Positions 1-64,000 of a DNA stretch of 64,000 bases are shown here, in pieces. Below the pieces are notes generated by a model. The model had not been told where the DNA came from, did no database searches, and saw nothing but the letters and a program-made list of their open reading frames with translations. How positions within the stretch are numbered: the stretch's first letter is position 1; each line of letters opens with the position of its first letter. The DNA comes from Limisalsivibrio acetivorans (GTDB lineage Bacteria; Chrysiogenota; Deferribacteres; Deferribacterales; Geovibrionaceae). Location: the NCBI RefSeq assembly GCF_000421105.1, contig NZ_ATWF01000001.1, positions 1,685,407 to 1,749,406 on the forward strand, read 5' to 3'. The position numbers were made by a program, and so were the translations under genes.

Positions 1-502
1 CCGCTTCGATTCTCTTCTTAATCCGCTTCTTCATGGACTCACGCTTAAGCATAGAGAGTCTATCCAGGAAAAGAACCCCTTCGAGGTGGTCCATCTCATG
101 CTGCAGAGCCCTTGCCAGAAAGCCATCAGCCTCAATAACAAGCTCTTCGCCATCCTCATTGAGCGCCTTCACAGTAACCTTATCCGGCCTTGTAACGGGC
201 TCGTACTCTCCGGGTATGCTGAGGCATCCCTCCTCACCGAGGACAGTTTCCTCACCGAAATCTACAATCTGTGGGTTAACAAGCTTCATGAGGCCGTCCG
301 GCTCTTCGCCTGCTGAGATGTCAACCACAATAACTCTTTTATTCACACCAACCTGGGGCGCCGCAAGGCCTACACCCATGTTCTCATACATGGTCTCTGC
401 CATATTATCCAAAAGTGTGCGTATCTCTTCATCCACAACCTCTACGGGCAGATTCTCCCTGCGGAGCACCTCATCGGGGAATGTTCTTATCTGTAAAACC
501 AC
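1..502 (-). CDS. def: Peptide deformylase (3' end beyond window)
   Basis: This metalloenzyme removes the formyl group from the N-terminal methionine of nascent proteins in the cytoplasm. All three family motifs are readable on the minus strand: GVGLAAPQ (motif 1), EEGCLSIPG (motif 2, metal-ligand Cys) and HEMDHLEGVLF (motif 3, HExxH-type metal site). The first residues read VVLQIRTFPDEVLR from a GTG codon at 502-500, with a GGAG ribosome-binding site about 7 bases upstream; no ATG is available. About 167 residues are present, close to the usual 165-190, so only a short Lys/Arg-rich tail lies off the left edge. It is the last visible gene of a minus-strand group with obgE and a DUF721 protein, 46 bases after the latter. 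Identity is certain; the start is a reasoned choice. Confidence 0.95.
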   Translation of the reverse strand, partial: MVLQIRTFPDEVLRRENLPVEVVDEEIRTLLDNMAETMYENMGVGLAAPQVGVNKRVIVVDISAGEEPDGLMKLVNPQIVDFGEETVLGEEGCLSIPGEYEPVTRPDKVTVKALNEDGEELVIEADGFLARALQHEMDHLEGVLFLDRLSMLKRESMKKRIKKRIEA

Positions 503-548
503 TGATCCACTCCTTTTTAAATTAAAATAATATAAGAGGGGGAATATT

Positions 549-989
549 TCAACGTTTCAGAAACTCCTCAAAGGAATACTGTGTGAAATACGCCTCCATT
601 GCCCTCTCTGCGCTCTGTCTGATCCTGTCGTCTTCAATTACGGCGCAGATATCCTTCGCCGCCTTCAGTTCCCTGTCGGTGGGATTTCTGGAGGGCTTGG
701 GTCTTTTTTCCTCTTTATGCTTCTTAGGGCGAAAAACAAAGCGGATATCCTCCGCATTCATCCCTATTTCCGCTAGCTGTTCAAGGACATCCTGCTTCAT
801 GAAGGTCAGCTCGGTGAGCCACATCTGATCACTTACGCCAACGATGAGGGTTGCACCCTCCATCTTTACAGGCATCGCCGCATCTGATACGGCTGGACCC
901 ACAGCCTCACGCCATGCTCTGGCGAGAACGTAATACTCCCGTGAGTTTTCTGCAAGCCTTCCCTCAATCAGTTCAGAGACTTTCTTCAT
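549..989 (-). CDS. DUF721 / DciA-like protein
   Basis: A protein of about 146 residues with an N-terminal DUF721 domain (residues 1-90), recognisable from ARAWREAVGPAVSDAA and LIVGVSDQMWLTELTFMKQ. The C-terminal third is charged and Lys/Arg-rich (RPKKHKEEKRPKPSRN), then has a short helical tail. DUF721 includes DciA, the ancestral replicative-helicase loader/operator; a DNA- or DnaB-related role here is inference. An in-frame extension upstream to 1070 exists, but the ATG at 989 is preferred because its product begins MKKVSELI and overlaps the obgE stop by only 17 bases, which suggests translational coupling. Family assignment is good, function tentative. Confidence 0.8.
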   Translation of the reverse strand: MKKVSELIEGRLAENSREYYVLARAWREAVGPAVSDAAMPVKMEGATLIVGVSDQMWLTELTFMKQDVLEQLAEIGMNAEDIRFVFRPKKHKEEKRPKPSRNPTDRELKAAKDICAVIEDDRIRQSAERAMEAYFTQYSFEEFLKR

Positions 990-2001
990 TCTCCAGCTCT
1001 TCGGCCCTTCCCGTCTCTTTGATAATACCGGCGATTGCATCAGTAAGCTCTTTAACACCGTTTCCGGCAACGCTTGAAACCTTAAAGAGCTTTATTCCCA
1101 GCTCATCCATGTAGGCTTCAAACTCCTCCAGATTTTCGGGGTGGGCGCTGTCTATCTTTGTGGCGGCCACAAGCTTGCGTTTATCTGCGATACCTTTACC
1201 GTAACGGGAGAGTTCGTTCTGTATCGTGTCATACCGCTCCTTCATGGAAACCTCATCCGAGGCATCAACGAAATGGAGCAGGACTCTGGTACGCTCAATG
1301 TGACGAAGGAATCTGGTCCCAAGACCGACACCCTCATGGGCGCCCTCTATCAATCCCGGCATATCCGCAAGCACAAAGGGCTCGCCGTAGTCGCTCTTCA
1401 CAACACCCAGACTCGGGACAAGGGTGGTGAAGGGGTAGTCCGCAACCTTCGGCCTCGCCGCAGAAACTGTGGAGATGAAGGTGGACTTGCCGGCGTTGGG
1501 CATCCCTATAATACCGACATCTGCGATGAGCTTGAGTTCAAGACGAAGCAGCCTTTTTTCACCGTCATTCCCCGGTTCGCACTGCCTCGGTGCTCTATGG
1601 GTGGGGCTCACAAAGGCTGTATTTCCGCGCCCCCCTCGTCCACCTTTGGCAACGATAACCTGCTCACCCTTCTGGGTTACATCGGCAACCAGGTCGTTCG
1701 TTTCAACATCGTAAACAAGGGTCCCTACGGGAACCTTTATTATAAGATCCTCACCGGCTCGGCCGTTCATGTCCTTACCCTTGCCGTGGATCCCTCTTTC
1801 AGCCTGATACTGGGCTCTGTAACTCAGATCAAGGAGGGTATGACGGGAATCGTCACCCTCAAGGACAACGTTTCCGCCCCTTCCACCGTTTCCTCCGTCC
1901 GGGCCCCCTCTGGGCACAAACTTTTCACGGCGGAAGCTCATACATCCGTTCCCCCCTGCACCTGCACGCACATCGATCTTAACACTATCAACAAATTTCA
2001 T
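973..2001 (-). CDS. obgE: GTPase ObgE/CgtA
   Basis: A 342-residue Obg-family GTPase that binds the 50S ribosomal subunit and links ribosome maturation to the stringent response. The glycine-rich Obg fold occupies roughly residues 1-158 (FVDSVKIDVRAGAGGNG, GGPDGGNGGRGG). The G domain follows with G1 GMPNAGKST, G2/G3 including DYPFTTLVPSLG and DMPGLIEGA, G4 as TKID, and a G5 region near SSVAG. There is no long C-terminal OCT domain, as in many short Obg proteins. The start ATG overlaps the stop of the upstream DUF4139 gene by 4 bases. obgE is often next to rplU-rpmA; here those genes lie upstream on the same strand, separated by the DUF4139 gene and a terminator. Confidence 0.97.
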   Translation of the reverse strand: MKFVDSVKIDVRAGAGGNGCMSFRREKFVPRGGPDGGNGGRGGNVVLEGDDSRHTLLDLSYRAQYQAERGIHGKGKDMNGRAGEDLIIKVPVGTLVYDVETNDLVADVTQKGEQVIVAKGGRGGRGNTAFVSPTHRAPRQCEPGNDGEKRLLRLELKLIADVGIIGMPNAGKSTFISTVSAARPKVADYPFTTLVPSLGVVKSDYGEPFVLADMPGLIEGAHEGVGLGTRFLRHIERTRVLLHFVDASDEVSMKERYDTIQNELSRYGKGIADKRKLVAATKIDSAHPENLEEFEAYMDELGIKLFKVSSVAGNGVKELTDAIAGIIKETGRAEELENEESL

Positions 2002-3413
2002 CGTATATTCACATCCATATCTTTATCCGCTGTTATCTCAAAGGTAACCTCGTACCTTTTGGTCTCCCCTGCTTCCAGGGGTGCGGTGAACTCTATCCTG
2101 CCATCATCATCGGGAACTGCATCGGTTCCGGAGATGCTTATATTCCGTACCGATACCCTGTCGTCAGCAGAAACAGGAACACGGTCTATTACCACAACTT
2201 CCTTATTATCGGAAGATGTGTTTGACAACTCGATAAAATATCCACGGCTGAGCTTCTTTTTGCCACCGAAGAATCCATCCCCCTCACGCTTTCCGGGGAG
2301 TGAGCCCCTCTGCACTATAACAGTTTTATCGTGACCCAGGGGAAGAATCAGCTCACCTTCATCAAAACGTGCCCTTATGCGACTGAACCGTTCCTTGCCG
2401 AAATGAACACGCCACAGATCGCCGTATATCTCAAATGGTGGCGTAAAGGATGTCTCTCTGTACACACGAGGGCTGTCGTAGGGGTAAACCGCCAAACGGT
2501 AGTCAGCCTCAACCTCTGCGCTGTCGAGTACAAAGGCCTTTTCGACACCATCCGAGGGCAGGGTCAGGGAGGGTATGCGGAATATATAGTCACCTTCTCG
2601 TACCGGTTCAGGCACTGAAGGTGCGTTAACAGCACTACGCTTGACGGCAAAATCTGCGCTTTCTGTCTGTAACATACGCTCAGCCTCATGGGGTCGCTCT
2701 ATGGGGCGTACCACCCATCTGCGGAATGCGGGAATCCTCAGTGCTGCCTCTCTATCGCCATCAAAGAGGATGCTGTCCTCGCCCTTAATGTCAAAACCGC
2801 TTCGGTTAGTCAGCCGTACACGCAGACCCGCTTCACCGTTTCCATCTTCGTTAACATCCAGAAAGTTCTCGTACTTCGACATGATACCCTGAACAGTAAA
2901 CTCAGCCCGACTGCATTCACCAGCCGTAATCGTGTATGGCTCCGGCTCACCCTTGCTGACAGAGGTTATAATCCGAAGCTCTTCCATCAGCCGGTTATAA
3001 CTTTCTCTTCGTTCCGCCTCAAGCATACTGCTCTCACTGAGTGCGTTCTGATATTTCATCATATTGCCGAGCACAAGCTCAGGGTCATCCGCAGATAGGG
3101 ATACGTTGTCTATATTTCGCACAACCGCCTCTGCGGCGGATTTCTCAGCCGATGCTTTCATCAAAAGGGTGTACATAGCCTCCGCCTCTGCCGCCTTCTC
3201 GCATGGTGCACAGTCTTCCGGAGGCTCAGACTCGTAAACGGCCCTCAGGCCATATCCGTCAAGACACTCAGCTCCAGGTTCGTTGTAACCCCAGAAGAAA
3301 GATGTTCCTGGCTTAATATCCCTCAAGACAACGGCAGAGCTGGAGTATATATGAACATCGGCGTACGCACAGAACGCCACAGCTGAAATAAGTAATATAA
3401 GTACACTGCGCAT
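1998..3413 (-). CDS. DUF4139 domain periplasmic protein
   Basis: A 471-residue exported protein. Residues 1-18 form a signal peptide (MRSVLILLISAVAFCAYA, cleavage near AYA-DV). A helical, Glu/Ala-rich, probably coiled-coil stretch follows at about residues 70-160. The C-terminal half is beta-rich and matches the DUF4139 (mucoidy-inhibitor-like) pattern: IELSNTSSDNKEVVVIDRVPVS and LEAGETKRYEVTFEI. The family has no defined enzymatic role, and I see no catalytic motif. The start has an AAGGGGTGA ribosome-binding site, and the stop overlaps obgE by 4 bases, so the two are probably co-transcribed. Family assignment is moderately sure; function unknown. Confidence 0.75.
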   Translation of the reverse strand: MRSVLILLISAVAFCAYADVHIYSSSAVVLRDIKPGTSFFWGYNEPGAECLDGYGLRAVYESEPPEDCAPCEKAAEAEAMYTLLMKASAEKSAAEAVVRNIDNVSLSADDPELVLGNMMKYQNALSESSMLEAERRESYNRLMEELRIITSVSKGEPEPYTITAGECSRAEFTVQGIMSKYENFLDVNEDGNGEAGLRVRLTNRSGFDIKGEDSILFDGDREAALRIPAFRRWVVRPIERPHEAERMLQTESADFAVKRSAVNAPSVPEPVREGDYIFRIPSLTLPSDGVEKAFVLDSAEVEADYRLAVYPYDSPRVYRETSFTPPFEIYGDLWRVHFGKERFSRIRARFDEGELILPLGHDKTVIVQRGSLPGKREGDGFFGGKKKLSRGYFIELSNTSSDNKEVVVIDRVPVSADDRVSVRNISISGTDAVPDDDGRIEFTAPLEAGETKRYEVTFEITADKDMDVNIR

Positions 3414-3628
3414 AGATCACCCCTTAATAATTAATGATCCAATCATACAATTAATTCAGGAATATTTCCATGAAGGGGTGCAAAGCGTGCTTTTCTTATT
3501 GGAGATAGTGGTATTACAACAAAACTATGGGGATTTAAGGTTAACAGGCTAGGCAACAAAAGTAAGCCGTGCTTCAGCACGAAATACAATACTAGTGAAT
3601 AATTTAGAATGTGATCATGTAAAGAATA

Positions 3629-3658
3629 AAGCCCGCCATACATATGTACAGCGGGCTT
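3629..3658 (-). terminator. Rho-independent terminator after rpmA
   Basis: Perfect 8-base inverted repeat AAGCCCGC / GCGGGCTT with a 14-base loop, about 30 bases past the rpmA stop. It is followed on the minus strand by the T-rich TTATTCTTTA. It separates rplU-rpmA from the DUF4139-obgE group. Confidence 0.75.
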
Positions 3659-3690
3659 ATCTATTATATAAAAAATCTGTTTGCGTGCAG

Positions 3691-3960
3691 TTAAGCTTCT
3701 GCGGAAACCTCTTCCACAATATTGACGTACTTACCCATAGTTCCCCTGTCTTGGAACTTTACAGTTCCTTCCACAAGAGCGAAAAGGGTATCGTCCTTAC
3801 CGCGGCCGATGTTTTTACCCGGCTTATACTTTGTTCCTCTCTGGCGGATGATGATACTGCCAGCGGATACAAACTGTCCGTCATATCTTTTAACGCCGAG
3901 GCGTTTAGAATTACTGTCTCTTCCGTTTCTGGTACTTCCGCCCGCTTTTTTATGAGCCAT
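3691..3960 (-). CDS. rpmA: 50S ribosomal protein bL27
   Basis: An 89-residue bL27 whose N-terminus reaches toward the peptidyl-transferase centre. It starts [20 protein letters not shown], the classic family N-terminus, and continues [25 protein letters not shown], ending with a short acidic tail (VEEVSAEA). Length is typical. The N-terminus begins directly with MAHKKAGG, without the cleavable leader found in Firmicutes. It lies 15 bases downstream of rplU in the usual rplU-rpmA order. Confidence 0.99.
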
Positions 3961-3975
3961 AGATTCGCCTCCTTA

Positions 3976-4290
3976 CTAGCCAGCAGTTATGTCTGTTATT
4001 TCGAGCTGTGTTATGTGTGAACGGTGGCCGTAACGCTTCTTGTAGTCCTTTCTGGGCTTTCTCTTATAAACAAGGATCTTCTTATCCTTGGCATGGTCAA
4101 GAACCTTGGCCTTCACAACCGCACCCTCTACAACGGGGGTGCCTACCTTGAGTCCGTTGTCGCCGGAAACGGCGAGAACGTCCTTTATCTCGTATACGCT
4201 TTCTGTCTCAGCCTCAAGCCTGTCCACGGTGATTACATCACCCTTCTTAACGGTGAACTGGCGGGCTCCCTGCTTAATTACAGCAAACAT
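3976..4290 (-). CDS. rplU: 50S ribosomal protein bL21
   Basis: A 104-residue bL21, starting MFAVIKQGARQFTVKKGD with the conserved C-terminal block YKRKPRKDYKKRYGHRS. It binds 23S rRNA and neighbours bL20. It is the first gene of the rplU-rpmA operon and is expressed from a strong predicted promoter about 58 bases upstream. Length and sequence are fully typical. Confidence 0.99.
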   Translation of the reverse strand: MFAVIKQGARQFTVKKGDVITVDRLEAETESVYEIKDVLAVSGDNGLKVGTPVVEGAVVKAKVLDHAKDKKILVYKRKPRKDYKKRYGHRSHITQLEITDITAG

Positions 4291-4347
4291 CTTCTATACC
4301 TCTCAAACTATATATATAAGTATTCTTCCCTACTCAAAAGGAACGAA

Positions 4348-4376
4348 AGTATATAAATTTCTAACAATCACGTCAA
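4348..4376 (-). promoter_or_regulatory. Sigma-70 promoter for rplU-rpmA
   Basis: On the minus strand: TTGACG (4376-4371), a 17-base spacer, then TATACT (4353-4348). Transcription would begin near 4341, leaving a leader of about 50 bases before the rplU ATG. The rest of the 300-base gap 4291-4590 is AT-rich and holds only this promoter and the divergent rpmH promoter. Confidence 0.75.
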
Positions 4377-4525
4377 CAGAAAAAATCAGCTATTTCTCAA
4401 TAGTTCCAAACTTTAGCTCCAATACCTTGATCACTACATTATATATAGACATATTCCAAAAAGATCAAATAATACTTAAAGCGCTGATCGGTAAGGAAAG
4501 ATAGATCATATTTTTGTGATAAATA

Positions 4526-4554
4526 TTGACATCCTTAATACCGCTCTATATAAT
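4526..4554 (+). promoter_or_regulatory. Consensus sigma-70 promoter for rpmH operon
   Basis: Perfect consensus TTGACA (4526-4531), 17-base spacer, TATAAT (4549-4554). The predicted transcription start is near 4561, giving a leader of about 30 bases with ribosome-binding site TTGGAGGA at 4576-4583 before rpmH. A match this exact is expected for a ribosomal-protein operon. Confidence 0.85.
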
Positions 4555-4590
4555 CTCTGGCTCGACCGACTAAAGTTGGAGGATCCAAAT

Positions 4591-4734
4591 ATGGCACAGA
4601 TGCTGACAATGAGAAAACCCAGTAATCTGAAGAAAAAGCGCAAGCAAGGCTTCAGAGCCCGCATGAAAACTAAAGGCGGACAAATTGCAATTAAAAGAAG
4701 GCGCGCCAAAGGACGCAAGCGCCTGGCTATCTAA
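4591..4734 (+). CDS. rpmH: 50S ribosomal protein bL34
   Basis: A tiny, very basic ribosomal protein. The core [22 protein letters not shown] and the tail [12 protein letters not shown] are diagnostic of bL34. The ATG at 4591 sits about 7 bases after a strong GGAGGA site and gives 47 residues; internal ATGs at 4600 and 4609 would give 44 or 41 residues, nearer the usual 44. The open frame continues upstream to 4516, but that part spans the promoter and is not coding. It leads the conserved rpmH-rnpA-yidD-yidC-jag cluster. Confidence 0.96.
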
Positions 4735-4752
4735 CACAGAGCCGCGGGACTA

Positions 4753-5154
4753 ATGGACCGCAGGCTGAGAAAATCCGAACGGCTAAGAAACAACACTGAT
4801 TATCAGCGTGTTATCAGACGTAAAAGGATCTTTGGCAGATGCTTGGCAATATACTATGCCCCTTCTGCCGAAGAACAAAACAGATACGGGTTCATAGCGG
4901 GTAAAAAGGTCAGCCCAAGAGCGGTTGTCCGAAACAGAATCAAAAGATACTTCAAAGAGATCTGCCGCAACAGCAAGGATCTCACACCCGCTGGATTCGA
5001 TCTTGTTTTCAGAGCCTTGCCCCCGGCAGGAAAGGCATCTTATAAAGAGATTGAAGATGAAGCTCTCGGGCTTTTGGAGAAAATACGGAGCGGGTGCACC
5101 GCTGGTGGCGCTGATAAGGCTATACCAGAAAGCAGTCTCACCGATTCTCGGTAA
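4753..5154 (+). CDS. rnpA: Ribonuclease P protein component
   Basis: The protein subunit of RNase P, which helps the catalytic RNA cleave 5' leaders from pre-tRNAs. The 133-residue product carries the RNR motif region (GKKVSPRAVVRNRIKRYFKE) and the N-terminal RLRKSERLRNNTDYQRV block. The C-terminus is about 15-20 residues longer than usual and ends in a Ser/Gly-rich tail. That extension is encoded inside yidD, because the last 98 bases overlap yidD in another frame. It lies 18 bases after rpmH. Confidence 0.96.
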   Translation: MDRRLRKSERLRNNTDYQRVIRRKRIFGRCLAIYYAPSAEEQNRYGFIAGKKVSPRAVVRNRIKRYFKEICRNSKDLTPAGFDLVFRALPPAGKASYKEIEDEALGLLEKIRSGCTAGGADKAIPESSLTDSR

Positions 5155-5299
5155 TAGATGCAGATTCTATCCAAGCTGTTCCGAATACGCCGTTGAGGCG
5201 ATACGGAAGAAAGGTATCATGCTCGGAACAGTTCTTGCCGTTTGGAGAATTCTCAGATGCAACCCCCTCTCTAAAGGGGGGCACGACCCCGTTAAATAG
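5057..5299 (+). CDS. yidD: Membrane protein insertion efficiency factor YidD
   Basis: An 80-residue YidD-family protein that assists YidC-dependent insertion at the inner membrane. The signature block is CRFYPSCSEYAVEAIRKKG, preceded by LIRLYQKAVSPILGNR. The chosen start is ATG 5057 (MKLSGFWRKYG), since this places the amphipathic helix at the N-terminus and gives normal length; the frame remains open back to 4925 inside rnpA. The 98-base overlap with rnpA is large. yidC follows after 26 bases. Confidence 0.92.
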   Translation: MKLSGFWRKYGAGAPLVALIRLYQKAVSPILGNRCRFYPSCSEYAVEAIRKKGIMLGTVLAVWRILRCNPLSKGGHDPVK

Positions 5300-5325
5300 C
5301 AGCACACCGGAGGACTTTTTTCGTT

Positions 5326-6864
5326 ATGGATAAGAGAACCATGCTGGCCATTGCTCTCAGTGCGCTCGTACTGATCATATTCCAGACATTTTTTGCACCC
5401 GAAACACCAGTGGCCGACAATGAAAGTACCCAGCAGGAGCAGACAGCTCAAGCTGACAACGATGCTCAGCCCGCAGAGAAGCACCCTGCAGTGGAGGGGA
5501 GCAAGCCCCTTAAGTTCAACGAAGCCACAGAGCCCGTTAAACCCCAAAGCACCATTGAGGTTAAAACAGCTGATCTGCTTCTTACATTTAATGAAACCAG
5601 TGGTAACATTCTGAACGCAGAGATACAGCAGTATAACGACAAGCCCATCGAGATAATTTTCGGTAACGGCATCGTCGATTATATGCGTGCCGGCATCCCC
5701 GTTTCCACAGCCTACAAAGGCAAAAAGATAGAAACTGGCGATAAAACGGTTCTCACTTTCACTGCACAGCAGAAAGACACCCTAGTAACGAAAAGATACG
5801 AGATCGAGAAGAACTCTTATCTCATAAAGGCCTCCGTTGATATCACAAACTCCGGTGATAAGAGCATCGAATACCCCGTGGATGTGCAGATCGGCCCCGG
5901 ACTCGGTAAGGGAATTGAGGATAGCCGCTACATCTTCCAGGGACCCATGCTCTTTGACGGCAAGAAGATAAGGAAGGAAAAGGCTGACGATGTTGATGAA
6001 CCCGAGGTTTACTCAACACCCGAATGGCTGGGTTACACTTCCAAATACTTCCTCTTCGCCGCACTCGGCGACTTTGCAGACGGCAAGCTGCTGAAATCCG
6101 GAAACTCTGCTGTTATCAAAGGCTCCCAAAGGGTTATTGTTAACCCTGATTCAAGGCAAAGCTTTGAATACGACCTTTACATCGGACCCAAGAAATACGG
6201 AGTGCTCAAAGAGATAGGAAGCAACCTCGAGAAAAGCATCAACTACGGCTTCTTCTCCTTCCTTGCAATCCCCATGCTTAAACTGCTGAACTTCGTTTAC
6301 GACTATGTGAGCAACTACGGTGTTGCTATCATCATACTCACCATGATCATCAAGCTCATTACTTTCCCTCTTACTCAGAAGAGTATGGTTTCCATGAAGA
6401 AGATGCAGAAGCTTCAGCCGAAGATGCAAGAGCTTAAGGAGAAGTATAAGGACGACAAGCAGAAGATGAATGCTGCTGTTATGGATCTTTACAAGCAGGA
6501 GGGCGCAAACCCCTTTGGCGGATGTCTGCCTATTATTGTTCAGATCCCCGTGTTCTTCGCTCTGTACCGTACGCTTCTCCTTTCCATTGAGCTTAAGGGT
6601 TCACCATTCATTTTCCACCTTACAGACCTTTCGCTGAAGGATCCCTACTACATAACCCCCATACTTATGGGTGTAACAATGTTTCTTCAGCAGAGGATGA
6701 GTCCCCAAACAGGCGACCCGATGCAGCAGAAGGTTTTTATGCTCATGCCGGTAATCTTTACCTTCCTATTTTTACAGTTCCCTTCGGGACTCGTTATCTA
6801 CTGGCTGACTAACAACGTTCTCTCCATCGCACAGCAGTATTTTATCAATAAAAAACTAGACTGA
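5326..6864 (+). CDS. yidC: Membrane protein insertase YidC
   Basis: A 512-residue Gram-negative-type YidC. It has an N-terminal membrane anchor (about residues 5-22), a large periplasmic beta domain (about 70-320), and a C-terminal core of about five membrane segments with the hydrophilic groove (SFLAIPMLKLLNFVYDYVSNYG, GCLPIIVQIPVFFALYRTL, PSGLVIYWLTNNVLSIAQQ). The cytoplasmic charged loop MKKMQKLQPKMQELKEKYKD is typical. It inserts and folds inner-membrane proteins alone or with Sec. The ribosome-binding site is GGAGG at 5309-5313. The large periplasmic domain supports a Gram-negative host. Confidence 0.98.
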   Translation: MDKRTMLAIALSALVLIIFQTFFAPETPVADNESTQQEQTAQADNDAQPAEKHPAVEGSKPLKFNEATEPVKPQSTIEVKTADLLLTFNETSGNILNAEIQQYNDKPIEIIFGNGIVDYMRAGIPVSTAYKGKKIETGDKTVLTFTAQQKDTLVTKRYEIEKNSYLIKASVDITNSGDKSIEYPVDVQIGPGLGKGIEDSRYIFQGPMLFDGKKIRKEKADDVDEPEVYSTPEWLGYTSKYFLFAALGDFADGKLLKSGNSAVIKGSQRVIVNPDSRQSFEYDLYIGPKKYGVLKEIGSNLEKSINYGFFSFLAIPMLKLLNFVYDYVSNYGVAIIILTMIIKLITFPLTQKSMVSMKKMQKLQPKMQELKEKYKDDKQKMNAAVMDLYKQEGANPFGGCLPIIVQIPVFFALYRTLLLSIELKGSPFIFHLTDLSLKDPYYITPILMGVTMFLQQRMSPQTGDPMQQKVFMLMPVIFTFLFLQFPSGLVIYWLTNNVLSIAQQYFINKKLD

Positions 6865-6871
6865 GGAGACA

Positions 6872-7567
6872 ATGAGAGTATTTGAAATACAAGGCAGGAC
6901 AGCAGAAGAGGCGGTTAATCAGTTCCTGCATGAAAAGGATATATCAAGGGATTTCATCGACTACGAAACCGTTGAAGCCGGCTCCAAGGGCTTCCTGGGC
7001 ATAGGGAAAAAGGATGCTGTTGTACGTGTTACGTTCAACGACCTTGAGTATCTTAAAAGAAAATCAAAGCTTCTCCTTTCAGAGATGCTTGAAAAAGCGG
7101 GCTTCACAGATTACAACATAGAGATAAAGGAGCACGGCAAGGATATCGTTCTTAACGTTGTTTCTCCCGATTCCAGCCTGCTCATAGGAAAAACAGCGCA
7201 GACGCTTGATGCGTTCCAGTATCTTCTTGATAAGATGTTGCGCACAGAGGAAAAAAGCGACTACAGCTTTATCGTTGATGTTGAGGACTATCGTTTCAGG
7301 ACGGTTCAGCAGTTCAAGGACAAGGCGATAAAGATGGCCAAGAACGCAGTCCGTACCGGACGTACGGCAAAGCTGCCCCCCATGGTGACCATGATCCGAA
7401 AGGAGATACACGTGGCTCTTAAGAAGATCAACGGTATAAGCACCAGAAGCAAAGGGGACGGCAACGTTAAAGAGATTCTTATAATCCCTGACAAACGCTC
7501 AAGAAGACCGAGACAGAACAGGGATGCAAACAGACAGCAGCAACAGCAGGGAGCTGAAAAGAAGTGA
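6872..7567 (+). CDS. jag: Jag/KhpB RNA-binding protein
   Basis: A 231-residue RNA-binding protein. It contains a Jag N-terminal domain (residues 1-50; EIQGRTAEEAVNQFL and GSKGFLGIGKKDA), a KH domain (about 75-150; SPDSSLLIGKTAQTLDAFQYL) and an R3H domain with the RKEIH motif (about 150-210). The tail is Gln/Arg-rich. Its place directly after yidC (7 bases) is the usual one. Homologues bind many RNAs and affect cell elongation; the role here is by family only. Confidence 0.95.
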   Translation: MRVFEIQGRTAEEAVNQFLHEKDISRDFIDYETVEAGSKGFLGIGKKDAVVRVTFNDLEYLKRKSKLLLSEMLEKAGFTDYNIEIKEHGKDIVLNVVSPDSSLLIGKTAQTLDAFQYLLDKMLRTEEKSDYSFIVDVEDYRFRTVQQFKDKAIKMAKNAVRTGRTAKLPPMVTMIRKEIHVALKKINGISTRSKGDGNVKEILIIPDKRSRRPRQNRDANRQQQQQGAEKK

Positions 7568-7809
7568 TACTTAAACTAGCTGTGGTGGCCCTTCTGGGGT
7601 TTGTCACCTTCAAACTGTTCAAGAACAAGCCCCCCGAGGTTAAAGGGAAGGATGAGAACAGCGCAGTGGAGCTGGAACAGGATCCGATCGACGGTGTTTA
7701 TGTCGATAAGGATACCGAGTTCAAGGTAAAGTACCACGACAAAGTATACTATTTCTCCACGAAGGAGAATATGGACAAGTTCATCGAAGAAAAGCGGGGT
7801 AATTCATGA
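7564..7809 (+). CDS. Small membrane-anchored YHS-like protein
   Basis: An 81-residue protein starting at GTG 7564, which overlaps the jag stop by 4 bases (GTGA). Residues 2-18 are a hydrophobic anchor ([17 protein letters not shown]) followed by a charged linker. Residues 40-78 resemble a YHS-type fold ([20 protein letters not shown], then [15 protein letters not shown]), but the Cys residues typical of metal-binding YHS domains are absent. It also overlaps the next gene by 4 bases. Its role is unknown; membrane attachment with the domain in the cytoplasm or periplasm is inference. Confidence 0.7.
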
Positions 7810-8450
7810 AGATTTTTCTTGATACAGCAAACATAGACGAAATTAGAGAAGCGGCGGATATCGGCGTTATCGAAGGCGTAACCACCAATCCTTCCCTCAT
7901 AGCTAAGGAAGGAAGGGATTTCAAAGCAACCGTAAAGGAGATCTGCGAGATCGTCCACGGACCCGTTAGCGCAGAGGTTATTGCCCTCGACTGGGAAGGA
8001 ATGGTGGCAGAGGGTAAAGAACTCGCCGCAATCAACGAGTATATCGTTGTAAAGGTTCCCTTCACCAAAGACGGCATCAAGGCAACCAGCATGCTTGCCG
8101 CAGAGGGTATCGACGTTAACGTAACCCTTGTTTTCTCACCCAATCAGGCACTCCTCGCGGCAAAGGCCGGCGCCGCTTTCATAAGCCCCTTTGCAGGCAG
8201 GCTGGATGATATCGGCCACGACGGCATCGAGATAGTCAGCCAGTGCCAGGACGTTGTGCTCAACTACGATTACGAAGCGGAGATCATCGCCGCAAGCATA
8301 CGCCACACCGAGCATGTCAGAAGATGTGCAGAGGTTGGTATCGACGTAGCAACAATCCCCTTCAAGGTGCTTATGCAGATGATGAAGCACCCCCTCACGG
8401 ATATCGGCATCGATAAATTCCTTGAGGACTGGAACAAGGCTAATCAGTAA
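7806..8450 (+). CDS. fsa: Small transaldolase / fructose-6-phosphate aldolase family
   Basis: A 214-residue single-domain TIM-barrel enzyme of the short transaldolase (TalC/FSA) group in the pentose-phosphate pathway. It shows [13 protein letters not shown], the [13 protein letters not shown] loop, the Schiff-base lysine in IVVKVPFT, and [14 protein letters not shown]. Members act as transaldolases or as fructose-6-phosphate aldolases, and sequence reading alone does not decide which. It overlaps the previous gene by 4 bases and is followed by a terminator, so it ends the rpmH operon. Confidence 0.93.
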
Positions 8451-8504
8451 GCTGAATATGCTTGAGCTCTGAGCTTAGGGCAAAACATATTAATATAATA
8501 TAAG

Positions 8505-8539
8505 GGCCGGATACCCGAAGGGGTTTTCCGGTCTTTTTT
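8505..8539 (+). terminator. Rho-independent terminator after transaldolase
   Basis: Stem GGCCGGA...ACCC / GGGT...TCCGGTC with a GAAG loop (8505-8533), directly followed by TTTTTT (8534-8539). It is about 55 bases past the transaldolase stop. Confidence 0.85.
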
Positions 8540-8599
8540 CGTTTTAATTCATTAAGGTTTTCCGGTTCTGCCGATTCTATAGTTACAGGAGGATACGCC

Positions 8600-8833
8600 A
8601 TGTATTCCGTAACAGAGACGAACGGCAGTTATCATTTCATACAGACCGCAAAGGATGAGAAATTAAACTTCGACTTCAAGGCCTTCGGCGAAGCCGTTGC
8701 AGACAAGAACCGCATGGCCGAAACCCTCATGGAGATTGTTGATAAAAGGGAGAGCGACACAGAGGAGCTTCCCGATCCGGGTGATTACGTAACGGGTGAG
8801 GACTACTTATCCCTTTCCAGCATGAAGAAGTGA
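8600..8833 (+). CDS. Small hypothetical protein
   Basis: A 77-residue acidic, soluble protein that I do not recognise. It has an excellent AGGAGG ribosome-binding site about 8 bases before the ATG and normal-looking codon use. There are no Cys residues and no membrane segment, but a predicted helical middle (FKAFGEAVADKNRMAETLMEI region). It follows a terminator and converges on thiD, with which it shares its last 31 bases. The site and composition support a real gene; no function can be assigned. Confidence 0.6.
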   Translation: MYSVTETNGSYHFIQTAKDEKLNFDFKAFGEAVADKNRMAETLMEIVDKRESDTEELPDPGDYVTGEDYLSLSSMKK

Positions 8834-9600
8834 TCCACCGGACCGTGCCCGGAGCCGATATTGAGTGAATCCGCTCCGGCGATGGCGTTGGTTATATAGC
8901 TCTTCGCCTCCGCCGCCGCTTCAGGTCCCCCTTTACCTCGGGCAAGCCATGCGGCCACAGCACTTGCGAAGGTGCACCCGGTTCCATGGGTATTTTTGGT
9001 AGACTTTCTCTCCGCCTTCAGGATAACAAGGTTCTCCCCGTCATAGTAGATATCATTACTGTATTCACCCTCACCGTGCCCCCCTTTCAGTATAACGGAG
9101 CGGCACCCGAGCTCTAGAAGCTCTGCGGCTGCATCTTCCAGATGCGCATCTTCTAACCTGCGTCCCAGAAGAACCTCCGCCTCGGGGATGTTTGGCGTTA
9201 TGACCTTAGCCAGAGGGATCAGCTCGCTTTTGACCGTCTCAACAGCCTCATCCTTCAACAGTGGACTCCCACCCTTTGCCACCATGACAGGGTCCACAAC
9301 CAGGTTTTCCACACCATGCTTTTTGAGTGACTTTGCAACACAGGCGACGATCTCCGGCGATGATAGCATCCCTGTCTTAACGGCGTCCGCACCCATATCG
9401 GCAAATACGGCATCAATCTGCTGTTCGATAAAGTCTGTCGGGATCTCGTAGACACCTGTCACTCCGAGGGTATTCTGTGCTGTAAGCGCTGTTATAACGC
9501 TCATACCGAATGCGCCGTTTGCGCTGAAAGATTTAAGATCCGCCTGTATACCTGCCCCGCCGCCGGAATCGGAGCCGGCTATGGTCAACGCCTTCTTCAT
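8803..9600 (-). CDS. thiD: HMP / HMP-phosphate kinase
   Basis: A 265-residue ribokinase-fold enzyme that phosphorylates hydroxymethylpyrimidine and then its monophosphate in thiamine biosynthesis. Diagnostic stretches are [60 protein letters not shown] and the anion-hole/catalytic [13 protein letters not shown]. It overlaps the dnaE stop by 4 bases, so it is probably co-transcribed with dnaE. The thiF/thiS pair lies 5 kb away on the other strand; no TPP riboswitch is visible at either place. Confidence 0.96.
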
Positions 9601-12600
9601 GCCGCACCTCCGGCCGCCTTGCCGTTTCCGTTCTTCCAGCGCCGTTTGCCGTTGCCGTTCTTGCTCTCTATGTGCTTCCTTTCTATGCTGAATCTCTTCT
9701 CGCCGAACATCTCTTCTATCTCCTTGAAGAATGCGAAGCTCGGCTTAACACCGAAATCCTGTCCAATCTTCATCGTAACAGAGTATTTCGAGGGCATCTC
9801 TACCTCAAGCATCACAGGAACAGTGCCTGCGTTGCGCTTGAATATATCCTTGAGCTTCATGATCCTGTCCGGTGTGAAACCGACGGGATTAACTTTTATG
9901 GTTATCCTGTCGCTGAGCTTTGCAAGGGTTTCATCCACGTTATATATCTCCTCTGCGATAAAGCTGGTGCGCTCATCCTTAACGCTTATCCTCCCCTGAA
10001 CAACGATGATGTTGTCCTCCTCAAGGTAGCGTCTGCATTCGGCGTAGGTTTTGGGGAAAACAAGGACATCAAGTTCGCCGTGCATATCCTCAAGGGTGAC
10101 GAAGGCCATACGTTCCTGCTTCGTTTTTGTAATATGATTCTTAACGTTCTTCACGATCCCCCCGGCGATGGCAAAGGTGTCGTCATCGGAGGTGAGAAGC
10201 TCGCTTACCGGTTTTGTGAACGTATCCAGAACGTTGCTGAATGTGGCAAGGGGGTGGTTTGTAACGTAGAAGCCGAGAACCTCTTTCTCAAACTGCAGAA
10301 GCTCGTTCTCCGGCATCTCCTCCACATCGGGGAAGGACTCATCCGCCGCTTCATCCTCTTCGGTGTCATCGGCGAGGAATTCCTCGATGGAGAGTATCCC
10401 CTGCTCCTTCATCTTACGCTTTCGGTGCCCCTCTTCCATGGCGGGCTCCAGCACTTGCAGATGTTGCCTGCGGTTCTTGCCGAGGCAGTCGAAGGCCCCC
10501 GCCTTTATGAGGGATTCAAGAACCTTCTTGTTCGCCTGATGGGTATCCACTCGCTCGCAAAACTCGTATATGCTCCGGAACTCGCCGTTTTCGGAACGTT
10601 CCCTGACGATGCAGTCGATGGCTCCGAAACCAACGTTCTTAATGGCTCCCATACCGAAACGTATGGAGCTTTCATATATACGGAAGTCTTTAATGGATCT
10701 GTTTATATCCGGAGGAAGAACATCGATTCCCATACGTTCGCATTCCTCGATGAAGGTGACCACCTTGTCACCTTTGTCCAGTTCGCAGGATAGGAGAGCG
10801 GCCATATACTCCACGGGATAGTTCGCCTTGAGGTAGGCAGTCTGATATGCAACATAGGCGTAGGCCGCAGAATGGCTTTTGTTGAAGCCGTATGCGGCGA
10901 ACTTCTCCATCAAGTCGAAGAGCTCCTCCGCCTTCGCTTCGGTGAAACCTCTCTTTATGGCACCCTCAACGCCCATCTCTTTGTCGCCGTTGATGAAGAT
11001 CTCCTTATGCTTCTGCATAAGCTCCGCTTTCTTCTTACCCATGGCACGGCGGAGGATATCCGCATTACCAAGGGAGTAACCGCCGACAATCTGGGCGATC
11101 TGCATAACCTGTTCCTGATAGACGATGATTCCGTAGGTCTCCTCAAGTATAGGTTTAAGTTCGTCGAGGGGGTAGTCTATCCTCTCTTCGCCATGCTTTC
11201 TCATAACGAAGGAGTCGAGCATTCCAGAGCCGATGGGACCGGGACGGTACAGCGCCACAAGGGCGATAACATCCTCGATACAGGTGGGCTTCAGCTTCTT
11301 GAGCAGGTTTTTCATCCCCTCGCTTTCAAGCTGGAATACTCCTGTGGTGTCACCACGGCAAAGTAGCTCGTATGACTTTTTATCATCCATGGGGAGCTTC
11401 TGGATATCTATCTCGATCCCCTTGGTACTTTTGATATTCTGGACTGCGTAATCGATGATTGTGAGGTTCTTAAGCCCGAGGAAGTCGAACTTGATAAGCC
11501 CCACCTCTTCGAGGGTGTCCTTCTCAAACTGGGAGATAACCTCCCCGTTCTGCCCCTTACAAAGGGGGACGTAGTCCTCAAGGGGGCGGTCTCCGATAAC
11601 TATTCCGGCGGCGTGCATCCCTGTGTTTCTCAGCAGACCCTCAAGCTTCACTGCGTGGCGGAGAATCTCTCCCCCCTTCTCAACCTCCTTGAAGGAGTCC
11701 TCAAGGGTGGGGTCCTGCTTGAGTGCCTTTCGTATGGTCATCCCCGGTGCTTCGGGTATATTCTTTGCCAGCTTGTCCACATCCTTGAGGGGGACCTCAA
11801 GGACACGACCCACGTCACGCACGCTACCACGACCGAGGAGTGAGCCGAAGGTGATGATCTGGGAAACACGCTCATCACCGTACTTTTCACGGACGTAGTT
11901 GATAACGTCCCCCCGCTTATCCATGCAGAAATCGATATCGAAGTCGGGCATGCTCTCCCGCTCGGGGTTCAGGAAACGCTCGAAGAGGAGATTGAAGCGG
12001 ATCGGATCAATATCCGTAATGCCAAGAACATAGGCGACCAGAGAACCGGCACCCGATCCCCTGCCGGGTCCGACGGGAATATTGTTCCGGCGGGAGTAGT
12101 TCATGAAGTCCCAAACGATAAGGAAATAGCCGGGGAACCCCTTCATCTCGATTACATCCAGCTCGATCTTCAGCCTTTCGTAGTATTTTTCGTGGAGGCT
12201 CTCATCCACATCCGCTAGCTTCTCACGCAGTCCTTCACGGGCAAGGTGCTCAAGGTAGCTGGGGAGGGTATACCCCTCGGGAACCTCGTATACGGGGAGG
12301 TGAAGGTTGCCGAACTCTATGGAGGTGTTGCACCTTTCGGCTATCTCAACGGTGTTGGTAAGCGCTTCGGGGATCTCTTCGCCGAAGGCCTCCCACATCT
12401 CCTCCGGTGATTTAACCCATAGCTGGTCGGTGTGGATCTCCATCTTGTTCTCTTCGTAGATGGTCGTTCCGGTCTGTATGCATATAAGTACCTGATGGGA
12501 TACGTGATCACCCTTCTCCAGATAGTGGCAGTCGTTGGTGGCAACGAGGGGGATACCGAGCTCTTTGGCCATGCCGATTACCTTCCGGTTCACCATAACC

Positions 12601-13157
12601 TGCTCATCAAGGCCGTTGCTCTGCACCTCAAGATAGAAGTTGCCCTCACCCAGGATACGCCTGTACTCCTCTGCAACGTGAACGGCGTGTTCATCGTCCC
12701 CCCGCATGATAGCCCGGGGTATCTCACCGGCAAGGCAGGCGGAGAGTCCTATGAGCCCCTCTGAATATTGCTCCAGAAGCTCACGGTCGATCCTCGGCTT
12801 ATAGTGGAACCCTTCGAACTGTGCCTTTGTTACGAGGTACTGCAGATTGCGAAGCCCCGTATTGTTTCTGGCGAGTAGGACGAGGTGGTTATTCCTGTCC
12901 TCACCCTTTGCGTACTCCTTGTTGAATCGGCTGTCCGGCGCCACATAAACCTCGCAGCCGAGGATAGGCTTAATCCCGTTGGCGAGTGCCTGCTTATAGA
13001 AATCGACTATTCCGTGCATCGTTCCGTGGTCGGTGATCGCTACGGACTTAACACCCTGTTCCTTAAGCTTTGACATAAGATCGCCGACATTAATGGCACC
13101 ATCGAGGAGTGAATACTGTGTATGTAAATGTAAATGAACAAATTCTTTCTGACCCAT
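9597..13157 (-). CDS. dnaE: DNA polymerase III subunit alpha
   Basis: The 1186-residue catalytic subunit of the replicative polymerase. The N-terminal PHP domain begins [19 protein letters not shown]. The palm and active site include [18 protein letters not shown] and [16 protein letters not shown] (catalytic Asp residues). The fingers and tandem helix-hairpin-helix region follow, and an OB-fold lies near the C-terminus ([19 protein letters not shown]). The tail is Lys/Gly/Asn-rich. Length is standard for DnaE1. It diverges from comEC across 56 bases, and thiD follows it with a 4-base overlap. Confidence 0.98.
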
Positions 13158-13213
13158 GAGAACTCCGTAAAAGAAATGCTATGCAAATGGTAAAATAATA
13201 TCTATTTTTTGAT

Positions 13214-14920
13214 ATGCTATCAGATAAACTCAAAGCCCGCAAGACTGAAGCCTTCCTCCTATGCGCCATTGCATACGCTTTTGCAACAGCTACTTACACG
13301 ATCGCCCAGCTGCTCGCAGCCCCCCTGATTCTGCTGATTTTCCTGCGGGGCAAGGCTTATATCATAACGGCAATATTTGCAGTTTTTTTCATTCTTTTTT
13401 CCACATTCTGCCTGATAGTCACCGATGAAAAACCATCGGGGAAGAGTGTGAACCTTTGGAATACAAACAGGGGGACATATCTCACACCGCCGGATATACA
13501 CTACAAACCGGGGGAGCTCATAATCGGCAAATTTGCACGAACCCCCTACAGAGAGGCCGCAAAGCCCCTTGGGGAGAGGCTTGCTCCGGGGTATCTCAAG
13601 GAGAATAAGGTTTATGCCGTTCTGAAGATACCCGTTGTTTCATCCATCCTAGAGTACAGGTCGGAGTTGAGCGAGCGTCTCTACTCCCTCTCCGGCGGAA
13701 GGCTTAAGCTCACACAGGCAATACTTCTAGGGGACAGAAGATACATAACCTCGGAGACGAGGGATACATTCCTCAAGGCGGGCTTGAGTCATATGCTCGC
13801 CATATCCGGAATGCACGTGGGGCTTGTGGCGGCTGTGTGCATAATGCTTTTCGCATTTCTACCAAAGAAGTTCTCCATGGGGGCCTCCTCCATTCTCCTC
13901 CTCTGTTATCTCCCCATGGCGGGCTTCAAGGTGCCAGTTATGCGGGCCGTCCTCTTCGCATCGGCATTCATATGGGCAATGTTCATCGATTACAGGGCAA
14001 ACCTCACCAAGCTCACCATGTTCACCGGCGGAATGATACTCCTCATAGCGCCACGCTCCATAATAAGCCCCTCCTTCCTCCTCTCCTTCTCTGCGGTATA
14101 CGGTATAAGCATGCTCAGCTTCAAAGGGGGAGGGGGTGCGCTCCAGCTTCTGAGGGTGGGTATCATGGCATCATCCTTCACCCTCCCCATAGCCATGCTC
14201 CTCTTCGGTTCTGTGAACCCTGCGGGTATCGTAAACACACTTGCCGATGTTCCGGTGACATATTTCCACCTCGCCGCCGGCATTGCAGGCATCTTTTTCC
14301 CGGCCATATCAGCCGAGCCTCTCGCTCTCATAGAATCATTCCATATGGGGCTCGTCACAACACTTGCAGAATACACCGGCTTCATGTTCACCCTTAAAAA
14401 CATAGGCATCGGGGTGTTTGCCCTGTCGGCGGCGTATCTTATCGCTGTAACAAGAACCAGATACCCCCTCCTTGCGGGCGTTGTACTCATACTCCCACTA
14501 CTTCCCCAAAGCGTTCCCCAAGGGCTGCATTTCCCCGATGTGGGCTCATACAGAGGCTTTGTCCATAACATGGAGGATAGACGGGAGGTATACTTCTCCG
14601 GCTCCTACGGTTCCTTCGTATTCTCCTTTTTACCCTTTGTGGCTCACAAGGGGGGGCGTGATTTTGATTACGGCGACATAAGCATATACGGCGGAAGTAA
14701 CACACTGCTCACCGTAAAAAAAGAAGGAACGGATTACGCAGGCCTCTGTCTTAACAATACAGACTGCTCCAGGGGAATTGTGTATATGACACGCTCGAAC
14801 ACGCTGAAATGCGATAAGCTGGATAAAAATACCCATTACTTCATTTACAAAAACGACTGTTCATCTGATAATATAACCGAATTGAAGGAAACAGGCTCAG
14901 TCTCCTTCAGGGGGGGATGA
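13214..14920 (+). CDS. comEC: ComEC/Rec2-type DNA uptake channel, short form
   Basis: A 568-residue polytopic membrane protein of the ComEC family, the inner-membrane channel for single-stranded DNA in natural transformation. The competence-domain signature is clear: LLGDRRYITSETRDTFLKAG and LSHMLAISGMHVGLVAAV. Two N-terminal membrane segments, a short OB-like extracytoplasmic domain (about 80-170) and the multi-helix Competence domain (about 185-440) follow in order. The last 120 residues are soluble and lack the HxHxDH metallo-beta-lactamase motif of long ComEC proteins, which are usually about 700-800 residues. It overlaps thiF by 4 bases. A ComFB-like gene lies at 22017. Confidence 0.85.
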   Translation: MLSDKLKARKTEAFLLCAIAYAFATATYTIAQLLAAPLILLIFLRGKAYIITAIFAVFFILFSTFCLIVTDEKPSGKSVNLWNTNRGTYLTPPDIHYKPGELIIGKFARTPYREAAKPLGERLAPGYLKENKVYAVLKIPVVSSILEYRSELSERLYSLSGGRLKLTQAILLGDRRYITSETRDTFLKAGLSHMLAISGMHVGLVAAVCIMLFAFLPKKFSMGASSILLLCYLPMAGFKVPVMRAVLFASAFIWAMFIDYRANLTKLTMFTGGMILLIAPRSIISPSFLLSFSAVYGISMLSFKGGGGALQLLRVGIMASSFTLPIAMLLFGSVNPAGIVNTLADVPVTYFHLAAGIAGIFFPAISAEPLALIESFHMGLVTTLAEYTGFMFTLKNIGIGVFALSAAYLIAVTRTRYPLLAGVVLILPLLPQSVPQGLHFPDVGSYRGFVHNMEDRREVYFSGSYGSFVFSFLPFVAHKGGRDFDYGDISIYGGSNTLLTVKKEGTDYAGLCLNNTDCSRGIVYMTRSNTLKCDKLDKNTHYFIYKNDCSSDNITELKETGSVSFRGG

Positions 14921-15738
14921 TGAAGATCCATGTTAATGAACGGCTCCATAATATTTTGACGGAAACCACAGCTTTCTCGCTAAGGGATGAGATAAAGCCC
15001 GATGCAGATATTATTATAGTAAACGGGCACTGGATCACTGACGATTATGAGCTAAGGGGTGGAGAGCATGTGCACCTCATCAAAAGAGGAGAAATGCCCG
15101 ATCCCGATGAGCTTGAGGCGCTTCTTATGTCACGCCACACCCCGGGAGTGCATAACAAGCTGAAGCGCTCAAAGATAGGTATAGCCGGCCTTGGCGGTCT
15201 CGGTTCCAATGCGGCTGTATCCCTTGCCCGAATGGGGGTCGGCTCCCTTGTGATGGTGGATTTCGACATTGTTACCCCCGCAAACATAAACCGCCAGCAT
15301 TACTATATAGACCAGATAGGAAAGAAAAAGACCGATGCCCTATGGGAGAGTATCGAGAGGATAAACCCCTATTCCGAATATGTTTTCAAGGATGTCTTCC
15401 TTACCTCGGAGAATGCTGGGGAAGTATTTGAGGGGTGCGATGTTGTCATTGAGGCGCTGGACAAGGCGGAGTTTAAGACTGAGCTTATACAAGGTTGTTC
15501 CGCATCCCTGCCGGAGACCCTTATCATAGCGGCCTCCGGTATCGCGGGTTACGAGGACACCCTCCTCTTTAAGCGCAAAAGGCTGGGGAGGAACATAGTT
15601 ATCATAGGCGATTTCGAAAATGGAACGGATGTGGGGATAGGCCTCATGGCGAGCCGTGTTGCGGCGGCGGCTAATATACAGGCAAACCTGGCGGTTCGCT
15701 ACCTGCTGGGAAATTTCAAACCGGAGGAACTGGATTGA
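14917..15738 (+). CDS. thiF: ThiF-family adenylyltransferase with N-terminal ThiS-like domain
   Basis: A 273-residue E1-like enzyme of the bacterial ThiF 'family 2'. Residues 1-65 look like a beta-grasp (ThiS-like) domain ending LIKRGEMP, with no C-terminal Gly-Gly. Residues 85-270 are the Rossmann E1 domain: GIAGLGGLGSNAAVSLARMG (nucleotide loop), VDFDIVTPANINRQHYY (conserved Asp and Arg), and CDVVIEALDKAEFK. No paired CxxC zinc motifs are visible. It should adenylate the ThiS C-terminus for sulfur transfer to the thiazole of thiamine. It sits between comEC and thiS with 4-base overlaps on both sides. Confidence 0.9.
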   Translation: MMKIHVNERLHNILTETTAFSLRDEIKPDADIIIVNGHWITDDYELRGGEHVHLIKRGEMPDPDELEALLMSRHTPGVHNKLKRSKIGIAGLGGLGSNAAVSLARMGVGSLVMVDFDIVTPANINRQHYYIDQIGKKKTDALWESIERINPYSEYVFKDVFLTSENAGEVFEGCDVVIEALDKAEFKTELIQGCSASLPETLIIAASGIAGYEDTLLFKRKRLGRNIVIIGDFENGTDVGIGLMASRVAAAANIQANLAVRYLLGNFKPEELD

Positions 15739-15935
15739 AGGTAAAGGTAAACGGAAAAGAAACTGACATTGAAGAAGGCATGAACATAAAAGAGCTTATA
15801 GAATCCTATTCACTCTCGCCGGAGAGGGTGGTTATTGAGCTGAACGGTGATATACCTCCGAGGGACAGCTTCGAAGAAACCTTCGTAAAAGAGGGTGACA
15901 GCGTAGAGATAATCAACTTCGTGGGTGGAGGTTAA
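15735..15935 (+). CDS. thiS: Sulfur carrier protein ThiS
   Basis: A 66-residue beta-grasp sulfur carrier starting at TTG 15735, inside the thiF stop (4-base overlap). It reads KVKVNGKETDIEEGMNIKEL, then VVIELNGDIPPRDSFEET, and ends NFVGGG, the conserved Gly tail that becomes the thiocarboxylate. It is the substrate of the adjacent ThiF. thiG and thiH are not in this window. Its stop shares the palindrome TTAA with the stop of the convergent receiver gene. Confidence 0.95.
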   Translation: MKVKVNGKETDIEEGMNIKELIESYSLSPERVVIELNGDIPPRDSFEETFVKEGDSVEIINFVGGG

Positions 15936-16330
15936 CTCCCCACACACTCAAGGAGAGAGCTAACGAGGTCATCCTTAAGCACGGGCTTTTTAATGTAATG
16001 CTCGATTCCCAGCTTGCCGGCCCTTTCAAGGAAGGGCTCCTCGTTGAATGCCGTTGTAACGATGATCTTAACCTCAGGGTTATCCTGCATGATACGGGAG
16101 GCCATCTCAAGTCCGTCCATCATCGGCATCTGGATATCTGTGATAACGATATCGGGCTTATGCTCCATATACTGGGCGAGCCCCTCTTTACCGTCCTTGG
16201 CGTAGTGAATATTGTCGAAACGTCTGCGGAGGAAGCGCAGGAGTGATTCACGCACGTTTATGTCATCCTCCACATAAAGAACAGAAAGACCTTTGAGCTT
16301 TTCCAGCTCGCTTTTGAGTTTGTCCGTCAT
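15932..16330 (-). CDS. Single-domain response regulator
   Basis: A 132-residue protein made only of a receiver domain preceded by a short Lys/Glu helix (MTDKLKSELEKLKGL). Acidic pocket VEDDIN, phospho-acceptor Asp65 in IVITDIQMPMMDG, switch Thr in IVTTAFNE and Lys in YIKKPV are all present, so it should be phosphorylatable. ATG 16330 is preferred over upstream codons (frame open to 16486) because a GGAG lies 8 bases before it. No kinase is adjacent. It may act CheY-like or as a shuttle to a distant partner. Confidence 0.85.
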   Translation of the reverse strand: MTDKLKSELEKLKGLSVLYVEDDINVRESLLRFLRRRFDNIHYAKDGKEGLAQYMEHKPDIVITDIQMPMMDGLEMASRIMQDNPEVKIIVTTAFNEEPFLERAGKLGIEHYIKKPVLKDDLVSSLLECVGS

Positions 16331-16543
16331 CCAAGGCTCCGGTTTAATCATCAGATAAAGTATATCTATTGTATGACCCTTAAAGCAAATGCTGCTGTGG
16401 CTCTGTGTATGCAAATATCTACCCGCATAACAGAAACATGGGAGAGACACGTTAATCGCACAAGCTCCCCATTTGGGTATCATCAAATACTACTATATAT
16501 CGCCGGACAATAAAACACCAAAAAATTTTACAACAGAAAACCC

Positions 16544-16588
16544 TTGACTAATCCAGCGTTACTGCGTATCTGTACAGGTATGCAGATA
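16544..16588 (+). promoter_or_regulatory. Promoter with overlapping inverted repeat, metal-efflux operon
   Basis: TTGACT (16544-16549), 17-base spacer, TATCTG (16567-16572). The -10 region is one arm of the inverted repeat TATCTG / CAGATA (16567-16572 and 16583-16588), which also contains CTGTACAG. An ArsR/SmtB-type repressor bound here would block RNA polymerase, so autoregulation by the next gene is a plausible inference. Confidence 0.45.
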
Positions 16589-16948
16589 AGCGACCATGAA
16601 AATATTACATGCAGTGTTAAATTTGTCAACGAAAAAAGGCTCGAAGAAGCCCTGAAAGATGCCCTTGGGGAACGGGAGCTGGACGATATCTCATCCACAT
16701 TCAAGGCTCTGGGGGATCCCACACGCCTTAAACTCCTTTACGCTTTGCAGGGTGGAGAGATGTGTGTATGCGATATCTCAGCATTTCTCGGCATCAGCGA
16801 GTCCGCCACAAGCCACCAGCTACGCAAACTTAAGGATATGCGGCTCATAAAGCAGAGGCGTGACAAGCAGATGATATACTATTCCCTGGATGACGAACAT
16901 GTCAGCTCGCTCATAGACGTATGTCTTGAGCATGTGAGGCACAGATGA
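16580..16948 (+). CDS. ArsR/SmtB/CadC-family metal-responsive repressor
   Basis: A 122-residue winged-helix repressor: ALGDPTRLKLLYAL, recognition helix SESATSHQLRKLKDM, wing RRDKQMIYYSL. Two metal sites are visible. The alpha-3N cysteine motif EMCVCDI is of CadC/ArsR type. A C-terminal DxHx10HxxH pattern (DEHV to EHVRH) matches the alpha-5 zinc site of SmtB/CzrA. Co-occurrence suggests sensing of Zn/Cd/Pb-type ions. ATG 16580 is used; a TTG at 16544 is in frame but lies in the promoter. The next gene, an efflux permease, overlaps by 4 bases and is the likely target. Confidence 0.88.
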   Translation: MQISDHENITCSVKFVNEKRLEEALKDALGERELDDISSTFKALGDPTRLKLLYALQGGEMCVCDISAFLGISESATSHQLRKLKDMRLIKQRRDKQMIYYSLDDEHVSSLIDVCLEHVRHR

Positions 16949-17982
16949 TTGAACTACTGACAAATATAGGTAAAGAAACCCTTGATATAGCCCTAGAAAC
17001 CTCTGTTTACATGATGCTCGGCCTTGCGGCCGGGGGCTTCATAAAGAGCTTTTTCAGCCCGTCAACCGCCTCAAAATACCTTAGCGGCAAAGGGCTTGCC
17101 CCCGTCGTGCGCTCATCCCTGATAGGGATACCTCTCCCCCTGTGTTCATGCGGCGTGGCACCCACTGCGGCATCATTGCGCAAACAGGGAGCCGGCAAAG
17201 GCCCCACAGCTTCCTTTCTCGTTTCAACGCCGGAAACCAGTATCGACAGCATAGCCCTTACATGGGTGCTCATGGGACCCTTTATGACCATAGCACGCCC
17301 CATTGCGGCCCTTTTCACAGCCATTGCAGCAGGGCTTGTTCAGAGGGATGACGAGCAAGAGGCAAAGGTCGCCCCGGCAGAGAACGAGGCCTTCGAGAAA
17401 ACATCCTTCATGGGTGGCCAGCGATACGCCTTCACAGACCTATGGCCGGAGCTTGTTCCATGGTTCGGAGCGGGTCTCCTTCTGGCGGGCATAATATCCG
17501 CCGTTGTTCCTCCAAGCTTTATGGACACACTGTTTGGCGGAGGTGTTGCGGGTATGCTCGGTATAATGGTAATCAGCATGGGGCTTTACATCTGCTCCTC
17601 CGCCTCCACACCCATAGCAGCGGCCATGATGGCAAAGGGGATGAGCCCCGGAACCGCACTTGTCTTCATGCTTGCAGGCCCTGCAACTAACCTCGCTTCC
17701 CTGGGGATCGTGGCGGGTATACTCGGCAAGAAAGGTACAGCCCTTTATCTTGGCGCCATTGCCGTATGTACCTTTGCCGCAGGGATTATAACAGATATTA
17801 TATTTTTCAGCTTCGGTTTCACCACCATCACAGCGGCGGCAGCTGAAAAAAGCTTTGAAATGCCCGCATATGTTTCATGGACAGCCCTTCTTATTCTGAT
17901 CATTCTCGCACTGATACCATCCCTAAAAAAGAACGATGGTTCAAAATGCGGGTATGGAGACTGTGAATGCTCTCAGAACTGA
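16945..17982 (+). CDS. SO_0444-type Cu/Zn efflux permease
   Basis: A 345-residue inner-membrane permease of the DUF318/ArsP-like superfamily, closest in pattern to the SO_0444 Cu/Zn efflux group. Key motifs are IGIPLPLCSCGVAPTAASLR near residue 60-80 and SSASTPIAAAMMAKGMSPGT with FMLAGPATNLASLG near 210-250. About eight to ten membrane segments are visible, with a charged cytoplasmic loop near 130-155. The C-terminus is Cys-rich (KCGYGDCECSQN), a likely metal-binding tail. It is translationally coupled to the upstream repressor. Substrate is inferred from family and context. Confidence 0.85.
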   Translation: MIELLTNIGKETLDIALETSVYMMLGLAAGGFIKSFFSPSTASKYLSGKGLAPVVRSSLIGIPLPLCSCGVAPTAASLRKQGAGKGPTASFLVSTPETSIDSIALTWVLMGPFMTIARPIAALFTAIAAGLVQRDDEQEAKVAPAENEAFEKTSFMGGQRYAFTDLWPELVPWFGAGLLLAGIISAVVPPSFMDTLFGGGVAGMLGIMVISMGLYICSSASTPIAAAMMAKGMSPGTALVFMLAGPATNLASLGIVAGILGKKGTALYLGAIAVCTFAAGIITDIIFFSFGFTTITAAAAEKSFEMPAYVSWTALLILIILALIPSLKKNDGSKCGYGDCECSQN

Positions 17983-18059
17983 TTTTTTCTGGCATTAAGC
18001 CGCCGTCTTCTATATATTCAGTTCTGTAGCAAATTTTAATCAGTACGGAGGAAGCAATC

Positions 18060-18938
18060 ATGAGCAGTTGCGACAGCGGCTCTAGCTGCAATAGCTGCGG
18101 TTCTGCCAACTCATGCGATACGGATGAGAAGCAGCAGCACACCGATGAGATGATAAAGAAAAGACTCTCTCGGATCAAATACAAGATAATGGTAATGAGC
18201 GGAAAAGGTGGGGTAGGTAAATCCACCGTAAGTGTAAGCCTTGCGGCTATGCTTAACTCTCTAGGCTATAAGGTCGGCATCCTTGATGCGGACATCCACG
18301 GCCCCAACATCCCCAAGATGCTTGGTATTACAAAGAAAGGGGCCCAGAGCGATGAGGACGGCATACTCCCCTTCGAGCCCATCGAAGGCCTCAAGGTTAT
18401 GTCCGTCGGCTTTCTTATACAGAACGATGATGATGCCATCATATGGAGGGCCTCCCTCAAGCACAGCATGATCCAGCAGTTCATCAGCGATGTTTCATGG
18501 GGAGAGCTCGATTTTCTTATAGTAGACCTTCCCCCTGGTACGGGTGACGAGCCCCTCAGCACAGCCCACGTTATCGGCGATATCGACGGAGCTGTAATCG
18601 TAACCACACCCCAGGATGTGGCGTTGCTCGATTCGAGGAAGTCTGTTAACTTCAGTGCAAAGCTAAATATTCCCGTTTATGGTATAGTAGAGAATATGAG
18701 CGGCATGCTCTGCCCCCACTGCGGAGAGATTGTTAACGTATTCAAGACCGGAGGCGGCGAAAAGGCGGCTCTGGAGCTTGAGGTTCCCTTCCTCGGCAGA
18801 GTTCCCATGGATCCCGCTGTGGTGGAAAGGGGTGACGAGGGCAAGCCCTATGTTCTGGAGAACTCCGATTCGGAGGTCGCCAAGGCGCTCAAGAAGGTCG
18901 CCGAAGGCGTTCTGGATAGAACAATAAAAGCAGAGTAA
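18060..18938 (+). CDS. Mrp/NBP35-type iron-sulfur carrier ATPase
   Basis: A 292-residue P-loop ATPase of the Mrp/ApbC/NBP35 family, which carries and transfers Fe-S clusters. The Walker A deviant motif is [13 protein letters not shown], followed by [15 protein letters not shown] and [13 protein letters not shown]. The bridging-cluster CPHC motif ([11 protein letters not shown]) is near residue 220. The N-terminus carries Cys4, 9, 12 and 18 in a Ser/Gly-rich stretch. The last three have the C-x2-C-x5-C spacing seen in NBP35 N-terminal ferredoxin-like motifs. It has its own GGAGG site 77 bases after the permease and is followed by a strong terminator. Confidence 0.92.
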
Positions 18939-18944
18939 TAAACG

Positions 18945-18971
18945 GGGGAGCTAAAAAGGCTCCCCTTTTTT
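18945..18971 (+). terminator. Rho-independent terminator after Mrp gene
   Basis: Perfect 7-base stem GGGGAGC / GCTCCCC with a TAAAAAG loop followed by six T residues, right after the Mrp stop and 16 bases before the glgA start. Confidence 0.9.
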
Positions 18972-18986
18972 ATAGGAGCGGAATCT

Positions 18987-20426
18987 ATGAAGATACTATT
19001 TCTGAGCAGCGAGATCGCACCCTTCGCAAAAACCGGCGGACTTGCCGATGTCAGCTCATCTCTCCCCAAGGCGCTGGCCGAAAAAGGTGAAACTGTGAAA
19101 GCGGTTATGCCTCTATACAGCTCTATAGACAGGGATAAGCACAAGATTGAGCCCTTTATGGAGAGCGCATGTGTTCATATGGGTAACTGCGAGGAATGGT
19201 ACAGCGTCCACAAGACTGAGGCGGACGGTGTTGAATTCTACTTCATAGAGTTTTCGAAATATTTCAACAGACCAGGCATCTACCACACACCCGCTGGCGA
19301 ATACCCAGACAACGCATACCGTTTTGCATTCTTCACAAGGGCTGCGCTCCAGCTGAGCCGGGATCTGAACTTCATCCCCGATATCGTCCACGCAAACGAC
19401 TGGCAAACGGCACTCGCACCCTATTACGTCCGTTTCGACGATGCCTTCTCCTTTGATGGTGCAGGCTCGGTCCTCACCATCCACAACATTGGCTACCAGG
19501 GGAAGTTCGGCGCAGACGTCATGGAGTATGCCGCCATAAAGCCTGAGCATTTCTACCACGAATACTTCGAGGATTTCGGCGGCTTAAACTTTCTGAAAGG
19601 CGGACTCGCAAGTGCCGGAAAAATAACCACCGTCAGCCCCACCTACGCAAGGGAGATTCAGGGGCCTATTGGAGGTAGCGGGCTCCATCTCCTTCTCGAA
19701 TATAGGAGATACGATCTCCACGGCATCCTCAACGGCATTGATACAGACGTATGGAACCCCGCAAAGGATACGTACATCCCCAAAAACTACTCAGCAGAAA
19801 CCATAGACGACAAGATCCACAGCAAGCGTGAACTGCAGAAGCGATTCCATCTGGAGGAAAAGGACAACACCGCCCTATTCGGATTTGTGGGGAGATTCGC
19901 CGCCCAAAAGGGGCTCGACCTGCTAGGCGGAGCCATCGAGGATGTTCTTCGTGATATGGAGGTGCAGTTTGTGGTCGTGGGTAGCGGAGATTCTGAGATG
20001 GAGAGGCACTTCGGCTCACTCTCCGAAAACCATCCGTGGCGTGCCGGAAGCTATATAGGCTACAGCGAAGAACTCGCCCACCTTGTGGAGGCCGGCGCAG
20101 ACTTCTTTGTCATGCCCTCCCACTATGAGCCTTGCGGGCTTAACCAGATGTACAGCCTGAACTATGGAACGATACCCGTTGTACGCAACACAGGGGGGCT
20201 TGCGGATACGGTAGTAAACTACAACGAGACGGACGGCTCAGGAACAGGCTTCAAGTTCAACAATATCGACACAAGAGCACTCTACGACACGATCGGCTGG
20301 GCTGTGAGCACGTACTACGACCGGCCGGATCATATCAAGAAAATGCAGATAGCGGGCATGGAGCAGGATTTCAGCTGGGACAGATCCGCCGAGGAATACC
20401 TCAGACTCTACAGGATGCTGAGCTAG
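18987..20426 (+). CDS. glgA: Glycogen synthase (ADP-glucose type)
   Basis: A 479-residue GT5 glycosyltransferase that elongates alpha-1,4-glucan using ADP-glucose. The N-terminal domain begins MKILFLSSEIAPFAKTGGLADV, with the KTGGL substrate loop. HANDWQTALAPYY, TIHNIGYQG, GLASAGKITTVSPTYA, GFVGRFAAQKG and PSHYEPCGLNQMYSL complete the family signature. Length is standard. No other glycogen genes are adjacent. The ribosome-binding site is TAGGAG. Its TAG stop shares four bases (CTAG) with the stop of the convergent arsC. Confidence 0.97.
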   Translation: MKILFLSSEIAPFAKTGGLADVSSSLPKALAEKGETVKAVMPLYSSIDRDKHKIEPFMESACVHMGNCEEWYSVHKTEADGVEFYFIEFSKYFNRPGIYHTPAGEYPDNAYRFAFFTRAALQLSRDLNFIPDIVHANDWQTALAPYYVRFDDAFSFDGAGSVLTIHNIGYQGKFGADVMEYAAIKPEHFYHEYFEDFGGLNFLKGGLASAGKITTVSPTYAREIQGPIGGSGLHLLLEYRRYDLHGILNGIDTDVWNPAKDTYIPKNYSAETIDDKIHSKRELQKRFHLEEKDNTALFGFVGRFAAQKGLDLLGGAIEDVLRDMEVQFVVVGSGDSEMERHFGSLSENHPWRAGSYIGYSEELAHLVEAGADFFVMPSHYEPCGLNQMYSLNYGTIPVVRNTGGLADTVVNYNETDGSGTGFKFNNIDTRALYDTIGWAVSTYYDRPDHIKKMQIAGMEQDFSWDRSAEEYLRLYRMLS

Positions 20427-20848
20427 GCCTGCACACGTCCCAAAAATTCCCTCACCTTCTCCTCAATGGCGTCTCTGATGTTACGTGTGAAGGTGAGCTT
20501 CTCCTCTTCAATGCCACCGAAGGACGAGGGGTCCTTGAATCCCCAATGCTCCTTCTCTCCCCCTCCGGGAAAAACTGGACAGGTCTCTGCAGAGGCCTCA
20601 TCGCATACGGTGACGACATAGTCATACTCTCGCCCCTCTTTCAGAAAATCCTGAACGGAGTCGCAGGAGTTCTTTGAAATATCGATTTCCTTCTCCTTCA
20701 TAACCTTAACAACGTAGGGATTCATCTTCCCCGGTTCGAGCCCCGCACTTTCAGCCCTAAGGCTTCCGTCTGAATATTCATTAACAAAGGCTTCCGCCAT
20801 CTGGCTTCTTGCCGAGTTATGAATACACACAAATAACACTTTCTTCAC
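20423..20848 (-). CDS. arsC: Arsenate reductase, thioredoxin-coupled (LMW-PTP fold)
   Basis: A 141-residue ArsC of the low-molecular-weight phosphatase fold that reduces arsenate to arsenite in the cytoplasm. The nucleophile loop is FVCIHNSARSQMAEAF (C-x5-R-S). The relay cysteines appear in VTVCDEASAETCPVFPG, spaced as in thioredoxin-dependent enzymes. Length is slightly more than the usual 130-139. It faces away from an ArsR gene 329 bases upstream, the likely regulator. No arsenite pump (ArsB/Acr3) is in the window. Confidence 0.95.
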   Translation of the reverse strand: MKKVLFVCIHNSARSQMAEAFVNEYSDGSLRAESAGLEPGKMNPYVVKVMKEKEIDISKNSCDSVQDFLKEGREYDYVVTVCDEASAETCPVFPGGGEKEHWGFKDPSSFGGIEEEKLTFTRNIRDAIEEKVREFLGRVQA

Positions 20849-21177
20849 AATTTCTCCTTATCGGGCTTGTCAATAGATTCACCCTGAACCTTAACAGATC
20901 ATTGAATGCCCGCAACTCAAAATCATGCATTTAGATGAACATCTGTCATAAACAGTTATCACTTCGGACCTATTCTGTTCAGAGGTCTTTGTTAAAACCT
21001 AACTTTTCATCATCTTTGTAAAAAGCTACTTAAATATATCGACAAAACGCCTACTTTCTGACATTCTATTGCTGATATAGTATATCGTATATTTATACTC
21101 TACCATCGTAAAGTATATTTTATTAACCGTCACTTTACTTGCAGGAGTATAGAATACTTTTAATTTTGGAGGCGGGT
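20849..21177 (+). other. Divergent arsC-arsR intergenic region
   Basis: This stretch of 329 bases holds no credible gene. It becomes strongly AT-rich toward the arsR side. A weak promoter-like pair TTGCTG (21069-21074) and TATACT (21094-21099) has an over-long 19-base spacer. The alternating TATA/ATAT sequence there (about 21076-21098) could be an ArsR operator, but I see no clean inverted repeat. Nothing else stands out. Confidence 0.35.
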
Positions 21178-21516
21178 TTGAAACAGACCGTTGAAATTAT
21201 TAAAGCTCTTGCCGATGAAAACAGAGCAAGAATCGCCATGATGCTGCGTGTTCGCCCTATGTGTGTATGCGAGATTGACGCTATCCTTGATATCGCTCTA
21301 TCGACCATTTCATCCCATCTTAAGGTCATGAAAAGTGCAGGAATCATTAAGGATAAAAAGGACGGGCGCTGGGTTGTATATTCTTCCTGCGAGGAGACAC
21401 TCCTAGTTAACGATATCCTTGATACCATTGAGAAGCATCTTGAGAATGACGAAACTTTCCTGAACGACCGCAAGAAGGTTAATGAAGTGTCAAAGGACGT
21501 ATGCTTTAAAAACTGA
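21178..21516 (+). CDS. arsR: ArsR-family transcriptional repressor
   Basis: A 112-residue winged-helix regulator with an ArsR-type inducer site MCVCEID in the DNA-binding region and recognition helix ALSTISSHLKVMKSAG. This Cys-x-Cys motif is the arsenite/antimonite site of classical ArsR proteins. The chosen start is TTG 21178, placed 5 bases after GGAGG (21168-21172); an upstream TTG at 21139 is in frame but without a good site. Divergence from arsC supports arsenic control. The last 11 bases overlap the convergent next gene. Confidence 0.85.
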   Translation: MKQTVEIIKALADENRARIAMMLRVRPMCVCEIDAILDIALSTISSHLKVMKSAGIIKDKKDGRWVVYSSCEETLLVNDILDTIEKHLENDETFLNDRKKVNEVSKDVCFKN

Positions 21517-21991
21517 CATTATCGGCCATCCCCTGCCAGTCAAACATTGAGGCTGTATCCTCTGCTTCTCCCTCACCCAGGCCGCTAAACTCAAAGGTGG
21601 CAATCCTTGAAACACCACCGCCACTATAGTTGCGCATCAAGGGCACAACAATATAACCCGCTTTTGCAGATGGATTTATTGTCTTGTATACAGAGAAACC
21701 TTCGATAGTCCCCACAGATGTTACATTATCAGCACCATCCTCCTGCACAGCTTTCCACACAGCCGCACTCCCATCCATAACCATAACACGGAGCCTGGAT
21801 GATCTCTTCATGTAGTCTCTTGAAGCTGTAACTATCCTCTCACCCTCAGGAAGCTCTATAACTCCACCCTGTGCATCGGCAGCCATCCAGCCTTCTATAT
21901 CTATGAGGTATGGAAAGAATCTCGTAAAATCCGAAGCGTATACGGATACTGCCACGGCAAGTGTGATAACTATACAGAAAAGTTTTTTCAA
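21506..21991 (-). CDS. Small secreted protein of unknown function
   Basis: A 161-residue protein with a clear signal peptide (MKKLFCIVITLAVAVSVYAS, cleavage near YAS-DF). The mature part is beta-rich, mildly acidic, and ends FDWQGMADNVSF. There are no Cys residues after the signal peptide and no recognised domain. It is likely periplasmic. The phrase IEGWMAADAQGG and a C-terminal FEFSGLGEGEAED segment may help a homology search. Nothing shows which pathway it serves. Confidence 0.65.
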   Translation of the reverse strand: MKKLFCIVITLAVAVSVYASDFTRFFPYLIDIEGWMAADAQGGVIELPEGERIVTASRDYMKRSSRLRVMVMDGSAAVWKAVQEDGADNVTSVGTIEGFSVYKTINPSAKAGYIVVPLMRNYSGGGVSRIATFEFSGLGEGEAEDTASMFDWQGMADNVSF

Positions 21992-22016
21992 TTAGCCCCC
22001 CTCTCTCAGGAAAACC

Positions 22017-22298
22017 TCAAGAATGCCTTGGGTTTTCGTGGACGATTCTGGCACCGTTGGTTAGCTGGCGGTAGATCTCCTCATCGCTGACCTTGTCCCT
22101 GGCCAAATCCACACTCTCCTCATATACCTGATAAACAGGCTTCAGGTTGTTCAGGGCGATGGCGACAATATCAAGAACACAGTTACCGCATGTGCAGAGG
22201 TGTGGATTTCTCTCAAGGAAGAAGGGGAGCATGTCCCACACCCTTTTTTCGTTTATGTTGCGGATCGCCTCGACGTCATAGTAGTTGATTTTGCTCAT
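22017..22298 (-). CDS. ComFB-like protein
   Basis: A 93-residue soluble protein matching the late-competence ComFB pattern: CTCGNCVLDIVAIALNNLKP followed by VYQVYEES. It contains three Cys in the C-x-C-x2-C region that likely bind metal. ATG 22298 (MSKINYYDVEAI) has a GGGG site; the frame stays open to 22433 but that part spans the divergent gpsA leader. In cyanobacteria ComFB proteins bind cyclic dinucleotides. A link to the c-di-GMP enzymes or to comEC here is only inference. Confidence 0.75.
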   Translation of the reverse strand: MSKINYYDVEAIRNINEKRVWDMLPFFLERNPHLCTCGNCVLDIVAIALNNLKPVYQVYEESVDLARDKVSDEEIYRQLTNGARIVHENPRHS

Positions 22299-22334
22299 AA
22301 TTCCCCTTACTATTCGGTAGTTAATACTCCGCTG

Positions 22335-22353
22335 ATGCCTCCCTTTGAGGCAT
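22335..22353. repeat. Inverted repeat in comFB-gpsA divergent region
   Basis: Perfect 7-base arms ATGCCTC / GAGGCAT with a 5-base centre. A TATAAT lies just downstream (22359-22364) and could be the gpsA -10 box, without a recognisable -35. An operator is possible but unproven. Confidence 0.4.
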
Positions 22354-22389
22354 GGCGCTATAATAAGATATATCACCCGGAGATCAGCC

Positions 22390-23376
22390 ATGCAAGATAA
22401 AATAGCCGTAATAGGCGCCGGGAGCTGGGGCACCGCACTCGCCTCCCAGCTCGGTTCAAACGGATATGAAGTAACTATCTACAGCCTTGAGCAGGAGGTT
22501 GCAGACTGCATAAATGAGAAGCACGAAAACTGCCTATTCCTCCCCGGAAACAGGCTCCCCGATACTGTAAGCGGCGACACATTCAACAATATCAGCAAAA
22601 TCGACACAGACAGCATTCTCTGGGCAGTTCCCACTCAGTTCTCAAGAATGCTCGCCATGGAGAATGCAGAAGTTCTCAAAGGGAAACATATAATCATCGC
22701 CACAAAGGGAATCGAGATATCAACGGGGAAGCTCGTTGTAACCATGCTGGAAGAGGCCGCCGAGGCGGACTACAGCATACTTTCAGGACCCTCCTTTGCA
22801 AAGGAGGTAGCCGCCGGAAAGCCAACGGCTGTGAGCATTGCAAATCCAGACAAAGAAATGGCAAAGCGCTGGCAGGAGGCACTCTCCACACCGGCATTCA
22901 GATGCTACTACACCGACGACGTCATTGGAGTTGAAACAGGCGGAGCAATGAAAAACGTTATCGCACTCGCTGCCGGAGCATCGGACGGACTCGGCTTCGG
23001 GCATAACGCAAGGGCCGGCATCATTACACGTGGACTGGCAGAGATAGCAAGACTCGGCGTCGCACTCGGCGGCAAGGCGGAAACCTTCATGGGCCTCTCC
23101 GGCATGGGGGACCTGGTGCTCACATGTACAGGGGATCTCAGCCGTAACCGTCAGGTGGGCCTGAAGCTCGCCGAAGGGCACACCATCGACGATATCACCG
23201 GGAAAATGAATATGGTGGCAGAAGGGGTCTACACCGCCAAAGCGGCCTATGAAATGTCCATTAAACACGGGATCGAAATGCCCATAACCAACGAAGTCTA
23301 TCAGGTTATCTATGAAGGGAAAAATCCCAAAGACTCCGTTATGGCACTCATGGAGCGCCCGCTCAGGGAAGAGTAA
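22390..23376 (+). CDS. gpsA: Glycerol-3-phosphate dehydrogenase [NAD(P)+]
   Basis: A 328-residue cytoplasmic enzyme that makes sn-glycerol-3-phosphate from dihydroxyacetone phosphate for phospholipid synthesis. It has an N-terminal Rossmann motif VIGAGSWGTALASQLG, the catalytic Lys region GGAMKNVIALAAG, and GLSGMGDLVLTCTGDLSRNR. ATG 22390 is preceded by CCGGAG; an upstream in-frame ATG at 22345 would add 15 residues before the Rossmann fold and is rejected. Standard length. The gene is followed directly by a repeat array. Confidence 0.97.
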   Translation: MQDKIAVIGAGSWGTALASQLGSNGYEVTIYSLEQEVADCINEKHENCLFLPGNRLPDTVSGDTFNNISKIDTDSILWAVPTQFSRMLAMENAEVLKGKHIIIATKGIEISTGKLVVTMLEEAAEADYSILSGPSFAKEVAAGKPTAVSIANPDKEMAKRWQEALSTPAFRCYYTDDVIGVETGGAMKNVIALAAGASDGLGFGHNARAGIITRGLAEIARLGVALGGKAETFMGLSGMGDLVLTCTGDLSRNRQVGLKLAEGHTIDDITGKMNMVAEGVYTAKAAYEMSIKHGIEMPITNEVYQVIYEGKNPKDSVMALMERPLREE

Positions 23377-23412
23377 TTTTAATATAGACGCAGGGAGCTT
23401 AGCTTTACCATC

Positions 23413-23666
23413 ATTTTATCTATGGAATTTACCATCCATGGAAATTCCATTGTTGTTCGGGCAAAGAAACTTTGCCCTCTCGTACTTTCGGCTACATAAA
23501 TTGAATACAATTCAATTTAGTTTTGCCTTCAGGGCTGTCTTTATTTTATCTATGGAATTTCCCATCCATGGAAATTCCATCGTTGTTCGGGCAGGGAAAC
23601 CCTGCCCTCTCGTACTTTCGGCTACATAAATTGAATACAATTCAATTTAGTTTCGCCTTCAGGGCT
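23413..23666. repeat. Direct repeat of two 124-base stem-loop units
   Basis: Two copies (23413-23536 and 23543-23666; period 130) differ at only 7 of 124 positions. Each copy has three stem-loops. First, ATGGAATTT / AAATTCCAT encloses CCAT-CC-ATGG. Second is an 8-base stem with an AAA loop (23459-23477; 23589-23607). Third, TAAATTGAAT / ATTCAATTTA has an ACA loop (23497-23519; 23627-23649). In the second stem copy 1 reads GGGCAAAG/CTTTGCCC and copy 2 GGGCAGGG/CCCTGCCC, so two base pairs changed together. Both strands are partly open, but no start or site supports a gene. A REP- or MITE-like element is the best guess. Confidence 0.9.
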
Positions 23667-23729
23667 TCCATCCATGGAAGCCTGTTGCGTATCAACCTCA
23701 CCATGGAAGCCTGTTGCGTATCAACCTCA
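23663..23729. repeat. Palindrome and perfect 29-base tandem repeat
   Basis: GGCTTCCAT / ATGGAAGCC, with a 2-base centre, forms a perfect hairpin (23663-23682). It overlaps two identical 29-base units, 23672-23700 and 23701-23729, each starting CCATGGAAGCC and ending CAACCTCA. The CCATCCATGG core also occurs in both upstream 124-base units (23432, 23562), and its complement partly recurs near 23754. The stretch 23730-23806 shows nothing further. The array extends the non-coding gap between gpsA and ilvE to 474 bases. Confidence 0.85.
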
Positions 23730-23806
23730 AAGGTGTGATTAGCATAAGATTTCATGGATGGAAAATTATTCAGATAGATAAAGATAAAGGAGTTTTTGAG
23801 GGGTTG

Positions 23807-23843
23807 TTAAGGGGAACTTTGTTCCCTAAAAAGTTCCCCTTAA
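23807..23843. terminator. Long hairpin terminator between repeat array and ilvE
   Basis: Perfect 14-base arms TTAAGGGGAACTTT / AAAGTTCCCCTTAA with a 9-base loop. It lies 8 bases past the ilvE stop on the minus strand, with a short T-rich run (GTCTTTT) on the plus side. It probably ends ilvE and perhaps also transcription from gpsA. Confidence 0.75.
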
Positions 23844-23850
23844 GTCTTTT

Positions 23851-24951
23851 CTATAAATCGTAGACGAATCGCCTGTCGACCTTGCGGAGCCAGTTGAGGC
23901 TGTCCTCACGGAGCCCTCTCTGGATACCCGTGTAGGCATCGTAGATCTTCCGGCTTACGGGACCAATCTGTCCATCTCCGACTGTGATCTCACGTCCGTC
24001 TTCGAAGAGGTATGTTCCGACCGCAGAGATAACGGCCGCAGTTCCAAAGCCGCCGGCCTCGACAATATCTCCGTTCTCCACGCCTTTGATGAAGTCATCT
24101 ATCCTGACCTTCTCCTGCACAACCTTGATCCCCAGTTCGGGTGCAAGCTCCATAACGCTTTCAGAGGTAATTGAGCGGAGGATCGTATCGGTGAATTCGG
24201 GGATAACGACCGTTCCATCCTTCATAACGTGGAAGTGGTTCATGGCGCCGCATTCCTCGATATAGGTATTTGTGGTATCGAGGTAAAGCACCTGATTGGC
24301 ACCCTTGCTGTAGGCGTATTCTCCTGCACGCATGGACGCGGCATAGTTTCCGCCTGTTTTGGATGCACCTGTTCCACCGGGGGCGGCTCTGTGGAAACGG
24401 TCTGTGATAAGGAGCTTCACAGGCTCGCTGAATCCTTTGGGATAATAAGGACCGCTGGGTGAGAGTATCACCGAGAATATATACGAATCGCTGGGTTTAA
24501 CGCCGAGCATATCCTGTGTTCCGAAAACAAAGGGGCGGATATACATTGATGCGCCGTCCTGAACGGGACACCAGAGCCTATCCACATCAATAAGAGCCTC
24601 AACCGCTTCCATCTGCATCTCCACAGGTATCTCGGGCATACACACCACTGCGGAGGAGCGGTTCATCCTCTGGGCATTCTTTTCGAAGCGGCACGTGTAT
24701 ATCTCGCCGTCATCATGGAGGAATGCCTTCGCACCCTCAAAGACTTCCTGGGAGTAATGAAGGACAATCGCACCGGGAGCAATGGAAAAATTCTGGTAGG
24801 GCACTATGCGAGCATCCTGCCACTCACCACCCTTATACTCTGCGATGAACATATGATCCGTCCTGAGCTGGCCGAAACTCAAAGGACCCTCGGGAACGAA
24901 CTGCTCCGTTCTCCTTTCCGATTCATTCTTGAGGTTTAGTGATATCTCCAT
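23851..24951 (-). CDS. ilvE: Branched-chain amino acid aminotransferase
   Basis: A 366-residue fold-type IV PLP transaminase of the longer (eukaryote-like, ilvE2) branch that interconverts Val, Leu and Ile with their keto acids. Visible landmarks are VLHYSQEVFEGAKAF, the PLP lysine in GASKTGGNYAAS, EECGAMNHFHV, and EAGGFGTAAVISAVG. Length is normal for this branch. It stands alone between a terminator and the polA promoter region. The 2-oxoacid:ferredoxin oxidoreductase at 38.7-41.3 kb could consume its keto-acid products if it is a VOR; this is inference. Confidence 0.95.
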   Translation of the reverse strand: MEISLNLKNESERRTEQFVPEGPLSFGQLRTDHMFIAEYKGGEWQDARIVPYQNFSIAPGAIVLHYSQEVFEGAKAFLHDDGEIYTCRFEKNAQRMNRSSAVVCMPEIPVEMQMEAVEALIDVDRLWCPVQDGASMYIRPFVFGTQDMLGVKPSDSYIFSVILSPSGPYYPKGFSEPVKLLITDRFHRAAPGGTGASKTGGNYAASMRAGEYAYSKGANQVLYLDTTNTYIEECGAMNHFHVMKDGTVVIPEFTDTILRSITSESVMELAPELGIKVVQEKVRIDDFIKGVENGDIVEAGGFGTAAVISAVGTYLFEDGREITVGDGQIGPVSRKIYDAYTGIQRGLREDSLNWLRKVDRRFVYDL

Positions 24952-25133
24952 AAACTACTCCGATATGATTAGTATTAAGCCTACCGCCTCTTGCGGTTTA
25001 AAGCTCCCTTAACTTACTATAGTCTAATTAAACTCAGCTAGAATGTCAATAGCATAAAACCCTGTTTAATTTAAAGCCGTATACAAATCAAGTGATATAT
25101 TTTACAATACTGCCAAAAAGCAGGTATTTTTTT

Positions 25134-27506
25134 ATGCGACTTGTAATCGACGGTAACTATATAGCATACAGAACATTTCACAAATCCCCCCCGCTTACGA
25201 ACAGCACTGGATTCCCCACTGCGGTTATCCACGGATTCCTCCAGTTCCTTATCTCCATCCAAGACAGGCTTAAGCCGGAGGAGACCATCGTTGTATTCGA
25301 TGCAAAGGGGAAAACATGGCGCGATGAACTGGTTGAGGACTACAAGGCCACCAGGGAAAGAATGCCCGAGGACATGATACCCCAGCTTGAAGCACTGCGT
25401 GAGCTGATACCTATGATGGGTATACCTATGCTCTCCGTTGAGGGGTACGAGGCGGACGATGTTATGTTCACCCTCACCGATACGGAGATGGAGGTATACC
25501 TCGCCACAAAGGATAAGGACCTCCACCAGCTCGCCGCAAAGAGGGTTAAGCTCTACGATCCCTCCGCTCATGAACCGATTGACGAGGGGAAGGTTGAGGA
25601 GAAATTCGGCATACCCCCATCTAAGATACTCGATATGCTCGCACTAGCCGGCGACACATCGGACAACATCCCCGGCGTTCAGGGTGTCGGCCCGAAAACA
25701 GCCGTTAAACTCTTGCTGGAACATGGCGATCTCGACGGAGTGTATGAAAATATAGACAGTATAAAGGGTAAGCTCAAAGAGAAGCTGGAGAATGATAAAG
25801 AGAAGGCGTATCTGAGCCGTGACCTCGCCACGCTCCGCCGTGTTGAGGATCTTAAAATCCCCTCCCCTGATAAGGATGACGATGCTCTGGCATCAAAGCT
25901 TTCGGAGCTTGAGCTCAGAACCATACAGGAACGGCTCTTCGGCGAGGTAAAGGAGAGCGAGTCTCTCAGCGAAGGGGATGTGGAAAAGCCTGCGATAACC
26001 GTCTGCATAAACGGCAGTTTCTATGCTGCGGACGACAAGCACTACACCGAGACCAAAGCACCGGAAGCAACAGAAAAGTGCTACGATATTAAAAATATAT
26101 ACCGAAAAACAGGCGAGATACCCGAAGGCGTTCGTGATCTGATGCTAATAAGCTGGATGAACGACCCCGACGGCGGAGGGCTTCGCCCCCAGAAGGATGA
26201 GCCCGCAGGCGAGTTCGTAACTAAATGCCTCAACTCATTCAAGGCAGAGGAGAGATCCCTTAGCGACAACGATCTGAACGAGCTCTACGAAACCCTCGAG
26301 CTCCCCATTGCCCGCATACTGGCGGAGATGGAGCATAAGGGCATACGCCTTGAGGCGGAGAAGCTCGAAGAGGTCACCAACAGGCTCGAAAAGGAGCTGG
26401 AGGAGCTGAAAAGCTCGCTCACCGATACAGTGGGCCACGACATAAACCTGAACTCACCAAAGCAGCTCTCCGCATTTCTCTTTGATGAGCTGGGCATAAA
26501 ACCCACAAAGAAAACGAAAACGGGCTACTCCACCTCCGAAGAGGCACTGCGGGAGATGAAGGCATACAATCCCGATCACACAGAAACCATAGACAACATC
26601 CTCCATTACAGGGAACTCAACAAGCTTGTATCCACATATACCAAGCCCCTCATAGACTACATAAGCAAAGATACCGGGCGTGTGCATACGGAGTTCAAGC
26701 AGACAGGCACAGCCACAGGGAGGCTATCCTCCAACCACCCGAACATGCAGAACATCCCCCAGAAGGGTGAGCACGCAAAGGCGATACGCTCCGCCTTCAC
26801 ACCGGAGGATGGATACGTTTTCGCCTCCTTCGACTACTCCCAGATCGAGCTTCGCATACTCGCCCATCTTACCGGAGATGAAACCCTCATAAAGGCTTAT
26901 AAGGAAGGGCTTGATATCCATACCCAGACAGCCTCCCTCGTCTTCGGAATGGATGAGGAGGATGTGGATTCAAACAGCCGGAGGCTTGCCAAGGCTGTTA
27001 ACTTCGGAATTATATACGGCCTCTCCGCCTACGGCCTCTCCCGTGATACAGGGGTAAGCCCCAAGGAGGCGCAGAAGTTCATAGACCGCTACTTCGAGAA
27101 ATACAGCGGAGTTAAGGATTTCATCGCAAAAACCACCGAATCAACCAAAAAAAACGGCTATGCGGAAACAATTCTGGGGCGTAAACGCTTCATTACCGAT
27201 ATACAGAGCCGGAACCGCACAGTTGCCATGCGTGGCGAGCGAGTGGCCACAAACACCCGTATGCAGGGCTCGGCGGCGGATATCATAAAGCTTGCCATGC
27301 TACGGTGCGATGAGTATATCAAGGAAGAGGAACTGGACGCACACCTCGTTCTTCAACTCCATGACGAACTTGTTTTTGAAGTTAATTCAGACTTGGCCGA
27401 TAAATTTGAGGAGAAAATTATCTCTATAATGGAATCAGTCATCGAACTGGACGTTCCCCTTGTGGTAAACGGATCCACAGAAAAAAACCTCGGAGAACTG
27501 AAGTAA
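25134..27506 (+). CDS. polA: DNA polymerase I
   Basis: A 790-residue repair and Okazaki-fragment polymerase. The 5'-3' exonuclease is at residues 1-290 (MRLVIDGNYIAYRTFHKSPP, GYEADDV, GDTSDNIPGVQGVGPKTA). The polymerase domain is at about 400-790 (TGRLSSNHPNMQNIP, FDYSQIELRILAHL, RRLAKAVNFGIIYGLSAYGLS, LVLQLHDELVFEV). The middle is only about 100 residues and lacks the DEDD residues of a 3'-5' exonuclease, so proofreading is absent, as in Taq Pol I. ATG 25134 is chosen because the product begins directly with the exonuclease fold. Its TAA overlaps the next ATG by one base. Confidence 0.97.
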   Translation: MRLVIDGNYIAYRTFHKSPPLTNSTGFPTAVIHGFLQFLISIQDRLKPEETIVVFDAKGKTWRDELVEDYKATRERMPEDMIPQLEALRELIPMMGIPMLSVEGYEADDVMFTLTDTEMEVYLATKDKDLHQLAAKRVKLYDPSAHEPIDEGKVEEKFGIPPSKILDMLALAGDTSDNIPGVQGVGPKTAVKLLLEHGDLDGVYENIDSIKGKLKEKLENDKEKAYLSRDLATLRRVEDLKIPSPDKDDDALASKLSELELRTIQERLFGEVKESESLSEGDVEKPAITVCINGSFYAADDKHYTETKAPEATEKCYDIKNIYRKTGEIPEGVRDLMLISWMNDPDGGGLRPQKDEPAGEFVTKCLNSFKAEERSLSDNDLNELYETLELPIARILAEMEHKGIRLEAEKLEEVTNRLEKELEELKSSLTDTVGHDINLNSPKQLSAFLFDELGIKPTKKTKTGYSTSEEALREMKAYNPDHTETIDNILHYRELNKLVSTYTKPLIDYISKDTGRVHTEFKQTGTATGRLSSNHPNMQNIPQKGEHAKAIRSAFTPEDGYVFASFDYSQIELRILAHLTGDETLIKAYKEGLDIHTQTASLVFGMDEEDVDSNSRRLAKAVNFGIIYGLSAYGLSRDTGVSPKEAQKFIDRYFEKYSGVKDFIAKTTESTKKNGYAETILGRKRFITDIQSRNRTVAMRGERVATNTRMQGSAADIIKLAMLRCDEYIKEEELDAHLVLQLHDELVFEVNSDLADKFEEKIISIMESVIELDVPLVVNGSTEKNLGELK

Positions 27507-28567
27507 TGGGAAGACTTGAAAATATCATCAAAGAAAACAGAGAACTCAAGGATGAGATAAACAGCCTGATTGAGCGTGTGCGTGAGAACGAAGCGAAACA
27601 CAGCGGTTTCAGGGTTATCGAATACTCCTTTCTCCTCTCCAACAGTATAGCTGATCTTATAGAGAAGCCGATTGCCTATCTTGAGGAGATATTCGACATT
27701 GAGTCAGCGGTGCTCTTTCTTAACAGCGATATCCTCGATTTCGACAGAGAAACGGACAACTATACAAACAAGGTTGTCTTCTACCCCGAAAAGGTTTTCA
27801 AGTATTTCTTCCTCGAAACAAGGCCCTATTACGGCAAGGATGTAATGAACGTCATAAGCGAGTTCAACTTTTATGAACAGATGGGCTCATACCTTATCGC
27901 CCCCATCGTTGACGAAGGGCGCATCATCGGAAGCCTTAACCTGTACAGCTCGGACAAAACACGCTTCGGAGACGGCGCCTCGGTGGACTTCCTCCGTGAG
28001 CTCTCCTTTGTCGTTATGGTGGCCCTTAAAAAGATGTACAGCACCGAGGTTATCTACCGTCAGGCCAGAACAGACTTCCTTACCGGATGCCAGAACAAGA
28101 TGGCTATGGCGGAGCTGATAAAACGGCTCCTTAACCAGTATGAACGCTACGGCAACGGGTTTCATTTCATAATGCTTGACATAGACAACTTCAAAACCAT
28201 TAATGATTCAGAGGGGCACCTCACCGGTGACCGGGTAATCCGTGATCTTGCGGACGGCTTACGCGATAATCTAAGAGCAAGCGACATAGTCGGACGCTTC
28301 GGCGGGGATGAGTTCTACATAATCGTTCCCGACACAGAGAACATAAACCTCAACATGGTTGTAAAGAAGATAGAGGGGGTGGCCACGGAGGTCTTTGAAA
28401 AACACGGCTATCACGGCCGGGTTGGCATAAGCGGAGGCAGCGCATCTGTACCCGGCGATGCAGAAAAGACCAGTGATGCCGAAAACCTCGTTCGAATCGC
28501 AGATACAAGGCTATACGACTCCAAGCGCAGCGGCAAAGGAAGGTTTAAGCTTAAAGATGATAATTAG
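27506..28567 (+). CDS. Diguanylate cyclase with N-terminal GAF/DUF484-like domain
   Basis: A 353-residue protein. Residues 1-30 form a probable coiled coil (NIIKENRELKDEINSLIERV). Residues 45-185 resemble a GAF/DUF484 sensor domain (YLIAPIVDEGRIIGSLNLYS). A GGDEF domain begins near 195 (ARTDFLTGCQNKMA) with the active site GGDEF at 266-270 and a complete inhibitory I-site RASD at 257-260. It should make c-di-GMP and be product-inhibited. No membrane segment is seen. Start ATG 27506 overlaps the polA stop. The last 11 bases overlap hisD. Confidence 0.9.
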   Translation: MGRLENIIKENRELKDEINSLIERVRENEAKHSGFRVIEYSFLLSNSIADLIEKPIAYLEEIFDIESAVLFLNSDILDFDRETDNYTNKVVFYPEKVFKYFFLETRPYYGKDVMNVISEFNFYEQMGSYLIAPIVDEGRIIGSLNLYSSDKTRFGDGASVDFLRELSFVVMVALKKMYSTEVIYRQARTDFLTGCQNKMAMAELIKRLLNQYERYGNGFHFIMLDIDNFKTINDSEGHLTGDRVIRDLADGLRDNLRASDIVGRFGGDEFYIIVPDTENINLNMVVKKIEGVATEVFEKHGYHGRVGISGGSASVPGDAEKTSDAENLVRIADTRLYDSKRSGKGRFKLKDDN

Positions 28568-29819
28568 AAGAGACGATAAAAAACTTGAAAAGATTCTTGG
28601 CAGGGATGAGAGCTTCGATGAACAGTATCTACCTGCTGTTATGGAAATAATAGAGAATGTAAGAAAAAACGGTGATGACGAGCTTAGAAGGCTCTCCGAG
28701 AGATTCGACGGTTACTCAGGCAAGCTTGAGATAACGCCGGAAGAGATGGAGGATGCGGCCAAAAATCTTGATCCGGAGCTGAAGAAAGCACTCATAAAGG
28801 CCAGAGACAATATCACCGATTTCCACTCCCGCCAGCTCGAAAAGACATGGATGTACGAGAAATCCCCCGGCACATTCCTCGGCCAGAAGGTAACCCCTCT
28901 GGAAAAGGTGGGGGTATACGTTCCGGGGGGCAAGGCGGTTTACCCCTCCAGCGTCTTGATGAACGTCCTTCCGGCAAAGGTTGCGGGTGTTAAGGATATT
29001 GTTATGACCACCCCCGCTACAGGGGGCAGTGTAAACCCCGTTGTACTTGCGGCGGCTCATATAGCTGGAGTAACAAGAGGTTTCTGCACAGGGGGAGCCC
29101 AGGCAGTGGCCGCCCTCGCCTACGGAACCGAAACGATCCCCAGGGTCGACAAGATAGTCGGCCCCGGTAATATTTACGTTGCCCTTGCTAAGAAGCTCGT
29201 TTTCGGACGTGTGGACATAGACATGATAGCGGGACCCAGCGAGATCCTTATCATAGCGGATTCCTCTGCGGATCCGGATAAGGTGGCTGCCGATATGCTG
29301 TCCCAGGCGGAGCATGACGAGCTCGCCAGCTCCATCGCCGTAACGGACGATGAAGCGCTAGCAAAAGAGATTGAGAAATGTGTCCATACGAGGCTGAATG
29401 AGCTTCCCAAGAAGGATATAGCAAGGAAGTCCATCGAGAATTACGGGGCAGTTATCGTCGTTGATGATATGGACGAGGCGGCAGAGCTTTCCAACTCCAT
29501 CGCACCGGAACACCTTGAGCTATTCGTATCCGCACCGATGGAGCTTATGCTCAAGATAAAGCATGCGGGCGCAATATTCCTCGGTGAGAATACTCCGGAG
29601 CCTGTCGGGGACTATATCGCAGGGCCCAACCATGTGCTCCCCACAGGGGGAACGGCAAGGTTCTTCTCACCCCTAGGGGCCTACGATTTTATCAAAAGAT
29701 CCAGTATCCTCTACTACAGCCGTGAACAGCTCATGGAGGATATGGACGCCATCGTCACCCTCGCAGAGCATGAGGAACTCATCGCCCACCGCAACTCGGC
29801 AACTTCAAGAAGGAAGTAG
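28557..29819 (+). CDS. hisD: Histidinol dehydrogenase
   Basis: A 420-residue zinc enzyme that oxidises L-histidinol to histidine in two NAD-dependent steps. Family blocks are LEKVGVYVPGGKAVYPSSVL, AAAHIAGVTRGFCTGGAQAV, VDKIVGPGNIYVALAK, MIAGPSEILIIAD, LSQAEHDELASS and APEHLELFVS. ATG 28557 lies within the end of the upstream cyclase gene (11-base overlap), giving family length; the frame is open to 28458. No other his genes are nearby. It converges on the RseC-like gene with 2 bases between stops. Confidence 0.97.
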   Translation: MIIRRDDKKLEKILGRDESFDEQYLPAVMEIIENVRKNGDDELRRLSERFDGYSGKLEITPEEMEDAAKNLDPELKKALIKARDNITDFHSRQLEKTWMYEKSPGTFLGQKVTPLEKVGVYVPGGKAVYPSSVLMNVLPAKVAGVKDIVMTTPATGGSVNPVVLAAAHIAGVTRGFCTGGAQAVAALAYGTETIPRVDKIVGPGNIYVALAKKLVFGRVDIDMIAGPSEILIIADSSADPDKVAADMLSQAEHDELASSIAVTDDEALAKEIEKCVHTRLNELPKKDIARKSIENYGAVIVVDDMDEAAELSNSIAPEHLELFVSAPMELMLKIKHAGAIFLGENTPEPVGDYIAGPNHVLPTGGTARFFSPLGAYDFIKRSSILYYSREQLMEDMDAIVTLAEHEELIAHRNSATSRRK

Positions 29820-29821
29820 GT

Positions 29822-30238
29822 CTACTTCACCGTAAAGCGGGTGGTCTCCTTCTTGCCAAGATACTTCCAGAGGATGAAGAAATAGGCGGCGAGGGAGAAT
29901 AGAGTGAATCCGGCGGTTATAATCTCGCCGCTGGGGTTGCCCTCCAGTATACTGTCCAGAGCTATAGCCACAACAAGCATTACAGCCACAGGCAGTATAT
30001 AGGCCAGCCCCACCGAGCGGTAAAACTCCTTCTTTGTGATCTCCACATTAACGGTATCACCCTCTCTGAGGGAGATGTCCTTGATGCGGAATGTAACCGA
30101 TCCGCTCTCGTTCATGGCGCAGGAATGCTTCTCTGTGCAGGATCCGCAACCGGAATCACGGTAAACCTCAATGAGTGCACCCTTACCTTTGTCCTCTTCT
30201 ATTACTGTTCCCTTATGGGTCATTAAGCTGTTATTCAT
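29822..30238 (-). CDS. RseC/MucC-family membrane protein
   Basis: A protein of about 138 residues of the RseC/MucC (SoxR-reducing system) family. The N-terminal domain has the Cys cluster SGCGSCTEKHSC (C-x2-C-x5-C). Two membrane helices follow (AYILPVAVMLVVAIALDSI and IITAGFTLFSLAAYFFILW), then a Lys/Arg tail. In E. coli RseC modulates sigma-E and acts with Rsx in SoxR reduction; no rnf/rsx genes are visible here. The start is uncertain: ATG 30238 overlaps the fapA stop by 8 bases, and ATG 30223 (MTHKGTVIEE) would resemble relatives more closely. Both are probably coupled to fapA. Confidence 0.8.
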   Translation of the reverse strand: MNNSLMTHKGTVIEEDKGKGALIEVYRDSGCGSCTEKHSCAMNESGSVTFRIKDISLREGDTVNVEITKKEFYRSVGLAYILPVAVMLVVAIALDSILEGNPSGEIITAGFTLFSLAAYFFILWKYLGKKETTRFTVK

Positions 30239-31769
30239 GATCAGTAAACATAATCCCCTGTTTATCTTTGTCAAAGTAAAAACGTGCCTTTTTCATATTG
30301 CTAGATAACCTAAGCTCTGTTCCATATATCCTGAGACTCACACCCTCGTGAATAGTATCAAGAGCCGCAATATACGGCTGAGGGTGAAGCGATTCCTCAA
30401 TTGCTTCTGCGACCCTGTCGCTCATCCCTTCGTATCTTGAGAGGAGAAGCTTCCTTGCGGAGATAACACGCTTGAGCCCTGGATTCTCATGGATTCGATT
30501 ATTCTTCGCCGCAAGCTCCTTTATCCGTCCATCCGCATCACGCAGAAGCTCGCCGAGCTCCTCCTTGTTCTTCATCAACGCCTGAACCTGCTCCTCCAGC
30601 CCCTGTCGTATCCCCACCTCTATGGTGAAACCTGAAACACTCCGGGCGCCTATACACTTAGCCTCGAAGCACTCAAAGGCGGAATAGTGTCCACCGCATA
30701 CAACACATTTGCTCCCCGTGGCATAGATCCCCCTGCCGGCTGTTAATGTGGAGTTGTAGCAGTGGCGAAGTATCTCAATATCTCCACCTGCGCAGACATG
30801 GGCGTTCTCAATATACCCCGAAGTAACGTTACGTCCGGCACTGATACGGCTGTTGCCACCCTTGATTCCAACCTTAACGAAGATATCCTCCGCCGCCTCA
30901 AGCACAGCATCACGCACAATGCCGAATACCCTGATATCCCTCCCTTTGACATGGAAACCGGGCAGAACATCGCCATGGATTATCACAGTCTCGCTGAACT
31001 CCACATTACCCACGGAGAGATCGACATTACCCTTAACCTCGTAAACAGGGCTGACAATAACCTCTTCACCGTCAAAAAGCACATGGCCGTCACGATCGGC
31101 CACCAGCGTCTCCGTCTCCTCATCCATACGGACACCCCGGACACCGCTGATATACTCCGCCTTTCCTTTCAGTGCCGGGAGCTCCTTGCCGAAGATGTTC
31201 TTACCCGCCTCACCGTCTGTGGGAGGATGCAGAGTTATGAGAGGCTCACCTTCCCTTACGTTTATAATGCTCAGGAGGTTGCGGAAATCCACCCTCCCGT
31301 GCTCATCCTCTTCGGGAACGGGCTTAAGATCGGCAAAGTGTTTCTCATACCAGCCGTTAATGCCGTGCTTCGCATCGTATCCACGGATGAAAACCTCACC
31401 CTGCACAACAAAGCCCTCGGCAACCGCTTCGGCAAGGTTCTCTAGAAGTTCCATATCAAAAAGCTCACGGCAAAGCCCCTCATCGTATTCGAGGATATCT
31501 GTGAGACCGTCTATGGTGAAGCATTCACCACCGGCAAGGGCCGGATACAGATAGATCTCGGCGGACATGGAGTCCTTCCCCTTCTTCACCTCAACCTTTG
31601 AATCGATGGGGAGTATTTCGGGGAGCTCCGCCTCAAGCCTTCCCCCTTCGATATCACGAATGGAACATTTCTCAGGGTCACAGCCGTAGTTATAGGCGAT
31701 AATACGCTTGAGCTCCGTTCGGGAGCATTTGGAATAGGATCGGATAGTTGTCTTTCCAGAAACGGCCAT
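30231..31769 (-). CDS. FapA (DUF342) family protein
   Basis: A 512-residue cytoplasmic protein of the FapA/DUF342 family. An N-terminal domain is followed by an extended beta-helix made of short Gly/Val repeats (VKGNVDLSVGNVEFSETVII, GDVLPGFHVKGRDIRVFG, AGRNVTSGYIENAHVCAGGD). A coiled coil near residues 395-450 follows (QVQALMKNKEELGELLRD), and a small C-terminal domain ends it. Family members are linked to polysaccharide, motility or cell-surface regulation, but no activity is settled. GGAG precedes the ATG. It lies 25 bases after a membrane-protein gene and overlaps the RseC-like gene. Confidence 0.85.
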   Translation of the reverse strand: MAVSGKTTIRSYSKCSRTELKRIIAYNYGCDPEKCSIRDIEGGRLEAELPEILPIDSKVEVKKGKDSMSAEIYLYPALAGGECFTIDGLTDILEYDEGLCRELFDMELLENLAEAVAEGFVVQGEVFIRGYDAKHGINGWYEKHFADLKPVPEEDEHGRVDFRNLLSIINVREGEPLITLHPPTDGEAGKNIFGKELPALKGKAEYISGVRGVRMDEETETLVADRDGHVLFDGEEVIVSPVYEVKGNVDLSVGNVEFSETVIIHGDVLPGFHVKGRDIRVFGIVRDAVLEAAEDIFVKVGIKGGNSRISAGRNVTSGYIENAHVCAGGDIEILRHCYNSTLTAGRGIYATGSKCVVCGGHYSAFECFEAKCIGARSVSGFTIEVGIRQGLEEQVQALMKNKEELGELLRDADGRIKELAAKNNRIHENPGLKRVISARKLLLSRYEGMSDRVAEAIEESLHPQPYIAALDTIHEGVSLRIYGTELRLSSNMKKARFYFDKDKQGIMFTDHE

Positions 31770-31794
31770 ACCGTTCTCCGCTGAATAAGGTGTT

Positions 31795-32244
31795 CTACTT
31801 GTTTATATCTTCTGTATATGCGTCCCAGCGTTTCTCTCTGGGGGAACTAACTATAATATGTAGCAGGCCTAGGTTGAAGAAAAGGAAAAAGTACCTTACA
31901 TCCCCGCTCATAACGTATAGAACTATGCCGAAAACCGAATGTATCTCACCGATACCCAGATTGATAAGGGTTGCATAGTAGAGTTTCTTAAAAAGTGCAT
32001 CCCCTCCGGGTGTACCTCTGCTCATAAGCCTTTCGATAACTCTGGCCGCAGGAAAAGTAAGCACGGCGAAAAACGTCAGAACATAGCCCGTGGAGGTGAC
32101 TGTATCCTTTGCTGTATAGATAAAGATATTCCAGTCAAAGGCTTCCGTCGCCACTGCAAAAAGGAAATATAGAAAAACCCCCGGAAACATAGCCCGGGAG
32201 AGTGTTACTGCTCTGTGAAAATACCAGCTCTCTTCTGCTCTCAT
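31795..32244 (-). CDS. Hypothetical four-helix membrane protein
   Basis: A 149-residue inner-membrane protein with about four hydrophobic segments (near residues 20-38, 48-66, 88-110 and 113-130) and charged termini. The start ATG 32244 has GGAAGG 5 bases upstream; the frame stays open to 32406 through the divergent kinase leader. I do not recognise a family. It is the first gene of the minus-strand group with fapA and the RseC-like gene, so it may serve the same envelope function. Confidence 0.65.
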   Translation of the reverse strand: MRAEESWYFHRAVTLSRAMFPGVFLYFLFAVATEAFDWNIFIYTAKDTVTSTGYVLTFFAVLTFPAARVIERLMSRGTPGGDALFKKLYYATLINLGIGEIHSVFGIVLYVMSGDVRYFFLFFNLGLLHIIVSSPREKRWDAYTEDINK

Positions 32245-32371
32245 ATACCTTCCATAATAATACCCCTGAACGGGTTTTAAAGTGTAGTCTTTGATTGCGC
32301 ACAGTGTCAAGGGTGTTGAATTGTGCGGGGTGGTCGTGTAGACTCTCATTATCAGCTGCGGAGGGGTCCAT

Positions 32372-34153
32372 TTGGCTTTCATAAAAGGTTTTTCGGGAAT
32401 ACGCATCAGACTGCTCGCCCTTGTTCTTTTTGCTGTTGTGCCCGCCTTTGCCGTTCTTCTTTTTACGGCGATGTCCGAGGTGCGCTACGAGGTGGACAGG
32501 GCTCTGGAGGAGGCACACAGGCTTGCCATGTTTGCCTCGGAGCACAACAACGGAGCTGTAAACGGAACAAGGCACCTGCTCATAGGGCTTTCGAGGCTCC
32601 CTCAGATAACAGATAAACGTGAGCAGGAATGTTCGGATCTCTTCTCCGGCCTCCTCGATGTATACAGCAGATACGAGAACATCATTTACGTAGACAACTC
32701 TGGACGCATCGTCTGCTCCGGCAGACCGATAACGATATCACGCATACCAACCAACACCGAATGGTTCACCCAGGCCGCCTCTGCGGACGGATTCTACTTC
32801 GGCACATATAAGCTCGGCCTCGTGACAGGCGCCACAGAGTTCACCCTAGCCTACCCCGTAACGGGAAGAAGCGGCGAGCTGAACGGGATACTGGCCGCCT
32901 CCTTCAACCTCTCATGGTTCAACCGGATAGCGGCGGAATCCCAACTCCCCGAAGGGGCGACCATGACCGTTGTGGACAGCGATGGAAAGATACTGGCGAG
33001 GCATCCGGACGCCGAAGGGCTCATTGGCAAAGGGATAGGCCAGAGTGCCATGGATAAGCTGAAGAACGAACGTGACGGCATGTTCACCGCCATAGGGCTG
33101 AACGGAGTGGAACGCCTCTTCGGGTTCACCACCCTTTCAAGCCTGAAAACCAACGTCCGGCTCTTGGTGGGTATCCCGAAGGAATCCGCCTACAGTGCAG
33201 TGGACAAGGTTTTCTTCTATATAACCGTATGGGTGGCATTCAGCGTACTTCTCCTCATATCCGCATGGATAGGGGGTGGTATGTTCGTCATGAGAAGGAT
33301 AAACGCCCTTGTTAAGGCGACAAAGAAGATCTCCGAGGGTGACCTGACCGCAAGAACAGGACTCAAATACGGTATGGGTGAGCTGGGACAGCTCGCCAGA
33401 GCCTTTGACACCATGGCGGAATCACTCCAGCAGAGGGAGGAGGAGCTCGGCGAAAGAACGGACGAGCTGGAACGCTCCAACGAAGAGCTTGAACAGTTCG
33501 CATACATAGCAAGCCACGATCTGCAGGAGCCCCTCCGCATGATAGCAAGCTACACCCAGCTCCTCAAAAAACGATACTCCGACAAGCTGGACGAGGACGC
33601 CATCGAATTCATAGACTACGCCGTGGACGGTGCAAACCGGATGCAGGTTCTTATAAACGATCTCCTCAAATACTCCCGGGTCGGGACGAAGGGTGAAGAG
33701 TTTACCCATGTAAATATGAACGATGTCCTTGATATGGTGAAGGCAAACCTCAAGGCTCCCATAGAAGAGACGGGTGCTGTTGTAGAGCACGGAAAGCTCC
33801 CCACAATTATGGCGGACAGCTCCCAGATGGTACAGCTCTTCCAGAACCTTATAGGCAACGCCATCAAGTTCCGCAAGGAGGGGGAGACACCGAAGATTGA
33901 GATCTTCACCGAAAAGAAGGGCAAGTTCTTCCGCTTCGGTGTTAAGGATAACGGCATAGGCATAGAGGAGAAGTATCTGGAGAGGATCTTCGTAATTTTC
34001 CAGAGACTGCACACAAGGGATGAGTTCCCCGGAACGGGTATAGGGCTTGCGATATGCAAGAAGATCGTCGAACGGCACGGCGGCGAAATAACTGTGGAAT
34101 CCATCAGCGGCGAGGGCTCCACATTCCTTTTCACACTGCCGGGTAAGGAGTAG
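32372..34153 (+). CDS. Membrane sensor histidine kinase (dCACHE-HAMP-HisKA-HATPase)
   Basis: A 593-residue sensor kinase. TM1 is near residues 12-32, followed by a periplasmic double-CACHE-like sensor (about 33-280; IIYVDNSGRIVCSG, FTLAYPVTGRSGELNGILAASF). TM2 is near 284-310, then HAMP (ALVKATKKISEGDLTARTG) and a short coiled coil. HisKA has phospho-acceptor His382 in ASHDLQEPLR, and the HATPase shows N box NLIGNAIKFR, G1 DNGIGI, F box and G2 GTGIGLAI. The HDLQEPL form is the phytochrome-kinase-like subtype that often pairs with Rcp1-like receivers, as encoded next. The start is TTG 32372 after GGAGGGG. Confidence 0.93.
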   Translation: MAFIKGFSGIRIRLLALVLFAVVPAFAVLLFTAMSEVRYEVDRALEEAHRLAMFASEHNNGAVNGTRHLLIGLSRLPQITDKREQECSDLFSGLLDVYSRYENIIYVDNSGRIVCSGRPITISRIPTNTEWFTQAASADGFYFGTYKLGLVTGATEFTLAYPVTGRSGELNGILAASFNLSWFNRIAAESQLPEGATMTVVDSDGKILARHPDAEGLIGKGIGQSAMDKLKNERDGMFTAIGLNGVERLFGFTTLSSLKTNVRLLVGIPKESAYSAVDKVFFYITVWVAFSVLLLISAWIGGGMFVMRRINALVKATKKISEGDLTARTGLKYGMGELGQLARAFDTMAESLQQREEELGERTDELERSNEELEQFAYIASHDLQEPLRMIASYTQLLKKRYSDKLDEDAIEFIDYAVDGANRMQVLINDLLKYSRVGTKGEEFTHVNMNDVLDMVKANLKAPIEETGAVVEHGKLPTIMADSSQMVQLFQNLIGNAIKFRKEGETPKIEIFTEKKGKFFRFGVKDNGIGIEEKYLERIFVIFQRLHTRDEFPGTGIGLAICKKIVERHGGEITVESISGEGSTFLFTLPGKE

Positions 34154-34155
34154 AA

Positions 34156-34596
34156 GTGGCGGACAGAACCAGACCAGTAGAGATACTTCTTGTGGAGGAC
34201 AACCCCGGGGATGCACGCCTCACCCAGGAAGCTTTCCGGGAGAGCGATACCCCCTGCAATATTACTATTGTGCGGGACGGTAACGCTGCGATAAAATTTC
34301 TTACCAAAAAGGATGAGTACTTCAGTGCACCCCGCCCCGATCTCATCCTGCTCGATCTCAACCTGCCAAAGAAGGACGGGCGTGAGGTTCTGCAGGAGAT
34401 AAAGGAGGATTCAGACCTTCGGAGGATCCCCGTTGTAGTGCTTACAACCTCCGAATCTGAGGATGATATAAGGAAGGTCTACAGCCTTCATGCAAACTGC
34501 TATATTAAGAAACCGGTTGATCTGGACGATTTTGACAGAGTGGTCAAAACAATCGAGGCCTTCTGGCTGAACCTTGTGCGGCTGCCGGAGGATTAA
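34156..34596 (+). CDS. Rcp1-like single-domain response regulator
   Basis: A 146-residue receiver of the Rcp1 subtype. Acidic pocket VEDNPGDARL, phospho-acceptor Asp67 in DLILLDLNLPKKDG, TTSESEDDI and YIKKPVDLDDF are all intact. The longer loop (FLTKKDEYFSAPRPD) and NLPKKDGREVL are typical of Rcp1 partners of phytochrome-like kinases. The start is GTG 34156, two bases after the kinase stop. There is no output domain, so it likely relays phosphate or acts by protein contact. The kinase and the downstream receiver-GGDEF gene are probably one operon. Confidence 0.92.
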   Translation: MADRTRPVEILLVEDNPGDARLTQEAFRESDTPCNITIVRDGNAAIKFLTKKDEYFSAPRPDLILLDLNLPKKDGREVLQEIKEDSDLRRIPVVVLTTSESEDDIRKVYSLHANCYIKKPVDLDDFDRVVKTIEAFWLNLVRLPED

Positions 34597-34601
34597 ACAC
34601 A

Positions 34602-35492
34602 ATGAGCGAAAAACCTGTAAAGATACTTATTATCGAGGACAATCCCGGCGATGCACGCCTTATAGAGGTTATGCTGGAGGATGTGGAAGGGTGCGAGTTT
34701 GCTCCTATACACGCCGATAAGCTCGAGGACGGGATGCAGTACCTTTCCAAGGAGAAGTTCGATGTTGTCCTCCTTGATCTGGCTCTGCCCGACAGCTTCG
34801 GCATGGACAGCTTCTACAGACTCTCTGCGGCCTACCCCGATGTGCCCGTTGTGGTGCTTACCGGTAACGATGATGAAAGCATAGCGTTAAGCGCCGTACG
34901 TGAAGGGGCTCAAGACTATCTTGTGAAGGGCCAGATCGACGAAAAGGTGCTGAACCGCTCGGTAAACTATGCCATAGAGAGACAAAAGACCATCGCCGAA
35001 CTGCATAAAATGTCCTTCCGTGATGAGCTCACCAAGCTTAACAACCGGCGTGGTTTCATGCTCCAGGCAGAGGAACTGCTCAAGGTTAGCAGGCGGGCAA
35101 ACAAAAAGTTTGCGGTGTTCTTCATAGATCTGGACGGTATGAAATGGATTAACGACAACCTCGGCCATAAAGAGGGTGACAACGCCCTCATAGACACTGC
35201 GGATATCATGATGCAGACCTTCCGCGAATCGGATATTTTATCGAGGCTGGGGGGTGATGAGTTCGCCGCCGCCATGCTTGTGGATGACGACAAGGCGGTT
35301 AAGCTTGTTCGTGACAGATTCGACAAGCGTGTGAAACGGCTGAACGAATCGGGAAAACGGGACTACACCCTCTCCATAAGCATCGGCGTCGCCTTCTACA
35401 ACCAAAGCTCCTTCGAAAGCCTGGAAGAGCTTATGGACCATGCGGACGATCTGATGTATGAGGAAAAGAAGAAAAAGAATAAGCAGAGATAG
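34602..35492 (+). CDS. Receiver-GGDEF response regulator (diguanylate cyclase)
   Basis: A 296-residue response regulator. The receiver domain occupies residues 1-125 (IIEDNPGDARL, phospho-Asp59 in FDVVLLDLALPD, VVLTGNDDES, YLVKGQ). The GGDEF domain occupies about 145-290, starting FRDELTKLNNRRGF, with GGDEF at 217-221 and an I-site RESD just upstream. It should convert phosphorylation by the adjacent kinase into c-di-GMP synthesis with product inhibition. The C-terminus is Lys-rich. A strong terminator follows. Spacing to the upstream receiver is 5 bases. Confidence 0.93.
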   Translation: MSEKPVKILIIEDNPGDARLIEVMLEDVEGCEFAPIHADKLEDGMQYLSKEKFDVVLLDLALPDSFGMDSFYRLSAAYPDVPVVVLTGNDDESIALSAVREGAQDYLVKGQIDEKVLNRSVNYAIERQKTIAELHKMSFRDELTKLNNRRGFMLQAEELLKVSRRANKKFAVFFIDLDGMKWINDNLGHKEGDNALIDTADIMMQTFRESDILSRLGGDEFAAAMLVDDDKAVKLVRDRFDKRVKRLNESGKRDYTLSISIGVAFYNQSSFESLEELMDHADDLMYEEKKKKNKQR

Positions 35493-35506
35493 ATTATAGA
35501 AACAAA

Positions 35507-35540
35507 AAAACCCCGGATGAACCAACGCCGGGGTTTTCTT
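35507..35540. terminator. Bidirectional Rho-independent terminator
   Basis: Arms AAAACCCCGG (35507-35516) and CCGGGGTTTT (35528-35537) with an 11-base loop. There is a T-run on the plus side and an A-run on the other. It serves both the signalling operon (plus) and the small minus-strand gene ending at 35564. Confidence 0.85.
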
Positions 35541-35563
35541 TATATGTGTTCGTTAAACTGTGA

Positions 35564-35935
35564 TTATCTAGATACCGCCGCACCCATACTTACATAGTCC
35601 GGGATATCTATAATCTCACCAGTGCCGTTTACAATATGGGCAACATCGAAGATGTCATCAAGGTTGAAGCCCTGGTCCTCATAACGCTCAAGGACAACGC
35701 CGAAACCTTCCTCCACTTTATCGTGGAACCATTCAAAGGACGCTCTGTCATCGAAAAGGAAATCGAGCTTTGTTGCGATAAGGCGGACACCGCCTGATTC
35801 TATAACGTAGGGATCAGCACTCTCGCTGACGATTCGCCAGTTTCCGAATCTGTCATCTATGTGAACACTGAGCCGCCCTATCTCTGCTCTCTGCTCAAGT
35901 TTCGTTTCCTGCAGGGCCAGTGTTTTCACTCTCAT
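35564..35935 (-). CDS. Hypothetical protein
   Basis: A 123-residue soluble, acidic protein that I do not recognise. It has alternating beta-type segments (LSVHIDDRFGNWRIV, VRLIATKLDFLFDD) and an acidic C-terminal half, with no Cys. The ribosome-binding site GGAGGG lies about 8 bases before the ATG. It stands alone, convergent with the receiver-GGDEF operon and bounded by a shared terminator. No function can be proposed. Confidence 0.65.
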   Translation of the reverse strand: MRVKTLALQETKLEQRAEIGRLSVHIDDRFGNWRIVSESADPYVIESGGVRLIATKLDFLFDDRASFEWFHDKVEEGFGVVLERYEDQGFNLDDIFDVAHIVNGTGEIIDIPDYVSMGAAVSR

Positions 35936-36235
35936 AGTTTTACCCTCCAGTTTTATTATAACATACCAATCGGCCGGGGTTGAAAAGATCTGAGTTAACT
36001 TTTGCCGCCTGCCTATCTACATGCAAACCCTGTGCCAGACTGGAGTGGTATTCATATCACTTATATGATTCCATACCTGTTTATTCATAATTAAATATAA
36101 GCTGATTTATGTATCTATATTCAATTTATGGTGTCTGTCATCTCAGGGTCATATCTCAAAGATGCGCCGGGCAGAGAAATATTCAAGTGAAAATTAACCC
36201 ATAATTATTTAAACTATTGATATACTGGGAATAAG
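35936..36235. other. Intergenic region without recognised features
   Basis: About 300 AT-rich bases between the hypothetical gene at 35564 and the ackA terminator. A TATAAT on the minus strand (35960-35955) sits just before the 35935 start but lacks a good -35. I see no ORF, repeat or structured RNA that I can support. Confidence 0.4.
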
Positions 36236-36260
36236 AAAGGGGAGCAGAACGCTCCCCTTT
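36236..36260 (-). terminator. Rho-independent terminator after ackA
   Basis: Perfect 10-base arms AAAGGGGAGC / GCTCCCCTTT with a 5-base loop, 24 bases past the ackA stop. On the minus strand it is followed by CTTATT. Confidence 0.85.
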
Positions 36261-36283
36261 AATCGTTAAAAAACATTCACTCC

Positions 36284-37534
36284 CTATTTAAGGAAGCTGT
36301 ATCCGTATTCCGTATGGTCTTTGTACTGGTCGTTGAGAATGGCCACAACGTCCTCCACGAAAACGAGTTCCTCGTTTGTGGGGATAACATAGACCTTAAC
36401 CTTCGATTTGGGTGTGGAAACCTCGGTTTCGCCGTGCTTGGAGAATGTTGCAAGATTTTTCTCCTTATCCACAACGATGCCCATCTCCTCGAGCCCTTCC
36501 AGTGCCATCTGGCGGATGGCGCCTGCGTTCTCGCCAACACCAGCGGTGAAGACGATGGCATCCACACGGCCGAGAACTGCATAGTATGAGCCGATGTATT
36601 TACGGAGCCTGTAAGCCTCCATCTCTGTGGCGAGGCGGCACTTGTCCTTCGTATCCGCAGCATCGCAGGAGAGGATGTCACGCCTGTCGGTGTATTTACC
36701 AGTTATGCCGAGCATACCTGATTTCTTGTTGAGGATATTGTCCATCTGCTTGGCATCAACGCCGAGCTGGGTCTGCATAAAGAGGGGGATGGCGGGGTCG
36801 AGATCTCCGCATCTTGTTCCCATAACAGCACCTTCGAGGGGTGTAAGCCCCATGGAGGTATCCACGGAGACGCCGTTCTTGATAGCTGTGTGGGAAACAC
36901 CGTTACCGATGTGCATGGTGATAATGTTACACTCCTTGGGGTCCTTACCGAGGAGTACTGCCGCCCTTTTAGACACATAGAGATGGCTTGTGCCATGGAA
37001 ACCGTAACGTCTTACGCCGTGCTCCTCGTACCACTCATGGGGAACGGCATACATGTATGCATAGTCGGGCATGGTCTGGTGGAAGGCGGTGTCGAAGATG
37101 GCAACGTGAGGAACATCGGGGAGAACGCCCTGGGCAGCCCTGATTCCCGCAAGGTTGGGGGGATTGTGCAGGGGTGCGAGGTGCTGAACATCCTCAATGG
37201 TCTTCAGAACATCATCGGTGATCTTAACGCTTCCTACGAACTTATCTCCACCGTGGACAACCCTGTGGCCAACGGCGCTGATCTCGTTCATCTGCTTGAT
37301 AACTCCGCAGTCGGAGCCTGTTAGCGTTTTAACGATGAGCTGTATAGCTGTGCTGTGGTCATGGCATTCGTATTCATCTCTGTGGGTGTCTCTTCCGGGA
37401 ACCTCGTGGACTATGAAGGAATCGCCGATTCCGACCCTCTCCACAACTCCCTTCGCCACCACAGAGCCCTTTTCCCAGTCGAAAAGCTGGTATTTAACGG
37501 AAGAGCTTCCGCAGTTAAGTGCAAGGATAAACAT
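36284..37534 (-). CDS. ackA: Acetate kinase
   Basis: A 416-residue ASKHA-fold enzyme that interconverts acetyl phosphate + ADP and acetate + ATP. Family blocks are ALNCGSSSVKYQLFD, GHRVVHGGDKF, FDTAFHQTMPDYAYMYAVP, RRYGFHGTSHLYV, HIGNGVSHTAIKNG and VFTAGVGENAGAIRQ. Length is slightly above the usual 400. It follows pta by 23 bases, and the pair makes acetyl-CoA/acetate interconversion with substrate-level ATP. Confidence 0.98.
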   Translation of the reverse strand: MFILALNCGSSSVKYQLFDWEKGSVVAKGVVERVGIGDSFIVHEVPGRDTHRDEYECHDHSTAIQLIVKTLTGSDCGVIKQMNEISAVGHRVVHGGDKFVGSVKITDDVLKTIEDVQHLAPLHNPPNLAGIRAAQGVLPDVPHVAIFDTAFHQTMPDYAYMYAVPHEWYEEHGVRRYGFHGTSHLYVSKRAAVLLGKDPKECNIITMHIGNGVSHTAIKNGVSVDTSMGLTPLEGAVMGTRCGDLDPAIPLFMQTQLGVDAKQMDNILNKKSGMLGITGKYTDRRDILSCDAADTKDKCRLATEMEAYRLRKYIGSYYAVLGRVDAIVFTAGVGENAGAIRQMALEGLEEMGIVVDKEKNLATFSKHGETEVSTPKSKVKVYVIPTNEELVFVEDVVAILNDQYKDHTEYGYSFLK

Positions 37535-37557
37535 CTTACTTCCTCCTGAACTGTTAA

Positions 37558-38547
37558 TTAATCCGCCTGAACAGCGGTGATGGCGGCAACGTTAACGATA
37601 TCCATATACTTGCATCCTCTGGAGAGATCGTTAACGGGCTTTGCAAGACCCTGGATGATCGGTCCGATCGCCTCTGCGCCTGCAACCCTTTCCACGAGCT
37701 TATAGCCGATGTTGCCCGCATCAAGGTCGGGGAATACAAGAACGTTTGCCTGTCCGGCAACGTCGCTTCCGGGAGCCTTCTTCGCACCCACGTTGGCAAG
37801 CAGAGCCGCGTCCGCCTGAAGCTCACCGTCAATGGCGAGTTCTGGGTTCATCTCTTTTGCGATCTTGAGCGCCTCGGTTACCTTGTCGATATCGGGATGG
37901 GCCGCACTCCCTTTTGTGGAGAAGGAGAGAAGGGCTACCTTGGGATCAACTTCGAGGAATGCCTTGCAGCTGTCCGCTGTGGCGTTGGCGATTTCTGCGA
38001 GTGTTCTTGAATCGGGATTGGGGTTAACCGCACAGTCTGCGAAAAGCACCGCACCCTCTTTGCCGAATTCGGGTTTGGGCGTTACCATAATGAAGCAGCT
38101 GGAAACGGTTTTCATGCCGGCCTTGGTTCCGATAACACGGATAGCCGCCTTGAGTACATCCCCTGTGGTGTGGCATGCTCCGGTGACGGCGCCGTCCGCC
38201 CTGCCGGATTCCACAAGCATGGAGCCGAAGTAGAGAACATCCTTCATTGCTTCAAGGGCCTCAACCTCTGTCATACCTTTGGCTTTGCGCTTCTCGTAAT
38301 ATGCTCTTGCAAAGTCCTGAAGATAGGGGCTTGTCTCGGGATCGATGATCTCGCATCTAACCTCGTAGCCCTTCTCCTTGAACAGAGACTCAACCTCGTC
38401 CACCTTGCCGAGTACGATTACTTTTGCAAGACCGTTTTCGACGATGGCATTCGCCGCATCCACGGTGCGCTCATCGTTCCCCTCGGGGAGGACGATAGTC
38501 TTGTTTCTGGTCTTGGCTATATCCCAGAACTTGTTCATGAGAGACAT
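37558..38547 (-). CDS. pta: Phosphate acetyltransferase, short form
   Basis: A 329-residue Pta that makes acetyl phosphate from acetyl-CoA. Only the catalytic PTA_PTB domain is present, without the N-terminal DRTGG/P-loop region of long Pta. Landmarks are [21 protein letters not shown]-type [37 protein letters not shown] and [20 protein letters not shown]. It is the promoter-proximal gene of pta-ackA. A terminator separates it from the upstream ferredoxin-oxidoreductase operon. Confidence 0.97.
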
Positions 38548-38707
38548 AGGATACCTCCGAAAATAGAATAGTTTTTGATTTTATGTAATTAACATAAAAT
38601 GCGCAAGTTAAATATTCTCAAAGCATCCCGATACAAGGAACATGCTGACAATAAAAACCATATCTGCCCCCTTTATAAGGACGTTCTATTGAATATTAGT
38701 GAAAAAC

Positions 38708-38746
38708 AAACGGGGAGAAAGCACCTGAAATGCCTTCGCCCCGTTT
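38708..38746 (-). terminator. Rho-independent terminator after oxidoreductase operon
   Basis: AAACGGGG / CCCCGTTT arms, extended inward by a second paired segment around a TTTCAGG-type loop. They are followed on the minus strand by GTTTGTTTTTC. Confidence 0.8.
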
Positions 38747-38750
38747 TATT

Positions 38751-39299
38751 TTAGTTCAGAAGTGAGTTTTGAGCAAACCCTTTTCTCAGGGCTTCTTCGT
38801 TGAGGGGTATAAGGTGGTGATGCTTCTCGGGAAGTGCATGTTTAAGGGCACTGCATGCGGTTTCCAGAGTAAAAAGTTCCGATACGGAGAGAAGGGCGCC
38901 AATCATGACCATATTGGCAACCTTTATGTTGCCCAGCTCCCTTGCTATATCAGAAGCGCCGATACCGTAAAACTTGACATCCTGCCTTGTAATCGCCTCT
39001 TTACCCACCAGAGCGGTGTCCAGAACGGCCTTCGCACCCTCTGCAAAGCGGGGCTCGAACTTCTGGAATGAGGGCATGTTCATGATTATGCCGTGCCCCG
39101 GTCTGGTTACGATGGGGGAACCGATCTCCATGTCGGAGATAACCACGTTGCAGTTCGCCGTTCCGCCACGCTGTTCGGCGCCGTAGGATGGGAACCATGT
39201 AACATGGTAGTCCTGGGAGGCTGCCATGTGAGCGAGCATCATCCCTGCACTCAGGATACCCTGACCGCCGAAACCCGCCATAACGCTGTCGAACATCAT
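38751..39299 (-). CDS. 2-oxoacid:ferredoxin oxidoreductase gamma subunit
   Basis: A 182-residue gamma subunit with [23 protein letters not shown] at the N-terminus and [18 protein letters not shown], both diagnostic of the KorC/VorC/PorG family. It binds the CoA-proximal side of the complex. It overlaps the beta-subunit gene by 4 bases and is the last gene of the four-gene operon at 38751-41324. Which 2-oxoacid is used (2-oxoglutarate, branched-chain or other) cannot be read from this subunit. Confidence 0.92.
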
Positions 39300-40036
39300 T
39301 TATTACCCCCTTTGAACTCGCCGAGGGGGTAGTAGCCCTCCATCTCGTTCTTAACGAACTCGATCCCCTGAAGGGGTGTCATCCCCCAGTTTGTGGGGCA
39401 GGAGGAAAGAACCTCCACAAAGGAGAAGCCGGTATTATTCTTCTGGTTCTCAAAGGCCTTCTTTATCGCCTTCTTGGTCTTATTTATCTTACCCGGTGCG
39501 GAGACGCTCACTCTGGCGCTGTAAACAACGGGATCGAGCCCAGCCATTATCTCCGCCATGCGGAAAGGTGCACCGTGGTAGCCCACATCCCTTCCTTCGG
39601 GTGTGGTTGTTGTGCGCTGTCCGGGGAGTGTTGTGGGGGCCATCTGGCCGCCGGTCATCCCGTAGTTTGCATTGTTAACGAAGATAACGGTTATCATCTC
39701 CCCACGGTTTGCCGCATGCATTATCTCCGCCATGCCGATGGAGGCGAGATCGCCGTCACCCTGATAGCAGAATACGGTGTTTTCGGGGCGAACCCTCTTT
39801 ATCCCCGTGGCAAGAGCGGGTGCCCTGCCGTGGGGGGCTTCGACTATATCTGTTTTGAAATACTCATAGAGCAGTACGGAGCATCCCACCGGCGCAACGC
39901 CTATGGTGGATTCCCTCAGCTCAAGCTCGTCCAGAACCTCCCCGACGATGCGGTGGATGGTTCCATGGTTGCATCCGGGGCAGTATATGGTGGTCTTATC
40001 CGTCATGCTTTCCGGTTTCTTAAATACTACAGCCAT
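39296..40036 (-). CDS. 2-oxoacid:ferredoxin oxidoreductase beta subunit (TPP-binding)
   Basis: A 246-residue thiamine-diphosphate-binding subunit. [16 protein letters not shown], the TPP motif [15 protein letters not shown] ... [16 protein letters not shown], and a C-terminal [13 protein letters not shown] block define the KorB/VorA family. It is 14 bases downstream of the alpha subunit. It performs decarboxylation of the 2-oxoacid with its alpha partner and passes electrons to ferredoxin. Confidence 0.95.
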
Positions 40037-40050
40037 CTATATATCCTCGC

Positions 40051-41100
40051 TTATTTCATGGAAAGGATCTTTTCTTCGATCTCTTCTGGTGTGAACGATT
40101 CACCGCCGGGGCTTCCTATGAACTCCACAGGAACCCTTCCCTCTACAGCCACCTTTACGTCAAAGAGCATCTGGCCGAGGTTCATCTCCGCCACAAGCAC
40201 CTTTTTAGCCTTGGAGGCGGCCTCGGCAAGCTGTTTGTAGGGGAACGGGGACACTGTGATCGGTCTGAAAAGCTCCACCTTTTCCCCCTTCTCCTTCACT
40301 GCACGCAGGGAGCTCTTGGCAACCCTTGCTGCTGTACCGAAGGAGACGACGAGGGTGTCATAATCCTCACCAGTGAGCTCATAGCGTGTTTCATTCTCCG
40401 CAATGCGCTCAAACTTCTCAGCCAGATCCCAGTTATGCTTCTTAAGCCCCCCTTCAGCAAGGCGGAGCGACATAACCGCTCTGGGGTCTCTATCCTTAGG
40501 GCCTGTAAGCTCCCACCCTTCATCCTCTTTCCTGCCTGGCTCACGATCCTCGGGAAGAACAACGGGTTCGGCCATCTGTCCCAATGCGCCGTCGCCAAGG
40601 ATAAGGACGGGGTTTCTATATCTGTCTGAAACATCGAAGGCCTCGTAGGTGAGATCCACAGCCTCCTGAACGGTTGAGGGTGCGTAAACTATAAACCTGT
40701 AGTCGCCGTTTCCTCCACCCCTAGTGGCCTGATTGTAATCCCCCTGACTCGGGCCAATATTTCCGAGGCCGGGGCCTCCTCTCATTATATTGACAACAAC
40801 CGCCGGCACCTCCGCACCGCACATGTAGGAGAATCCCTCCTGCATAAGAGCTACTCCTGGGCTTGAGGAGGATGTCATAACCCTTGCTCCGGTGGCGGAT
40901 GCGCCGTAGACCATATTGATAGCCGCAACCTCGCTCTCCGCCTGAACAAAGGCTCTGCCTCTTCTGGGCATATGATCGGACATGTAAGCGGTGAACTCGT
41001 TCTGGGGTGTGATCGGGTAACCGAAGTATCCCTCAAGTCCGGCACGGATAGAGGCCTCCGCAATGGCTTCGTTCCCCTTCATAAGAACCTTGTTGCTCAT
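40051..41100 (-). CDS. vorB: 2-oxoacid:ferredoxin oxidoreductase alpha subunit (VorB/KorA type)
   Basis: A 349-residue alpha subunit. The N-terminus KVLMKGNEAIAEASIRAG followed by YFGYPITPQNEF is the VorB-type pyrimidine-domain signature. TSSSSPGVALMQEGFSYM and PAVVVNIMRGGPGLGNIGPS follow. This form is commonly annotated 3-methyl-2-oxobutanoate dehydrogenase subunit VorB, but KorA proteins are related, so substrate assignment is tentative. It overlaps the ferredoxin subunit gene by 4 bases and is followed by the beta and gamma genes (D-A-B-C order). Confidence 0.9.
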   Translation of the reverse strand: MSNKVLMKGNEAIAEASIRAGLEGYFGYPITPQNEFTAYMSDHMPRRGRAFVQAESEVAAINMVYGASATGARVMTSSSSPGVALMQEGFSYMCGAEVPAVVVNIMRGGPGLGNIGPSQGDYNQATRGGGNGDYRFIVYAPSTVQEAVDLTYEAFDVSDRYRNPVLILGDGALGQMAEPVVLPEDREPGRKEDEGWELTGPKDRDPRAVMSLRLAEGGLKKHNWDLAEKFERIAENETRYELTGEDYDTLVVSFGTAARVAKSSLRAVKEKGEKVELFRPITVSPFPYKQLAEAASKAKKVLVAEMNLGQMLFDVKVAVEGRVPVEFIGSPGGESFTPEEIEEKILSMK

Positions 41101-41324
41101 TCGCTACCCCCTTTGCCGTCATTAAGAGTGAAAACCAGATCGGGGCACACGAGTGCACAGCTCTTGCAGAGGATACAGAGATCCTGATCCGTGCATTCCA
41201 CCATCGTGTAGCCCATGGCGTTTATCTTTTCGGAAAAACGGAGAATCTTCTTCGGGCAGACCTCAATGCACAGGCCGCACCCCTTACATTTGTCTCCGTT
41301 TATAACAACTTTCAACATAGGCAC
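41097..41324 (-). CDS. 2-oxoacid:ferredoxin oxidoreductase ferredoxin-like subunit
   Basis: A 75-residue 2[4Fe-4S] ferredoxin-like delta subunit. It has CKGCGLCIEVCPKKIL and CILCKSCALVCPDLVF, each a CxxCxxCxxxCP cluster-binding motif. It is the first gene of the operon and transfers electrons from the TPP site to soluble ferredoxin. It starts with ATG after AGGAGTGCCT. The 140 bases upstream are very A/T-rich and contain the terminator of the outer-membrane protein gene. Confidence 0.95.
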   Translation of the reverse strand: MPMLKVVINGDKCKGCGLCIEVCPKKILRFSEKINAMGYTMVECTDQDLCILCKSCALVCPDLVFTLNDGKGGSE

Positions 41325-41421
41325 TCCTCCAGTTTAAGATGAAAATTGTAAATAAAAAAAATAATTATGCAATATAAAAAAACAGCTTTTTAAATTGAAG
41401 GGATTGGGAAAATAAATAAAA

Positions 41422-41443
41422 AAGGGGAGCCTCGGCCCCCCTT
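41422..41443 (-). terminator. Rho-independent terminator after outer-membrane protein gene
   Basis: Arms AAGGGG-GCC / GGC-CCCCTT with one internal mismatch and a 2-base loop. It is followed on the minus strand by TTTTATTTATTTTCCC. Confidence 0.75.
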
Positions 41444-41466
41444 CGGGTTAACAATATTGAAAAATA

Positions 41467-42393
41467 TCAGAAGCTGTAGCCGAGAACACCCGCAAGGGCA
41501 GAGGCTTTAGAATCGAAGAAGTCGATCTCGGAATCGCTCACAGAGTAGTACGCAAGAAGCGTTGCACTCACCCTTTTGTTGGAAAAGCCCCTGTATGAGA
41601 ACATGAAAAAGCCGGAAACGGAGGAATCCTCCCTGGTTTCGCCGAAGTAGGGGTTTTCCTCGTCAAAGTTATCCTTCTTATAATTAAGGGACATCTTGGT
41701 GAAATAGGTCTTCGAGAAGCGGCGAAGCTCAAGCCCTGCTCCGAAACCCTGCCACGATTCCGCCTCACCCTCAAGCTGTCCACGCTCCACACGGATGCCT
41801 GGAACGATGGCTGTACCGGGTGCAACGGAGTATGCATAGCCAAGCTTGATGTCGTGGACAAGCCCGCTTCTGTCCAGCTCCTCATAAGCATCCGCAGCCT
41901 TATCCTCATCAACGCTTATGGTTGTGAGGGCATAATCAAGTTCAAAGCCGGTTCCGCCTATCTTTCTATAGGTCACATCGATACCTGCAACATCGGCATC
42001 GGTGGCGTCACGATCGAGCACGTAGGGGTTTTCCCAAACCTCGCTTCCCAGCTTTGTGAAAACGCTTACATCGATATCCCCCGCCTCACCGAAGTCGTGT
42101 TTAACGCCAGCGGCAAGACCGTAGTCACCTTCATCAAAGGGGGTTTTTATGTAGTATGTAGTATCTTTGGTTTTGTAACCTGCATCAAAAACAAGAACGG
42201 GCATTGTGGTGGAGATGCTCTCAGCATCGGCATCGAGGGAATCTATCTCCTCGTTCTCGCTATCGGTGTAAAGGTTGCTTTCGATATTAAACACAGCCGC
42301 ACCTGCGGAAATATCCGCATAGAACCGTCCCTCCTGAGCAAAAACAGGCACAGCAGAGAGTGCAACAACAATAATAAGGCTCAATAATCTCAT
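41467..42393 (-). CDS. Outer-membrane beta-barrel protein
   Basis: A 308-residue exported protein. The signal peptide spans residues 1-19 (MRLLSLIIVVALSAVPVFA). The mature part is a series of amphipathic beta-strands with aromatic-rich turns (GRFYADISAGAAVF, TYYIKTPFDEGDYGLAAG, GFFMFSYRGFSNKRVSATLL). The C-terminus LAGVLGYSF ends in Phe, the expected BAM-recognition signal of outer-membrane barrels. Acidic extracellular loops are obvious. No specific porin or transport family is recognised. It is a single-gene unit diverging from fmt. Confidence 0.8.
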   Translation of the reverse strand: MRLLSLIIVVALSAVPVFAQEGRFYADISAGAAVFNIESNLYTDSENEEIDSLDADAESISTTMPVLVFDAGYKTKDTTYYIKTPFDEGDYGLAAGVKHDFGEAGDIDVSVFTKLGSEVWENPYVLDRDATDADVAGIDVTYRKIGGTGFELDYALTTISVDEDKAADAYEELDRSGLVHDIKLGYAYSVAPGTAIVPGIRVERGQLEGEAESWQGFGAGLELRRFSKTYFTKMSLNYKKDNFDEENPYFGETREDSSVSGFFMFSYRGFSNKRVSATLLAYYSVSDSEIDFFDSKASALAGVLGYSF

Positions 42394-42496
42394 GGAAAAT
42401 CCCTCCGTAAATTGTCCGATTACCCTTTACAGGGACGAATCTGGACTGCATAATAAACGCTCTCAATATGTATGTAATTTTAAGGTGAAAAGCAAG

Positions 42497-43432
42497 ATGA
42501 AGATAGTATTTATGGGAACTCCCGAGACGGCGGTTCCTACACTGAAAGCAATTGTTGAAGCAGGACATGAGGTTCCGCTTGTGGTCACCCAGCCGGATAA
42601 ACCCAAAGGGAGAAGCCGCAGGATGAGCCCTCCCCCGGTTAAGGAATATGCCCTTGAGCAGGGGCTGGAGGTTGCCCAGCCCGAAAAGCTCAAAAACAAC
42701 GAAGAGTTTATGCAAAAGCTGGAGTCGATAAAGCCCGATTTCCTCGTCGTCGTGGCCTACGGCAAGATCCTCTCCGAACGTGTGCTTAATGTCCCCGCAA
42801 AGGCTCCCATAAACGTACACTTCTCCCTCCTCCCCAAATACAGGGGAGCCGCGCCGGTTAACTGGGCTATCGTAAACGGAGAGAAGGAGACGGGGGTTAC
42901 CACCATGTTTATGGATGTGGGCCTCGATACCGGAGATATGCTGAAAACCGCCGCAACACCCATAGATAGAAAAACCACCGAGGACCTGCTCTCGGAGCTC
43001 GCCGTCACCGGCGCAGAGCTGTTGGTGCGGACCGTCGAGGAATTCGATTCCATAACGCCCGAGAAGCAGAAGGATGAGGATTCCACCTACGCCCCCATGA
43101 TGAAGAAAGAGGACGGACTCATAGACTGGAACAAACCCGCAGAGGAGATCGAAAGGCTCATCAGAGGGTTTCAGCCATGGCCAGCGGCCCATTCATACCT
43201 TGAAGGGAAGATGTTTAAGTTCTATGGCGCCGATCCCGTTTCAGGGAAAAGCATTGAACCGGGCACGATCTTCGATATAAACAAGAAGAGCTTTTCCATC
43301 GCATGCGGTGACGGCGCCCTCAAGATAAAGGACCTCCAGATGGAAGGTAAGAAACGTATGCCTGCGGGCAGTTTCCTTGCCGGAGTTAAGCTGGAGGAGG
43401 GTTCAAGGTTTGCAGGAAAAGAGGAGTCCTGA
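42497..43432 (+). CDS. fmt: Methionyl-tRNA formyltransferase
   Basis: A 311-residue enzyme that formylates initiator Met-tRNA using 10-formyl-THF; the initiator tRNA itself is at 53381. Landmarks are KIVFMGTPETAVPTL, PDKPKGRSRRMSPPPVKEYA, the catalytic region INVHFSLLPKYRGAAPVNWA, and GFQPWPAAHS. ATG 42497 is preferred over the longer frame from 42392, since it begins exactly at the Rossmann strand. def lies far away at the left edge rather than adjacent. The last 23 bases overlap the DUF116 gene. Confidence 0.97.
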   Translation: MKIVFMGTPETAVPTLKAIVEAGHEVPLVVTQPDKPKGRSRRMSPPPVKEYALEQGLEVAQPEKLKNNEEFMQKLESIKPDFLVVVAYGKILSERVLNVPAKAPINVHFSLLPKYRGAAPVNWAIVNGEKETGVTTMFMDVGLDTGDMLKTAATPIDRKTTEDLLSELAVTGAELLVRTVEEFDSITPEKQKDEDSTYAPMMKKEDGLIDWNKPAEEIERLIRGFQPWPAAHSYLEGKMFKFYGADPVSGKSIEPGTIFDINKKSFSIACGDGALKIKDLQMEGKKRMPAGSFLAGVKLEEGSRFAGKEES

Positions 43433-44189
43433 ACAAAAGATTTTCTGGGGGCTCTTTGCTCTGGCATCCGCAGTCGGAATTTGCCTGCTCCTTATCATAT
43501 GGTATCTGGCTGTTTATGGTGCAGAGGGGCTTCCCGGACCTGCCGTCTGGATAGTCTCCGCAATTTTCACTGCTCTTCTCGCAGGGAGTATCGGTGCTGT
43601 ACTGCTGTTCTCCCTGAGCCTTTATACGGGCAGAGCCGGGCTTATGCCTCCGGGAACAAGCTGGGCGGCGATGAATATCCTGCTACCCATGACCATGATG
43701 GCGGGCAAGCTTCTCAAGGTTGACAGGAACCGCCTCATAAGGGCGTTCATAAACCTGAACAACAGCGTTGCCTTTCGCAACATACAAAGGAAGGGGCTCA
43801 GCAGTGCCATCGTTCTGTTACCCCACTGCCTCCAGCTCGATACTTGTGAACTCAAGCTCACAAACGATATCTATAAATGTATAGAGTGCGGAAGATGCGA
43901 TATCAAAAATCTTGCGCAGTTAGGGAAAAATTATAATATGAATATAAGGGTCGCCACCGGCGGAACTATGGCCAGAAGGCTGGTTAAGGAGTTTCGCCCC
44001 GAAGTTATTATAGCGGTGGCCTGCGAGAGGGATCTGTTGAGCGGGATTAAGGATACATACCCCATGCCCGTTATCGGCGTCTGCAACACCCGACCGGAAG
44101 GACCTTGCAGAAACACCCGTGTCGAGTGTTCGGAAATAGAAGATACCTTGCGCATAATAAAGGAAAACAACACTAAAGAGGGAGAATAA
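43410..44189 (+). CDS. DUF116 family membrane protein
   Basis: A protein of about 259 residues. The N-terminus carries two membrane segments (FWGLFALASAVGICLLLIIW and VWIVSAIFTALLAGSIGAVL). A soluble DUF116 domain contains conserved Cys: LPHCLQLDTCELK, YKCIECGRCDIKNLA, VACERDLLSG and VCNTRPEGPC. Cys spacing suggests an Fe-S cluster or other metal. The start TTG 43410 has GGAGGAGG 9 bases upstream. DUF116 genes often lie beside fmt and rsmB, as here, which links the family to translation or tRNA processing by context only. Confidence 0.82.
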   Translation: MQEKRSPEQKIFWGLFALASAVGICLLLIIWYLAVYGAEGLPGPAVWIVSAIFTALLAGSIGAVLLFSLSLYTGRAGLMPPGTSWAAMNILLPMTMMAGKLLKVDRNRLIRAFINLNNSVAFRNIQRKGLSSAIVLLPHCLQLDTCELKLTNDIYKCIECGRCDIKNLAQLGKNYNMNIRVATGGTMARRLVKEFRPEVIIAVACERDLLSGIKDTYPMPVIGVCNTRPEGPCRNTRVECSEIEDTLRIIKENNTKEGE

Positions 44190-45044
44190 ATGACCACTAA
44201 CAGTTTGAAGACTGTACTTCTGATGTCGCTTTTAACGATTCTGTTCATACTAGGCGGAGCCGCCATAGGAGGAAGGGGAGGCATGATGATAGCCTTCATC
44301 ATCGCCCTTGGAATGAACTTCTTCTCCTACTGGTACAGCGACAAGATCGTCCTTAAGATGTACAAGGCCACCGAGGTAAGCGAGCAGGAGGCTCCCGGCC
44401 TCTATGCCATCGTGCACAGGCTCACCCAGAAAGGGGGACTCCCCATGCCGAGGCTTTACGTCATCGACAACGAAAATCCCAACGCCTTCGCCACAGGACG
44501 CAACCCTGAGAACTCCGCAGTTGCCGTTACCACAGGTATCGTGCGCATGCTTGACGACGACGAACTCGAGGGTGTTATTGCCCACGAGCTTGCCCACATA
44601 TATGGAAGGGATATACTCATAGGAACCATCGCCGCCACAATGGCTGGAGCTGTTATGCTCCTTGCAGACTGGGCGAGATGGTCCTTTATCTTCGGCGGAA
44701 TGAACGGCGATGAAGAGGACAACCCCCTCGGTGCGGCTGGCGCCATAGTCGCCATGATTGTGGCACCCATAGCTGCCATGCTTGTTCAGATGGCCGTATC
44801 CAGATCCCGTGAGTATCAGGCGGATGCCAGAGGAGCGGCACTCTGCGGAAAGCCCCAGGCCCTTGCCAGCGCACTGCGCAAGATAAGCAAAGGAGCCCAG
44901 GAAGCCCCCATGCGTGAGGGTAACGCTGCAACGGCGCATATGTTTATCATGAACCCCTTCTCCGCCAGAAAGGCGATGAACCTTTTCTCCACGCACCCCC
45001 CCGTTGAGGAGCGTGTGAAAAGGCTGGAGGATATGGCAAGATAA
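44190..45044 (+). CDS. htpX: HtpX-family membrane zinc metalloprotease
   Basis: A 284-residue M48 protease of the inner membrane that degrades misfolded membrane proteins. There are two N-terminal helices, the zinc site HELAH at residues 132-136 (VIAHELAHIYGRD), two more helices, then SREYQADARGAALCG, with the third zinc ligand Glu, and THPPVEERVKRL at the end. Length is normal. It follows the DUF116 stop directly, and its stop overlaps rsmB by one base. Confidence 0.96.
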   Translation: MTTNSLKTVLLMSLLTILFILGGAAIGGRGGMMIAFIIALGMNFFSYWYSDKIVLKMYKATEVSEQEAPGLYAIVHRLTQKGGLPMPRLYVIDNENPNAFATGRNPENSAVAVTTGIVRMLDDDELEGVIAHELAHIYGRDILIGTIAATMAGAVMLLADWARWSFIFGGMNGDEEDNPLGAAGAIVAMIVAPIAAMLVQMAVSRSREYQADARGAALCGKPQALASALRKISKGAQEAPMREGNAATAHMFIMNPFSARKAMNLFSTHPPVEERVKRLEDMAR

Positions 45045-46192
45045 TGTCTGACCGTATGAGAGTCAGACTCTACAACCTTCTGACAGACTTCTACAATCAC
45101 ACCCCGGGGGAGGACTACTTCCAGGATTCCCCCGGAAGACGTTTCTACCGTGCTCTGTATTTCGAAACCTTCCGCAAGCTCGGCACCATTGAAGGAGCCA
45201 TCGAACCCTATCTCAAGTTTAAACCTAAACCTGAGATAATGGCCGCCATCGTACTGGGTACTGCCCAGATTCTCTACATGCGAGATGTGCCAGATTATGC
45301 GGCGGTGAATGAATCGGTTAATCTCGTCAGCGGTAAAAACAAGGGCTTCGTGAACGCTGTACTGCGTAACATTATCCGGAACAAGAACAAGCTTCCAATG
45401 AGTCCTCCCATGGAGGATAACTTTCCAGATTGGCTTGTAAACCGCTGGAAGGATGACCTGGGTGCCTCGTATAAAAAGTTTCTCTCATGCCTCAACACAG
45501 CACCCCCGACATGGTACTTCGATACCGATGAGCTCAAATCCTACATCGAAGAGGATTTCGACGAGCCTATTCCGGGACGTATCTATATGGACAAGGCCTC
45601 ATCCTCCGTTGCCATGCTGGCCGGGGATGTGAAGCCTGAAACCATACTCGACTGCTGCGCCGCACCCGGCGGCAAAACCACAGTCCTGTCACACAGATAT
45701 CCCGGATCTACCATCTTCGCAGTGGAGCTTGACCCCGATCGTTTCGAGCGGATGAAGTCCACACTGGACGAAAGAGGGCTTACGAATATCAACGCAGTGA
45801 ACAGTGATATCATGGAGATGGAGGGGGAAGAGGCCTTTGATCTGATCCTTTTGGATGCTCCATGCACAGCCCTCGGAACACTCCGCAAACATCCAGAGAT
45901 ACGCTGGTTGAGAACCGAAGAGCAGATAAAAGAGCGTGCCCGCATCCAGAGGCAGATGCTCAAAAAGGTCTCCACAATGCTGAAACCCGGCGGCAGGCTT
46001 ATATACTCCGTCTGCTCCCTTGAGCCGGAGGAGACTACGGACGTCGTTGAGCAGTTCGTTGCGAGAAACACCGGATTCGACTTCATTGAACCTGTGTGCG
46101 AGGATATCTTCAAGCGGGAGGACTACTTCGTATCTCGCCCATGCGAGACCGACTGCGACGGCTTCTTTGCCGCCGTACTGAGGAAGGGCTAG
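45044..46192 (+). CDS. rsmB: 16S rRNA (cytosine-C5)-methyltransferase RsmB-like
   Basis: A 382-residue SAM-dependent rRNA methyltransferase. The N-terminal NusB-like helical domain (1-120) and the Fmu catalytic domain show ILDCCAAPGGKTT (SAM motif I), LLDAPCTALGTLRKHPEIRW (motif IV Cys) and SVCSLEPEET (catalytic Cys324). The target in relatives is 16S C967. It ends the fmt-DUF116-htpX-rsmB cluster, and its stop overlaps znuB's stop by 4 bases in convergent orientation. Confidence 0.93.
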   Translation: MSDRMRVRLYNLLTDFYNHTPGEDYFQDSPGRRFYRALYFETFRKLGTIEGAIEPYLKFKPKPEIMAAIVLGTAQILYMRDVPDYAAVNESVNLVSGKNKGFVNAVLRNIIRNKNKLPMSPPMEDNFPDWLVNRWKDDLGASYKKFLSCLNTAPPTWYFDTDELKSYIEEDFDEPIPGRIYMDKASSSVAMLAGDVKPETILDCCAAPGGKTTVLSHRYPGSTIFAVELDPDRFERMKSTLDERGLTNINAVNSDIMEMEGEEAFDLILLDAPCTALGTLRKHPEIRWLRTEEQIKERARIQRQMLKKVSTMLKPGGRLIYSVCSLEPEETTDVVEQFVARNTGFDFIEPVCEDIFKREDYFVSRPCETDCDGFFAAVLRKG

Positions 46193-46989
46193 ACGATCCT
46201 CTTAACACCCAGAGCTATGAAGAAGACAGCTCCACCAACGGCGATGATCGATGCGCCCCCAGTAAGATTGAGCGTATAGGCGAGGGCGAGCCCTGCAACG
46301 GTGAAAAACACTCCGAGAAGGAATGATAAAATCATCATTGATTTAAGGGATCTGCTGAACATCTCTGCTATATAAGGGGGAATGGTGAGCAGTGCTATAA
46401 CCAGCACAAGCCCCACCACACGTATCGTCATAACCACCGTGAGGGATATGAGCACGATAAGTGCAACATGAAGGAAGCCCACGGGTACACCTGCGCTCCT
46501 TGCGAACTCCTCGTCCATACTCATCGCCTGCAGGTCTTTATAGAAGTAACCCGCCGAGGCGAGGATTATAACATCCATCACCATCATCAGGTATATATCG
46601 CTGTCCGGAACTGCGAGCAGACTTCCGAAAAGATAGCTCATCAGATCCACGTTGTAACCCGGTGTCATATCCACAAGGATGATCCCCGCAGACATACCGA
46701 GCGCCCAGATCACACCGATAACCGTATCCGCACGCTTCTTGTTATTCAGCGTAATAAACGCAACCAGCAGACCCACCGCAAGCGCAAACCCCAGTGCACC
46801 GTATATGGGCGCAAAACCCATGAAGAATGCAAGACCTATGCCTCCGTAAGCCGCATGGGCGATGCCTCCGGAGATGAAGACTATACGGTTCACCACTACA
46901 AGGGTTCCGATTATCCCGCACGCCGCACTGACGAGGAGCCCAGCTATAAGAGCGTTCTGCATAAACTCAAGGGAGAGTGCATCAATCAT
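46189..46989 (-). CDS. znuB: Zinc ABC transporter permease ZnuB
   Basis: A 266-residue ABC-3 family permease with about eight membrane helices. Family blocks are RIVFISGGIAHAAYGGIGLA, TVIGVIWALGMSAGIILVD and VRVVGLVLVIALLTIPPYIA. It forms the inner-membrane channel for zinc taken from ZnuA and driven by ZnuC. Its start overlaps the znuC stop by 8 bases. Zinc rather than manganese is inferred from the His-rich ZnuA and the Zur-like regulator. Confidence 0.92.
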   Translation of the reverse strand: MIDALSLEFMQNALIAGLLVSAACGIIGTLVVVNRIVFISGGIAHAAYGGIGLAFFMGFAPIYGALGFALAVGLLVAFITLNNKKRADTVIGVIWALGMSAGIILVDMTPGYNVDLMSYLFGSLLAVPDSDIYLMMVMDVIILASAGYFYKDLQAMSMDEEFARSAGVPVGFLHVALIVLISLTVVMTIRVVGLVLVIALLTIPPYIAEMFSRSLKSMMILSFLLGVFFTVAGLALAYTLNLTGGASIIAVGGAVFFIALGVKRIV

Positions 46990-47737
46990 GGACAGCCCCT
47001 ATACCCATGCCGCCGCAGTGGGCGCAGTCGTGGGTGTGGTGGGAGTCGCCGTAGATATCCTTCATCATGTCTTCGGTTATGCAGGAATGCTCGTGCTTGT
47101 GTACGTATGTGTTCACCATGGCGATACTTGAGGCGAATCTTGGCAGAACGCCGAGGTCATGGCTGACAACAACAATTGTCATATCACGGTTAAGTTCCTT
47201 GAGCTTATCGAAGAGGTCACGCTGTCCCTTGGTATCGACACTGGAAGTGGGTTCATCCAGAAAAAGAACCTTCGGCCTCATGGCAAGGGCCCTTGCGATG
47301 AAGACACGCTGACGCTGTCCGCCGGAAAGGTTGTCTATCATCGAATCACGGATAGAGCTGACATCGAGATAGTCCATCAGCTCTTCCACATAACCGACAT
47401 CCTCTCTATCCGGCTTCTTGAGCCTCCCTTTGCGGAGTGAGAGCCCCATCATCGCTGTTTCAAAGGCAGTGGCAGGAATGCCGGCGGAGCCTGCGAGGTT
47501 CTGGGGAACGTAGCCTACGCATCCGGTGTTCTTCCTCGGCTCTTCACCGAAGACACGTATCTCTCCCCTGTCCGGAAGAAGAATGCCGAGGATCAGCTTA
47601 ACAAGGGTGGACTTACCACCTCCGTTGGGGCCTATCATTCCGAGAAACTCCCCTTCGTTTATGTCGAGTTCCACATCCTCAAGGACGTTCCGGCCGTTAT
47701 AGGCGAAATCGAGCCCCCGTATCTCCACAGCTTTCAT
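46982..47737 (-). CDS. znuC: Zinc ABC transporter ATPase ZnuC
   Basis: A 251-residue ABC ATPase. Walker A is GPNGGGKST, signature NLSGGQRQRVFIARAL, Walker B VLFLDEPTS, and the switch His is in VVVSHDLG. The C-terminal tail is His/Cys-rich (HKHEH and HHTHDCAHCGG), an unusual metal-binding extension that may sense or buffer zinc. It overlaps znuA's stop by 4 bases and znuB's start by 8. Confidence 0.94.
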   Translation of the reverse strand: MKAVEIRGLDFAYNGRNVLEDVELDINEGEFLGMIGPNGGGKSTLVKLILGILLPDRGEIRVFGEEPRKNTGCVGYVPQNLAGSAGIPATAFETAMMGLSLRKGRLKKPDREDVGYVEELMDYLDVSSIRDSMIDNLSGGQRQRVFIARALAMRPKVLFLDEPTSSVDTKGQRDLFDKLKELNRDMTIVVVSHDLGVLPRFASSIAMVNTYVHKHEHSCITEDMMKDIYGDSHHTHDCAHCGGMGIGAVHD

Positions 47738-48627
47738 CGATTAAGCGCTTCCTTAATCTTTTCCGCCGATCGTATCATGTTTGCCGACCAATTCTCATCG
47801 AGGGGATCAAGAACCTCCACACGTCCATTTATAGCCTTGGCCACCGTCTCAGCACTCTTCTTGGAAAACTCCGGCTGTACGAAAACCGTATCTATACCAT
47901 GCTCCTTCGCCCTTCTGATAAGCTCGGCAAGCTCTGCGGGCTTCGGCTCTTTACCATCTACCTCAACCGCCACCTGCTCAAGACCGTATTCATCGGCAAA
48001 GTATCCCCAACTGGGGTGGAACACCATGAATTCACGGCTTTTCAGCTCCGTAAGTATATTCTGAACCTTTATATGCGTATCTGCGATGCTGTTCTTAAGA
48101 GCCTGATAACGAAGCTGGTACTGTACTTTCATGGCAGGGTCTTCCTCTATATATGCATCCCGCATGCACTCAGCAAGCTTTATCATCATCGGGGGTGAAA
48201 GCCATATGTGCGGATCCAGAATCTCACCATCGTGGCTATGCGCTTCGCCCTCGTGTCCGTGCTCTTCACCACCATGGTCATGCGCTTCGCCCTCGTGATG
48301 GTGTGCTGCGATGGGCCTGCGTTCCACCTTTTCATAGCACTTCACCACACGGAGTTCCTTCCCTGCAGAGGCTATCCTCTCCAGCCAAGCTTTTTCAAAG
48401 GGTACACCCACGGGGAAATAAAGATCCGCACCCGCAACGTATGCCATCTGCTTAGGTTTAGGCTCATACACCGCCGGACTTGCACCCCGCTCCACCATAA
48501 CCATAACCTCTCCCATGGAAAGCTTTGAGGCTATATAATGCTGCGGGAGCACACTCACAACTGTTTTAACCTCCGCCATGGCGGATACCGCAAGCAAGAA
48601 TATCGAAAGAAAGACTATTAACCGCAT
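47734..48627 (-). CDS. znuA: Zinc-binding periplasmic protein ZnuA
   Basis: A 297-residue cluster A-I metal-binding protein with a signal peptide (MRLIVFLSIFLLAVSAMA). The long His/Asp/Glu-rich loop near residues 105-135 (AHHHEGEAHDHGGEEHGHEG) is the zinc-specific feature of ZnuA. DPHIWLSPPMM, MVFHPSWGYFADEYGL and TVFVQPEFSKKSAETVA carry the metal-site His and Glu. ATG 48627 is used because GGGGG lies 10 bases before it; an in-frame TTG at 48636 is too close. It overlaps the zur stop by 10 bases. Confidence 0.94.
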   Translation of the reverse strand: MRLIVFLSIFLLAVSAMAEVKTVVSVLPQHYIASKLSMGEVMVMVERGASPAVYEPKPKQMAYVAGADLYFPVGVPFEKAWLERIASAGKELRVVKCYEKVERRPIAAHHHEGEAHDHGGEEHGHEGEAHSHDGEILDPHIWLSPPMMIKLAECMRDAYIEEDPAMKVQYQLRYQALKNSIADTHIKVQNILTELKSREFMVFHPSWGYFADEYGLEQVAVEVDGKEPKPAELAELIRRAKEHGIDTVFVQPEFSKKSAETVAKAINGRVEVLDPLDENWSANMIRSAEKIKEALNR

Positions 48628-49025
48628 TTCGAACAAACCCCCTTTATATCAAGTGACACAGACTTTACGGTGAACCCCTCCCCCACTTTCCCGAGGATTA
48701 AACCATCCTCAAAACTCAGGGGATCGAGGCAGTAAACCATACCGCACACTTCACAGTGGAAATGTGGATGCACAGGATTGTGCCTGCACGCCTTCTCGTA
48801 GAATGAAACGCCCGATTCACCAAGAATCTCACGAACCAAGCCCGACTCCTTTAGCACCGATAATGCCCTGTAGACCGTTGCCTGATCCGATTCCGATTCG
48901 CTGTGAACCTCCTTCGCATTAAGCGGGCGCTCACTCCCGAGGAGGACATCCAGAACCCTCTCCCTCGCCTGTGTTACCTTAAGATTCTTTCCCCGCAGAA
49001 GATCACGGGCTATACAAGTGCTCAT
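48618..49025 (-). CDS. zur: Fur-family repressor, Zur-like
   Basis: A 135-residue Fur-family regulator. The winged helix (VTQARERVLDVLLG, DQATVYRALSVLKESGLV) is followed by the metal-sensing domain with HPHFHCEVCGMVYC and a C-terminal CSKCG, the paired CxxC structural zinc site. Being first in a zur-znuACB operon makes zinc the likely co-repressor; this is context-based. A 15-base palindrome 20 bases before its start is the likely operator. Confidence 0.9.
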   Translation of the reverse strand: MSTCIARDLLRGKNLKVTQARERVLDVLLGSERPLNAKEVHSESESDQATVYRALSVLKESGLVREILGESGVSFYEKACRHNPVHPHFHCEVCGMVYCLDPLSFEDGLILGKVGEGFTVKSVSLDIKGVCSKCG

Positions 49026-49044
49026 GGATTAACGATAGATCAGA

Positions 49045-49059
49045 TGCGAATCATTCGCA
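49045..49059. promoter_or_regulatory. Candidate Zur operator
   Basis: Perfect 7-1-7 palindrome TGCGAATCATTCGCA, located 20 bases upstream of the zur start and 9 bases before the thiE-like stop. Fur-family proteins bind 7-1-7 type boxes. The sequence fits negative control of zur-znuACB by zinc-bound Zur. I see no second exact copy in the regions I scanned by eye. Confidence 0.6.
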
Positions 49060-49067
49060 AGTAAATA

Positions 49068-49610
49068 TCATAAAGGAAGGTTGTTAATATCGTAAAGAAG
49101 GCCAATGCCTGCAAATCCTGCGTAACCCTTACCCTCTAGCAGGTGCAGATTGTCCGCATTTACGCCGCCGAGAGCATAGATATCTTTGCCGCAATCTGCG
49201 ACGTCCACCGGCCCTAACGGATTAACAGGGTACGGCTTATCCGTATGGAATATGGGGCTCAGGGTGCAGTAGTCCGCATCAACCCTCACTGCCTCTTCAA
49301 CGCTGTGGGCTGAGTATCCGGTCAAAAGCTCTGGAAAGGCTTTCCTGACTGCATCCACAGGAATAGTCGCAACACCGAGATGGACGCCATCAAAGGAAGC
49401 GGCCTCCGCTATATCAGCACGTTCGGAAAGGACAAGCCTATGGTCGGGGAGGAGCCTGCGCATCCTGCACGCCTCCCTGTATATCAATGCGGCATCGAAA
49501 CCCTTGATGCGGAACCATATGATATCCGTGACCTCCGCCGCTTTCATTGCGAATTCGCTCCACTCATCGCCGAAGGTCTGGTAATCAATCACCGGAAGGA
49601 ATTTCATCAT
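49068..49610 (-). CDS. ThiE/TenI-family protein
   Basis: A TIM-barrel protein of about 180 residues in the thiamine phosphate synthase/TenI family. Recognisable parts are SFDGVHLGVATIP, TGYSAHSVEEA, LSPIFHTDKPYPVNPLGP and YALGGVNADNL. The SPIFHT segment is closer to TenI than to the GPIFPTxTK of active ThiE, and the protein is about 30 residues shorter than most ThiE, so activity as a synthase is uncertain. ATG 49610 is used; the start overlaps glnE's end by 26 bases. Thiamine relevance fits thiD, thiF and thiS elsewhere in the window. Confidence 0.75.
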   Translation of the reverse strand: MMKFLPVIDYQTFGDEWSEFAMKAAEVTDIIWFRIKGFDAALIYREACRMRRLLPDHRLVLSERADIAEAASFDGVHLGVATIPVDAVRKAFPELLTGYSAHSVEEAVRVDADYCTLSPIFHTDKPYPVNPLGPVDVADCGKDIYALGGVNADNLHLLEGKGYAGFAGIGLLYDINNLPL

Positions 49611-52458
49611 CACTCAGATAACGATCGAAGATCCTGTTGAACGCCGCCCTGACAGTTTTTCTAACATACAGATACCTCTCATGGAGGCACTCGGCTGAGT
49701 TCTTCTCATAGCAGAAGAAAACACCAGCCTTATTAAGAACCTCTTCGTCCGAAGGAAGCCGGGATGTTGATGTGTTCTCATAAACACGAAGGATGTTCTC
49801 AAGGTTTCTGTAGAAGTGGTAGCTGTCGTGCAGGGCGTAGTAGTCCCTCTCCTTGATAGCCTTCATATCACGCAGCTTAGATAGAACATCATGGGTATTC
49901 GGCCTTCGAAGGCCGGGCTCCTTATGACCGAGGTGCAGCTGAAGCATCTGGACGCAGAACTCTATATCCAGCAATCCGCCCACACCTGCCTTTATATCGT
50001 TCTTCTCCGGCGGGGAGCCCTTCTCCTTCTCTATACGCTCACGCATCTCCCTGACCTCGGCGATCTCCTTCCTGTTCAGCGTACCGGTAAAAAGAACCTC
50101 CTTCTTAATCTCAAGGAACTCGTTCTTGAGCTTCGAGGTTTCATTCAATACACAAGAGCGTGCCAGCGCCTGTTTCTCCCAAAGCATGGCGTTCTTCTTC
50201 TGATATTCTCTGAAAGCGGGCAGAGTTGTAACAAGGGGGCCGCTTGCTCCACTGGGGCGCAGGCGCATATCTATCTTATAGAGGATGCCATTGGTGGTGT
50301 ATGTTCCAAGGAAGGATATTGTTCTCTGCACAGCCTTGGAGAAGAATTCATGGTTAGTTATCTGCTTTTCACCATTCGTTTTGCCGTTACCCTCATAAAG
50401 TACTATCAGGTCGAGGTCGGAACCGAAGCTCATCTCGTAGCTGCCGAGTTTACCCATCCCTACAACGATGGAGGAGCACTCAACCCCATCCTCAAGCATG
50501 GGCTTCCCGTAGCGTTCCTCCAGTGTCTCGAGAACACGTTCGTAGGCAAAGTTTACCGTTCCCCTCGCAAGCTGTGTCAGTGAGCGCATTACCTTGATAA
50601 TATTAATAGTATTGTTAAGGAATGCGTAGCCGATGTTGAAGATGTACGCCTTGTGCCTCTGACGTGCTATCTCCATCTCATACTCGGTATCACCTTTGTA
50701 TTTCTCCGTACGCTCCACAAGATCCTCATAAACCTCCACATGGTTGTAGACAGGGTTCTTAGGATCGTAGAGATAATCGAGGAGCACCTTGTCGCTGAGT
50801 ATCATATTCGCAAGGTAGCGTGTGTAGGAGAATATATTCTCCATCTGATCCAATATCGCAGGCGCACTGCTGATAATGTCGTATATGAGATAAACATTAG
50901 TCTGATGCGAAAGGAGTTTCTCAAAGTTCATCAGCGTAGTGACCGGGTCGCTCCTTTCGGGGAGTTTCTCCACCACGCTTCCGATGATATGCTCAAGGAT
51001 CTTCCTCTCATCCCGCATTCTGGGAGCCTTTCCCCTGCCGCTGATGATGCTGCGGATGATCTTTGCGCACTTCTTAGGCTCATTTATATTCATATCCTCA
51101 AGGAGCGGGATAGTATCCTCCTCGGGAACCTCCTGATCGAAAAGGATAGTGAGCTTGCTCACACTCTTACGCTCCTCAAAGATCCCGCTGAAAACCCCGT
51201 GAACAAAATCCGCCGCCTCACGGAAGCGTTTGTTGAAGCTCTCCTCATCGGTGAAGCCGCATCGTTCAAGATACAAATCGAATGTGTCCGACTCCTCGGG
51301 GACTATATGTGTCTGCTTCTCATCCTCGATCTGTGCCATATGCTCAAGCTTTCGCAGAAAACGGTATTCCTCCGCCAGACGCTCCCCCTTCTCTTCGTCG
51401 ATAAGCCCCATATCAACTACCCTTGCAAGCCCTTCCAGCGTGTTGGGATGATATATCGAATTGTCTTTGGGGTAGTAGAGAATCATGAAAGTTTGTACGA
51501 TGAACTCGATCTCACGTATACCGCCGTAGCCAAGCTTTACGTTCTTATGGGAGCCCCGAAGCTCCTCCCTCCGGTCTATCTTACCCTTGATAGCCTGCAG
51601 TTCATCAAGGAGCTTATAATCAAGACTTCTTCGAAAAACAAAGGGGCGTACAGCCTTGAGGAATGCTGAACCCACATCCTTGTCACCAGCCACTGGGCGG
51701 GCCTTCAGAAGCATCATCCGCTCCCATCCCTGTCCGTAGGATTCGTAATAGAGCTCGTAGCTGTGTACAGGCAGTGTGATGGCTCCACGGTCACCGTCCG
51801 GCCTTAGCCTGAGATCCACACGGAAAACTATGCCGTCCTCTGTGCGGGTTCCTATATAATGGGTTATCTTCTCTGCCAGTTTGGTGAAGAATACGTGGTT
51901 GTCCACAGGCTTACGCATCGGCGAGCCTTCGGTTTTGCCAACTTCCGTTCCGTATACGTATATTATGTCAATGTCAGAGCTGAAATTTAGCGCCCAGCCG
52001 CCAAGTTTGCCCAAACCTATCACAGACATGCCGATAAGCTCCCCCTCTTCATTAAGGGGCTTTCCATACTCTCTGTACAGGTGGTGGGTGCAGTAGCGGT
52101 AAACCGCCTCTAGGGAGGCCGAAGCCAGGCTGGAGAGATGCGCCGTGATTTCCTCAACCGGCCTCTCTCTGTGGAGGTCGTTAAGTGCTATTATCGTATA
52201 CTCCCTCATCTTGATCATACGAAGATGATGGAGGAACTCTTTCTCGCTCATTTCCAGGTACTGGTCGGTGCAGAGAGAGTTTAGGATATAATCCGTATCC
52301 CTCGGGTCATCCACACTCTGAACTGCATGTTTCAGATAGCCCGGATAACGTATATACCAGTCCGCAATGAATCTTGAATGTCTGCAAACTTTTTCAAAGC
52401 CGTCAAAATCAGCCGCTTCAGGTGTTCTCTTTAATATCGTTTCATACTTATCTGTCAT
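49585..52458 (-). CDS. glnE: Glutamine synthetase adenylyltransferase/adenylyl-removing enzyme
   Basis: A 957-residue bifunctional nitrogen regulator that adenylylates and de-adenylylates glutamine synthetase. It has two nucleotidyltransferase domains, each with its own active-site Asp pair: the N-terminal remover IGLGKLGGWALNFSSDIDII (about residue 150) and the C-terminal adenylyltransferase GMGKLGSYEMSFGSDLDLIV (about residue 670). Helical PII-binding and linker regions lie between. Length is as expected. It overlaps the upstream sensor kinase gene by 4 bases. The presence of glnE implies GSI-beta glutamine synthetase elsewhere. Confidence 0.97.
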   Translation of the reverse strand: MTDKYETILKRTPEAADFDGFEKVCRHSRFIADWYIRYPGYLKHAVQSVDDPRDTDYILNSLCTDQYLEMSEKEFLHHLRMIKMREYTIIALNDLHRERPVEEITAHLSSLASASLEAVYRYCTHHLYREYGKPLNEEGELIGMSVIGLGKLGGWALNFSSDIDIIYVYGTEVGKTEGSPMRKPVDNHVFFTKLAEKITHYIGTRTEDGIVFRVDLRLRPDGDRGAITLPVHSYELYYESYGQGWERMMLLKARPVAGDKDVGSAFLKAVRPFVFRRSLDYKLLDELQAIKGKIDRREELRGSHKNVKLGYGGIREIEFIVQTFMILYYPKDNSIYHPNTLEGLARVVDMGLIDEEKGERLAEEYRFLRKLEHMAQIEDEKQTHIVPEESDTFDLYLERCGFTDEESFNKRFREAADFVHGVFSGIFEERKSVSKLTILFDQEVPEEDTIPLLEDMNINEPKKCAKIIRSIISGRGKAPRMRDERKILEHIIGSVVEKLPERSDPVTTLMNFEKLLSHQTNVYLIYDIISSAPAILDQMENIFSYTRYLANMILSDKVLLDYLYDPKNPVYNHVEVYEDLVERTEKYKGDTEYEMEIARQRHKAYIFNIGYAFLNNTINIIKVMRSLTQLARGTVNFAYERVLETLEERYGKPMLEDGVECSSIVVGMGKLGSYEMSFGSDLDLIVLYEGNGKTNGEKQITNHEFFSKAVQRTISFLGTYTTNGILYKIDMRLRPSGASGPLVTTLPAFREYQKKNAMLWEKQALARSCVLNETSKLKNEFLEIKKEVLFTGTLNRKEIAEVREMRERIEKEKGSPPEKNDIKAGVGGLLDIEFCVQMLQLHLGHKEPGLRRPNTHDVLSKLRDMKAIKERDYYALHDSYHFYRNLENILRVYENTSTSRLPSDEEVLNKAGVFFCYEKNSAECLHERYLYVRKTVRAAFNRIFDRYLSDDEIPSGD

Positions 52459-53297
52459 TTAACCACCGGAATGGAGATGAGAAACTCTGTGGCATCCCCT
52501 GTTTTGTCCATCTCTACATACCCGCCGAGATCCGTCGCAATGCGCCTTACCGTTGCAAGACCAATCCTGTCCCTCAATCCGGGTATATCATTATAGTACG
52601 GGGAAAAGACATCCTCAACCCCGTCATCGTAAGGTACTCCCCTTTCGGTAATACGTATATCTATGTACTCCGCTGTTCCGAGCTTCCTGTCGGTTATTTC
52701 AACCTCCACAGGCTCACCCCCCGAATACTCTGCTGCGTTTGCCATGAGAATCGTCAGTGCAAAGCCAAGCATCTCTGGCGGGTATTTCACTGCCATGTTT
52801 GAGCTATGCTTAACAACCTTGATGCTTCCCTTCTCAGCAATTCTCTCAGCTCTTCCTACAGCGGCAGAGGTTATCCTGCTAAGCCGGATACGCCCCTTCT
52901 CTCCACCCTTAATATTAGCCGAGTACCCATTAAGCCTACCTGTTGCCTCATTCAGCAGAAACCTTATATCCTTTATATCTCCGCCGCTTTCCTTACCCCT
53001 CTCTATCAAATCAGCTTTAAGTAGAAGGTTTTGAATATCGTTGCGAAACTCATGGATATGCAGTCTAAGCCCTGTTTTAAGCTCTTCAGTCACTAGCTTG
53101 CGGTAGTAGTCCACCTTTTCTGACTTTCTCTTAACAATCAGAAAAACACTGAACCATGCGGCAAGCGATATAAACAGTATTGCTCCTACATAGGGGATGA
53201 GGTACCCGCCCATGCTGTAACTGCCGGGTAGAGTAAGGAAAACACCGCCAATAGCTGTCGCAGAGAGGATTCCGAGCAGTAGGATAAAGAGTTTCAT
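52455..53297 (-). CDS. Two-helix membrane sensor kinase-like protein
   Basis: A protein of about 280 residues. Two membrane helices (residues 2-20 and 32-55) are joined by a short periplasmic loop, so it has no large sensor domain. A His-containing helix LHIHEFRNDIQNLLLK resembles the HEFRN dimerisation box of DcuS/CitA- or LytS-like kinases. The ATPase domain has an N box (LMANAAEYS), but its G1 region is degenerate (ITERGVPY in place of DNGxG), and its G2 region reads RIGLATVRRI. Kinase activity is therefore uncertain. It is coupled to glnE, so a role in nitrogen or envelope sensing is possible. ATG 53297 follows GAGG. Confidence 0.75.
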   Translation of the reverse strand: MKLFILLLGILSATAIGGVFLTLPGSYSMGGYLIPYVGAILFISLAAWFSVFLIVKRKSEKVDYYRKLVTEELKTGLRLHIHEFRNDIQNLLLKADLIERGKESGGDIKDIRFLLNEATGRLNGYSANIKGGEKGRIRLSRITSAAVGRAERIAEKGSIKVVKHSSNMAVKYPPEMLGFALTILMANAAEYSGGEPVEVEITDRKLGTAEYIDIRITERGVPYDDGVEDVFSPYYNDIPGLRDRIGLATVRRIATDLGGYVEMDKTGDATEFLISIPVVK

Positions 53298-53338
53298 AAC
53301 AAACCTCAAATTTATTCAATTTTTTTTAAAATAATATG

Positions 53339-53367
53339 TTGACATATAACCGCCTCAGGTCTATTAT
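53339..53367 (+). promoter_or_regulatory. Consensus promoter for initiator tRNA
   Basis: TTGACA (53339-53344), 17-base spacer, TATTAT (53362-53367). The transcription start is expected near 53374, a few bases before the tRNA. Confidence 0.85.
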
Positions 53368-53380
53368 TCAAATCCCTTGA

Positions 53381-53454
<74 letters not shown>

Positions 53455-53458
53455 TTTC

Positions 53459-53487
53459 AAACCCGGCTATTTGAGCCGGGTTTTTTT
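53459..53487 (+). terminator. Rho-independent terminator after tRNA-fMet
   Basis: Arms AAACCCGGCT / AGCCGGGTTT with a 5-base loop followed by more T residues, starting 4 bases past the tRNA. Confidence 0.9.
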
Positions 53488-53749
53488 ATGATATAACCCG
53501 CCGAATTCAAAATATGCTATTATGTAAGGCCTTGGCAGCAACCTTTGCTTTTTTATATCAAACGTTGAATGAGTCTATCTGAAACTAAACTCCCAATGAC
53601 TTAGTACCCATCAATCAGAACCAAGCCTAATGGTGAAAACTTATTACTAATAATACAACTATTAAACCCTTTTGGGCAACTTCATCAGATAATTTAATAA
53701 CTTCGGCGAAGATGGGGGTGCTGCTAAGCAAATCTGAGCACTGCATATT
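53488..53749. other. Intergenic stretch without recognised features
   Basis: About 260 AT-rich bases between the tRNA terminator and the terminator of the ferritin-like gene. I find no ORF with a ribosome-binding site, no repeat and no convincing structured RNA. Confidence 0.4.
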
Positions 53750-53789
53750 CCCATAAAAAAACCCGCCACAAAGGGCGGGTTTTTATGGG
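53750..53789. terminator. Rho-independent terminator after ferritin-like gene
   Basis: CCCATAAAAA...ACCCGCC / GGCGGGT...TTTTTATGGG hairpin, with an A/T-run on each side, 36 bases past the minus-strand stop. It can act in both directions. Confidence 0.8.
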
Positions 53790-53824
53790 TAAATCGTATT
53801 ATTAAGTTGAGTTCTGATTCTGGA

Positions 53825-54286
53825 TCAGTTCTCCATATTTACTATATCATCGTACATGCGCTGTATATCATTCCGGTGGCAAGCCTCGTCACTGGCGAGT
53901 CTGTCAAAGACATCCCCTGCGGGCTGACCCTTGAACTTCTCAGCGAGATCCTCGTAATACTTCACCGAGTTCTCTTCGTACCTTATAGCGATTAGAAGAA
54001 CATCCTGCACGGTAAGCTCTCCGGTAACAACCTCAGGTTTAGCGTTTTTGCCAATCCCAAGACCCTTCCAGCGGCAGCTCACATCAAGACCGAGTCCATC
54101 GAGGCTGCCCTGCTCAAGGGCCTCCTTGATTGCCTTGGTGTGCTTGTCCTTCTGCTCCATAAGGTCTTTGATAAGAGCTTTGGTGCTGAGATCCGAAACC
54201 ACGTTAAGCAGTTTCTCATAAAACTCAAAGGACAGCTCTTTCTTAACCTTTGCTTCTTCAAGAGCTTTTCTTACATCAGCATCCAT
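53825..54286 (-). CDS. Ferritin-like/rubrerythrin-family protein
   Basis: A 153-residue four-helix-bundle protein in the rubrerythrin/ferritin-like group. The second half has YEENSVKYYEDLAE and DEACHRNDI, i.e. Glu...Tyr and an ExxH pair for a di-iron site. In the first half the expected ExxH appears as KDKH within LMEQKDKHTKAI, so one ligand may be missing. There is no C-terminal rubredoxin domain. It could be peroxide-related or iron-binding, or a degenerate member. It stands alone downstream of nuoN. Confidence 0.75.
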   Translation of the reverse strand: MDADVRKALEEAKVKKELSFEFYEKLLNVVSDLSTKALIKDLMEQKDKHTKAIKEALEQGSLDGLGLDVSCRWKGLGIGKNAKPEVVTGELTVQDVLLIAIRYEENSVKYYEDLAEKFKGQPAGDVFDRLASDEACHRNDIQRMYDDIVNMEN

Positions 54287-54305
54287 CAGTTCCGCTCCTT
54301 ATCGA

Positions 54306-55742
54306 TTATACAGCTATGGTCTGTACTATGTTTACGAAGATGGAGGGGAAGAAGCCAATCATAACAACCACAACAGCTGCTATGAAGGTCGCCACGAAGC
54401 TTGCTGGTGCAAACTTAAGCTCCACATCGTATTCGGACTCTTTGAAGTACATGAAGATTGTGACCCTCATGTAGTAGTAACATGCAAGTGCACTATTAAG
54501 CACACCAACGATAGCAAGCCAGTAGATCTCTGCCTTAATCGCCGACATGAATATGTAAAACTTACCTACAAATCCCGCAAGAGGGGGAATGCCGGCAAGA
54601 GAGAACATAAACAGAAGCATTGCGAGTGCTGCCATGGGGCTCTTCTTTGAAAGACCCGCAAAACTCTCGATGCGCTCGTTCTCGATCATACCCTTGTTCT
54701 TAAGAAGACCAAGGATAGTGAATGCACCAATGTTCATGAAACTGTATATGAGCATGTATACAGCAATCGCCTTGAAGCCTTCGGGAGTCATGGTCACAAG
54801 ACCGATCATCATATATCCGGCGTGGGAGATTGCGGAGTATGCAAGCATCCTCTTTACGTTGTCCTGTGCAAGGGCCACAAGGTTACCGTAGGTCATTGTG
54901 AGCACTGCAAGGATGGAGAAGAAGAGCGTCCACTGGTCCGCTGCGGGTGCAAGGGCTACCATCGCAAAACGGATGAGTGCGCCCATGGCTGCTGCCTTGG
55001 GTGCAACTGTCATGAAACCTGCCACTGGCGTGGGTGAACCGGTATAAACATCGGGAGCCCACATGTGGAAGGGAACAGCAGATATCTTGAACGCAAATCC
55101 TATAAGCATAAGCACGAGACCGAACTTAAGCGCCATACCACCCTCACCGGCCTGAATCGCCTGGGCGATCTCCATGTAGCCGAGGCTTCCGGTGTATCCG
55201 TATACGAAGGTAAGACCGTAAAGAAGGATACCGGAGGAGAAGGCACCGATAAGGAAGTATTTAACGCCCGCCTCGTTGGAACGCAGGTCGCGCTTGTTGA
55301 ATCCGGCAAGAATGTACATGCTTATGGCCATTGTCTCAAGGCCCACATAGAAGATGGAGAGGTCAAGGGCACTCACCATGAACATCATACCAATGATGCT
55401 GAAGAACATGATGATGTAGAACTCTCCCTTCAGCATCTTCTTGTCCTGAAGGTACTGCACAGACCCGAGGGTCGTGAGCGAGTACGCAAACATGAAGATG
55501 ATAAAGAATACATATGAGAACCTGTCCCATACAAGCATGTTGTCGAAGCCGACAAAGTGCTGTGTGGGTGAGGGGATTCCGATGACTGCGGTGAAGAGGA
55601 GGAAGGCAATTCCGAAGTACCCTACACCGGACTTCATCTTATCCCCGGCCATAACGTCGATGACAATGAGCACGAGTGCGAAGATTGTCATCAGCGCTTC
55701 GGGGTAGATTGAAAGTATGTTCAGTATAACTTCTTGGTTCAT
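54306..55742 (-). CDS. nuoN: NADH-quinone oxidoreductase subunit N
   Basis: A 478-residue antiporter-like membrane subunit with about 14 helices. Landmarks are KRMLAYSAISHAGYMMIG with the conserved Lys, VKYFLIGAFSSGILLYG, FKISAVPFHMWAPDVYTGSPTPV, and AGIPPLAGFVGKFYIF. It forms one proton channel of Complex I. It is the last gene of the nuo operon, 13 bases after nuoM. Confidence 0.97.
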   Translation of the reverse strand: MNQEVILNILSIYPEALMTIFALVLIVIDVMAGDKMKSGVGYFGIAFLLFTAVIGIPSPTQHFVGFDNMLVWDRFSYVFFIIFMFAYSLTTLGSVQYLQDKKMLKGEFYIIMFFSIIGMMFMVSALDLSIFYVGLETMAISMYILAGFNKRDLRSNEAGVKYFLIGAFSSGILLYGLTFVYGYTGSLGYMEIAQAIQAGEGGMALKFGLVLMLIGFAFKISAVPFHMWAPDVYTGSPTPVAGFMTVAPKAAAMGALIRFAMVALAPAADQWTLFFSILAVLTMTYGNLVALAQDNVKRMLAYSAISHAGYMMIGLVTMTPEGFKAIAVYMLIYSFMNIGAFTILGLLKNKGMIENERIESFAGLSKKSPMAALAMLLFMFSLAGIPPLAGFVGKFYIFMSAIKAEIYWLAIVGVLNSALACYYYMRVTIFMYFKESEYDVELKFAPASFVATFIAAVVVVMIGFFPSIFVNIVQTIAV

Positions 55743-55755
55743 TCGTTAATCCTCC

Positions 55756-57255
55756 CTACTTCATCGCCACGCCGGCGCTGTGTACCTGCTCAACGAGCCT
55801 GGCAACGCTTTCGTGCATGTAGGATGTGAAGGTCTCGGGATACATACCGACCCAGAAGACGATGATTATCAGAGGCATAAGGTAGATAACCTCTCTGAGA
55901 TTCATGTCCCTAAGGTTTTCCCAAGTGGTGTTAAGCCCTTCGAAGAGCACACGCTGATACATCCAGAGCATATATACAGCGGCGAAGATAACACCGCTTG
56001 CGGCGAGTATTGCATAGTCTGAGAAGGCTGCGAAGGCTCCCACAAGCACGAGGAATTCACCGATGAATGCGCCCATGCTGGGTAGACCTACGGAGGCCAT
56101 GGTAAAGATAAGGAATATCGTGGCAAAAAGAGGAACACTCTTTGCGATACCGCCGTAGTCCTTGATCATCCTGGTATGTGTTCTTTCGTATATCGCACCG
56201 ATTATAAGGAAGAGCGCACCGGTGATTATACCGTGGTTGAACATCTGAAGGATACCACCTTCAACACCAGGCTGGTTGATTGCGAAGATACCGAGGGTAA
56301 CAAAACCCATGTGGCTTACTGATGAATAGGCAACAAGCTTCTTAACATCCTCCTGAACCATTGCTACAAGGGCTCCGTACACTATCGCAACAACTGAAAT
56401 GGCTGCTACGAAGGGCATGAAGTTTATAGAGGCCAGCGGTGTCATAGGAAGACAGAACCTGAGAAAGCCGTAGGTACCCATCTTAAGAAGAACACCGGCA
56501 AGGATAACAGAACCGGCCGTGGGCGCCTCAACGTGTGCATCGGGAAGCCATGTGTGTACCGGGAACATGGGTACCTTGATGGCGAATCCGAAGAAGAACG
56601 CGAGGAACACAATTGTCTGGAATCCGGCAGTGTACTTAACAGCCTGGGATGTAATCGCAAGTATATCGAATGTATATGTACCCGTAATGTCACCGTGCTT
56701 GAAGAAGAGTGCGATAATCGCAAGCATCATAAGTACGGAACCTGCAAGGGTGAAGAGGAAGAACTTAACCGCAGCATATATCCTGCGCTTTCCTCCCCAC
56801 ACACCGATGATGAGGTACATGGGTATAAGCATCGCCTCCCAGAATATATAGAAGAGGAAGAAATCAAGGGCGAGGAACACACCCACCATTCCAGTTTCGA
56901 GAACCAGCATGGCTATGTAGAACTCACGCTGTCTCTTCTTTATATATGTAAAGGAGCCGAGTATCGCGATTGCCGTAAGCAGTGTTGTCAGGAACACCAT
57001 CAGAATGGAGATTCCGTCAACACCGACATAGTATTGAATACCGAGGGCCGGTATCCAGTCCGCCTTTTCCACATACTGCATAAGGGCAGACTGCTTGTTG
57101 AAGGAAGTCATCAGAGGCATCGTAAGGATAAACTCGATAACACTCGCAACAAAGGCGGCCCACATTGTGGACTTACCGTCCCTGAAGAATATAAATATGA
57201 ACAGGGCGGCTACAAGCGGGAAGAAAATCAGTATTGAAAGGATGTTTTCCATCAT
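55756..57255 (-). CDS. nuoM: NADH-quinone oxidoreductase subunit M
   Basis: A 499-residue antiporter-like subunit. It contains FIFWEAMLIPMYLIIGVWGG, FAIKVPMFPVHTWLPDAHVEAPTAGS, KLVAYSSVSHMGFVTLG and LPSMGAFIGEFLVL, all conserved around the proton channel. It is 14 bases after nuoL. Length is typical. Confidence 0.97.
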   Translation of the reverse strand: MMENILSILIFFPLVAALFIFIFFRDGKSTMWAAFVASVIEFILTMPLMTSFNKQSALMQYVEKADWIPALGIQYYVGVDGISILMVFLTTLLTAIAILGSFTYIKKRQREFYIAMLVLETGMVGVFLALDFFLFYIFWEAMLIPMYLIIGVWGGKRRIYAAVKFFLFTLAGSVLMMLAIIALFFKHGDITGTYTFDILAITSQAVKYTAGFQTIVFLAFFFGFAIKVPMFPVHTWLPDAHVEAPTAGSVILAGVLLKMGTYGFLRFCLPMTPLASINFMPFVAAISVVAIVYGALVAMVQEDVKKLVAYSSVSHMGFVTLGIFAINQPGVEGGILQMFNHGIITGALFLIIGAIYERTHTRMIKDYGGIAKSVPLFATIFLIFTMASVGLPSMGAFIGEFLVLVGAFAAFSDYAILAASGVIFAAVYMLWMYQRVLFEGLNTTWENLRDMNLREVIYLMPLIIIVFWVGMYPETFTSYMHESVARLVEQVHSAGVAMK

Positions 57256-57269
57256 TGTTTAACTCCCCC

Positions 57270-59183
57270 TTAAACCGTGTAGAATATTGCGAGAAGCGCG
57301 AACATGCCAACCACCATCGTGAAGATGTATGTCTGCATGCGCCCTGTCTGCACGTGTCTTATAACGCCGCCGAGGAACATCGGAACCTTTCCGAAGGCGT
57401 TTACGATAAAGTCAATCACATTCACATCGAAGCCCTTCCAGAGGAAGTTTGAGATTGTGATTAAGGGGTAAACGAAGAGGAAATCGTATATCTCATCGAA
57501 GTACCACTTGTTGAAGAAGAGTTTATGTACAGGCTTGAATGCCTTTACAGTCTTGCCGGGAAGCTCGGGCATCTTTATGTAGTAAAGGTAGCTGAGGAAG
57601 ATACCGAAAGCGGCAACAACTATTGAAAGAAGCATAAGCCCGGTCGCAAGCCCCTTGGAGAGATGCTCGATATGGAAATGCTCGGGCACAAGGACACTAC
57701 CAAGGAAATGGTGAATGTAGCCGTGCTCAAGGGGATATCCGAATATCGCACCTACGAATACAGAGAGGATTGCGAGGAACACGAGGGGACCGGTCATGGA
57801 CCAGGGTGACTCGTGTGCGTGGTCGTGGAGATGCTGATTCCTGGGTGTTCCCTCGAAGGTCATGAAGAATGAGCGGAACATGTAGAATGCGGTCATACCC
57901 GCTACTACCGTACCCACAAACCAGGGGAAAGTGTGTCCGCTTGCGAAGGTCATGGCAAGGATCTCATCCTTGGACCAGAATCCCGCAAGGGGCGGAATAC
58001 CTGCAATGGCGATACAGCCTATGAGGTAAGTCCAGTATGTTATGGGCATCTTCTTCTTAAGTCCTCCCATCTCTCTGATGTCCAGGTTGTTCTGCATAGC
58101 GTGCATAACGGAACCGGAGCAGAGGAAGAGAAGGCCCTTGAAGAAAGCGTGGGTAAAGAGGTGGAATATACCTGCAATGTAAGCACCCACACCAGTGGCC
58201 ATAATCATGTAACCGAGCTGGCTGACTGTGGAGTAAGCAAGAATCCTCTTAAGGTCATACTGGGTGAGACCGATCGTCGCACCGAGCAGAGCGGTGAACA
58301 TACCCACATAAACAACCACAAGGCTTGTGAGTTCCGCCTGGGAGAAGAGAGCGTTACAGCGTGCTACCATGTAGACACCTGCAGTAACCATCGTTGCCGC
58401 GTGGATAAGAGCGGAAACGGGGGTGGGACCCTCCATCGCATCGGGGAGCCATGTGTGAAGCGGGAACTGGGCTGATTTACCAACCGCACCGCAGAAAAGG
58501 CCGAGAGTCATAAGGTCTATGAGGCTGAAGTTCATGCCGAAGACATTGAATGTGCTCTCTTTAATGTGATGTATAGCTTCGTAGTTGAAAGCATCGCTGT
58601 AATCAAGGCTCTTGAATGTGAAGATGACAAGGAGGAGTCCGATATAGAATCCGAAGTCACCTATACGGTTCATTACAAAAGCTTTCTTGTTTGCCAGCGC
58701 TGCGCTTCTCTTATGATACCAGAAGCCGATGAGCAGGTAGGAAGAAAGACCCACAAGCTCCCAGCCCACGAAGAGCATAAGGAAGTTGTTACCGAGCACG
58801 AGCACGAGCATGGAAAGTGTGAATATGGAGAGATATGTAAAGAATCTCCAGTATCCGGGATCATCGTGCATGTAGCCCATGGAGTAGATGTGCACCATGG
58901 TGCTGACAGTGGTAACAACCACAAGCATAATCGCTGTAAGGGGGTCGACCAGTATGCCGAAAGGCACCGTCAAGTCCCCTGCCACAACCCAGTTGTATAG
59001 GGTGGCATCCACGCTGTGTCCCCCCATCACCCTGGCAAAGGTGATAAGTGAAACCAGCCATGAAAGACCTACACCGGCGATCGCAATGATATGCGCCTGA
59101 TTTTTAATGTAGAGTCTTCCGAACAGACCGTTAATAAGCAGAGCTGCTAACGGTCCGAGAAGAATTAAGACCTCCAAATGCAT
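57270..59183 (-). CDS. nuoL: NADH-quinone oxidoreductase subunit L
   Basis: The 637-residue distal antiporter-like subunit. Key parts are FVGWELVGLSSYLLIGFWYH, SAQFPLHTWLPDAMEGPTPVSALIHAATMV, KRILAYSTVSQLGYMI and GIPPLAGFWSKDEIL. The long lateral helix and C-terminal anchor fall after residue 530. A His-rich loop (RNQHLHDHAHESP) lies near residue 450. It is 9 bases after nuoK. Confidence 0.97.
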   Translation of the reverse strand: MHLEVLILLGPLAALLINGLFGRLYIKNQAHIIAIAGVGLSWLVSLITFARVMGGHSVDATLYNWVVAGDLTVPFGILVDPLTAIMLVVVTTVSTMVHIYSMGYMHDDPGYWRFFTYLSIFTLSMLVLVLGNNFLMLFVGWELVGLSSYLLIGFWYHKRSAALANKKAFVMNRIGDFGFYIGLLLVIFTFKSLDYSDAFNYEAIHHIKESTFNVFGMNFSLIDLMTLGLFCGAVGKSAQFPLHTWLPDAMEGPTPVSALIHAATMVTAGVYMVARCNALFSQAELTSLVVVYVGMFTALLGATIGLTQYDLKRILAYSTVSQLGYMIMATGVGAYIAGIFHLFTHAFFKGLLFLCSGSVMHAMQNNLDIREMGGLKKKMPITYWTYLIGCIAIAGIPPLAGFWSKDEILAMTFASGHTFPWFVGTVVAGMTAFYMFRSFFMTFEGTPRNQHLHDHAHESPWSMTGPLVFLAILSVFVGAIFGYPLEHGYIHHFLGSVLVPEHFHIEHLSKGLATGLMLLSIVVAAFGIFLSYLYYIKMPELPGKTVKAFKPVHKLFFNKWYFDEIYDFLFVYPLITISNFLWKGFDVNVIDFIVNAFGKVPMFLGGVIRHVQTGRMQTYIFTMVVGMFALLAIFYTV

Positions 59184-59192
59184 ATCTTACCC

Positions 59193-59501
59193 CTATCCTC
59201 TCATGATATTAATTTCGTCTGCGTTAACGGTCTGCTTGTTTCTGAACAGACTAATAATCAGTGCAAGACCAACAGCGGCCTCCGCAGCTGCCACAGCCAT
59301 GACGAACACGATGAATATCTGTCCGCTCATGTCTTTAAGGTAGTTGGAGAATGCCGCAAGGTTTATGTTAACTGCGTTGAGCATAAGCTCTAACGACATG
59401 AACATTACAATCAGGTTCTTTCTAACCATCACACCAAACATGCCGATGGTGAAGATGATCGCACTGAGAACCAGATAGTGTGCTAGTGTGAGTTCCATCA
59501 T
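59193..59501 (-). CDS. nuoK: NADH-quinone oxidoreductase subunit K
   Basis: A 102-residue three-helix subunit: [23 protein letters not shown], then [20 protein letters not shown] with its membrane Glu residues, then [18 protein letters not shown]. It overlaps nuoJ by 4 bases. Confidence 0.97.
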
Positions 59502-60013
59502 TCCCCTCCTGAGTCCCTTTTCGCTATTACGATGGCACCAATCATCGCAACAAGAAGAAGCAGTGAGGCGATTTCGAAGGGTACCAGATATTTTGTAAAG
59601 AGAACGGCTCCATAGGCACTAACGTTACTTATACCCTCTGCGTAGGGGATGCCTTCTATGGCTCCGCTCTTAAGAACATCGGAGCTCCAGATAGTGGTGA
59701 TAATCTGAAGGAAGACGATAACAGCCGCAACGCCGGCGATAACAAACCGTACGGGAAGCCTCATGAATCCGCTTGTCTTCGGGTTAAGCAGCATAACAAC
59801 GAAAAGATAGAGAACCAGAATCGCACCTGCATAAACCAGAACCTGAATAGCGGCCACATACTCTGCATCCAGCTGAACAAAGATTCCTGCCACGGTGAAG
59901 AATGTAAGCAGCATCCAGAGTGCCGAATGCACGGGGTTTTCCCTCGTGACCACTCCTAAAGCTGAGATAACGGCAAGGCCGGCAAGGATATAGAATGCTA
60001 TCTGAGCCATCAT
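59498..60013 (-). CDS. nuoJ: NADH-quinone oxidoreductase subunit J
   Basis: A 171-residue five-helix membrane subunit. [40 protein letters not shown] and [21 protein letters not shown] are typical, apart from the local variant IQVLVYAG. It has 4-base overlaps with nuoI and nuoK. Confidence 0.95.
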
Positions 60014-60477
60014 AACTGCTCTCCTTTGGCTTCTGCCATCTTCTGCTCTTTCTTGTAGTTCTGCGTAAGAGTCTTCATGTTAACAACGTAATTGTCTCTG
60101 GTGTTGTCCACGGTGTGATAGTCGCGTCCCATGTGGATGGCATCCACAGGGCACGCCTCTTCGCAGTATCCGCAGTATATACAGCGGGAAAGGTCGAGCT
60201 CGTATTTTCTAATAAGCCTCTGCCCTTTGTGACCACAGTCGGTGACAATGTGGATACACTCGGAGGGACAGACAACCTGACAGAGGTAGCAACCCACACA
60301 CTTAGTGACGCCCTCCTCGTCGGTTTTGATATACTGTATTCCCCTGAATCTGGGAAACACCGGTGTATCTTCATAGGGATACTTGTAGGTAACCTTCTTC
60401 TTGAAGAAGTGTTTCATGGTTACCCCGAGTCCCTGAAGAATCTCGGTAAAAAAGAATGTATCAAATACGTTCTTCAT
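60010..60477 (-). CDS. nuoI: NADH-quinone oxidoreductase subunit I
   Basis: A 155-residue peripheral-arm subunit with two 4Fe-4S motifs, CVGCYLCQVVCPSECI and CIYCGYCEEACPVDAIHMG. It carries electrons toward the quinone site. The N-terminal amphipathic helix (TEILQGLGVTMKHFFKKKVT) anchors it to the membrane arm. It lies 10 bases after nuoH. Confidence 0.97.
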   Translation of the reverse strand: MKNVFDTFFFTEILQGLGVTMKHFFKKKVTYKYPYEDTPVFPRFRGIQYIKTDEEGVTKCVGCYLCQVVCPSECIHIVTDCGHKGQRLIRKYELDLSRCIYCGYCEEACPVDAIHMGRDYHTVDNTRDNYVVNMKTLTQNYKKEQKMAEAKGEQL

Positions 60478-60487
60478 GCTTCACCCC

Positions 60488-61471
60488 TTACCTTACTATG
60501 TAAACCACGATTGAAGTCACCAAGATATTGGCAAGCGCAATCGGTATGAGTATCTTCCAGCCAAGTCCCATGAGCTGGTCAAAACGAAGTCTGGGGAGTG
60601 TAGCCCTGAGCCAGAGGTAGAAGAACATGAGCACCAGAACTTTTCCGATAAACCAGACAAGCGGGGGGAGTATGGGACCGTTCCAGCCGCCGAGGAACAT
60701 TACCACTGCGAGTGCTGAAACAAGATACATGTTTGCATACTCTGCCAGGAAGAAGAGAGCAAACTTCATTGATGAATACTCCACATGGAAACCTGCAACG
60801 ATCTCCGTCTCCGCCTCGGGAAGGTCGAAGGGGGCTCTGTTTGTCTCTGCAACCGCTGAAATCATGTAGACTATAAAAGCCACAAACTGCGGAATTACAA
60901 ACCAGAGACCCTGCTGAGCCAGCGTTATATCTCTAAGGCTGAGTGAGCCTGCGAGAAGTGCGGGGCCAACAAGGGAGAGACCCATGGCTGTTTCGTAACT
61001 TACCACCTGTGCGGATGAACGAAGACTACCAAGAAGTGCGTACTTGGAGTTCGATGCCCAGCCGGACATGATGAGTGCGTATGTACCCACAGAGGAGAGT
61101 GCCAGTACATAGAGCAGACCGATGTTAAGGTCTGTTATATAGGGCTGTATCTCCATGCCGAAAACCGTAAAGGTCTCGGCAAAGGGTATTACTGCGAAGG
61201 ATGCAAGCGCCGGAACCATGCCGAGAAGCGGTGCAATAATAAACACCGGCTTGTCAACCATATCCGGGGTAAGGTCTTCCTTAACCACGAGCTTGAGACC
61301 ATCCGCGATGGGCTGGAGTAAACCTTTCCATCCAACGTGGGTGGGTCCAAGACGCACCTGCATAGCACCGATTACCTTACGCTCTGCCCATGTCATGTAG
61401 GCGACACCGAGCAGGGTGCAGGTAATCACGATCAGAATCTTGATGATTGTGAATACTATAGCGAGCAACAT
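60488..61471 (-). CDS. nuoH: NADH-quinone oxidoreductase subunit H
   Basis: A 327-residue membrane subunit at the quinone-binding interface. WAERKVIGAMQVRLGPTHVG, GLLQPIADGLKLVVKED, RSSAQVVSYETAMGLSLV and RAPFDLPEAETEIVAGFHVEY are highly conserved. It is 31 bases after nuoG. Confidence 0.98.
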   Translation of the reverse strand: MLLAIVFTIIKILIVITCTLLGVAYMTWAERKVIGAMQVRLGPTHVGWKGLLQPIADGLKLVVKEDLTPDMVDKPVFIIAPLLGMVPALASFAVIPFAETFTVFGMEIQPYITDLNIGLLYVLALSSVGTYALIMSGWASNSKYALLGSLRSSAQVVSYETAMGLSLVGPALLAGSLSLRDITLAQQGLWFVIPQFVAFIVYMISAVAETNRAPFDLPEAETEIVAGFHVEYSSMKFALFFLAEYANMYLVSALAVVMFLGGWNGPILPPLVWFIGKVLVLMFFYLWLRATLPRLRFDQLMGLGWKILIPIALANILVTSIVVYIVR

Positions 61472-61502
61472 TCCCCTACCTCATATATCATTATGTTTAC
61501 TT

Positions 61503-63773
61503 TCAACCACTCTTCTCGATGGAGACCTTAAGAACTCTGCCCTTGGTGAAGAGGTCCGCCGTATCGGCGTAATCTTCAGGGAGGGATACACATCCCTTTG
61601 TCATGTTCTTATCCACTTCAGCTGCAAAAACCCGGATTACATCACCGGCCTTAACCGCAACCTCATTCCCTGACTCTATACCGGCAGCTTCGGCATCCTT
61701 ATCATTAATGATAAGCTTCGCATCGCCGTAAACCTTGGCAAGGTCATGGGACCATCTTGTGTATGAACCGCTGTGCAGCCTGAGAGCAGCGGGATAAAGA
61801 TAGAAGCTTCCCTCTCCTGCCGCAACGGTCTCTTTCTCAAATTCCCCTTTGATTGCATAGGGATACTTGACTAGTCCGCCGTTGAAGTCCACATCTTTAT
61901 AAAGGGGATTCTCCTTCCTGATCATCTCCCTTATCTCGTCCACATCCGCAGTAAGCTCTTTGCCAAGCTTTGCGGAGAGTGCGGCGATAACGTCTGAATC
62001 AGTACATACGCCTTTGTCTACTGCCTTTTGTACTTCCTGAACCCTTCCTTCAAGGTTTGTAAAGCTTCCGTTCTTCTCAGCGTAGGTGGCAACGGGAATG
62101 TATACGTTTCCTCTCTTTGCCGTTTCGCTCATGAAGGGGTCGGTAACCATAAAGAGTTCAAGGTGGCTGTACGCCCGCTCAATCTCGCTCCACCCTGTGC
62201 GCACGGCAACGTTTTCACCGAGGCAGATGAGTGCTTTTACTGATTGATTCTCAAGACCCTTTCTGAGGTTAACACCCCTCTCGGTCTCTTTTAGGCCAGG
62301 GCCAAATCCGTTTTTAGCTCCCATATCAAGAACACCCTGGGAGTTGTTCTTGCTCCTTGCGGCTACAAGCTTAAGAGAGGGATATGCCTTCTTAAGCTCT
62401 TGTGCGTAGTAAAGATCCGCAGTGTTGTAAGGGCTGTAAACAACGACGGGGTTCTCGGCTCCCTTGAGAGCTTCTGCAGCTTTGGTTTTTCCAGCAACAA
62501 GCTCGTCCATTGCTGCATAAACAGCGTCGGGGGTTCCGGTGTGCATCTCAGTAGCCACACGCTTAAGAGCGGTTTCGCTGGGATAGTACACGTAAAGACC
62601 CGCATCATTCATCCTCGCCGCCTTGCGCACTGCAAGACCAAGGATGGGGTTTGATTCGGTTACATCTATATTGAGCGTAACAACACAGTCGCTGTTCTCG
62701 ACATCCTCATAGGTAGCCTCAGGAAGCGATGTGGTAGGCTCAAGTGAGTATACGTTTGTGGTTCCGATAACCTCTCTTGCAAACTTCTGTGCAAGGAAGG
62801 CTTCTTCGTTGGTAAGTCTGGGTGAAACAAGAACGCCGATGGCATCCGAACCATACTCGCTCTTGATGGCTCCGAGCTTCTCGGAAACGGTATCGAGTGC
62901 CTGCTCAAAATCCACAGTCTCGAAATCGCCGTTCTTTCTGATCCTGCACTCTGTCTCACGCTCCATGCTGTTGATGAATTCAAATCCGAAACGACCCTTA
63001 GCGCAGAGATAACCATGGTTGGCTCCCTCTTCAGGTGCTTCGTTCATACGAAAGACTTCGTTACCTTCGTGGTCGAGCTTTATGTAGCATCCGCAGGAGC
63101 AGAGGCCGCATACAGAGTCTACCGATTCAAGGTTCCAGGGTCTGTTTTTGAAGAGATAAACCCTGTTGTTCAGCGAGCCCACTGGGCATACGCTGATACA
63201 CTGTCCGCAGAATTCGCAGTTCCAAGGCTGGTCGAAGGCGGTTCCGATCATCGTCTCCGTACCTCTGTTAACGAAGCTGATCGCCTGGATATTGACAACC
63301 TCGTCACAGATACGCACACAGCGTCCGCAGAGAACACAGCGGTCTATATCCCTTTCGATGAATGGGTTTGTGTGATCGACCTCGGTGTTGTTAGGCTCTG
63401 CATCGAAACGAACGTTTGTAAGCCCGGTCTCGTAGGTGAGATCCTGTAGTGTACATTCACCACCCTTGTCGCATACGGGGCACTCAAGGGGGTGGTTTAT
63501 GAGAAGAAGCTCCATAACGGTCTTTCTGATCTTCTGAAGCTTCTCTGTGTTTGTAAGGATTTCCATATCCGGTGCGGCGGGAGTGGTACATGCAGTCATG
63601 AGTCTGGGGTTACCCACAGCCTCGACAAGACATACCCTGCACGCTCCGAAGGGGTTCAGACGTGCATCGTGGCAAAGCACGGGGATATGCACCCCGGCCT
63701 TCTCAGCCGCCTGGAGGATGGTGGAATCCTTCGGTACTTCTACCTCTATTCCGTTTATCTTAAGATTTACCAT
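61503..63773 (-). CDS. nuoG: NADH-quinone oxidoreductase subunit G
   Basis: A subunit of about 756 residues. The N-terminal 2Fe-2S ferredoxin domain has CHDARLNPFGACRVCLVEAV. The His-Cys cluster lies near 95-110 (HPLECPVCDKGGECTLQD), and two 4Fe-4S motifs follow (CVLCGRCVRICDEV and CEFCGQCISVCPVG). The molybdopterin-oxidoreductase-like domain begins with a further cluster (VCGLCSCGCYIKLDHEG), as in NuoG proteins with the extra N7-type cluster. ATG 63773 (MVNLKING) is preferred over ATG 63779, because AGAGG lies 8 bases before it. It follows nuoF by 15 bases. Confidence 0.95.
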   Translation of the reverse strand: MVNLKINGIEVEVPKDSTILQAAEKAGVHIPVLCHDARLNPFGACRVCLVEAVGNPRLMTACTTPAAPDMEILTNTEKLQKIRKTVMELLLINHPLECPVCDKGGECTLQDLTYETGLTNVRFDAEPNNTEVDHTNPFIERDIDRCVLCGRCVRICDEVVNIQAISFVNRGTETMIGTAFDQPWNCEFCGQCISVCPVGSLNNRVYLFKNRPWNLESVDSVCGLCSCGCYIKLDHEGNEVFRMNEAPEEGANHGYLCAKGRFGFEFINSMERETECRIRKNGDFETVDFEQALDTVSEKLGAIKSEYGSDAIGVLVSPRLTNEEAFLAQKFAREVIGTTNVYSLEPTTSLPEATYEDVENSDCVVTLNIDVTESNPILGLAVRKAARMNDAGLYVYYPSETALKRVATEMHTGTPDAVYAAMDELVAGKTKAAEALKGAENPVVVYSPYNTADLYYAQELKKAYPSLKLVAARSKNNSQGVLDMGAKNGFGPGLKETERGVNLRKGLENQSVKALICLGENVAVRTGWSEIERAYSHLELFMVTDPFMSETAKRGNVYIPVATYAEKNGSFTNLEGRVQEVQKAVDKGVCTDSDVIAALSAKLGKELTADVDEIREMIRKENPLYKDVDFNGGLVKYPYAIKGEFEKETVAAGEGSFYLYPAALRLHSGSYTRWSHDLAKVYGDAKLIINDKDAEAAGIESGNEVAVKAGDVIRVFAAEVDKNMTKGCVSLPEDYADTADLFTKGRVLKVSIEKSG

Positions 63774-63788
63774 CTGCATATCCTCTCG

Positions 63789-64000
63789 TTAGTCTATTGC
63801 GTTGAACGGGCAGTTTACAATGCACTCACGGCACTTAACGCACTTGTCATGGTGTATGTATGCAAGCTGGCCCTTTTCCCATGTTATAGCATCAACGGGG
63901 CAGGCCTTCTTGCAGAGACCGCATTTCTTACATCTGTCCTCGGCCACGATGAACTTGATAAGCTCAGCACACTCCCTTGCGGGGCACTCGCTCTCATAGA
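63789..64000 (-). CDS. nuoF: NADH-quinone oxidoreductase subunit F, C-terminal end (partial)
   Basis: Only the last 70 residues are in the window. They form a bacterial 2[4Fe-4S] ferredoxin-like tail: CKKCGLCKKACPVDAITWEK and CVKCRECIVNCPFNAID, preceded by CPARECAELI. Such a tail is found on NuoF/HndC/HymB-type flavoprotein subunits of NAD(P)-linked hydrogenases and of some ferredoxin- or NADH-dependent Complex I. Position immediately upstream of nuoG supports NuoF. The FMN and NADH domains lie beyond the right edge. Confidence 0.85.
   Translation of the reverse strand, partial: YESECPARECAELIKFIVAEDRCKKCGLCKKACPVDAITWEKGQLAYIHHDKCVKCRECIVNCPFNAID

Follow-up and report, generated by a model that had tools for sequence, protein, structure and literature searches.

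Intergenic islands of interchangeable hairpins form a modular repeat family in Limisalsivibrio acetivorans and related genera

Introduction

Just behind gpsA in Limisalsivibrio acetivorans a stretch of 124 nucleotides occurs twice in close succession, and several of the differences between the two copies fall on both sides of a stem and leave it paired, raising the question of what keeps the fold while the sequence changes. A first-pass annotation of the window (the whole 64,000-nucleotide stretch analysed, positions 1,685,407 to 1,749,406 of contig NZ_ATWF01000001.1) saw here selection on structure, acting on an RNA or on the hairpin substrate of a REP-type transposase. Here we follow the unit from this locus through its own genome and its relatives, and weigh what kind of element it is.

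Results

The duplicated unit lies within a 445-bp island

Repeat comparison and folding both agree with the first-pass annotation that two 124-nt copies (23413-23536 and 23543-23666) carry three hairpins each and differ at seven positions, four of these changes being paired and preserving one stem (Table 1). The mismatches lie at unit positions 19, 39, 52, 53, 59, 60 and 112, and the paired changes at 52/53 and 59/60 convert GGGCAAAG/CTTTGCCC to GGGCAGGG/CCCTGCCC while keeping the 8-bp stem. This duplication is not a chance resemblance, since a 26-nt core from the unit occurs twice within the window and never in 100 shuffles, and a 19-nt core of hairpin B, which matches the own genome 74 times at up to one mismatch (37 per strand), has no match genome-wide when its pattern is reversed. 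The end originally assigned at 23666 was however wrong: 14-nt k-mers common to at least three stretches of the own genome cover 437 of the 445 bases from 23413 to about 23857, an island that separates the convergent genes gpsA (+) and ilvE (-). The hairpin at 23807-23843, previously read as the ilvE terminator, is the F2 module of the same repeat family, and scanning 23340-23900 for intrinsic terminators returned none. In two other genera gpsA is followed directly by polA, so the arrangement here, where ilvE (-) and the island intervene (window 23376-25092), differs from theirs.

Table 1. Modules and hairpins of the island behind gpsA, in window coordinates.
Feature	Position	Strand	Basis
Whole island, modules A1-B1-C1, A1-B1-C1-D1-D1', partial E, F2	~23413-23857	+	Shared 14-nt k-mers; module segmentation
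Unit 1 (A-B-C)	23413-23536	+	Repeat search; covariance-model match C1:1708822-1708948, 137 bits
Hairpin A, unit 1, loop ATCCAT	23422-23450	+	Folding; helix 1, 99.5% of cells paired (52 copies)
Hairpin B, unit 1, GGGCAAAG-AAA-CTTTGCCC	23459-23477	+	Folding; helix 2, 4/8 pairs changed both sides
Hairpin C, unit 1, closing GGC/GCC, inner stem 23497-23519	23490-23527	+	Folding; helices 3, 4
Unit 2 (A-B-C, running on into hairpin D)	23543-23666	+	Repeat search; covariance-model match C1:1708952-1709091, 168 bits
Hairpin A, unit 2	23552-23580	+	Folding; covariation in 52 copies
Hairpin B, unit 2, GGGCAGGG-AAA-CCCTGCCC	23589-23607	+	Folding; covariation in 52 copies
Hairpin C, unit 2	23620-23657	+	Folding; covariation in 52 copies
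Hairpin D (GGCTTCC-ATCCAT-GGAAGCC), fourth hairpin of the unit	23663-23682	+	Helix 5, 4/7 pairs changed both sides; slot counts
Two perfect 29-bp copies, right half of D plus linker	23672-23729	+	Repeat search
Partial E module	23730-23790	+	Inverted-repeat search; E modules in other islands
Inverted A-like hairpin arm inside partial E	23750-23776	+	78% complementary to 23417-23443
Module F2, strong hairpin, stem 23807-23843	23791-23845	+	Inverted-repeat search; module counts

Islands across the genome are ordered chains of alternative modules

A DNA search of the own genome (2.97 Mb) gave 127 matches, and the family occupies some 60 intergenic islands whose module clusters total 55.9 kb, or 1.9% of the genome; these totals are lower bounds or estimates, coming from 60 stretches (251 kb) chosen by and read around the matches. 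Segmentation of these stretches by blastn revealed modules in a fixed cyclic order, A-B-C-D-E1-E2-F-G-H-J-K, with alternative versions at each slot: A1 (106) and A2 (88); B1/B1b (74) and B2 (76); C1 to C4 (30, 48, 31 and 32); D1 to D3 (77, 43 and 8); F1 to F3 (50, 23 and 48, together 121); and H1 (27) with J1 (28) or H2 (8) with J2 (8). At other sites the D slot carries the alternatives TTCC/CAAC/CCC. Genome-wide, an alternative B module has 73 matches at up to three mismatches and a module of the G type 35. Modules A to E2 recur together as a block, islands begin and end at many different modules, and the chains reach about 3 kb with a uniform, head-to-tail orientation in 61 of the 65 islands scored.

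Linkage between the alleles of neighbouring slots falls along the unit (Cramer V of 0.77 for A-B, 0.48 for B-C and 0.35 for C-D), and D-F linkage, at 0.12, is not above permutation (mean 0.15). H and J, which base-pair across about 90 nt in one long-range fold, are always matched (Cramer V 1.0, 35/35). Considering that neighbouring slots are partly linked, D and F unlinked and H and J always matched, hairpins appear to be swapped between copies as complete units.

By an approximate, ORF-based placement, 25 islands lie between convergent genes, 16 between co-directional and 2 between divergent ones, with 17 ambiguous, a distribution that fits tolerance away from promoters and equally a role at 3' ends. 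Two IS30-like insertion sequences, of 1073 bp (with 3-bp target duplications) and 1091 bp, sit inside islands, and in the stretches read from the own genome IS30-like copies were seen at eight loci (L031, L032, L042, L059, L061, L069, L076 and L099), several within F and G hairpins; REP palindromes are similarly targeted by other IS families (PMC1525189). A CRISPR array with 12 CRISPR-DR4 repeats adjoins one island (L042:3664-4352; own genome C1, about 1362063-1362752). Two contig ends (G000 C1:410-500 and C2:585037-585126) bear the same island repeat, so the assembly probably breaks at an island.

The fold is shared with other genera while the sequence is not

Exact and near-exact patterns had no match in 11 same-family and 28 same-order genomes, and an exact 20-mer is absent from 84,980 species genomes (own genome left out). 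A covariance model (R1) in turn recovered it from three further genera of this family that exact sequence misses, with at least 63 matches in the own genome, 42 copies in G004, 18 in G007, 9 in G001 and 1-3 each in G002, G005, G006, G008 (weak), G010 and G011; beyond the family it gave one weak match only (G028, E 0.08). The first-pass annotation had made its structural idea depend on further copies, here or in relatives, with the stem conserved; in view of these matches and the strong covariation described below, it was not refuted. The relatives' copies keep the same A-B-(C)-D hairpin order and the same loop with different stem sequences, for example GCAAAAGTT-ATCATCCGTG-AAACTTTTGC, then CGGGCAAAAGAAGCTTTTGCCCTCTC, then GCTTACATCCATGTAAGC in G006.

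Islands in G004, from a sister genus, also hold a palindromic repeat, GTCATTGCGAA...GAAGCAATCTC (L121, L124, L130). A second pattern scan returned 37 stretches, four of them in the Deferribacterales MAG Deferri_01, and most of the 20 examined appear to be chance matches. A possible distant parallel is found in the gammaproteobacterium Stenotrophobium rhamnosiphilum (L148:3035-3180), where an element of about 460 bp is present some 14 times; its ends are inverted over 146 nt, and each contains a CATCCATG-loop hairpin and, after it, ACGCTCGC. The repeat had no phage or plasmid match and was found on no viral contig. A known Rfam RNA was rejected: eight island stretches searched against Rfam 15 at E up to 0.5 returned only two matches below threshold and a CRISPR repeat lying outside the islands, with no curated model matching the islands.

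Stems covary strongly, and the loop keeps its strand

In 52 units from the own genome, over 39 base pairs, 17 pairs are changed on both sides while 95.6% of cells remain paired; double-changed cells number 232 against 81 +/- 9 in shuffles, which ignore relatedness, and sliding the partners by 1-3 columns, a control that keeps it, lowers pairing to 27-56%. Because the copies of one genome are not independent, the cross-genus test weighs more: among 40 aligned copies from relatives, in an alignment fitted to the model and so leaning towards it, 34 of the 39 pairs are double-changed, 93.8% of cells are paired, and 184 cells are double-changed against 47 +/- 5 in shuffles. The covariation behind the conserved structure claimed at the outset stands far above its controls. 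Reading it as selection was too strong, given that G-T intermediates are rare and that template switching within a hairpin yields compensatory double changes in one step (PMC8794818), so that such changes alone are no proof of selection.

The G-T pairs also bear on whether the host keeps these hairpins as RNA, transcribed in 3' untranslated regions as terminators or as RNase barriers or cutting sites and retained for a useful fold. Strong covariation would also follow from such selection, and the scarcity of divergent placements, the strong hairpin of module F at its roughly 121 occurrences and the conservation of structure across genera all fit it. However, contrary to what it predicts for the + strand, G-T is scarce and not favoured over A-C, with 9 against 30 in the 52 own copies (20 of these A-C within helix C) and 18 against 31 in the relatives. 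There is thus no sign of RNA selection on the + strand; it could still act on the opposite strand, where A-C reads as G-U. The negative terminator scan at this locus and the G004 island that a sister species lacks in the orthologous operon (below), which leaves no conserved site-specific role there, also speak against a host RNA, and we consider this explanation unlikely. A coding or in-frame insert was rejected, since the islands are intergenic and, although one frame is open in 49 of the 52 units, codon-position entropies (0.36/0.40/0.40) show no bias; in this the repeat differs from in-frame palindromic elements of the Rickettsia RPE type, which lie inside genes and are translated.

In contrast to the freely varying stems, the loops are conserved in keeping their TCC core: of 40 A hairpins read in relatives, 39 carry the loop CCNTCCNTGG. 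PMC8604942 describes template switching between hairpin arms as able to invert the loop, and we found no inverted loop among the 65 A1, 55 D1 and 32 D2 own-genome hairpins scored in context; one further D2 copy (L037) may be inverted. These counts leave out A2, D2 without context and D1 with relaxed context, for which palindromic stems make orientation meaningless. Loop inversions were likewise rare in an rRNA study (PMC8794818), so their absence here is no more than a hint of selection for the loop on one strand.

An island is missing at an orthologous junction, and high-copy genomes carry no Y1 transposase

In G004 a 451-bp island of three near-identical units interrupts an operon. G001 has no island at the orthologous junction, and only a few bases separate the stop codon there from the next gene's ribosome-binding site, showing that a whole island was gained, or precisely lost, between two species of one genus. 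No target-site duplication was recognised at this sole empty site.

The transposase route proposed in the first-pass annotation, by an IS200/Y1 REP-type enzyme, fares poorly. PF01797 (Y1) has no match in the own genome, G001, G004 or G007, the search being positive in 5 of 14 control genomes; within the family it occurs only in G003, G006, G008 and G009, which have 0-2 element matches, and the genomes without it include those with 63, 42, 18 and 9. REP/REPIN elements moved by a RAYT (Y1) transposase (PMC3116915, PMC3733652) are similar in being palindromic, extragenic, downstream of genes and high in copy, with a conserved folded hairpin and occasional tandem clusters. Here, however, the high-copy genomes lack a RAYT, the unit is made of four different hairpins in one orientation with many slot alleles, and the 52-copy consensus has no conserved GTAG or CGTC tag, a feature of REP/REPIN ends, beside hairpins A, B or D. 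Moreover, copies run head-to-tail and do not form inverted doublets, to which the inverted A/E pair bears a partial resemblance at most. Having looked for a Y1 enzyme, the tag and the inverted doublet and found none of them, we conclude that the repeat falls outside the REP/RAYT family, an origin we regard as very improbable. A retroelement product was also rejected, as PF00078 (reverse transcriptase) has no match in the own genome, G004 or G007.

The islands might instead be ordinary MITEs belonging to a DDE transposon, the A hairpin and the inverted E hairpin serving as terminal inverted repeats. MITEs too are small, non-coding and dispersed, the A and E ends are 78% complementary, the block from A to E2 recurs, and the unrelated gammaproteobacterium has its 14-copy element with 146-nt inverted ends and the same CATCCATG loop. 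Yet the repeat is without fixed ends, as islands terminate at many different modules; in the stretches read, neither a complete parent element nor a transposase beside the islands was seen; the IS30 copies interrupt modules and are not bounded by them; and the one empty site shows no recognisable target duplication. We therefore think a MITE origin improbable, somewhat more so than a host RNA.

Discussion

Taken together, our covariation, segmentation and comparative analyses show that the duplicated unit behind gpsA belongs to a real, structured, lineage-wide modular repeat, which behaves like a REPIN, BIME or BOX element. Similar to BOX of Streptococcus (boxA-boxB-boxC, PMC3049150), it is a modular, folded, intergenic composite with tandem middle modules and alternative modules in related species; it is set apart from BOX, by description, in having ten ordered slots with alternatives and islands of up to about 3 kb, and in belonging to another phylum. 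Similar to the BIMEs of enterobacteria (PMC2817692), it is a mosaic of several palindromic motifs between genes, although BIME motifs alternate in orientation and here orientation is uniform.

We favour, as the probable explanation, a non-autonomous modular hairpin repeat that acts at the DNA level, is inserted into gaps between genes by a non-Y1 activity, grows by tandem duplication and has its modules recombined. The form recognised would most likely be the folded hairpin with its conserved TCC-core loop on one strand, leaving the stem free to change if it pairs. Islands would enter gaps, mostly behind genes, through an enzyme other than a Y1/REP transposase or any reverse transcriptase encoded in the own genome; the empty site shows the insertion of an island, which could in principle be a precise loss, and the enzyme itself we infer. 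Once in place, islands would grow head-to-tail by local tandem duplication, as arrays of near-identical units show, and modules would be swapped between copies by recombination, as the reassortment of slot alleles suggests. Perfect stems might be maintained by the loss or non-spread of broken hairpins together with arm-to-arm template switching during replication.

Our search of the literature on modular hairpin repeats and on this bacterial group found no description of such an element, and the family seems to represent a type of non-autonomous repeat not previously described in bacteria, spreading without the transposase that moves similar repeats. At present we can go further only tentatively: that these chains, in which interchangeable hairpins with oriented TCC loops follow one another head-to-tail, constitute a distinct class of bacterial mobile DNA, moved by an enzyme acting on folded DNA (neither Y1 nor reverse transcriptase), of ancient standing in Deferribacterota and perhaps more widespread in view of the CATCCATG-loop element of a gammaproteobacterium, is a possibility we hold as doubtful. 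If the favoured explanation is true, high-copy hairpin repeats would spread without the transposase thought necessary for REP-like repeats, and the islands would provide a natural experiment showing how hairpins stay perfect while their sequence changes, through selection on the fold or through copying from arm to arm.
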